A stretch of 35,531 bases of DNA, taken from positions 1-35,531 of the forward strand of contig CALMNP010000027.1 in NCBI GenBank assembly GCA_937868875.1, given 5' to 3'. The notes beneath the pieces are model-generated. The model saw only the letters and a program-made list of their open reading frames with translations. It was not told the DNA's origin and searched no databases. The position numbers were made by a program, and so were the translations under genes. The first letter of the stretch is position 1; each line of letters opens with the position of its first letter. Source of the stretch: an uncultured Bacillota bacterium (lineage in GTDB: Bacteria > Bacillota > Sulfobacillia > JAMDAP01). Below are positions 1 to 35,531 of this stretch, piece by piece.

Positions 1-178
1 ACCGCCGGGCGCCGCAGCCGCCGTCCCGCAACACCGCCACCATCTAGACCGGCGGGCGCCCGCGGTCCGGGCGGCCCTACCGGCACCATTGAAACAGGCC
101 TGCCGCCCCCGGGGGCGGCGCCACGCCGGAACCGCGGACCTCGACTCCGCCCGGGCCGGCCCTACAGGAGAGATCACC

Positions 179-958
179 GTGCTGCTGGCCATTGACGTGG
201 GCAACTCCAACATCAAGCTCGGCGCCTTCGAGGGAGACCGCCTGATGGAGCACTGGCGCGTCGCCACCGACAGGCATCACACCGAGGATGAGTACGGCAT
301 CCTGCTGAACGACCTCTTCCAGAGCCGCGGCCGGTCCTTTCGGGACTTTTCGGCCGTGGCCATCTCCACGGTGGTGCCGCCCCTCACCCCCACGCTGGAG
401 GAGGTCTGCCGCAAGTACTTCGGCGTGGAGCCGTTGATCGTCGGCGGGCCCGGGGTGAAGACGGGCCTCAAGGTCCGCTACGACAACCCGCGGGAGGCCG
501 GGGCGGACCGCATCGTCGACGCCGTTGCCGCTTACTCGAAATACGGCGGGCCGGTCATCGTGGTCAAGTTCGGCACCGCCACCACCTTTGACGCTGTCTC
601 CGCCGACGGCGAGTTCCTGGGCGGGGCCATCGCCCCCGGCGTCTCCATCTCGACCGAGGCCCTGTTCGCCCGGGCCGCCAGGCTTCCCCGCATCGACCTG
701 GTAAGGCCCAAGAGCGTCATCGGCAGAACCACGGTGGACAGCATGCGGTCCGGCATCCTCTACGGCTTCGCCGGCCAGGTGGACGCCCTGGTGACGCGGA
801 TGCGCCAGGAGATGAAGGCGCCTGAGGCCACGGTGGTGGCCAGCGGCGGCATGGCCGAGCTGATTGCGCCGGAGACGCGCACCGTCAGCGTTGTGGACCC
901 CTCCCTCACGCTGGAGGGGCTGCGCATCATCTGGGAGCGGAACCTGGCGACGGTCTGA
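179..958 (+). CDS. coaX: Type III pantothenate kinase
   Basis: Protein starts LLAIDVGNSNIKLGAFEGDRL; GADRIVDAVAAYSKYGGPVIVVKFGTATTFDAV and GGAIAPGVSIS are CoaX motifs. GTG start at 179 preceded by AGGAG; the ORF track start at 89 is an over-extension. Confidence 0.95.
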   Translation: MLLAIDVGNSNIKLGAFEGDRLMEHWRVATDRHHTEDEYGILLNDLFQSRGRSFRDFSAVAISTVVPPLTPTLEEVCRKYFGVEPLIVGGPGVKTGLKVRYDNPREAGADRIVDAVAAYSKYGGPVIVVKFGTATTFDAVSADGEFLGGAIAPGVSISTEALFARAARLPRIDLVRPKSVIGRTTVDSMRSGILYGFAGQVDALVTRMRQEMKAPEATVVASGGMAELIAPETRTVSVVDPSLTLEGLRIIWERNLATV

Positions 959-990
959 CTGCGACCGCCAACAGCCGCAAACGACGGACA

Positions 991-1018
991 AACGCCCGTG
1001 GGCCTTCCCACGGGCGTT
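991..1018. terminator. Hairpin terminator between convergent coaX and the antitoxin gene
   Basis: aacgcccgtggg-cctt-cccacgggcgtt: perfect 12-bp stem with a 4-nt loop, between convergent genes. Confidence 0.7.
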
Positions 1019-1030
1019 CCTGCTGTCATG

Positions 1031-2062
1031 TCACTCTGCGTCACCCGTTGGAGGAGCGGGGAAGGCCTTTAGGTCCTTCGCCCATAGGTACGAGATCCTT
1101 GCGGCATGGGGAGTGTTCTGCCAGGCCGGCTCACGGTGGGAAATCGAGGCGAGTACAGCCCCGGTCTTGGAGCCGAGCTTAGCCAGCACGAGGCTCATGT
1201 CTTCCTTTTCACTGTCGGAGAACAGATTCTCCTGGGGGGTGACTAGTGGGACAAGGACCTCGCCCTCACCCCGCGTTGTGGGTACCACATCTATGCATGC
1301 CATCCCCGTGCTCTCCATCCAACCAAGGATGTAGGAGAAGTTGTCGGGCACCGGCCCCATGTTCAGCCGCGCATAGGGGAAGCCGCTGATACTTACCCCT
1401 TCGCGCTGGAAGTGTAGGAAATCGGCGTAGAACCAAAGTTTCATGAGCTTGACCTTGAAGAGGTGGCCGGCTAACCCGCTGGCAAAGATGAGGGCCATCT
1501 GGCCCAAACGCTCGAGGCTTGGGCGTCGAAAACCGGTGTACTCACTGGGCGCCTCCCTCGTCAGGACGCCTTCTACGGCACTGGCCGCCTGCTCCTTGTA
1601 GTAGGCGGTGGAATCAAGCACCTTGGACCGGAGCATCTCACGCTCGGCGTTAGTGAGTTTGCAGCTTGGCGAATCCAGTGCCTCCAGGACGAAGGATGGA
1701 TCGTTCATCTTGGAGATCAGGAGGTTATGGGTATTGTCTTGCAGGGCCCCTCTTTCATAGCGCTGGACCGTGATCGGACCCCAACCAAAGAGCCTGGCCA
1801 CGCCCCTTTGACTCAAGCCATACCGTTGCCTGATGGACGCGATCTCCCTGGGACTTAGCAGTCCATGGCGCCTCCGGTACTCTTCGTAGGCACTGACCAG
1901 GATGGCGTTTTCGGCCTCCGGCGTCAACACTTCGTCGCCGCAAACGGGGCAAATGGGCACGGCCGTCTTGACCGCGACGTGCTCCCCTCGAACCACTATG
2001 GAGTGCTCCCGCTCCTCTGGTCTGGTCTCTCTTTCGTCATAGCACGTATAGCAGAAGGCCAC
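1031..2062 (-). CDS. Antitoxin: MqsA-like zinc finger + HTH + C-terminal Panacea/SocA-like (DUF4065) domain
   Basis: N-terminal CYTC...CPVC zinc-finger pairs; HTH with RQRYGLSQRGVARLFGWGPITVQRYERG; C-terminal KLMKLWFYADFLHFQREGVSISGFPYARLNMGPVPDNF typical of SocA-like/Panacea proteins. Confidence 0.8.
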   Translation of the reverse strand: MAFCYTCYDERETRPEEREHSIVVRGEHVAVKTAVPICPVCGDEVLTPEAENAILVSAYEEYRRRHGLLSPREIASIRQRYGLSQRGVARLFGWGPITVQRYERGALQDNTHNLLISKMNDPSFVLEALDSPSCKLTNAEREMLRSKVLDSTAYYKEQAASAVEGVLTREAPSEYTGFRRPSLERLGQMALIFASGLAGHLFKVKLMKLWFYADFLHFQREGVSISGFPYARLNMGPVPDNFSYILGWMESTGMACIDVVPTTRGEGEVLVPLVTPQENLFSDSEKEDMSLVLAKLGSKTGAVLASISHREPAWQNTPHAARISYLWAKDLKAFPAPPTGDAE

Positions 2063-2082
2063 GGCACATCCTCCTTGACTGG

Positions 2083-2469
2083 CTACCTGAAGTGCCGTCG
2101 AATCTGGGTCTGAGGAGGGTGAAAGGACAGAACAGTAATGTGACCACCACGCGGATGCGGTTTGAGTTTTATGTACAGGTCTGTGGCCGGGTCAGGCAGA
2201 GTCACAAGGAAGAACCAGATATCCCCGGGCCTTTGGGGGTCGCGGTCGGGGTGGGGACCTTTGCAGTAATCTGAGACCGTTAGTCCCACGAGAATGTCGC
2301 GCACGTCGTCCGTAGTCATACCCAGGTTCGCAACCGCCTGTAGGTTACGCGGCTCAAGATGCCATTTCCCTAGAAGAATAAGAGCCTTGGCACTGTCAAG
2401 AAACTGATTGACGTCTTCCCGGCTGGAGTACTGATCCCGGTGTGGCTCGGCACGCAATAGGCATCCCAC
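2083..2469 (-). CDS. MqsR-family toxin (mRNA interferase-like)
   Basis: 128 aa; MTTDDVRDILVGLTVSDYCKGPHPDRDPQRPGDIWFFLVTLPDPATDLYIKLKPHPRGGHITVLSFHPPQ fits the MqsR family; directly upstream of the MqsA-like gene, which is the canonical toxin-first order. GTG start. Confidence 0.7.
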   Translation of the reverse strand: MGCLLRAEPHRDQYSSREDVNQFLDSAKALILLGKWHLEPRNLQAVANLGMTTDDVRDILVGLTVSDYCKGPHPDRDPQRPGDIWFFLVTLPDPATDLYIKLKPHPRGGHITVLSFHPPQTQIRRHFR

Positions 2470-2493
2470 CCGTGAGGATCATGCTCAGCTTTA

Positions 2494-2511
2494 TGCTATC
2501 ATTTGATAGCA
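2494..2511. promoter_or_regulatory. Palindromic operator candidate upstream of the toxin-antitoxin genes
   Basis: TGCTATCA-TT-TGATAGCA, perfect 8-bp inverted repeat about 25 bp upstream of the toxin start, in an AT-rich pocket. Confidence 0.55.
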
Positions 2512-2695
2512 CTGGCCGCAAGTGATTTCTCGCGGGGGGCCTGGCCGCCACATGGCCCCCGGTCCGGGCCGGCACACTGAGTGTGCCGCGCCTCCGGCCA
2601 CTGGTGTTGGCAGCCCTCGTTGCCGCCCTTGCAGCCCTGTGGTTGGTCGGCTGGCTTCTGCCAATCGGGCGGCAGGCGGCTTCTCTAGCCCCGGC

Positions 2696-3502
2696 CTAGG
2701 CGTGGCGGGTCATGACCTCAGCCACGAACAGGTCGCGGAAGCCCAGCGTCCGGTAGAGACGCTCCGGATCGCCGCCTGTGCCGGTCTGCAGCACGGCCAG
2801 GGTGGCCCCCTGCGCCCGGGCCAGGTCCAGGGCACGCCGGACCATGGCCCCCGCCACTCCGCGCCGGCGCGCCTTCGGAATGGTGGATACGGCATAGAGC
2901 CCGGCCGTGTCCCCCTCGACGAAGAGGCAGGTGGTGGCCACCGGCTCCCCGTCCACCACGCCCAACAGGCCGGTGACCTGCGGGTGCCGCAGCGAACGCA
3001 GGTTCATCTCGTACATCACCTGGTGCATGTCCGGCGGCACCTCGAACCCCTCCAGGAAGACGCGGCACCACGCATGATATTCGGCGGGTCTTCCGGCCTC
3101 CAGGACCTGGAGCGGCGCCGATGCCGGACCCGCGGCGGGAGCCTGTCCGACGGCCCCGACCCGTCCGTCCTCGCCCAGATCGTAGACCATCACCGTCTGC
3201 CGGTATTCCGTCCGGTACCCCCGCGCCATCAGGGCGCGGCGCAGCCCGGACGGGGCGGAAGCCGGCGTCAGATAGACGGAAGGTGGAATGCGAAGGCGGA
3301 GAAAGGGCGCCTCCAGGCGCGCCAGGTCCGTCCCCAGATTGTCCGGCGGAAAGCGCAGGCTCATCGCCCGGTTGATGAGCAAGGCCGGGCACTCCGGGTT
3401 GATCAGGACCGCGGCGCCTTCCACCGGCAGGGTCTGAGCCAGCAGGGAAAAGTAGGCACGCTCATTGTCCTCCGCTCGCTCCCAGGTCAGAACTGCTGTC
3501 AC
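2696..3502 (-). CDS. GNAT family N-acetyltransferase
   Basis: C-terminal AGLYAVSTIPKARRRGVAGAMVRRALDLARAQGATLAVLQTGTGGDPERLYRTLGFRD is the GNAT acetyl-CoA-binding region. GTG near 3502 preferred to the 3526 start. Confidence 0.85.
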   Translation of the reverse strand: MTAVLTWERAEDNERAYFSLLAQTLPVEGAAVLINPECPALLINRAMSLRFPPDNLGTDLARLEAPFLRLRIPPSVYLTPASAPSGLRRALMARGYRTEYRQTVMVYDLGEDGRVGAVGQAPAAGPASAPLQVLEAGRPAEYHAWCRVFLEGFEVPPDMHQVMYEMNLRSLRHPQVTGLLGVVDGEPVATTCLFVEGDTAGLYAVSTIPKARRRGVAGAMVRRALDLARAQGATLAVLQTGTGGDPERLYRTLGFRDLFVAEVMTRHA

Positions 3503-3552
3503 GCGCAGCCTCCTCCCTCGATGCACCGGCCCCGCTGGTCGCAGGCGGGGTC

Positions 3553-4473
3553 CTATCGTCCGCGGAAGCGCGGCTTTCGCCTCTCCAGGAAAGCCCCGGC
3601 GCCCTCCCGAAAGTCCTCGCTCAGGCAGGCGGCGACGAAGGCCTTCGCCCCGTTGTCGTCCACCGCAGCCAGAGCGGCCTTGACGGAGCGCATGGCCAGG
3701 GGGGCGTTGGCGGCAAGCCCCTCGGCCCAGGCCAGAGCCTCGTCCAGGACCTGCCCCTCCGGGGCCAACCGGTGAACCAGCCCCAGGGCTAAAGCCTCTT
3801 GGGCCTCCGCAGTGCGGCCGGTCAGCAGCAGGTCCCGGCCCCGGGACGGCCCGACGGCCCGGGTCACGCGGGCCACCAGGCCGGGGGTGAGCGCCGCCCC
3901 CAGCCGCACGGCAGGCACGCCGCAGACGGCCTTTCCCGAGGCCAGGCGGAGGTCGCAGGCCAGAGCCAGCTCGAGGCCGCCTCCCAGGGCCGCGCCGTCC
4001 ATCGCCGCCACTGTGGGAATGGGCAAGGCCTCCAGCCCGCCGAGGAGCCCCTCCACGACGTCCAGGAACAGGTTGGCCCGGTGCTCGTCATAACTTGTCA
4101 TTTCGGTCAGGTCTGCCCCGGCGGCAAAAACGCCGCCCTCGCCGTGCAGGACCAGGCAGCGCGGCCCGGCCTCCGGGCTGGCCGTCTCCCGGGCCAGGTC
4201 GGCGACCCGCTGCCCCAGCAGCTCCCAGGCCGCCAGGTGAAAGGCGTTGCGCCGCGACTGACGGGTCCAGGACCAGACGCGAACCAGGCCGCGGTCCTCC
4301 TCAGTCAGACGGAAGTCTGCGGCCGTCCAGCGGCGGGTGCTCAAAGGGCCTCTCCACCTTCCCAGTTCAGGCTCTACTTCGGCGCCGCCGCAATCCTTCC
4401 CTCTCCTCCCCGGTATGGTCTCCCTCACGTGGTACACTGAATGCGTCAGTGTCTGAGGAGGTGCCCCGTGCAA
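3553..4473 (-). CDS. Enoyl-CoA hydratase/isomerase family protein
   Basis: LVLHGEGGVFAAGADLTEM, AMDGAALGGGLELALACDLRLAS, LLLTGRTAEAQEALALGLVHRL crotonase motifs. The true start is probably internal (about 4340). Confidence 0.88.
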   Translation of the reverse strand: MHGAPPQTLTHSVYHVRETIPGRRGKDCGGAEVEPELGRWRGPLSTRRWTAADFRLTEEDRGLVRVWSWTRQSRRNAFHLAAWELLGQRVADLARETASPEAGPRCLVLHGEGGVFAAGADLTEMTSYDEHRANLFLDVVEGLLGGLEALPIPTVAAMDGAALGGGLELALACDLRLASGKAVCGVPAVRLGAALTPGLVARVTRAVGPSRGRDLLLTGRTAEAQEALALGLVHRLAPEGQVLDEALAWAEGLAANAPLAMRSVKAALAAVDDNGAKAFVAACLSEDFREGAGAFLERRKPRFRGR

Positions 4474-4941
4474 ACCCGCTTTAAACTATCTCTCCGCCGC
4501 CCCATCATCTGGGCCGCGCTCTGGGCGGCCATCGTCATCGCCGGCGTGGCCCGGCTGGGTCCACTCTACTTCCCCGCCTTCCTGCTGGCCGGCGTCCTGC
4601 TGCTGGGCGTCGGCATCTGGGCCAACGCCGGCCCCGGCATCGTGACCTCCCTGGAGGATGAGGGCGGCGTCCTGGTGATCCGCCAGGTCCTGGGCGGCCG
4701 CGAGGAGGTGGCCTGGGGCGAGGTGACCGAGGCGTCGGTGCTGCAGCGCCAGGACAAGGTGATGCTCTACCCGCTCCTGCGTCTGAAGACGCAAAGCGGG
4801 AGGAACGTGTTCCTCCCGCTCTATCTGGTGGACAATCCTCCCGGTCTGAAGAGACTGATTCGCGACCGGGCCGGCCTGGAGCCCGCCCCTCTGGTCGAGG
4901 CAACGGAGACCGAACGCTGGGTACGGAGCGCAGAAGGCTGA
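4468..4941 (+). CDS. Small membrane protein with PH-like C-terminal region, function unknown
   Basis: Two N-terminal TM segments then GGVLVIRQVLGGREEVAWGEVTEASVLQRQ...; GTG start with GAGGAGG upstream. Confidence 0.6.
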   Translation: MQTRFKLSLRRPIIWAALWAAIVIAGVARLGPLYFPAFLLAGVLLLGVGIWANAGPGIVTSLEDEGGVLVIRQVLGGREEVAWGEVTEASVLQRQDKVMLYPLLRLKTQSGRNVFLPLYLVDNPPGLKRLIRDRAGLEPAPLVEATETERWVRSAEG

Positions 4942-4966
4942 GTCAGGCGGCCGAGGGCGGGGCCGT

Positions 4967-5950
4967 CTAGCCCTGCTCCTCCTTCAGCCACCGCGCCGCA
5001 TCCGGTGCGTGATAGGTGAGGATGAGGTCGGCGCCGGCCCGTTTGATGGAGGTGAGAATCTCCATCGTCAGCCGCCGCTCGTCGATCCAGCCGTTATGGG
5101 CGGCGGCCTTGACCATGCTGTACTCGCCGCTGACGTTATAGGCGGCGACCGGAACGTCCACCTGGTCGCGCACCTGGCGGATGACGTCCAGGTAGGAGAG
5201 CGCCGGCTTGACCATGACGATGTCGGCCCCTTCTTCCAGGTCCAGCCGGACCTCGCGCAGGGCTTCCCGCGCGTTGGCCGGGTCCATCTGGTAGCCGCGG
5301 CGGTCGCCGAACTGCGGCGCCGAGTCGGCCGCCTCGCGGAAGGGACCGTAGAACCCGGAGGCGTACTTGGCGGAGTAGGCCATGATCGGCACCTGGCTGT
5401 GGCCGTTGCCGTCCAGGGCCTCACGGATGGCGGCGACGCGGCCGTCCATCATGTCCGAGGGAGCCACCATGTCAGCTCCGGCCTCAGCGTAGGCCAGGGC
5501 TGTCTTTGCGATCAGCTTGAGGGTCTCGTCGTTGTCCACGTCGCCGTCATGGATGACGCCGCAGTGGCCGTGGCTGGTGTATTCGCAGAGACATACGTCC
5601 GGCACCAGGTAGAGGTCCGGGAACTCCGCCTTGGCCTCGCGCAGGGCCCGAGCCACAATGCCGTCCTCGGCGTAGGCGCCCGTGGCCAGGAGATCCTTGC
5701 TCTCGGGCAGGCCGAAGAACATCACGGACGGGACGCCCAGCTTCACCAGGCTCTCCAGTTCCCGCTTCATCTCGTCCAGCGAGAGGCGGTACTGGCCCGG
5801 CATGGCCTCGATCTCCTGGCGCACTCCGGTGCCCGGGCAGACGAACATGGGATAGATGAAGTCCTTCACCGACAGCTCCGTCTCGCGCACCATCCGGCGG
5901 ATGGTGTCATTGCGGCGCAGCCGGCGCGGACGCTGAATGGGAAAGCTCAT
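4967..5950 (-). CDS. hemB: Porphobilinogen synthase (delta-aminolevulinic acid dehydratase)
   Basis: [31 protein letters not shown]...; [51 protein letters not shown]. Confidence 0.97.
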
Positions 5951-5988
5951 GGATCGGCGCTCCTTTCGTCATCAGGCCCTTCCGGCGC

Positions 5989-6783
5989 TCAGGCCGGCCC
6001 CAGGTGGCGGGCCAGGGCCTCCGCCAGGGCGGCGACGGTGGCGGCCCCGGGAACCACGTCCACCGGCAGGCCGCGCTCCCTGGCCGCCGCCTCGGTCTGG
6101 TGCCCGATGCAGGCCACGGCCACCGGTCCCAGCAAGTCCTGGGCGTCCTCGCCCAGAAGGTCCAGAAAGTTGTTGACTGTGGACGAACTGGTAAAGGTGA
6201 CGGCGTCCACCCGCCCCGCCAGCAGCAGATGCCGCAGGGCGCCGGCGCCGGACCGTTCCGGCCGGTTGCAGTAGACCGTCACCTCGTCCACAACGGCGCC
6301 AGCCCCACGCAGCCCATCCGGCAGCAGGGCGGAAGCCAGGTCACCCCTGGCCAGCAGCACCCGTTCCCCGGGCCGCAGGTGGGGCAGCATGGCGGCCAGC
6401 ACCCCGCGGCCGCTGTATTCATCGGGCACGAGCCCCGCCGTCAGCCCCCTGCGCCGGAGGTGGGCCGCGGTCTGCTCACCCACGGCGACGATGCGGAGCA
6501 TCCCGGATCCCAGAAGGTCCCCGGGCGATAGGCCTCTGACGGCCATGCGCCCCAGCAGACCGTCCACCCCGTTCTGGCTGGTGAAGACCAGCCAGGCGCA
6601 ATCCCGCAGCCGGTCCAGGGCCTGGTCCACCGGCGACCAGTCCTCCGGCGGCTCGATGCGAATCACGGGGAAGACCAGCGGCTCGGCGCCGAGGGTCCGC
6701 AGTCGCTCAGCCAGGGAGCCTGCGGCTCCCTCCGCCTGGGTGACGATGACCCGGCGCCCGGACAGCAGGCCCTGCGCCGTCAT
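5989..6783 (-). CDS. hemD: Uroporphyrinogen-III synthase
   Basis: LSGRRVIVTQAEGAAGSLAERLRTLGAEPLVFPVIRIEPP; WLVFTSQNGVDGL; DAVTFTSSSTVNNFLDLL; VACIGHQTEAAARERGL. Confidence 0.93.
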   Translation of the reverse strand: MTAQGLLSGRRVIVTQAEGAAGSLAERLRTLGAEPLVFPVIRIEPPEDWSPVDQALDRLRDCAWLVFTSQNGVDGLLGRMAVRGLSPGDLLGSGMLRIVAVGEQTAAHLRRRGLTAGLVPDEYSGRGVLAAMLPHLRPGERVLLARGDLASALLPDGLRGAGAVVDEVTVYCNRPERSGAGALRHLLLAGRVDAVTFTSSSTVNNFLDLLGEDAQDLLGPVAVACIGHQTEAAARERGLPVDVVPGAATVAALAEALARHLGPA

Positions 6784-7808
6784 GGCTGCGACATGGGCCT
6801 GGCGGGAGCGTCCCAGCCGCGGCGGTCAGGGCCGCCCAGCCTTGCCAGAATGTCGGCGGCGCCCCGCGCCAGCAGTTCCTCGGCCAGGGACACGCCCATG
6901 GCCTCGGCCTCCTCGGGCTTGCCGCGCCGGGAGCCGCGAATCAGCAGGGAGCCGTCCGGTTCGGCAACCATGCCCTCCAGCACCAGGACCCCGCCCTCCG
7001 GGCCCTCGTCCAGGCAGCCCAGGGCGCCGATGGGCACATGGCAGCCACCCTCCAGCCGGCGCAGCAGGGCCCGCTCGGCCAGGGTGGCGGCGTACGTGTC
7101 CGGGTCGTGCAGGGGCCGGATGGCCTCCAGAATGGCCGTATCCTCCGTCCGAACCTCGATGCCCAGGGCCCCCTGGCCCACGGCGGGCAGGGAGATGCTG
7201 GTGGGGAGGATGGTGGAAATCCGCTCCTTCAGGCCCAGGCGGGCGAGGCCGGCAGCGGCCATCACCAGCACGTCGAACTGGCCCTCGTCCAGCTTGCGCA
7301 GGCGGGTGCCGACGTTGCCCCGCACCGGCAGGACTTCCAGGTCCGGTCGGTACTTCTTGATCTGGGCCACGCGGCGCAGGCTGGAAGTGCCCACACGGGC
7401 GCCCTGGGGCAGGTCATCCAGGCTGTCCACGGCCGGCCGGGCCACCGGGGTCACCAGGGCATCCCGCGGGTCCTCCCGGTGCGTGACAGCGCCGATGGTC
7501 AGTCCTTCCGGCAGTTCGGTGGGAACGTCCTTCAGGCTGTGAACGGCCATGTCCACGGAGCCGTCCAGGAGCGCGGTCTCCAACTCCTTGACGAAGAGCC
7601 CCTTCCCGCCCACCTTGTCCAGGGAGACGTTGAGGACCTGGTCACCCAGGGTCTTCATGCTCAGAATCTCGAACAGTTGGCGGCCGTTCCGGCCCAACTC
7701 GGCGGCGACCCACTCTGTCTGAACCATGGCCAGGGCGCTGTCCCGACTGCCCACGCGAAAAACGCGCACGGCCGCCCCTCCTTCCAAGTCGCTTGGCGTT
7801 GCCTCCAA
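6780..7808 (-). CDS. hemC: Hydroxymethylbilane synthase (porphobilinogen deaminase)
   Basis: RVGSRDSALAMVQTEWVAAEL; DMAVHSLKDVPTELPEGL; RGNVGTRLRKLDEG; LEGGCHVPIGALG. The true start is likely downstream of 7808 (about 7769). Confidence 0.96.
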   Translation of the reverse strand: MEATPSDLEGGAAVRVFRVGSRDSALAMVQTEWVAAELGRNGRQLFEILSMKTLGDQVLNVSLDKVGGKGLFVKELETALLDGSVDMAVHSLKDVPTELPEGLTIGAVTHREDPRDALVTPVARPAVDSLDDLPQGARVGTSSLRRVAQIKKYRPDLEVLPVRGNVGTRLRKLDEGQFDVLVMAAAGLARLGLKERISTILPTSISLPAVGQGALGIEVRTEDTAILEAIRPLHDPDTYAATLAERALLRRLEGGCHVPIGALGCLDEGPEGGVLVLEGMVAEPDGSLLIRGSRRGKPEEAEAMGVSLAEELLARGAADILARLGGPDRRGWDAPARPMSQP

Positions 7809-7853
7809 CCGCCCGGGCTCAGGGCCTGCCGGCGGCGAAGCTGCGCGGCCTTC

Positions 7854-8675
7854 TTAGAAGCCGTGCAGCCTGCTGGCAAAGAGGTTGATCACGTAGAAGT
7901 TGGCCATCACCGCAATAAACCCTGCAATGGACAGGTAGGCGGCTCGCCGGCCGTTCCACCGCAGGGCCAGGCGGGCCAACAGGTAGAGCCCATAGACGAC
8001 CCAGGTGAACACCGACCAGATGACCTTCCATTCGAACAGCCAGGACGTCCAGGCGGCCTGGGCCCAGAAGACGCCGGCCACCAGGCCGATCGTCAGCAGC
8101 GGGTATCCGGCCTCGATGAACCGGAGGCCGAAGCGATCCAGCACGTCCAGGGGCGGAAGGCGGTAGAAGAACACGAAGAAGGCCTTGTCTCTGAGCTGTT
8201 TCTCCTGCAGCAGGTACATGACCCCGGAGATGAAGCTCAGCGCAAACAAACCGTAGCTGGCGTAGGCGAAAAGGATATGGAAGACCAGGCGCGTACCGGA
8301 CAGGGCCGGCACGTCCATGGTGGCCCTTGGTGCGGCGGCGGTGCCCAGCAGGAACACCACCAGCACCGGAATCAAAAACACCCCCGCGATCTTGACGGGG
8401 TGCAGCAGGTCAAGAAGCGTGTAGTTCAGGGCCACCACCCAGGTGAAGAAGAGGGCGGCGTCCTCCATGCTGAGGAACGGCACGTGCGACGGGTTTCGCC
8501 AGATGCTCAAAACCAGGGCCGCGGTGTGGGCCAGGAAGGCCAGGCGCAGCAGGAATGAGGAGGGTCGGCTCCACTCCTCAGCGTAGAGGTAGGCGCCGTG
8601 GCTCAGAGCCGCCACCGCGTAGAGGATGAGCGCCAGAATGACGAGGCCCAGGCTACCGACGGCCATGCGCGGCAC
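7854..8675 (-). CDS. hemX: Cytochrome c assembly/HemX-type integral membrane protein (CcsA family)
   Basis: Eight or so hydrophobic segments; position between hemA and hemC; FHILFAYASYGLFALSFISGVMYLLQEKQL is CcsA/HemX-like. Confidence 0.82.
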   Translation of the reverse strand: MPRMAVGSLGLVILALILYAVAALSHGAYLYAEEWSRPSSFLLRLAFLAHTAALVLSIWRNPSHVPFLSMEDAALFFTWVVALNYTLLDLLHPVKIAGVFLIPVLVVFLLGTAAAPRATMDVPALSGTRLVFHILFAYASYGLFALSFISGVMYLLQEKQLRDKAFFVFFYRLPPLDVLDRFGLRFIEAGYPLLTIGLVAGVFWAQAAWTSWLFEWKVIWSVFTWVVYGLYLLARLALRWNGRRAAYLSIAGFIAVMANFYVINLFASRLHGF

Positions 8676-10017
8676 CTCCCTGGGGAGCGAGGCCCTCCAG
8701 GGCCGGGCTCATCGCCTCCGTCTTGTCTTCTGACGCGTTGCGGTCCTGGCCGCTCTCCAGGTTAAAGAGCTGCGTGACCGCCTCCAGGTAAAGCTCGCCC
8801 TGGGAGGCCGAGGCGAACTCCTTGATGCGCAGCGTGGGGTCGTTCAGCAGCTTGTTCACGAGGGTCACGGTCATGGCCTCGATCACCGACCGCTCGCGCT
8901 CGCCCAGCTCGGGCAGCCTGGCCAGAGCCCGCTCCAGCTCCGCCTTACGGACGGCATCCGCCTTGTCGCGCAGCGAACGGATGAGGGGCACCACGTCCTG
9001 GGTCTTGAGCCAGGAGTCGAACCTGGCCACCTCTTCCTCAATAATCCGCTCCACGCGGCGGGCCTCGCGCTTGCGCTCCCGCAGGTTGGCGGCCACGGCG
9101 GCCTCCAGGTCGTCGATGTCGTAGAGGAAGACGTTCTCCAGCCGGCTGCACTCGGGGTCGATATCACGGGGCACGGCGATGTCGAAGAGGAAGATGGGAC
9201 GGCCGCGCCGCACGGACATGGCCCGGGTGAGGTGCTCACGGGTCAGCACCAGGTTGGGAGCCCCGGTGGAGCTGATGACCACGTCGGCCTGCTCCAGCCA
9301 GTGCTCCATGTCGTCCCAGCGAACCCCCAGGCCGGCGTACTGCTGGGCCATGGCCACCGCCTTCTCGTAGGTGCGGTTGGCCACGGTAATCTGGGAGACC
9401 CCGGCCTGCACCAGGTGCCTGGCGGTAAGGTCGGCCATCTCGCCGGCGCCCAGAATAAGGACCTTGCGCCCGCCCAGGTTGGAGAAGACCTTGCGGGCCA
9501 GCTCCACGGCGGCATAGGGCACGGAGACTGCGTTGTGAGAGATGCCGGTCTCGGTGTGCGCCCGCTTGCCCACGGTCAGGGCCTGGCTGAAGAGGGCGTG
9601 CAGGGTCTTGCCCACGGCGCCCTGGTCGGCCGAGGTCACGTAGGCCTCCTTGATCTGGCCGAGGATCTGGGTCTCGCCCAGGATCATCGAGTCCAGGCCG
9701 GTGACCACGGTGAACAGGTGGCTTACAGCCTCCTGGCCGTGGTGAACGTAAAGGTGCTCAGAGACGCCGGAAAGCCCCAACTCTCGCCCCCGGGTGTCGA
9801 GAAAGCCCTTGAGGGCATTCGCAACGGGGTGGAACTGGGGCGACACCGCATAGAGTTCGGTTCGGTTGCAGGTGGACAGGACCACCGCTTCCTCCAGCTC
9901 CGGCACCTGCCGGAGTTGTCCCAGCGCATCCAACAGTCCCTGTCCGGAGAAGCTCAGTCGCTCTCGCACCTCAACCGGTGCTGTCCTGTGGTTGAGCCCA
10001 ACCAGAATGATGTGCAC
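8653..10017 (-). CDS. hemA: Glutamyl-tRNA reductase
   Basis: MHIILVGLNHRTAPVEVRERLSF; VVLSTCNRTELYAV; GLDSMILGETQILGQIKEAY; LGAGEMADLTARHL. Confidence 0.97.
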   Translation of the reverse strand: MHIILVGLNHRTAPVEVRERLSFSGQGLLDALGQLRQVPELEEAVVLSTCNRTELYAVSPQFHPVANALKGFLDTRGRELGLSGVSEHLYVHHGQEAVSHLFTVVTGLDSMILGETQILGQIKEAYVTSADQGAVGKTLHALFSQALTVGKRAHTETGISHNAVSVPYAAVELARKVFSNLGGRKVLILGAGEMADLTARHLVQAGVSQITVANRTYEKAVAMAQQYAGLGVRWDDMEHWLEQADVVISSTGAPNLVLTREHLTRAMSVRRGRPIFLFDIAVPRDIDPECSRLENVFLYDIDDLEAAVAANLRERKREARRVERIIEEEVARFDSWLKTQDVVPLIRSLRDKADAVRKAELERALARLPELGERERSVIEAMTVTLVNKLLNDPTLRIKEFASASQGELYLEAVTQLFNLESGQDRNASEDKTEAMSPALEGLAPQGGAAHGRR

Positions 10018-10090
10018 GGCGACTCACCTTACCGCTCAGACTTGCAGCCCTGGCGTCACGCGTTACGGGCTCGTGGGGCCCCGGACGCCG

Positions 10091-10840
10091 CTACTGTGGC
10101 TTGGTGCCCACGTGCAGGCAGGTCATGCCGCCTGACAGCGGGATCACCCGAACGTCCCTGAGGCCGGCCTCGCGGAAGATCTCAGACAGCTCCTGCTGTT
10201 CCGGGAACCTGGTGAGCGAGTGCGGGAGATACGTGTAGGGGCGCACGCGCCCGGCACGGCCGCGCATGACCAGGCGGTCGATGAGCGGGACGATGTTGTA
10301 GAAGTACAGGAAGAACAGGGCGCGCCAGACCGGGTTCTGCGGCTTGCTGATCTCCAGCGAGACCACGCTGCTGCCGGGGCGAACCACGCGGGCCATCTCC
10401 GACAGCGTCTTCTTGATATCTGACACGTTTCGCAGCGCAAACCCGATGGAGGCGCCGTCAAAGGTGTTGTCGTCGAAGGGCAGGTCCATGGCGTTCCCTT
10501 GCACCCAGGCGATGCGGGCGCCGAGGGGCGACCCCTCCACCCGCTTCCTGGCCACGGCCAGCATCTCATGGGAGAAGTCCAGGCCGGTCACGTGACCCCT
10601 CTCCCCCACCTGCCGGGCGGTCAACCGGCTCAGGTCGCCGGTGCCGCAGGCCACGTCCAGGTGGTGGTCGCCCGGCCGCAGGCCGGTTACCTGGAGAAAC
10701 GCCTTATGCCAGAAGCGCAGCATCCCCGCCGTCATGACCCGGTTCATCAGGTCGTACTCGCCGGCGATGGTGTTGAACATCTCCTGAACGTACCGTTCCT
10801 TGCCCTCGGGGCCGATTTCCTCGAGGATGTTCGCCAACAA
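10091..10840 (-). CDS. ubiE: Demethylmenaquinone methyltransferase / UbiE family
   Basis: VQEMFNTIAGEYDLMNRVMTAGMLRFWHKAF; LDVACGTGDLS; GASIGFALRNVSD; LEISKPQNP. TTG start at 10840 preferred (AAGGAG just upstream). Confidence 0.92.
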   Translation of the reverse strand: MLANILEEIGPEGKERYVQEMFNTIAGEYDLMNRVMTAGMLRFWHKAFLQVTGLRPGDHHLDVACGTGDLSRLTARQVGERGHVTGLDFSHEMLAVARKRVEGSPLGARIAWVQGNAMDLPFDDNTFDGASIGFALRNVSDIKKTLSEMARVVRPGSSVVSLEISKPQNPVWRALFFLYFYNIVPLIDRLVMRGRAGRVRPYTYLPHSLTRFPEQQELSEIFREAGLRDVRVIPLSGGMTCLHVGTKPQ

Positions 10841-10894
10841 AGGCACTCCTTCCGGTCCCATGATAACACAACGCCAGTCACGGACACACCTATG

Positions 10895-10934
10895 AAAGGA
10901 CTAGCTGCAGATTTCCTGCAGGGCTAGCCTTTTT
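10895..10934. terminator. Bidirectional-looking hairpin between the ABC permease and ubiE
   Basis: AAAGGaCTAGCTGCAG...CTGCAggGCTAGCCTTTTT: long stem with A/T flanks on both sides. Confidence 0.65.
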
Positions 10935-10971
10935 GGATGGATCGAAGGCGGCAAGTTCCCGGCTGATCTCT

Positions 10972-11808
10972 TCAGATGCGTTTCCAGGGACAGGCAAACC
11001 ATTCCAGCCAATCCAGAAGCAGGTACAGCGCCAGGCCCATGGCACCCATAGCTATGACCGCCGCAAACATCTCGTCGTAGGCGATACGGGACCAGGCATT
11101 GACCATAAAGTAGCCGATGCCTGTGCTGGTGGCGAAGGTCTCCGACAGAAAGAGCACGGCGATGGCGGTTCCCAGGCCGTTGCGCAGCGCGGTGAAGATC
11201 TCGGGCAGGGCGGCCGGCCAGATGACATGGCGGAACAGGTCCCACTCCGTGCCGCCCAGGGACTGCACCGACAGGACGGAGCCGCGGCTGACGCCGCGGG
11301 CGGCGTCCCGGGCCGTAACCAGGATCTGAAAGCCGACCACCAGGGCGATGAAGGAGGCCTTGGCCATGTCGCCGATGCCCAGGAGGACCATGACGATGGG
11401 CAGGAAGACCACCTTGGGCACGGGGTAGGTCAGGTAGATGAGAGGCGGCGCCAGCCGGGGCGTCCAGCGGGACAGCCAGGAGCGGCGGCGCGGTACGAGG
11501 TCGGCCTGCTCCTGGCGCCCCAGATAGAGACCCAGGGGCACGGCCACCACCACCGACATCACCAGGGCAGCGACGACGCGCCAGGTACTCACCCAGACGT
11601 GAAAAGGCATCCCCTCGCTGAGGCTTCGGCGCAGGGCCACGAAGGCCGGCAAGGGGCCGGGGAGCGCCAGGCTGTGGACGACCACGGCTAGAAGCTGCCA
11701 GGCCCCCAGCAGCAGGGCGGCGGCTATCAGGGTGTAGAGGGCCGGCAACCAGCGGCTGGGCGCTGCCAGGCCGCGGCCGGAGCGCGCAGGCGTGCTCCCA
11801 ACGCTCAT
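10972..11808 (-). CDS. ABC transporter permease (NitT/TauT/SsuC type)
   Basis: Multiple TM segments plus ARDAARGVSRGSVLSVQSLGGTEWDLFRHVIWPAALPEIFTALRNGLGTAIAVLFLSE (EAA-type loop). ATG at 11808; the ORF track start at 12024 overlaps the ATPase gene. Confidence 0.88.
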   Translation of the reverse strand: MSVGSTPARSGRGLAAPSRWLPALYTLIAAALLLGAWQLLAVVVHSLALPGPLPAFVALRRSLSEGMPFHVWVSTWRVVAALVMSVVVAVPLGLYLGRQEQADLVPRRRSWLSRWTPRLAPPLIYLTYPVPKVVFLPIVMVLLGIGDMAKASFIALVVGFQILVTARDAARGVSRGSVLSVQSLGGTEWDLFRHVIWPAALPEIFTALRNGLGTAIAVLFLSETFATSTGIGYFMVNAWSRIAYDEMFAAVIAMGAMGLALYLLLDWLEWFACPWKRI

Positions 11809-12578
11809 GCCGCCACCCCCTTCTCCAGTGCATCCCGAACCCGCGTGCACTGAGCGTAGAAGTCCGGGTGGCGCCGGTAGGCTGGGTCGCCGGCCTCCGG
11901 GTTGGCGATGTCCGCCACGACCCGTCCCGGGTGCGGCGAGAGCACCAGCACGCGCTGGCCCAGGAAGACAGCCTCCTCGATGCTGTGGGTGACCAGGACC
12001 AGCGTGGGCGCATAGCTTCGCCACGCCTCCAGCAGCAGGTTCTGCAGATCCTCGCGGGTCAGGGCGTCCAGCGCCGAGAAGGGCTCATCCATCAGCAGCA
12101 GGTCCGGCTGGAGGCAGAGCGACCGGGCGATGGCCACGCGCTGCCGCTGGCCGCCCGAGAGTTGGGCCGGAAAGCGCTGTCGGACCTCCCAGAGCCCGAC
12201 CCGCCGCAGGGCCTCCTCTACCCGCGCGGCCTGCTCCGCCCGGGGCACCCGGCGCACCTCCAGTCCCAGGGCGGCGTTGTGCCACACCGTCTTCCAGGGT
12301 AGGAGGCCGAAGTCTTGAAGCACCAGGGCCGTCCCCGGGCGGCGGGGACGGATCGCCTCGCCCGCCACCTGCACCTCTCCCTCGCCAGGGGCCAGCAGAC
12401 CGGCCAGGACGTAGAGCAGAGTGCTCTTGCCGCAGCCGGAAGGTCCAATAACGGCACAGCTCTGGCCCGGGGCCAACGACAAGCTGACCCCGGCCAAAGC
12501 CGCCACCGGACCGGCCTGACCGTGGTAGGTCAGGCCGAGGTTGTTCACTTCTACCATGGACAGAGGGGACTCCCCCAT
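11805..12578 (-). CDS. ABC transporter ATP-binding protein (NitT/TauT/SsuB type)
   Basis: Walker A GPSGCGKST, signature QLSGGQRQRVAIARSL, Walker B LLLMDEPFSALD; ATG at 12578; overlaps the permease start by 4 nt. Confidence 0.92.
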   Translation of the reverse strand: MGESPLSMVEVNNLGLTYHGQAGPVAALAGVSLSLAPGQSCAVIGPSGCGKSTLLYVLAGLLAPGEGEVQVAGEAIRPRRPGTALVLQDFGLLPWKTVWHNAALGLEVRRVPRAEQAARVEEALRRVGLWEVRQRFPAQLSGGQRQRVAIARSLCLQPDLLLMDEPFSALDALTREDLQNLLLEAWRSYAPTLVLVTHSIEEAVFLGQRVLVLSPHPGRVVADIANPEAGDPAYRRHPDFYAQCTRVRDALEKGVAA

Positions 12579-12619
12579 TGCGAGGTTCCTGATGCCGGCC
12601 GGACCGGCGCCTGTCGGCG

Positions 12620-13630
12620 CTAGTTTTCTGTGAGCCCGGGCGCTGTCATCTTGTCTAGGGTGAGGCCGTCCTTGACCAGCTTCTTCGCCTTCAGCCACTC
12701 CAACACCGGCGTGAAGTCGGCATCCTTCGGCAGTTGGGGCAGCGGGAAGTCGGCGTACTCGTAGCTGTCCTTGAGGGGCTCGGGCAGCAGCTTCTTGTCC
12801 ACCATGAACTGGCGGTAGGTAGCGTGGTCGGCGTTGATGTCGCTCACCGCTTTGGCGTAGGCCGCCAGCAGCTTCTTGACCGCGTCCGGGTGCTCGGTGA
12901 TCAGCTTGCCGCGCAGAATGATGACGCTCTGGGTGAGGTTCTTGCCCTTGCTGTCATCCAGGAGGACCCTGGCGCCCTGCTTCTCGGCCAGAGTGGCCAG
13001 GGGGTCAGGCAGGGTGGCCGCCTCCAACTGGCCGCCGGCCAGCATCTGCATGCGCACGGGAATCTTGGGGACCTCGCTGTACTTGATGTCGCCGGGCTTG
13101 AGGCCCTGTGCCACCAGCATCTGCTCGGTCACCCACTCGATGACGGAGTTGCTGGAGATGCCGATGGCCACGCCCTTCAGCTGCTCCGGCCTGGTGATCT
13201 TGGACTTGGGCGACAGCAACAAGGCGAAGCGCCCCTCCTGCGGCGTGGCACCCAGGGACAGGGAGACGATCTTGGCGTCCCCGCCGCCGTTGATCAGCAG
13301 GGCGGCGCCGACGCTGTCCGACACGCCGCCGTCAATGGCGCCGGCGATGAAGGCCTGGTCGCGCTCCGTGGCGGAGGCGGTGGGCATCAGTTCGACGTCC
13401 AGGCCGGCCTCCTTAAAGTAGCCCTTGTCCTGGGCCACAAAGAACGGCAGGGAATCGATGATAGGCAGGAGGCCCAACGTCACCTTGACGGCAGGGACCT
13501 GCGCGGCGGGCTTGTCCGCGGTCGCGGGGGCCGTGGCGGGCGTCGCAGCCCTGCTGCCGCAGCCGGCCAGGACGGCGGCCAGCAGCAGAGCGGTAATCAC
13601 CAGAACCAGGGACTTGTGGCGTGACAACAC
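12620..13630 (-). CDS. ABC transporter substrate-binding lipoprotein (NMT1/TauA/SsuA-like)
   Basis: Lipobox LLAAVLAGCGS; VTLGLLPIIDSLPFFVAQDKGYFKEAGLDVELMP; GTG start at 13630 with AGGAGG upstream. Confidence 0.88.
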   Translation of the reverse strand: MLSRHKSLVLVITALLLAAVLAGCGSRAATPATAPATADKPAAQVPAVKVTLGLLPIIDSLPFFVAQDKGYFKEAGLDVELMPTASATERDQAFIAGAIDGGVSDSVGAALLINGGGDAKIVSLSLGATPQEGRFALLLSPKSKITRPEQLKGVAIGISSNSVIEWVTEQMLVAQGLKPGDIKYSEVPKIPVRMQMLAGGQLEAATLPDPLATLAEKQGARVLLDDSKGKNLTQSVIILRGKLITEHPDAVKKLLAAYAKAVSDINADHATYRQFMVDKKLLPEPLKDSYEYADFPLPQLPKDADFTPVLEWLKAKKLVKDGLTLDKMTAPGLTEN

Positions 13631-13686
13631 GGTTTCTCCTCCTGAAAGGCTTTTGTTTCTGGGACCGTTCCCGATGCGTTCAGCCT

Positions 13687-14556
13687 CTAGGCGGCACCGG
13701 TCAGCCCGGTCGCCAGCACGACAAACAGGAAGTACAGGATGCTGATATACCCGTTGACGTTGAAGAAGGCAGCGTTCAGCCGCGACAGATCGCCGGGGCT
13801 GACCAGCAGGTGCTCGTACCCGAGCAGGGCGGCGACCACCATCAGGCCCACCCAGTAGACCCAGCCGAGGCCCAGCATCAGGCCCACGGCCGCCAACAGG
13901 CCGACCACCACGAGGTGCACCCAGCGGGCCAGGGTCAGCGCGGCGGCGATGCCGAAGCGAGCCGGCACCGAGTGCACGCCCTCCTTGACGTCGAACTCGT
14001 AGTCCTGGCAGGCATAGATGAGGTCGAAGCCCGCCACCCAGAGGCCGGCGGCGATGCCCAGAATCACCGGCGGCCACGAAAGGGTACCGGTGACGGCCAG
14101 CCAGCCGCCGAAGGGAACGAAGAAGTAAGACAGGCCCAGCCAGAAGTGGCAGGCCCAGGTCCAGCGCTTCATATAGGAGTAAAGCACCAGCACCGGCACC
14201 ACCACGGGCAGGAACACGACGCAGAGCGGGTTGAGCATGACCGCCGCCAGCACCAGCAGGCCGGTGGCCAGAGCGCCGTAGAGGCCCACGACGAACGGGC
14301 TGATGACGCCGCGGGGCAGGTGCCGGTTGGCGGTGCGCGGGTTGCGCGCGTCGACGAAGCGGTCGATCAGGCGGTTGAAGGCCATGGCCGAGGTGCGTCC
14401 GCCGAACATGGCCAGCGTGATCCAGCCCAGGGTAGACCAGCGGGGCAGGCCCCCCGCCGCCAGGAAGGCCCCGGCGTAGGCGAAGGGCAGGGCGAAGATG
14501 GTGTGTTCCCACTTCACCAGATCGGCGAAGGTCTTGGCGTTACGAAACACGGGCAT
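13687..14556 (-). CDS. UbiA-family polyprenyltransferase (candidate MqnP of the futalosine pathway)
   Basis: VKWEHTIFALPFAYAGAFLAAGG; AMAFNRLIDRFVDARNPRTANRHLPRG; YACQDYEFDVKEGVHSVPARFG. Start overlaps the ubiD stop. Confidence 0.92.
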   Translation of the reverse strand: MPVFRNAKTFADLVKWEHTIFALPFAYAGAFLAAGGLPRWSTLGWITLAMFGGRTSAMAFNRLIDRFVDARNPRTANRHLPRGVISPFVVGLYGALATGLLVLAAVMLNPLCVVFLPVVVPVLVLYSYMKRWTWACHFWLGLSYFFVPFGGWLAVTGTLSWPPVILGIAAGLWVAGFDLIYACQDYEFDVKEGVHSVPARFGIAAALTLARWVHLVVVGLLAAVGLMLGLGWVYWVGLMVVAALLGYEHLLVSPGDLSRLNAAFFNVNGYISILYFLFVVLATGLTGAA

Positions 14557-16001
14557 TACAGCCCAAACTCCTTCCAGCGGCGGCTGACCTGCTCCTTCAT
14601 GTCGGCCGACATGGTGATGTCGTCCGGCCACTCACGCTGGAAGCCCTCGCTCTTCCACTTGCGGGTGGCGTCGACGCCCAGCTTGCCGCCCAGGTGCGGC
14701 AGCGGGGCGGTGTGGTCCAGGGCGTCCACGGGACCCTCCGTAATCTCAGTGTCCCGCTTCCAGTCGGTATTGTTGAAGACTGTCCAGGCTGTGGTGGACA
14801 GGTCGTGGACGTCCACATCATGATCCACCACGACGATGAGCTTGGTCAGCATCATCAGGCCCATGCCCCAGAGCGCGTGAATGACCTTGCGGGCATGGCC
14901 CGGGTACCGCTTCTTGATGGAAACCAGGACGCAGTTGTGGAAGACGCCCTCGGCCGGCATGTTGTAGTCCGTCACTTCCGGCACCAGCATCTGAAGCAGC
15001 GGCAGGAAGATGCGCTCCGTGGCCTTGCCCAGGAAGTAGTCCTCCTGCAGGGGCTTGCCTACGATGGTGGTGGGGTAGACCGGGTTCTTCCGGTGCGTCA
15101 CGCAGGTGACGTGAAAGACCGGGTACTGATCGGCCAGCGAATAGAAGCCGGTGTGGTCGCCGAAGGGGCCCTCGGTCCGCAGTTCGCCCAGTTCAACATA
15201 GCCCTCCAGGACGAACTCGGCGTTGGCCGGAACCTCCAGATCGACCGTCTTACACTTGACCAGCTCCACCGGCGCCTGGCGCAGGAAGCCGGCGAACATC
15301 AGCTCGTCGATGCCGGCCGGAAGGGGCGCGGTCGCCGAGTAGATGACGGCAGGGTCGGAGCCCAGCACCACCGCCACCGGCAGCCGGCGCTGTTCCGGGG
15401 TCAGGTGCTCATAGTGCTCGGCCCCGTGCTTGTGGAGGTGCCAGTGCATGCCGGTCGTCTTCTTATCGAAGACCTGAAGGCGGTACATGCCAATGTTGCG
15501 GTGTCCCGTCGCCGGGTCCTTGGTGAAGACCAGAGGCAGGGTGATGAAGGGACCGCCGTCCTGCGGCCAGCAGGTGAGGACGGGGAGCTTCGTCAGGTCC
15601 GGGTCCTCCTCCACCACTTCCTGGCAGGCGCCGCGGGCCACGTTCTTGGGCACGAAGTTGCCCAGCTCCGCCAGCTTGGGCAGGGCCTTGAGCTTGTCCC
15701 AGAAGCCGGTGACCTCCGGCGGCGTCATCAGGTCGCGGATGCGTCCGGCGATGTCGTCCAGGCTGTCCACTTCCAGTGCCAGCTGCATGCGCTTCAAGGT
15801 GCCGAAGGCGTTGATGAGAACAGGGTAGGGCGACCCCTCCACATTCTCAAACAGCAAGGCCGGGCCGCCGGTCTTGGTCACCCGGTCCGTGATCTCGGTT
15901 ATCTCCAGATTGGCGCTCACAGGCGCCTGGATTCGCCTGAGCTCCCCAGACTTGTCCAGGGTCTCGATGAAGTGCTGCAAATCACGATAGGCCAAGGCCA
16001 A
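14556..16001 (-). CDS. UbiD-family decarboxylase (candidate menaquinone biosynthesis decarboxylase, MqnL-type)
   Basis: YRDLQHFIETLDKSGELRRI; EGPFGDHTGFYS; NCVLVSIKKRYPGHARKVIHALWG; VVVDHDVDVHDL. Confidence 0.94.
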   Translation of the reverse strand: MALAYRDLQHFIETLDKSGELRRIQAPVSANLEITEITDRVTKTGGPALLFENVEGSPYPVLINAFGTLKRMQLALEVDSLDDIAGRIRDLMTPPEVTGFWDKLKALPKLAELGNFVPKNVARGACQEVVEEDPDLTKLPVLTCWPQDGGPFITLPLVFTKDPATGHRNIGMYRLQVFDKKTTGMHWHLHKHGAEHYEHLTPEQRRLPVAVVLGSDPAVIYSATAPLPAGIDELMFAGFLRQAPVELVKCKTVDLEVPANAEFVLEGYVELGELRTEGPFGDHTGFYSLADQYPVFHVTCVTHRKNPVYPTTIVGKPLQEDYFLGKATERIFLPLLQMLVPEVTDYNMPAEGVFHNCVLVSIKKRYPGHARKVIHALWGMGLMMLTKLIVVVDHDVDVHDLSTTAWTVFNNTDWKRDTEITEGPVDALDHTAPLPHLGGKLGVDATRKWKSEGFQREWPDDITMSADMKEQVSRRWKEFGL

Positions 16002-16039
16002 CCCACCCTACAATTGAACTCAGGTTCAGTCACAGGTCA

Positions 16040-16068
16040 AGTCTACGGTTCACGCAAAAACCTGTCAA
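16040..16068 (-). promoter_or_regulatory. Sigma-A type promoter for the ubiD-ubiA(-ABC) operon
   Basis: Minus strand TTGACA-N17-TAGACT (-35 at complement 16063..16068, -10 at complement 16040..16045), 39 bp upstream of the ubiD start. Confidence 0.7.
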
Positions 16069-16107
16069 GAAAAGACGAACGACCTCAGCCTTGTGAGCGC
16101 CCAGGAA

Positions 16108-16134
16108 AAGGGGCACCCGCTGCGGGTGCCCCTT
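16108..16134. terminator. Intrinsic terminator downstream of the peroxiredoxin gene
   Basis: aaggggcacccg-ctg-cgggtgcccctt perfect 12-bp stem; minus strand continues TTTTCC. Confidence 0.75.
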
Positions 16135-16171
16135 AGCTCTCTTGTAGCCTGGCCTGACGCCATTCCACTGC

Positions 16172-16765
16172 CTAGATCTCGCCGGCTCGCTTGATGTCCC
16201 GCTTCAGGCCCGGCTCGCCCGGCTGCCAGTTGGCCGGGGCACCGAGCCCCGTCTCCCGATTAAACTGAACCGCCTGAATCAGGCGAAGCAGCTCAGCCGT
16301 GCTCCGCCCCACCTCCAGCGGGTAGACGAGGTAGAGGGCAATGCGGCCGTCCGGATCGATGAGGACCGTGACGCGCCGGGCCACCCCGGCCTCAGGGTCC
16401 AGGGCGCCATAGAGCCAGGGGATGTAGCCGCTGCGGTCGGAGAGCAGCGGGAACGGCACGCGCCGCGCGCTGGGCGAGACCTCGGTGAAGACCTTGTGGG
16501 CGTAGATGCTGTCGGTGCTGAGGGCCAGGACCTCCACGTCGAGCCGCTTCAGCTCCTCGTAAACGGCGGCGACCGCCGCCAGTTCCGTGGGTCAGACGAA
16601 GGTGAAGTCGCTGGAATAGAAGAACAGCAGGATCCAGTGTCCGAGCAGGTCGCGGAGGCGCACCTGCCCGGCGGTCTGGGTGTCGGGGAAGTAGGTTTCC
16701 GCCACAAAGTCGTAGGCCGGCAAACCCACCGGAGCCTCGCGGGCCAGAGGCATCACCACGGCCAT
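16172..16765 (-). CDS. Peroxiredoxin (AhpC/TSA family), candidate selenoprotein with in-frame UGA at complement(16592..16594)
   Basis: Reading through one TGA joins MAVVMPLAREAPVGLPAYDFVAETYFPDTQTAGQVRLRDLLGHWILLFFYSSDFTFV-[TGA]-PTELAAVAAVYEELKRLDVEVLALSTDSIYAHKVF...ARRVTVLIDPDGRIALYLVYP...GAPANWQPGE in the same frame. TGA replaces the peroxidatic Cys of the DFTFVCPTEL motif. Confidence 0.88.
16562..16584 (-). promoter_or_regulatory. Candidate bacterial SECIS hairpin
   Basis: Minus strand after the TGA: CCCACGG AAC-u-GGCGGC-GGUC-GCCGCC-GUU. Perfect 6-bp GC stem extended by 3 bp with a one-base bulge; apical loop GGUC, 17 nt after the UGA. Confidence 0.75.
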
Positions 16766-16906
16766 CACTCCCGGGTCATTTTGTATCCATATTATGAAAC
16801 GCCCTGGTGGGGCGCGACGGCCTGCGCAAAACCCTCCAGCAGGCAGGATTTTCCCACTCCATTCCCGTTGCAAGACCCGCCTATTCCCTATTTCGAAACC
16901 TCTAAG

Positions 16907-16935
16907 TTTACCTTTCCCTTGTAGGGTGCTAAAAT
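16907..16935 (+). promoter_or_regulatory. Promoter candidate for the winged-helix regulator
   Basis: TTTACC-N17-TAAAAT about 75 bp upstream of the ATG at 17010. Confidence 0.45.
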
Positions 16936-17009
16936 GGGTGTACCGACTTCCGGACCGCAAGTCTTGCCAAGGCTTTCCACCGCGTGACGCAAGGAGGCTC
17001 GAGAAGCCC

Positions 17010-17711
17010 ATGACCACCCAACTGTATCAGACGCGTCGCCGGCTGATTACGGCCATCAAGAAGAAGGGCACGATGGCCGTGGGCGACCTGGCCGACGAGC
17101 TGGGCGTCACCGGCATGGCCGTCCGCAAGCACCTGGCCGGGCTGGAGCGCGACGGGCTTGTAACCGCAACCCTGGAGCACCGGGAGACCGGGCGACCGCG
17201 CTACGTCTATTCGCTGACCCAGCTGGCCCACGACCTGTTCCCCCAGAGCTACCACCACATCGCCTTGAACGTCCTCGACGACATCGCCGAGCTGTATGGC
17301 CCGGCGGAAGTCAACCGCGTGCTGGGCCGGCGCTCCGACCGGATGGAGGAGCGGTATCGGAAGGCCGTCGAGGGCAAGGATATCCCCGACAAGGTTGCAG
17401 ACCTGAGCCGGATGCGTGACGAAGACGGCTTCCTGGCCGACTGGGAGCGGGAGGGCGACGCGTTCGTCCTCCGCGAACACCACTGCCCCCTCTTCCAGGT
17501 GGCGTCCGAGCATCCGGTCGCCTGCTCCCTGGAACTGCAGATGTTCCGCAACCTGATGCCCGAGGCCGAGGTTTCCCGCTCCCACTGCCAGGTGGATGGT
17601 CAGCACGTCTGTACGTACCACATCCGGCCCCGGCAGGTCGCCGCCGGCGGGCAGACTGAGACGGCGGGCAGCAAGCGGGCGCGCCCCGAGACTCCGGAAA
17701 CCGGGAGGTGA
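17010..17711 (+). CDS. Winged-helix transcriptional regulator, SufR-like, with four C-terminal cysteines
   Basis: KKGTMAVGDLADELGVTGMAVRKHLAGLERDGLVTATLEHRETGRPRYVYSLT is a DeoR/SufR-type wHTH; C-terminal C-x12-C-x20-C-x7-C. Start MTTQLYQTRRRL, the ORF track start is over-extended. Confidence 0.8.
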   Translation: MTTQLYQTRRRLITAIKKKGTMAVGDLADELGVTGMAVRKHLAGLERDGLVTATLEHRETGRPRYVYSLTQLAHDLFPQSYHHIALNVLDDIAELYGPAEVNRVLGRRSDRMEERYRKAVEGKDIPDKVADLSRMRDEDGFLADWEREGDAFVLREHHCPLFQVASEHPVACSLELQMFRNLMPEAEVSRSHCQVDGQHVCTYHIRPRQVAAGGQTETAGSKRARPETPETGR

Positions 17712-17717
17712 CCATCC

Positions 17718-18296
17718 GTGCAGAAACCACGGCGCCTGGTCGTCGCCATCACCGGCGCGAGCGCGTCCCGCTACGGAGTGCGCCTCCTGGAGGCCCTGCG
17801 CGAGGCTGGGGTGGAGACCCACCTCATCATCAGCCGCTGGGCCGAGGCCAACCTATTGCAGGAATCCTCGTATACGCCGGACTACGTGCGTTCCCTGGCC
17901 AGCCAGGTGCATGGGGACGGCAACCTGGGCGCCGCCGTGGCCAGCGGTTCCTTCCGCACCGACGGCATGGCCATCGTCCCCTGCAGCATGAAGACGCTGG
18001 CGGCCATCGCCACGGGCCTGACCGACAACCTCGTCGCCCGGGCCGCCGACGTGACGCTGAAGGAGGGGCGCAAGCTGGTGCTGGCGCCGCGGGAGACCCC
18101 CCTCTCCGCCATCCACCTGGAGAACATGCTGAAGCTGGCGCGACTGGGCGTCGCCATCATGCCGCCCGTCCCCGCCTTCTACGGACGGCCCCAGACCCTC
18201 GACGACCTGGTCGACCACTTCGTCGGCCGCGTTCTGGACCGGTTCGACGTGGAGCACAACCTCTACCGCCCCTACACCGGCGGCGGCGAGTCTTGA
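17718..18296 (+). CDS. ubiX: UbiX family flavin prenyltransferase
   Basis: RLVVAITGASASRYGVRLLEALREAGVETHLIIS; MAIVPCSMKTLAAIATGLTDNLVARAADVTLKEGRKLVLAPRETPLSAIHLENMLKLARLGVAIMPP. Confidence 0.95.
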   Translation: MQKPRRLVVAITGASASRYGVRLLEALREAGVETHLIISRWAEANLLQESSYTPDYVRSLASQVHGDGNLGAAVASGSFRTDGMAIVPCSMKTLAAIATGLTDNLVARAADVTLKEGRKLVLAPRETPLSAIHLENMLKLARLGVAIMPPVPAFYGRPQTLDDLVDHFVGRVLDRFDVEHNLYRPYTGGGES

Positions 18297-18330
18297 CCGG
18301 CGGGATACCAGAGCGGGAGGCGACTCAAGG

Positions 18331-18711
18331 GTGCACCGAGTGATCACCGGCCATGTGGGCGACGGACGACGCCGGTTGGACTACACCGCCGTAGCCACGG
18401 AGGGCGGCCTCACCGTGACCCTCACGGGCGGCGACAGGGCCCACGTGGGTGCTGTGGCCGTCGCCCAGCCCCGGCCCAGCCTCAAGGACCCACGGCGCAC
18501 CAGCGCCAGTACCTCGGTCATCACTGTGGTCGGGCATCAGGACGACGAAGTCGCCAGACCCCTGGCCCACCTGTTGGCCGCGAACACCGGCCAGCCGGCT
18601 GCTGTCAGCATCGGCATTCACTGGGATGACTGCACGGCGGACGACATCGAAGCGTCGCGCGCCATGGTCATGGAGGCGGGCCGGGCCGTGCTCTCGGCCC
18701 TGAAGTCCTAG
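18331..18711 (+). CDS. LpdD-like small protein (putative prenylated-flavin chaperone family)
   Basis: TVTLTGGDRAHVGAVAVAQP...VITVVGHQDDEVARPLAHLLAANTGQPAAVSIGIHWDDCTADDI resembles LpdD-type proteins as I recall them; follows ubiX. Confidence 0.6.
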   Translation: MHRVITGHVGDGRRRLDYTAVATEGGLTVTLTGGDRAHVGAVAVAQPRPSLKDPRRTSASTSVITVVGHQDDEVARPLAHLLAANTGQPAAVSIGIHWDDCTADDIEASRAMVMEAGRAVLSALKS

Positions 18712-18761
18712 GAGGCGTCACAGGCGTAACGGCGCAGCAACTGCGAACTTCGCGCCTGCCA

Positions 18762-18793
18762 AAGACCCCGAGGGGCTCTCCCCTCGGGGTCTT
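18762..18793. terminator. Hairpin terminator after the ubiX-LpdD-like genes
   Basis: aagaccccgagggg-ctct-cccctcggggtctt: perfect 14-bp stem. Confidence 0.75.
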
Positions 18794-19031
18794 CCCGTAT
18801 CCGAACGGACCCTGTGTCAAAGTACTGCGCCTAGGTTTTTTTCCTCCGCCAATGGGACAAACTCCCTTCTGAGTCCCGGTTGCAAACCCATAGATACTAC
18901 TGTCAACCGGGGAAGGATTTAGCTCCCCCACTGTCTAAAGATTTCTTGCAACGACTTCACTGACAGGGGGTGGTATGGACAACCGGACTCCTGGCCCAAT
19001 GTAGTACCGAGACTGCCACGGAGGTGTCAGC

Positions 19032-20165
19032 ATGAACGGTTTCCTCGGACCCCTGCAGAAGGTCGGTAAGGCGTTGATGACCCCGGTCGCAGTGCTGCCC
19101 GCTGCCGGTCTGCTCCTGCGCTTCGGTCAGCCCGACCTGCTCAACATCAAGTGGCTCGCCGACGCCGGCGGAGCCCTCTTCGACAACCTGCCCCTGCTGT
19201 TCGCCATCGGCGTGGCCATCGGCCTGGCCAGCGAGGCGGGCGTGGCCGGCCTCTCCGGCATGGTGGCCTACTTCGTCATGACCAAGGTCGCCGTTGACTT
19301 CAACAAGGACATCAACATGGGCGTCCTTGCCGGTATCATCGCCGGTTCTCTGGCCGGCTGGGCCTACAACCGCTTCCACACCACCAAGCTGCCCGAGTTC
19401 CTGGGCTTCTTCGGCGGTAGACGGTTCGTACCCATCATCACTGCACTGTTGGCACTTATTCTGGGTATCGTCTTCGGCTTTGTCTGGCCCCCGATTCAGA
19501 ACGTCATCAATGCCATCGGCCAGTGGATCATCGGCGCGGGCGCCCTGGGCGTCTTCGTGTTCGGTGTGATGAACCGCCTGCTTATCCCCCTTGGCCTGCA
19601 CCACATCATCAACAGCCTGGTCTGGTTCGTGTTCGGCAACTACACCGACGCGACCGGCAAGGTGGTCACCGGCGACCTGAACCGTTTCTTCGCCGGCGAC
19701 CCCAATGCGGGCGCCTTCATGACCGGTTGGTTCCCGATCATGATGTTCGGCCTGGTGGGTGTGGCCCTGGCCATCTACCAGGAGGCCAAGCCGAGCCAGA
19801 GGGCGGCCGTGGGCTCGATCATGTTCGGCGCCGCCCTGACAGCCTTCGTCACCGGCGTCACGGAACCCCTCGAGTTCGCCTTCATGTTCGTCGCCCCGGT
19901 TCTCTACCTCGTCCACGCCCTTCTGGCCGGGTCCTCCATGGCTCTGGTCTATATCCTGGGCATCAAGGACGGCTTCACCTTCTCCGCAGGCCTCATTGAC
20001 TACATCCTCAACTTTGGCCTGGCCACCAACCCCCTCCTGCTGATCCCCATCGGTCTGATCTACCTGGTCATCTACTGGGCCCTGTTCCGGTTCATGATCC
20101 GCCGGTTCAACATCATGACGCCCGGCCGCGAGCCGGACGACGCCGAGATGGCCACAGCCGACTAA
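19032..20165 (+). CDS. PTS transporter subunit EIIC (glucose/N-acetylglucosamine family)
   Basis: LQKVGKALMTPVAVLPAAGLLLRFG; FGVMNRLLIPLGLHHIINSLVWF; GVTEPLEFAFMFVAPVLYLVHALLAG (EIIC motif). No EIIA or EIIB domain in the same ORF. Confidence 0.95.
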   Translation: MNGFLGPLQKVGKALMTPVAVLPAAGLLLRFGQPDLLNIKWLADAGGALFDNLPLLFAIGVAIGLASEAGVAGLSGMVAYFVMTKVAVDFNKDINMGVLAGIIAGSLAGWAYNRFHTTKLPEFLGFFGGRRFVPIITALLALILGIVFGFVWPPIQNVINAIGQWIIGAGALGVFVFGVMNRLLIPLGLHHIINSLVWFVFGNYTDATGKVVTGDLNRFFAGDPNAGAFMTGWFPIMMFGLVGVALAIYQEAKPSQRAAVGSIMFGAALTAFVTGVTEPLEFAFMFVAPVLYLVHALLAGSSMALVYILGIKDGFTFSAGLIDYILNFGLATNPLLLIPIGLIYLVIYWALFRFMIRRFNIMTPGREPDDAEMATAD

Positions 20166-20338
20166 CAGTTCCATCCATCCGCCGAGTCGTTGCGGGGGAG
20201 GCCTTGCGCCTCCCCCAACTCTATCTTTCGGTTGTTTCGTAATCGGAAGCGTCCGGCCCGCCGCCGACGGGGGCGCAGGAATCAGTCCCAGAGCGGAGAA
20301 GCTATGCTGCGTAAAGAAAACATGGGAGGGACGCCGCA

Positions 20339-20575
20339 ATGAGTGAAAAGGCAGCCCAGATCCTGGAGGCCCTCGGTGGAAAGGAAAACATCAAGAGCCT
20401 GGATTCCTGCATCACGCGCCTGCGCTGCACCCTGGTGGACCTGAAGAAGATGGACGAACGGAAGCTGAAGTCCCTCGGTGCTGTGGGCATTATGAAGATG
20501 GGCACCGCCGTCCAGGTGGTCATGGGAACTCTGGCCGAAGCCTACGAACGCGAAATCAAGGAACTGATGAAGTAA
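20339..20575 (+). CDS. PTS EIIB component (glucose family), stand-alone
   Basis: ILEALGGKENIKSLDSCITRLRCTLVDLKKMDERKLKSLGAVGIMKMGTAVQVVMG: C(I/A)TRLR phospho-Cys motif. Confidence 0.95.
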   Translation: MSEKAAQILEALGGKENIKSLDSCITRLRCTLVDLKKMDERKLKSLGAVGIMKMGTAVQVVMGTLAEAYEREIKELMK

Positions 20576-21537
20576 TGACCTCAGGGATTCCGGAACCCCT
20601 GGCCAAGGTCCCCCGTATTCTAGATGCCCGCGCCTCCCACTTCGCCCAGATGTCCGCCTCTCAACTGTTTGATAGCATCCGCCGCACGGAGGGGCGCACC
20701 CTGGCCGCTGAGATCGTGGTGCCGTTTCCACCTCTGGTTGACGGCGTCTCCAACCCCGAGTTGGCGGCCGCCTTCGGCGCTGACCTCCTGATCCTCAACT
20801 TCTACGACACCCACTCCCCCTGGATCACGGGCCTGCCCGACGACCCGCCGGCCAGCCCGTACCCGGGATACGGAACCAGCCCCCTGGCGCAGGTGGCGGC
20901 GCTTACCGGCCGCCCCGTGGGCATCAACCTGGAACCGGCGGCCCCAGAGGCCAACCTCCCGGAAGGCCGTCTGGCCACGCCGGACAACGCCAGGCTGGCG
21001 GTGGAACACGGCGCCGTCTGTCTGCTCATCACGGGCAACCCGGCCACGGGTGTCACCAACCGTTCCATCTATGACTCCCTCTCCAAAGTGCGGCAGGCGG
21101 TGGGCGACCGGGCCATCGTCATGTCGGGCAAGATGCATGGGGCCGGCACCTGGCCGGTTCTGGGCGAGGACTACCGCCCCCTGGTTACGGCGGAAGATGT
21201 GGACGCCTTCGCCGGTGCCGGCTGCCAGGTCATGCTGCTGCCGGCGCCGGGCACGGTGCCGGGGCTGACCCTGTCCCAGTTGGCCGACCTGGCCGACAGG
21301 GCCCACCGCAAGGGCCTGCTGGTGATGACCTCCGTGGGCACCTCCCAGGAGGGCGCCGACGAGGCCACCATCCGGCGCATCGCGCTCGACGCCAAGGAAG
21401 CAGGGGCAGACATCCACCACATCGGCGACGCCGGCTACCACGGCGTGGCGGTGCCGGAGAACATCCTCACCTACTCTCTGGCCATCCGCGGCCGACGGCA
21501 CACCTACCGCCGCATGGCCTCATCCGTGCTGCGGTGA
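20575..21537 (+). CDS. TIM-barrel / PEP-phosphonomutase-like protein of unknown function linked to PTS genes
   Basis: 320 aa, start overlaps the EIIB stop; GADLLILNFYD, RPVGINLEP, GAVCLLITGNPATGVTN, GADIHHIGDAGYHGVAVPENI suggest a repetitive beta/alpha barrel. Confidence 0.6.
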   Translation: MTSGIPEPLAKVPRILDARASHFAQMSASQLFDSIRRTEGRTLAAEIVVPFPPLVDGVSNPELAAAFGADLLILNFYDTHSPWITGLPDDPPASPYPGYGTSPLAQVAALTGRPVGINLEPAAPEANLPEGRLATPDNARLAVEHGAVCLLITGNPATGVTNRSIYDSLSKVRQAVGDRAIVMSGKMHGAGTWPVLGEDYRPLVTAEDVDAFAGAGCQVMLLPAPGTVPGLTLSQLADLADRAHRKGLLVMTSVGTSQEGADEATIRRIALDAKEAGADIHHIGDAGYHGVAVPENILTYSLAIRGRRHTYRRMASSVLR

Positions 21538-21581
21538 CGAACCCACCCAGAAAAAGCCGCCGACTGTTGCCGGCAGCTTTA

Positions 21582-21610
21582 AGACCCGGCCCCCAGGTGG
21601 GACCGGGTCT
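21582..21610 (+). terminator. Hairpin terminator after the PTS operon
   Basis: agacccgg...ccgggtct stem just downstream of the CDS, followed by CTGTGTTT. Confidence 0.6.
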
Positions 21611-21622
21611 CTGTGTTTCAGC

Positions 21623-21802
21623 CTAGGGTATGACGCCGAATCCTCGGATCGCATCCACCAGCGATTGCCCCAGCGGGCTGCGGGCGAGCAGATAGAGGAG
21701 CGATACGATCACCAGCGCTTCGGCCAGGCGGCCCAGCCAACGGTCCTGCGAATTCCGGTGCTCCCGGCGGCGCTGCTGCAGGCGCTCCATTCTGCTTTCC
21801 AT
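21623..21802 (-). CDS. Small membrane protein (59 aa), unknown function
   Basis: Own translation: MESRMERLQQRRREHRNSQDRWLGRLAEALVIVSLLYLLARSPLGQSLVDAIRGFGVIP*; ATG 2 nt after the arginase stop; not in the ORF track. Confidence 0.55.
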   Translation of the reverse strand: MESRMERLQQRRREHRNSQDRWLGRLAEALVIVSLLYLLARSPLGQSLVDAIRGFGVIP

Positions 21803-21804
21803 CG

Positions 21805-22677
21805 CTATAGAATGCGCTCCCCCAGGGCCGCGGCGATGAGGCTGACCGCCAGTTCACCGGTGGAATTGCCCCGGTCCATAATGGGGTTCAGCTCAACCAC
21901 GTCCAGGGCGCGCAGGATGCCGGCCTCGGCAATCATCTCCATGGCCAGGAAGGCCTCCCGCAGGCTGAGGCCGGCGCGCACAGGCGTGCCGACACCCGGG
22001 GCTACGGTGGGGTCCAGCGAGTCCAGGTCGAAGGAAACATGAGCGTCCCTGCCCACCAGTGCCAGGGACTCCTCCATCACGCGGGCCATGCCGAAGCGGT
22101 CGATCTCGTGCATGGTGTAGACCGTGATGCCCATGTCCTGAAGCAGCAGTCGCTCGCCGGGGTCGACGGAGCGGATGCCCACCATCACGGTGCGCTTCGG
22201 GTCGATGGCCGGCTTACTGTAGAACATCAGGCCCAGCAGGGCCGCCACGGGCATGCCGTGGATATTGCCTGAGGGCGAGGTGGCGATCGTGTTGATGTCC
22301 GAGTGAGCGTCGATCCAGAGCAGGCCTGTGCCCGGAAACGCTTGGCTGGTGGCCCGGACGCTGCCCATGGCCAGGCTGTGGTCCCCGCCCAGTACCAGCG
22401 GCAGCCGACCTGTACCGTGAATGTCAAGGCAGGCCTTCTCCAGGTGATTGCAGACGGAGAGGATGGGAGCCTGGCAGCGGAGGCCGCCCTCCTCTTCCCG
22501 GGGCACGGTCTCCACCACGGGCACCTCCAGGTTGCCCAGGTCGACCGCGTCCGCCCCCAGGGCCTCCAGCCTCTCCTCCAGGTGGGCATATCGAATGGCG
22601 CTGGGCCCCATGTCCACGCCGCGCCGGCTGGCGCCGAGGTCCATGGGAACACCGACTATGGATACCTTCACTGCCAC
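21805..22677 (-). CDS. rocF: Arginase (ureohydrolase family)
   Basis: VSIVGVPMDLGASRRGVDMGPSAIRYA; LVLGGDHSLAMGSV; LLWIDAHSDINT; VSFDLDSLDPTVAPGVGTPV. GTG at 22677 with GGAGG upstream. Confidence 0.92.
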   Translation of the reverse strand: MAVKVSIVGVPMDLGASRRGVDMGPSAIRYAHLEERLEALGADAVDLGNLEVPVVETVPREEEGGLRCQAPILSVCNHLEKACLDIHGTGRLPLVLGGDHSLAMGSVRATSQAFPGTGLLWIDAHSDINTIATSPSGNIHGMPVAALLGLMFYSKPAIDPKRTVMVGIRSVDPGERLLLQDMGITVYTMHEIDRFGMARVMEESLALVGRDAHVSFDLDSLDPTVAPGVGTPVRAGLSLREAFLAMEMIAEAGILRALDVVELNPIMDRGNSTGELAVSLIAAALGERIL

Positions 22678-22762
22678 GTTACCTCCTTGAATCGACTCTC
22701 CGGCCGACCATGGCGACTGCGCCCAACCACGGCCGACCAGGAGAGACCGGGCCCGCTGCCAC

Positions 22763-24340
22763 CTAGCGGTCGGCGGCGGAGAGAGCGACCTGCACCTGGT
22801 TCTTGCCCAAACGCTTGGCGCGGTAGAGAGCGGCATCGGCGGAATGGATGATGCTTTCCGCTTCCGCGTCCTTGCCCCGCGCCGCCGCGACGCCAATGCT
22901 GACGGTGACGGTCAGGCTCTCGCGCCCGACGATGAAGGGCGTGTCGGCCAGGGTATGACAGATGCGCTCCGCCACGAAGCGGGCATCTTGAAGGTCGGTT
23001 TCCGGCATCAGGACGACGAACTCGTCGCCGGCGTAACGGATGATGAGGTCCGAGCGGCGAACGGCGTCGGTCAGGATCGAGCCAAAGACCCGAAGCAGGC
23101 GGTTGCCCTCCAGGTGGCCGAAGCGGTCATTGACCGCCTTTAAGGTGTCCAAGTCCATCATCAGGAGGGCCATCCAGTGGCCGTAGCGGTGAGACCGGGC
23201 CACCTCCTCCGCCAGACGCGACTCCAGGTAGCGGGCGTTGTACAGTCCCGTCAGGCCGTCCGTGATGGCGAGCCGCTCGGCTTCTTCGAAGAGTCGGGCG
23301 TTCTCGATGGCCACCGCCGACTGATTGGCGAAGATGGCCGCCAGGCGCAGGTCCTGATTGTGGAACTGGTAGAGCCCCTGGCGCGACAGCCGGATGACGC
23401 CCAGAACCCGATCCTCGACGGACAGGGGCACCAGCATGTAGGAGGCGTCCTCCACGTCGGTCCCGGGCACATGCTTGGCGCGAGGGTCGCGTTCCGCGTC
23501 CCCCAGCAGCAGCGGCTGCCGGTGCTCCCAGACCCAGCCGACCAATCCCTCGCCGCGCAACGGATGCTGGGCGGCAATGGCTTCGGCCTCACCCCGGGGG
23601 TAGCTCGGGTCCAGGGAGATGACCCGAGGCACCATGGTCCCCTCCGCCGCGTCCTGCAGGTAAACAATGCAGGTGTCGGCCCCGGTGACGGACTTGAGTT
23701 GGGTGACCATGACTTCCAGGGTCCGGGATAGGTCAAGGGAGAGGCTGATGCGGCTGGCTTCCTCCAGGGCGGCCTCCACCAATTGGCGCCGGGTCTTCTG
23801 CTCCTGCACCACCAGGGCGACGACGGTGCTGGAGAAGTAGGCGGCGGCAAAATAGACGGCCACCCGTATCAGCAGCGCCCGGATGAACCAGGCGTCGTAG
23901 CCATAAATCAGAGGCAAGGCCGCGGCGACGGCCACTACGGCCGCCACCCATAGAATCTGCTGCGGTTTGGTAAAAGCCGCCGCGTAGACCACAATCATCA
24001 GGAAGAGCGGTTCCAGGTAGGATTGCGACCCACCGGTGGCGTACACCGCCAGGGCGACGATGGCGCTGGCCGCCACGTTCATGCCCAGGTGCGGCTGGGC
24101 CCGGTAGCGGGCAAAGGGGGCGGCCAGATACCAGGCGCTCATGCTCAAGGCCAGGAGCACGGACAGGATGAGCAGGGGCAGGTTGACCTGCGGGTCGGGA
24201 GCAGGCACAAGGGTGGCCAGTACGCTCGTACCCGCGGCCAAGCCAAAGACAATGCCGACCAGATGCCGGGTCCGGTTCATCAGTTCGATTCGGCCCCGGC
24301 CCAGCTGCGCCAGGGCAGTGGGCTTCTCCGGCTCGGCCAT
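22763..24340 (-). CDS. Membrane-anchored GAF + GGDEF domain protein (diguanylate cyclase-like)
   Basis: Six N-terminal hydrophobic segments, a GAF region, then TDGLTGLYNARYLESRL...DLDTLKAVNDRFGHLEGN...IIRYAGDEFVVLMPE. The motif is AGDEF. Confidence 0.92.
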   Translation of the reverse strand: MAEPEKPTALAQLGRGRIELMNRTRHLVGIVFGLAAGTSVLATLVPAPDPQVNLPLLILSVLLALSMSAWYLAAPFARYRAQPHLGMNVAASAIVALAVYATGGSQSYLEPLFLMIVVYAAAFTKPQQILWVAAVVAVAAALPLIYGYDAWFIRALLIRVAVYFAAAYFSSTVVALVVQEQKTRRQLVEAALEEASRISLSLDLSRTLEVMVTQLKSVTGADTCIVYLQDAAEGTMVPRVISLDPSYPRGEAEAIAAQHPLRGEGLVGWVWEHRQPLLLGDAERDPRAKHVPGTDVEDASYMLVPLSVEDRVLGVIRLSRQGLYQFHNQDLRLAAIFANQSAVAIENARLFEEAERLAITDGLTGLYNARYLESRLAEEVARSHRYGHWMALLMMDLDTLKAVNDRFGHLEGNRLLRVFGSILTDAVRRSDLIIRYAGDEFVVLMPETDLQDARFVAERICHTLADTPFIVGRESLTVTVSIGVAAARGKDAEAESIIHSADAALYRAKRLGKNQVQVALSAADR

Positions 24341-24427
24341 GCTGCTCCCCCCTTTGAAGGATTGCCGTTTTTTGCCTTTCGACATTATGTGACGGTTTCC
24401 TTCAAATCGGGACCGAAGATCAAGAGA

Positions 24428-24763
24428 TCACGAGGCCTTTCCACTCGGGGCGAAACTGGAGACAAAGCCCTCCACCTGGGCCACCGACTTGGCGTCGCGG
24501 CTGTAGAGCCGGTCCACCAGGCGTCCGCCCTCAAACACCAGGAACGAGGGAATGCCCCGAACATCGTAAAGGCGCGCGGTTCCCTGGTTTTCATCCGTGT
24601 TCAGTTCGGCAAAGGCCAGGCCGGGAAACCGCTCCGGGAACTGTCGGTAGGCCGCCTCCACCCGGCGGCAGTCCGGGCACCAGTTGGCGTAGAACTTGAC
24701 CACCAGGAATCCCGGCTTTTGGCGTAACGCCTCTGCAAACACGGCGTCCGTCAGTGTTGTCAT
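24428..24763 (-). CDS. Thioredoxin family protein
   Basis: FLVVKFYANWCPDCRRVEAAYRQFPERFPGLAFAELNTDENQGTARLYDVRGIPSFLVFEGG: CPDC active site plus cis-Pro. Confidence 0.92.
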   Translation of the reverse strand: MTTLTDAVFAEALRQKPGFLVVKFYANWCPDCRRVEAAYRQFPERFPGLAFAELNTDENQGTARLYDVRGIPSFLVFEGGRLVDRLYSRDAKSVAQVEGFVSSFAPSGKAS

Positions 24764-25515
24764 GCTGCTCCCCCCTTACGCTCCAGCCAGGACACCATGT
24801 CACGGACCTGTGCTCCCACGCCGGCGAAGCTGGGCTCAACCGCGAGCCGCTGCCGGGAGCCCGCCGGGCTGGCGGTCAGGGCCTTGCCCGTACGGTTGAA
24901 CCAGACTGCGCCGACCCAGCCTGCGCGTAGCGACCCGGCGATGTCCGATTCCAACGAATCGCCCACCATGACTGTCTCGCCGGCCGGCACTCCGGCCCGC
25001 TCCAGGGCCAGGTCGAAGATGAACCGGTCGGGCTTGGCCCGGCCCACCGCTTCGGAGGCCAGCACCAGTGACCCGTCGAACCAGCGGTCCAGACCGAGGA
25101 GGGCCAACTTGGTCCTCGTCTGCTGCGGGTGACCGTTGGTGATGACCCCCAGAGTCACCTTCCCCGCCAGGGCCGCCAGGAGAGGTTCTACCTCCGGGAA
25201 GGGCCGAATCCCCTGCATCCAGCCGGAGACAAAGAGATCGGCCTCCTTCTGCACCTGATCGCGCTCGCGCCGCAGGTTAAGCCGGGTCAGGACCTGCAAG
25301 AAACGGGCCACCCTCACCTGCTCGAAGGTGAGCCGGCCCGCCATGTACTCGTGCCAGGTGGGTTCCCGGATCGCCTCGTAGGCCTCCAGAGCCTCCGGCA
25401 GGCGGTCGCGGTCTTCTCCCAGCAAGGCTGCCAGGCGAATCTCCAGTTCCCGGCGGCTGGCGCCGCTAAAGTCGTAGAGAGTATCGTCCAAGTCAAAGAA
25501 AATGGCCGCTGACAC
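24760..25515 (-). CDS. HAD superfamily hydrolase (YjjG/YfnB-like)
   Basis: AAIFFDLDDTLYDF; TLGVITNGHPQQTRTKLALLGL; KPDRFIFDLAL; VMVGDSLESDIAGSLRAGWVGAVWFNR. Confidence 0.93.
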   Translation of the reverse strand: MSAAIFFDLDDTLYDFSGASRRELEIRLAALLGEDRDRLPEALEAYEAIREPTWHEYMAGRLTFEQVRVARFLQVLTRLNLRRERDQVQKEADLFVSGWMQGIRPFPEVEPLLAALAGKVTLGVITNGHPQQTRTKLALLGLDRWFDGSLVLASEAVGRAKPDRFIFDLALERAGVPAGETVMVGDSLESDIAGSLRAGWVGAVWFNRTGKALTASPAGSRQRLAVEPSFAGVGAQVRDMVSWLERKGGAA

Positions 25516-25572
25516 CGGTATTTTAGCCCCCGATTCTTACCTGTTTCTTACGGCGAGTGCTTTACTAATGCC

Positions 25573-25601
25573 ATTCCACCATGTCGCCTGTTTCGTGTCA
25601 A
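25573..25601 (-). promoter_or_regulatory. Promoter candidate for the HAD-thioredoxin genes
   Basis: Minus strand TTGACA-N17-TGGAAT upstream of the HAD gene. Confidence 0.5.
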
Positions 25602-25627
25602 CCGGCGCAACCCCGGATATGAGGAAA

Positions 25628-25647
25628 GGCCTCCCTGCGGGGAGGCC
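25628..25647 (-). terminator. Terminator hairpin directly after glpP
   Basis: ggcctccc-tgcg-gggaggcc perfect 8-bp stem immediately downstream of the stop; minus strand continues TTTCCTC. Confidence 0.65.
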
Positions 25648-25648
25648 C

Positions 25649-26260
25649 TTACCTACTCCTGAGTGGTTTTCGCTCCGGCACCGGCAGGTCGCGGATGTCA
25701 GCGGTCCAGAGACCCTTGTTGCTGGTCGAGACGGCGGCGGCGCCGGCCCGAAGGGCTGCAATGCACTGGGACCGGGTCTTGATCAGCCCTCCGGCAATGA
25801 CCGGCACCGGCACGCGGCTGACGATGTCTTGAACCTCGCTGGGCACAATCCCCGGCAGGACTTCGAGCACGTCGGGCCTGGCGTCCTTGACCATCTCCAC
25901 ACCGGTGTGCACCGACTGGGAATCCAGAAGGAACGTTCGCTGGATGACCAGAAGCCCGTGGGACCGGGCCTCGCCCACCAGGTGGGCTCGCGTGGTGATA
26001 ACGCCGGATGGTTTGGCCTGCTGCGCCACCCACTGGACGCCGTAGCTGTCCTTGGAGAGCCCCTGAATCATGTCCAGGTGGACAAAGAAGATCTTGCCGG
26101 CTTCTCGGGCCTGGGTGCAGGCTTCCGGCAGGTTGAAGACGGTGGCGGCCAGCAGAAACACGACCCCGGCCGGCGAGGCAAGGGCCTCCTGCAGGTCCCG
26201 GTGATGCCGCAACGCCGGTATGATGGGGTGCGCCGCCAGAGCGTCCAGGATGTTGACCAT
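25649..26260 (-). CDS. glpP: Glycerol-3-phosphate responsive antiterminator
   Basis: HPIIPALRHHRDLQEALASPAGVVFLLAATVFNLPEACTQAREAGKIFFVHLDMIQGLSKDSYGVQWVAQQ; VLPGIVPSEVQDIVSRVPVPVIAGGLIKT. Confidence 0.94.
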   Translation of the reverse strand: MVNILDALAAHPIIPALRHHRDLQEALASPAGVVFLLAATVFNLPEACTQAREAGKIFFVHLDMIQGLSKDSYGVQWVAQQAKPSGVITTRAHLVGEARSHGLLVIQRTFLLDSQSVHTGVEMVKDARPDVLEVLPGIVPSEVQDIVSRVPVPVIAGGLIKTRSQCIAALRAGAAAVSTSNKGLWTADIRDLPVPERKPLRSR

Positions 26261-26383
26261 GGGTTGCCTCCTTCGGCCTGTCCAGTGGCGAACCGGTGCC
26301 TGACCAGCGCCGGTGAACCGGCCGTCCTACCCTTTCGCCCCGACGGGCAGGGCCTCCTCTCCCGGGACCGTCCCATGAAAAGA

Positions 26384-26416
26384 GGGAGACAGCTCCCCGT
26401 CTGGTGGCCGTCTCCC
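26384..26416 (-). terminator. Intrinsic terminator after the RRM gene
   Basis: gggagac...gtctccc inverted repeat; minus strand continues CTCTTTTC. Confidence 0.6.
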
Positions 26417-26435
26417 CCGTGATGCCTTGCAGTCA

Positions 26436-26708
26436 CTAGTAGCGAGAGCGCTGCTGGCGCTCCTGGCGCTCCTGGGCCTCATTTACCGTCAAGGCCCGGC
26501 CTCCGTACGTTGCGCCGTTCGTCTGCTGCACCATGTTTTCGGAGTCCTCGTCGGCGACCTCGACAAAGCCGAAGCCGCGGGAGCGACCGGTTTCACGGTC
26601 CTGAATGATCCGGGCAGAGTTAACGGAGCCGTACTGAGAAAACATCTGGACCAGATCGTCCTCAGTGGTCTCCCAGGGCAGGTTGCCCACGTAAAGCGTC
26701 TTAACCAC
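26436..26708 (-). CDS. RRM-type RNA-binding protein
   Basis: KTLYVGNLPWETTEDDLVQMFSQYGSVNSARIIQDRETGRSRGFGFVEV: RNP2 and RNP1 motifs. GTG start with AAAGGAGG upstream. Confidence 0.95.
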   Translation of the reverse strand: MVKTLYVGNLPWETTEDDLVQMFSQYGSVNSARIIQDRETGRSRGFGFVEVADEDSENMVQQTNGATYGGRALTVNEAQERQERQQRSRY

Positions 26709-26792
26709 CTGGTACCCTCCTTTGCTGAGACTATCATGCTCCGCCTGACGAAAATGCAAACATACCGTGACGTTGAGGCATATGGGCCTCAG

Positions 26793-29700
26793 TCAGGCCT
26801 TCGGCCAAAGCGTAAAGCTTCGCGGGCCGCGCTCGAACCCGGCCGCGGCCAGAGCAGCCGCCGCCTCGCTTCGAACCACCGGGGTCTCTCCCCACCAGGC
26901 CACTTCCAGACGACGGCGCCGCGGCTGCGGCCCCTTCAGCAAGGCGGGCAGGGCCGACACGGCCAGGGTCAAATCCGTCTCGGACAGATCCCCCACCGGT
27001 CCCAGTCGCCGGCCTGCCCCCTCGCCTGTCAGCAGAGGGCGTCCGCCGCTGCAGACCAGAAACTGCCCGGGAACCCGCGCCAGCCGGACGGCACCGGCCT
27101 CCGACGGCAGGACCGTGCCCCAGAGGGTTGCCGGGTCGCAGGCGAAGGTGAGGCTGATCGAGCCCTCCTCGCGGCGCGCCCGGCGCAACCGCTCCACCGC
27201 CTCAGGCAAGGCGAACTGCAGGCCGGACAGGCCGCGCACAAAGTAGCCGCGGCGCACTCGCCCCGTCATCTCCATCTCCTTCAACACGGCCAGGAGGGAG
27301 GGCCAGGGAACGGCAGGCGAGTCGGCCTCGGCCATCTCCCGGCAGACCAAACCGTGGCGCGCCAGCAACTGCTCCGCCCAGGCCAGGGCCCGCCGTTCGA
27401 CGGGGACACCGGCGGCGGGCGCCACCGCCGAATCGCTGACCTGCGCCGCCCCTGCCCGTGGCGACAAGCCCGCAATCAAGGACCACCGACCGGTGGCCGC
27501 CAGCCGCTGCCGTCCCAGCAGGGCGCGCACGGGTGCGAAGGTATCGTTCGTGACCTCACCCTGCCAGACCAGCGCCCATAAGGCCTCCAGGGCCTGGTCC
27601 GCAGCCAGGCCGGCAGCCGCAGCCAGGCCACCCAGGAACAAAGCCCCCCGCTGCTGCAGAACCCGGCGCAGGGCCCGGACCGTCGGGGCCTCGCTCGCCA
27701 GGACTTCACCTTCGACGGGCGTCACCTCGTCCGCCTCGGAAATGGGGACTGCGGCGACCGTACCCTCAGCCGGCAAGAGGCGGGGGGCCTCGTCCACGAA
27801 CAGGAAGGCCACCTTGCCTGGCCCTTGCCCGCTGCCGCGCCCGACCCAGCAGACCTCCCCGGCTGCCAGAAGCTGGTCCAGCCAGGACGGTTGGTACCCC
27901 GGGAGACGCGGAGGAAGGACCTCCCGCTCCCAGACCTCAGCCGGCAGGAACAACCCCTGCAGGCGATGCAGTACCTCTCGCAGCCGGTCCGGTCCTGACA
28001 CGGGCGGCACGGCAGCCAGCCCGTGCCATTCCAGCGCAAACCGCTGCCAGACCTCAGGCTCGCAGGCCTCCACCTCGGCCCGCAGCCGGGCCAGGGTGGC
28101 CTGCTTGGCCTGCTGCACCAGGCCTGCCTCGCACCACTGTTCACCGGCGGTGCCCGGGGTGAAGAGGCCCTGCACCAGAAACCCCTCCGTCTCAAGGGTT
28201 TGCAGCGCTGACCTCGTCCCGGCCGGGTCCCAGCCGAAGCGGGCTGCGGCCTCCGCCGCCGTGAAGGGGCCGCGGTACAGAGCATAACGCCGGAGAATTT
28301 CCACCCCTGCGTCCCCGGGTCCGCTCCGCAGGGCGGCTTCATAGTGGGGAAGGTCGTCGGTCACAACCCAACGCTCCTCTCCTCCCAGGCGCAAACGATG
28401 GACGCGCCGGGCGGACTCCAGTTCAGGCAAGGCCGTTTCCGCCAGGCCCGGCAGCGATCGCTCAGCCACTTCGGCCGGAGACAGATCGCCTTGCCGGGCC
28501 AGCACCTCGAAAACCTCGTCCCGGTTTCGGGCCAGGCGGTCCTGGCGTCGACCCGAAACTCGCTCCACCACCTCATGCAGGGCATCCTGGTCCAGCAATT
28601 CGTGCCAGGACCTGCCGCCCAGCAGTTCGCGCAGCAGGTCCCGGTTCAGGGACAGGAGGGTGCCGCGCTGCTCGGCCTTCGGCCGGTCATATTCGTACAT
28701 AAAGGAAGCCTGGAAAGCAAACAGCAGGGACGTTGCAAAGGGCGACGGCGCCTGACCCACGTGCGTCGCCAGGTGGACCTCGCCGCGCTGCAGGCGCTCC
28801 AAAAGCCGCTGCAGAGCCGGCACCTCCAGGACGTCCTGCAGACACTCACGGTAGGTCTCCAGGACCAGCGGGTGGTCCGGATGGCGTCGCGCCACGGCCA
28901 GCAGGTCCTTGGAACGAAGGCGCTGCAGCCAGAGGGGGGTGCGCCGACCGAAGCCCTGACGCGGCAGCACCAGGGCCCGGGCTGCATTGTAGCGGAAGTA
29001 GGAACCGAAGAGAGGCGAGTTTTCCAACTCCTCCAGAATCAGTTCCTCGGCGTTGTCGGGGGTGACGCCCTGCAGGAGGTTGAAAGGCGGCGGACCCTCG
29101 CGCCCCGGCAAGCGCAGAAGGATGCCGTCGTCGCCATAGATGGCGTCGGGCTCGAAACCCCATTGCCGGCGGGCCCAGGCCTTGATGGCCACGCCCCAGG
29201 CGGCATGCACCGCGGCCCCATAGGGCGTGTGGAGCACCAGGCGCCAGTCTCCCATCTCGTCGGGAAAGGCCTCGGCCAGCAGCACGCGGTCCGAGGGGAC
29301 GAGCCCGGTGGCCTCCCGCTGGTCGTGCAGGTAGCCCAGAAGGTTCTCCGCCGCGGCGTCATCCAGACAACAGGTCTCCTTCAGCCAGCCCACGGCCGCT
29401 GGATCGTCGAGCCTCGCGGCCGTCTCCGCCAGGAGAGCCCCCAACTGCTCACCCAGGGAGACCGGACGGCCCAGGGTGTCGCCGCGCCAGAAGGGGACCC
29501 GGGGGGCGGACCCCGGCGCCTCCGACACCAGCACCCGATCGTGCTCGATGGCCTCCACCCGCCACGAAGCCGTGCCCAGCAGCAAGGTGTCGCCCACCCG
29601 AGTCTCCCAGACCTGCTCCTCGTCCAGTTCGCCCAGGCGAGTGCGGCCATCGGCCAGGCAGACGGCAAACAGACCCTTGTCAGGGATGGTTCCGCCGCTC

Positions 29701-31223
29701 TTGACGGCCAGCAGGCGGGAGCTCGCCGAGCCGCGCAGAAGGCCGGCCGTCCGGTCCCAATGAAGGCGAGGCCGAAACTCGCGGAACTCGGCGGACGGGT
29801 AGCGCCCCGCCAGCATGTCCAGGACGTTCTCCAGTTGCCGCCGCTCCAGTCCCTGGTACGGGTAGGACCGGCGCACCAGCCGTAGGAGGTCATCCACGGG
29901 CCACTCGTCCACGGCGGCCATAGCCACGACCTGCTGCGCCAGCACGTCCAGGCAGGACCGCGGCACGCGGGTGGGCTCCACCTGGCCCAGGAGCATGCCG
30001 CGGGCGGTGGCCGCCACCTCCAGCAGGTCGGCCCGGGTCTTGGGCAGGATGCGGCCCTTGCTTGCCGCCCTCAGCAGGTGACCGGCGCGGCCCACGCGCT
30101 GCAGCCCACGGGACACGCCCTTGGGCGCCTCTACCTGGACGACCAGGTCCACGGCTCCCACGTCGATGCCAAGCTCCAGCGAGGAGGTAGCCACAAGGCA
30201 CCGAAGATGGCCTTCCTTCAGTTGCTCCTCCACCTGTTCGCGCTGTTCACGGGACAGGCTGCCATGGTGGGTCCTGGCCAGCTCGCTCCCGGCCAGGCCG
30301 TTGAGGCTCGCGGCCAGGCGTTCCGCCTGGCGGCGGTTGTTGCAGAAGATCAGCGTGGAGCGGTGGTCCTCCACCAGTTGCAGCAGGCGGTCATAGATGG
30401 CGGGCCACACGGAGTCGCCGGGCGGCAGGCGAAGGTCGGGGACGGGGCTGACGACCCGGAGGTCGAGCCCCTTTCGCAGGCCTGCGTCCAGCACGGTCAC
30501 CGGGCGGGGGTGGCCCTGGTCATCCTGTCCGCCCAGGTACCGGGCAACCTCCTCCAGCGGCCGCTGGGTGGCCGACAGGCCGATGCGCTGAAAGGGTCGC
30601 CCCGTCCACTGCTCCAGGCGCTCCAGGGTGAGGCTCAGATGAACGCCGCGCTTGTTGCCGGCCAGGGCGTGAATCTCATCGACGATGACGCAGCGCACGG
30701 AGCGCAGAGGCTCACGCGACCGGGACGAGGTCAGCATGAGGTACAGGGACTCGGGCGTCGTGATCAGCACCTGAGGCGGACGGCGGACCAGGCGCTGCCT
30801 GTCCCGCTGCGGCGTGTCGCCGGTGCGGACGGCAGTGCGGATGTCCGGCCAGACGGAATGCCCTGCCTGCCGGGCCTGGGCCGCGATGCCGGCCAGGGGA
30901 ACCTCCAGGTTTCGCTCCATGTCGTTGTTCAGGGCCTTGAGGGGCGAGATATAGACAGCCTGCACGCCGGCGTGAGCCCGGTCATCCAGGGCTTCCTTAT
31001 AAAGGGTGTTGAGAACCTGCAGAAACGCCGCCAGAGTCTTGCCCGAGCCCGTGGGGGCGAGCAACAGGACATTATCGCCCCGGGCAATGGCCGGCCAGGA
31101 CAGGGTCTGGGGCGGACTGGGCTCACCGAAGGCCTGGACGAACCAGGACCAGACCACGGGGTGAAAAAGCTCCGCCAATGCGCCTGTGTGATTGCCGCGG
31201 CGCTCCGTACCGGAACCCTTCAT
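26793..31223 (-). CDS. Lhr-type large ATP-dependent helicase (DEAD/DEAH superfamily 2)
   Basis: PPQTLSWPAIARGDNVLLLAPTGSGKTLAAFLQVLNTL; YISPLKALNNDMERNL; VIVDEIHALAGNKRGVHLSLTLERL; RVGRAGH. ATG at 31223 with AGGAGG upstream. Confidence 0.93.
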   Translation of the reverse strand: MKGSGTERRGNHTGALAELFHPVVWSWFVQAFGEPSPPQTLSWPAIARGDNVLLLAPTGSGKTLAAFLQVLNTLYKEALDDRAHAGVQAVYISPLKALNNDMERNLEVPLAGIAAQARQAGHSVWPDIRTAVRTGDTPQRDRQRLVRRPPQVLITTPESLYLMLTSSRSREPLRSVRCVIVDEIHALAGNKRGVHLSLTLERLEQWTGRPFQRIGLSATQRPLEEVARYLGGQDDQGHPRPVTVLDAGLRKGLDLRVVSPVPDLRLPPGDSVWPAIYDRLLQLVEDHRSTLIFCNNRRQAERLAASLNGLAGSELARTHHGSLSREQREQVEEQLKEGHLRCLVATSSLELGIDVGAVDLVVQVEAPKGVSRGLQRVGRAGHLLRAASKGRILPKTRADLLEVAATARGMLLGQVEPTRVPRSCLDVLAQQVVAMAAVDEWPVDDLLRLVRRSYPYQGLERRQLENVLDMLAGRYPSAEFREFRPRLHWDRTAGLLRGSASSRLLAVKSGGTIPDKGLFAVCLADGRTRLGELDEEQVWETRVGDTLLLGTASWRVEAIEHDRVLVSEAPGSAPRVPFWRGDTLGRPVSLGEQLGALLAETAARLDDPAAVGWLKETCCLDDAAAENLLGYLHDQREATGLVPSDRVLLAEAFPDEMGDWRLVLHTPYGAAVHAAWGVAIKAWARRQWGFEPDAIYGDDGILLRLPGREGPPPFNLLQGVTPDNAEELILEELENSPLFGSYFRYNAARALVLPRQGFGRRTPLWLQRLRSKDLLAVARRHPDHPLVLETYRECLQDVLEVPALQRLLERLQRGEVHLATHVGQAPSPFATSLLFAFQASFMYEYDRPKAEQRGTLLSLNRDLLRELLGGRSWHELLDQDALHEVVERVSGRRQDRLARNRDEVFEVLARQGDLSPAEVAERSLPGLAETALPELESARRVHRLRLGGEERWVVTDDLPHYEAALRSGPGDAGVEILRRYALYRGPFTAAEAAARFGWDPAGTRSALQTLETEGFLVQGLFTPGTAGEQWCEAGLVQQAKQATLARLRAEVEACEPEVWQRFALEWHGLAAVPPVSGPDRLREVLHRLQGLFLPAEVWEREVLPPRLPGYQPSWLDQLLAAGEVCWVGRGSGQGPGKVAFLFVDEAPRLLPAEGTVAAVPISEADEVTPVEGEVLASEAPTVRALRRVLQQRGALFLGGLAAAAGLAADQALEALWALVWQGEVTNDTFAPVRALLGRQRLAATGRWSLIAGLSPRAGAAQVSDSAVAPAAGVPVERRALAWAEQLLARHGLVCREMAEADSPAVPWPSLLAVLKEMEMTGRVRRGYFVRGLSGLQFALPEAVERLRRARREEGSISLTFACDPATLWGTVLPSEAGAVRLARVPGQFLVCSGGRPLLTGEGAGRRLGPVGDLSETDLTLAVSALPALLKGPQPRRRRLEVAWWGETPVVRSEAAAALAAAGFERGPRSFTLWPKA

Positions 31224-31296
31224 GGGGCGCCTCCTGAAGCTTTTTTCGTCCGGCTCCTGCCACCCGGCAGGAAGAACGGGTGTTCGGCGTGAACTC

Positions 31297-31325
31297 ATTG
31301 TATCAAAACGGGGGAGACACTTCAA
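31297..31325 (-). promoter_or_regulatory. Promoter candidate for the Lhr-type helicase
   Basis: Minus strand TTGAAG-N17-TACAAT about 75 bp upstream of the ATG. Confidence 0.6.
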
Positions 31326-31511
31326 CCCAAGTCGGCGAGACCACCCGAGGCGGGGGGCGACGAAACCGAGCCTGGCCAGAGCTCCATGCACCACGTCGTG
31401 GCGCGCGATCAGTCCGGAAAGGTCCTCTTTGACGGCAGCGCCCGGCGCGCCTCCCCCGCCGCCACTCCTTGATGCTGCTGAAATCCCCCAGTGCTGCTGA
31501 TCCTTGCACAA

Positions 31512-31520
31512 TGCTATAAT
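31512..31520 (+). promoter_or_regulatory. Extended -10 promoter element for the ABC exporter operon
   Basis: TGC-TATAAT (consensus -10 with TGN extension); no good -35 seen. Confidence 0.5.
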
Positions 31521-31579
31521 ATTTGGGTATCCTCATCGGACTTGTCCGCTTTGAGGCGTGCTGCCGGGGAGGTGGCCGG

Positions 31580-33349
31580 GTGTCCCGCGAGCTGCGCAAG
31601 CTGTTTGAGTATCTTGGCCAGTACAAATGGCGGTACCTGGCCGGCATCGCCGCGCTGATGGTCTGCGATCTGACGCAGTTGGCCATCCCCTGGCAGGTCG
31701 GCCGCGTTACGGACGAGGTGCGCGGAGGCACCATCACGCCGCACAAGGTCTGGGTCTACGGCCTGACCATCATCGGACTGGCCGCCTTCACCGCCGTCTT
31801 CCGCTTCGTCTGGCGCATCTACGTCTTCGGCACCGCGCGCATGGTGGAGACCAGCCTGCGGGACAAGCTGTTCCGCCACCTCCAGACCCTGCCCGCCGAC
31901 TACTATAACCACAAGAAGACCGGCGACCTGATGGCCCACGCCACCAACGACCTGCAGGCGGTCCGCGCGGCTGCGGGCGACGGTGTGCTCATGTCGGCTG
32001 ACTCCACCATCCTCAGCGTGTCCACCCTGGTCGTCATGCTCTCCACCGTGGACTGGCGCCTGACGGTGCTGGGACTTCTGCCTCTCCCCATTCTGGCCGT
32101 TTCGGCCGGAGTCTTCGGCCGCCTCATTCACCAGCGCTTCCGCCGGGTGCAGGAGGCGTTCTCCACGCTCTCCGACAGGGCCCAGGAGAACATTGCCGGC
32201 GCCCGGGTGGTGAAGGCCTTCGTTCAGGAGAAGGCGGAGATCGACCACTTCACCCGCGACAATAAGCATTACTTGGATACGTTCATGCGCATGGTGCGAG
32301 TCCAGGGCCTGCTGGACCCATCCATCAACTTCCTGGCCGGCTCCGGCTTCGTTATCGTGCTCGGCTACGGCGGCTCGCTGGTGCTGCAGAACCGCCTCTC
32401 ACTGGGCATGTTCGTAGCCTTCAACAGCTATCTGGGCATGCTCATCTGGCCCATGCTCGCCATCGGCTGGGTGGTGAACCTGATCCAGCGCGGCACGGCC
32501 TCCATGGGGCGCATTCAGGAAATCCTGGACACCCGCACCGACGTGGTGGATGCGCCCATCACTCACGTGCCTGATGCCTGGCAGCGGCCGGAGGCGGCGA
32601 AGGGGCGCATCGAGGCGCGGTCCCTCAGCTTTCGCTACGCCCCTGATCTCCCCTACGTTCTGGAGGGCGTCTCACTTACGGTGGAACCGGGGCAGACCCT
32701 CGGCGTCATCGGGCGGACGGGCAGCGGCAAGAGCACCCTGGCCAACCTCGTGACGCGGCTCTACAACGCCCTGCCCGGCCAGCTGTTCATCGACGGTGTG
32801 GACGTAACCGAGATGCCCGTGACCGAGCTTCGCCGGACCATTGGCTACGCCCCTCAGGAGTCCTTCCTGTTCAGCAAGACCATTTACGAAAACATCGCCT
32901 TTCCGCCGGGCTCCTGGAGCGAGGAGGACGTCTACACGGCGGCCCAGATCGCCCAGGTGGACAGCGACATCCGCGAGTTCCCCCACGGCTATAAGACCCT
33001 GCTGGGCGAACGCGGCGTCACCCTCTCCGGCGGCCAGAGGCAGCGCGTCGGCATCGCTCGCGCCCTGCTCAAGAATCCGCCCATCCTGGTCCTGGACGAC
33101 TCCCTGTCCGCCGTGGACACGGCCACCGAGGCGCGGATCCTGGCCGGACTCAAGCCTGTCATGAAGGACCGCACCACCATCATCGTCTCCCACCGCGTTG
33201 TGGCGGTGCAGAAGGCGGATCAGATCATCGTCCTCGACCGGGGTCACATCGTTGAACGCGGCACCCACGATGAGCTGATGGCCCGCGAGGGCGAGTACTA
33301 CCGCATCTACCAGAGGCAGCAGATCGAAGAAGCCATCGCTGCGGAGTAA
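31580..33349 (+). CDS. ABC exporter subunit 1 (TMD-NBD, heterodimer type)
   Basis: Walker A GRTGSGKST, signature LSGGQRQR, Walker B ILVLDDSLSAVD (Asp in place of the catalytic Glu). GTG start at 31580. Confidence 0.93.
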   Translation: MSRELRKLFEYLGQYKWRYLAGIAALMVCDLTQLAIPWQVGRVTDEVRGGTITPHKVWVYGLTIIGLAAFTAVFRFVWRIYVFGTARMVETSLRDKLFRHLQTLPADYYNHKKTGDLMAHATNDLQAVRAAAGDGVLMSADSTILSVSTLVVMLSTVDWRLTVLGLLPLPILAVSAGVFGRLIHQRFRRVQEAFSTLSDRAQENIAGARVVKAFVQEKAEIDHFTRDNKHYLDTFMRMVRVQGLLDPSINFLAGSGFVIVLGYGGSLVLQNRLSLGMFVAFNSYLGMLIWPMLAIGWVVNLIQRGTASMGRIQEILDTRTDVVDAPITHVPDAWQRPEAAKGRIEARSLSFRYAPDLPYVLEGVSLTVEPGQTLGVIGRTGSGKSTLANLVTRLYNALPGQLFIDGVDVTEMPVTELRRTIGYAPQESFLFSKTIYENIAFPPGSWSEEDVYTAAQIAQVDSDIREFPHGYKTLLGERGVTLSGGQRQRVGIARALLKNPPILVLDDSLSAVDTATEARILAGLKPVMKDRTTIIVSHRVVAVQKADQIIVLDRGHIVERGTHDELMAREGEYYRIYQRQQIEEAIAAE

Positions 33350-33360
33350 GGAGGCGAACC

Positions 33361-35531
33361 ATGGACGATTTTCGCGAAGAGGAAGCGCTGGGTAAGGCCT
33401 ATGACGCGCGCCTCATGGCCCGCCTTCTGACCTACGCCAAGCCCTTCTGGCGCATCATCCTGCTGTGCATCGTGCTGCTGGGTTTCATCGCCGCCGTCGA
33501 CCTGGCCCGGCCCTACCTGCTCAAGGTCGCCATCGACGACCACCTGAACGGCATCAGCAAGCCCATGCTCGCCTACCCCGCGGGGCAGGCGCCGGCCGGC
33601 CCAGGTCCGGTGTACCCATTCGCCGGCAAGGACTTCGTGCGCCTCCCCCACGCCCCGGCGGATCAAGGTGACGCCTACCAGATCATCATCGTCGGCACGG
33701 ACAAGGTTTTGGTCCAGGGTCACGTGCCCCAGGGCTCCGAGTTTGCTAAGGCGGACCCGCCTGCCGGCGGGACACTGGACCCCCTGATCACGTCCCTGGC
33801 TCCCGGGCGCCGCATGGCCGCCGTCAAGGTCACGCCGCCCGGGCAGCCCGCCTTCCAGGTGCGGGGAGTGGTTCTGAACCAGCAGGACGCCGACCAGTTC
33901 CAGAAGGGGGACGGCCCGTCCGTCCTCAACCTGGCCCTGGTCTACCTGGCCCTGCTGCTGGGCGGGCTGGTGCTCAACTACGGTCAGACGCTCCTGCTGC
34001 AGCTCACCGGCCAGCGCATCATCTTCCGCATCCGGCAGGAGGTCTTCGGCCACCTGCAGCGGCTGCCCCTGGCCTTCTTCGACAGGAACCCGGTGGGCCG
34101 GCTGGTGACCCGCGTCGCCAACGACACCGAGGCGCTCTCGGACATGTACACGAGCGTCCTGGTCAACCTCTTCCGAGACGTCTTCGTCCTCCTCGGCATC
34201 GCCGTGGTCATGCTGCGGATGCACCTGAAGTTGGGCCTTTTGGCCCTGGCGGTCATGCCGTTCGTCGGCCTGGTGACGTTCGTCTACCAGCAGAGAGCCC
34301 GCGACGCCTTCCGCGACGTGCGGGTGAAGCTGGCCCGCATCAACGCCACCCTGTCCGAGAACATCTCCGGCATGCGCGTGGTGCAGATCTTCCGCCGCGA
34401 GAAGGAGCAGGCGGGCGAGTTCCATGCCATCAACCAGGCGCACTTTGACGCCGGCATGCGCCAGCTCTACATCTTTGCCGTCTTCCGCCCAGCGCTGGAC
34501 CTGCTGGCACAGTTCGCCCTGACCCTGGTCATCTGGTACGGCGGCGGTCAGGTTATCCGCGGGCACCTGCAGTTCGGCGTCCTGATCGCCTTCACCAGCT
34601 ACATCCAGCAGTTCTTCCGGCCGATTCAGGAACTGGCCGAGAAGTTCAACATCCTGCAGCAGGCCATGGCCTCCTCGGAGCGGCTCTTCCAACTCCTCGA
34701 CACGGAGCCCTCCGTGGCCGACAGGCCCGAGGCCCGGACCCTGGAAAAGGTCAGGGGGGCCGTGGAGTTTGATCACGTCTGGTTCGCCTACGATGGCGAC
34801 AACTACGTGCTGCGGGATGTCTCCTTCAAGGTCGAGCCGGGCCAGACGGTCGCCTTCGTCGGACACACCGGGGCCGGCAAGTCCTCCATCATGAACCTGG
34901 TCTCCCGCTTCTACGACGTGCAGCAGGGGGCCGTCAAGGTGGACGGCATGGACGTCCGCGACGTCACGCAGGAGTCGCTGCGGCGCAATATCGCTGTGGT
35001 GATGCAGGACGTCTTCCTCTTCACAGGCGACGTCAAGGGCAATATCCGGCTCAACGCCGGGCGCATCAGCGATGAGGAAGTCCGCCGCGCCGCGGCCACC
35101 GTGGGCGCCGATACCTTTATCCGCCGCCTGCCCAGGAGCTACGACGAACCGGTGGCGGAGCGCGGCGCCACCCTGTCGGCCGGCGAACGGCAGCTCCTGG
35201 CCTTCGCCCGTGCCCTCGCTTTCGACCCTGCTATCCTGGTACTGGACGAGGCCACGGCCAGCATCGACTCCGAGACCGAGCACCTGATTCAGCGGGCCCT
35301 GCGCGAGGTCAGCAAAGGCCGAACCACACTGATCGTGGCTCACCGCCTCTCCACCATCCAGCACGCCGACCAGATCATCGTCCTGCACAAGGGCAAGATT
35401 CGCGAGCAGGGCACCCACCAGGAGCTGCTGGCGAAGCAGGGTCTCTACTACAAGCTCTGGCGGATGCAGTTTGAGGAGAGCCGCGAGACCGCACCCGGTC
35501 CGGCCGGAACCGAAGGGCCGCTAGGCCCGCT
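33361..35531 (+). CDS. ABC exporter subunit 2 (TMD-NBD), 3' end outside the window
   Basis: Own translation from ATG 33361 is open to the window end (not in the ORF track, no stop): MDDFREEEALGKAYDARLMARLLTYAKPFW...; Walker A GHTGAGKSS, signature LSAGERQ, Walker B ILVLDEATASID. Confidence 0.93.
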   Translation, partial: MDDFREEEALGKAYDARLMARLLTYAKPFWRIILLCIVLLGFIAAVDLARPYLLKVAIDDHLNGISKPMLAYPAGQAPAGPGPVYPFAGKDFVRLPHAPADQGDAYQIIIVGTDKVLVQGHVPQGSEFAKADPPAGGTLDPLITSLAPGRRMAAVKVTPPGQPAFQVRGVVLNQQDADQFQKGDGPSVLNLALVYLALLLGGLVLNYGQTLLLQLTGQRIIFRIRQEVFGHLQRLPLAFFDRNPVGRLVTRVANDTEALSDMYTSVLVNLFRDVFVLLGIAVVMLRMHLKLGLLALAVMPFVGLVTFVYQQRARDAFRDVRVKLARINATLSENISGMRVVQIFRREKEQAGEFHAINQAHFDAGMRQLYIFAVFRPALDLLAQFALTLVIWYGGGQVIRGHLQFGVLIAFTSYIQQFFRPIQELAEKFNILQQAMASSERLFQLLDTEPSVADRPEARTLEKVRGAVEFDHVWFAYDGDNYVLRDVSFKVEPGQTVAFVGHTGAGKSSIMNLVSRFYDVQQGAVKVDGMDVRDVTQESLRRNIAVVMQDVFLFTGDVKGNIRLNAGRISDEEVRRAAATVGADTFIRRLPRSYDEPVAERGATLSAGERQLLAFARALAFDPAILVLDEATASIDSETEHLIQRALREVSKGRTTLIVAHRLSTIQHADQIIVLHKGKIREQGTHQELLAKQGLYYKLWRMQFEESRETAPGPAGTEGPLGP

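Follow-up and report, generated by a model that had tools for sequence, protein, structure and literature searches.

A predicted bacterial SECIS hairpin in the selenoperoxiredoxin gene of an uncultured Bacillota bacterium

The selenoperoxiredoxin locus and its hairpin

The window, that is, the whole stretch of 35,531 nucleotides that was analysed, carries on its minus strand a gene of the Prx1/AhpC type whose reading frame is interrupted by a single UGA. The features of the gene and its hairpin are as follows, all on the minus strand.

16768..16772 (-): likely ribosome binding site GGGAG, 2 nt 5' of the ATG, read from the sequence
16172..16765 (-): selenoperoxiredoxin gene, 197 aa with the UGA read as Sec58
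16592..16594 (-): in-frame UGA, read as Sec58, at the peroxidatic Cys position (aligned with the Cys of DFTFVCPTE)
16581..16591 (-): linker from UGA to stem, 11 nt, its last base a U abutting the stem; equal length in 107 distinct Sec homologues
16575..16580 (-): 5' arm of the predicted SECIS stem, GGCGGC (covariation counts, held-out covariance model)
16571..16574 (-): predicted SECIS apical loop, GGUC (N-GU-N, outer bases covary)
16565..16570 (-): 3' arm of the predicted SECIS stem, GCCGCC (covariation counts, held-out covariance model)
16106..16132 (-): likely intrinsic terminator 3' of the stop codon, a 9-bp GC stem followed by TTTT (stem-loop of -24.2 kcal/mol)

The translated protein matches the Pfam AhpC-TSA domain (PF00578, E = 5.8e-30) and contains no Cys in its 197 residues, Sec58 included in the count. 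Its top NCBIfam model is PrxU (E = 3e-50, under the cut-off of that model). Full-length Sec homologues share 51–59% identity with it, and the frame is kept on both sides of the UGA. Reading the UGA as Sec corrects a gene model that routine annotation would break in two or label as a pseudogene. The likely terminator is absent from a pattern scan because the scan demands five T. Immediately downstream lies a UbiD-family menaquinone biosynthesis decarboxylase gene (TIGR03701, 671 bits; 14556-16001, minus strand), and a divergent gene on the plus strand (17010-17711) encodes a SufR-like regulator (TIGR02702, E = 1.6e-38, under its cut-off).

The initial annotation had placed a bacterial SECIS-like hairpin directly 3' of the UGA, and its stem GGCGGC/GCCGCC, its GGUC loop and the UGA are confirmed in sequence and coordinates (16594-16562, minus strand), as is the distance of 17 nt, which runs from the UGA to the start of the loop, the stem itself beginning after 11 nt. 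The minimum free energy (MFE) structure of the hairpin (-18.7 kcal/mol) also contains the proposed AAC/GUU extension across a bulged U, with the GUU at 16564-16562 on the minus strand. Its first pair (positions 9–27) is paired in 26/107 homologues versus 26.4 expected, and we rejected the lower stem as a conserved part of the element on the basis of this chance-level pairing. The U 5' of the stem is universal in the homologues, yet it doubles as the middle base of a Leu/Val/Ile codon.

Published rules for bacterial SECIS (bSECIS) elements give an apical loop of 3–9 nt on an upper stem of 4–16 bp, a G at one or both of the first two loop positions, a UGA-to-loop distance of 16–37 nt and an MFE of -7.5 kcal/mol or lower, with the loop pattern N1-G[G/U]-N-N2 (PMC13188914). 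The hairpin conforms to all four rules, with a 4-nt loop on a 6-bp stem, the loop sequence GGUC, a distance of 17 nt and -18.7 kcal/mol. Rfam gave no match at gathering or permissive thresholds. Like the bSECIS of E. coli fdhF, the hairpin lies within the coding sequence just past the Sec-UGA and has a small GC-rich stem with a U at its base and GU in the loop. GGUC is the loop known from fdhF as well, whereas fdhF has fewer uninterrupted pairs between the U and the loop than the six found here; a further difference is the AAC/GUU extension of the present hairpin, which is unconserved in its homologues.

Single-sequence folding and covariation among homologues

Judged by folding of the single sequence, the hairpin is only mildly unusual, which is too weak to decide the question. 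Among 200 dinucleotide shuffles, 20 were at least as stable (z = -1.5). Synonymous recoding with the same amino acids and the codon usage of the window gave a stem of at least 6 bp in register in 21% of trials and an equally low MFE in 1.2%, and some bSECIS-like hairpin was found downstream of 23% of codons sampled from the window reading frames. The earlier argument that position, loop and UGA context agree thus carried less force for one sequence than it seemed to, and homologues were needed to settle the matter.

Homologues were gathered by class and phylum searches and by a scan of GTDB species genomes for D-F-T-F-V-UGA-x-T-E; one row in the wrong frame (L052) was left out of the protein alignment. 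Among the matches listed, more than 150 sequences carry UGA at the matching codon, and these Sec sequences come from Bacillota, Chloroflexota, Thermodesulfobacteriota, Myxococcota, Planctomycetota, Nitrospirota and other phyla. The hairpin core occupies an identical register in 107 distinct Sec homologues. Three of its pairs link third codon positions with third codon positions, and these are Watson-Crick in 106/107, 104/107 and 86/107 sequences, where chance predicts 51.7, 41.8 and 33.2; the observed pairing was not reached in any of 20,000 permutations. No other pair of third positions exceeded a mutual information (MI) of 0.25 in the 107 sequences. Mapped on a tree for which the residues encoded by the SECIS had been masked, the pair type at the three positions switched at least 24, 31 and 24 times, so the covariation does not derive from shared ancestry. 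AT-rich versions of the stem are found among the covarying homologues. The outer loop bases form G:C, A:U or C:G around an invariant GU in 106/107 homologues, in agreement with the published bSECIS loop pattern. An independent count over 50 diverse sequences returned a covariation score of 0.584 versus 0.166 after shuffling, and slid structures did not exceed 0.174. The stem covariation that the initial annotation had named as a check is thus present in the Sec forms as compensatory changes at synonymous sites.

The same check called for a comparison of Sec and Cys forms, and here a stem of at least 5 bp in the hairpin register was found in 0/32 Cys homologues, in which these positions pair no more often than by chance. 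Two Cys forms that branch among mainly Sec sequences in the tree, L028 and L206, are likewise without the stem. From these comparisons, selection acts on the hairpin structure where the catalytic residue is Sec and not where it is Cys. The family documents a natural SECIS element very clearly, with third codon positions that covary over more than 100 species and Cys homologues that lack the hairpin. A held-out covariance model, trained on 50 homologues with the peroxiredoxin gene excluded, found the hairpin in the window at E = 7e-13, and in the 3.09-Mb genome the hairpin was its sole significant match (6e-11; next 0.24). As the model includes conserved coding bases, these values test the element in its entirety rather than just its stem.

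UGA homologues lacking a foldable stem had been named in advance as evidence against a SECIS, and such sequences occur at the margin of the family, where the identical core is missing from 23 Sec sequences. Several of them keep the stem apart from a single altered pair, others seem to have the hairpin shifted and a few are ambiguous. Four PrxU sequences with UPTE[IL]S[HS]IAVGYD (L122, L151, L176, L177) have CAUAGCCGUGGGCUAUG after the UGA, apparently a different hairpin set further downstream. Eight Sec peroxiredoxins with UATEF[AS]ALA after the UGA (L072, L074, L104, L114, L142, L144, L145, L152) apparently use another SECIS form, GCUGCUCU-GGC-AGAGCAGC, displaced relative to the usual register.

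Selenocysteine machinery and the decoding of the UGA

The genome, whose assembly is split into 475 contigs, contains a tRNA-Sec with anticodon UCA, SelA and SelD, with selA just upstream of the SelD gene. SelB is represented by its last winged helix alone, a C-terminal fragment at a contig edge (C152; PF09107, E = 2.4e-21); other SelB profile matches in the genome were short and partial and were taken as other translation GTPases. The Sec machinery expected alongside a bSECIS is found in the genome in this form, with SelB as a fragment only. The SelD gene has an in-frame UGA of its own (SKSGUGCKM; L069:2417-3466, minus strand, G000:C196), which is also followed by a hairpin, with GGUU in the loop. 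A second candidate selenoprotein is a PrxQ/Bcp-type peroxiredoxin with UGA at the catalytic Cys (YPKDDTPGUTAEAC; L068, G000:C431:1400-2500, minus strand).

Three other readings of the locus were weighed. The hairpin could be a by-product of GC-rich Leu-Ala-Ala-Val-Ala-Ala codons with no role in decoding, the UGA perhaps being read as Sec through another signal, and the single-sequence statistics lean this way, given the stem in 21% of recoding trials, the many window codons with bSECIS-like hairpins downstream and the z of -1.5. Such a by-product is very improbable, however, when third positions, on which the protein sequence places no constraint, show pairwise covariation in over 100 species, AT-rich stems included, and the Cys homologues lack the hairpin. 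That the UGA is a nonsense mutation or sequencing error in a pseudogene would fit a frame interrupted by one UGA in an assembly of 475 contigs; with UGA at that same codon in more than 150 sequences of many phyla among the matches listed, a frame intact and conserved past the UGA, and a conserved hairpin, we regard this as having a negligible chance of being correct. The open frame through the UGA would equally suit its translation as Trp or Cys by general reassignment or suppression without a SECIS. But UGA is an ordinary stop for other reading frames in the window, including the SufR-like regulator gene, and it falls here exactly at the catalytic Cys column in a genome with tRNA-Sec, SelA and SelD, which leaves this reading just as extremely improbable as a pseudogene.

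The hairpin is almost certainly a bacterial SECIS element of a selenoperoxiredoxin gene, with Sec58 predicted in place of the peroxidatic Cys, as comparative sequence analysis indicates; covariation, absence from Cys forms and the Sec machinery in the genome support the initial assignment. In line with established bacterial Sec biology, the mRNA hairpin would bind the C-terminal winged-helix domain of a SelB carrying Sec-tRNA-Sec, and its placement would allow the UGA that precedes the loop by 17 nt to be decoded as selenocysteine. The Sec would then attack peroxides in place of the peroxidatic Cys and be converted to a selenenic acid. Because the protein has no Cys, an outside thiol would have to reduce the oxidised Sec directly, as in 1-Cys peroxiredoxins.

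A proline-less sister clade of PrxU

Selenocysteine signals and enzymes of this kind are known from many bacteria, and the SECIS itself is of the standard bacterial type; the one mildly new point is the little-described clade to which the peroxiredoxin belongs, which mostly lacks the active-site Pro and has lost the resolving Cys. In a quick tree, the protein falls in a sister clade of PrxU (23 rows, support 98), although it sits on a long end branch and its exact place within the clade is therefore uncertain. Its score against the PrxU model NF040737 is 171.1 bits versus a curated cut-off of 270, and four other clade members score 172–189 bits versus 359–369 bits for three neighbours outside the clade, which are true PrxU. 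The PxxxTxxC/U motif is altered to SSDFTFVU, with Thr55 and Sec58 kept and Ser for Pro; as the AhpC-TSA domain match is strong, this loss marks a variant and not a non-member. A 2026 review describes PxxxTxxU as highly conserved and crucial (PMC13188914). By counting substitutions at this position, we found Ala, Gly or Ser for Pro in 19/24 clade members (one extra partial sequence counted), while Pro is kept in 32/32 Cys forms and 1/131 of the other Sec forms departs from it, most likely L104, in which the end of the contig truncates the motif. All 23 readable clade members carry Val, Ala, Ile or Thr in place of the resolving Cys.

Since the loss of Pro is confined to Sec forms among the sampled sequences, Sec may have relaxed the need for Pro. 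Tentatively, the clade could represent a distinct selenoperoxiredoxin subfamily, so far of Bacillota, in which Ser, Ala or Gly mostly stands in for Pro, the resolving Cys is lost and a Sec that relaxes the need for Pro gives a different preference for peroxide or reductant; we hold this as somewhat less than an even possibility. The clade offers a ready test of whether Sec relaxes active-site constraints in peroxiredoxins.

Compared with known systems, the protein resembles PrxU (NF040737) in its Prx1/AhpC fold family, the Sec at the peroxidatic position and a SECIS of the same register and the same kind of stem and loop; it differs in its score (171 versus 270 bits), its Ser for Pro, its lack of the resolving Cys or any other and its position in the sister clade. 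With AhpC and the typical 2-Cys peroxiredoxins it shares sequence family, TxxC/U motif and catalytic Arg, whereas, unlike their Cys forms, it has Sec for Cys, no resolving Cys and the hairpin. The 1-Cys peroxiredoxins of the Prx6 type are similar in having one catalytic chalcogen residue, no resolving Cys and an expected outside reductant, but the present protein is nearer PrxU/AhpC in sequence and its catalytic residue is Sec. PrxU is a selenocysteine-containing peroxiredoxin first reported from Eubacterium acidaminophilum, according to the citation of Sohling 2001 in PMC9312934. In Sulfobacillus thermotolerans, a Sec peroxiredoxin named PrxU was reported to be upregulated during growth on an arsenic-rich ore concentrate together with signs of oxidative stress (PMC7409299).

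A tblastn search for the SufR-like regulator in flanking sequence from 21 clade loci, in several cases short, gave no match beside the clade peroxiredoxins. At one locus (L024 and L052, G002:C12), two Sec-peroxiredoxin genes of the proline-less clade lie in tandem, each with its own hairpin, and one of the pair has Ala directly after the Sec.
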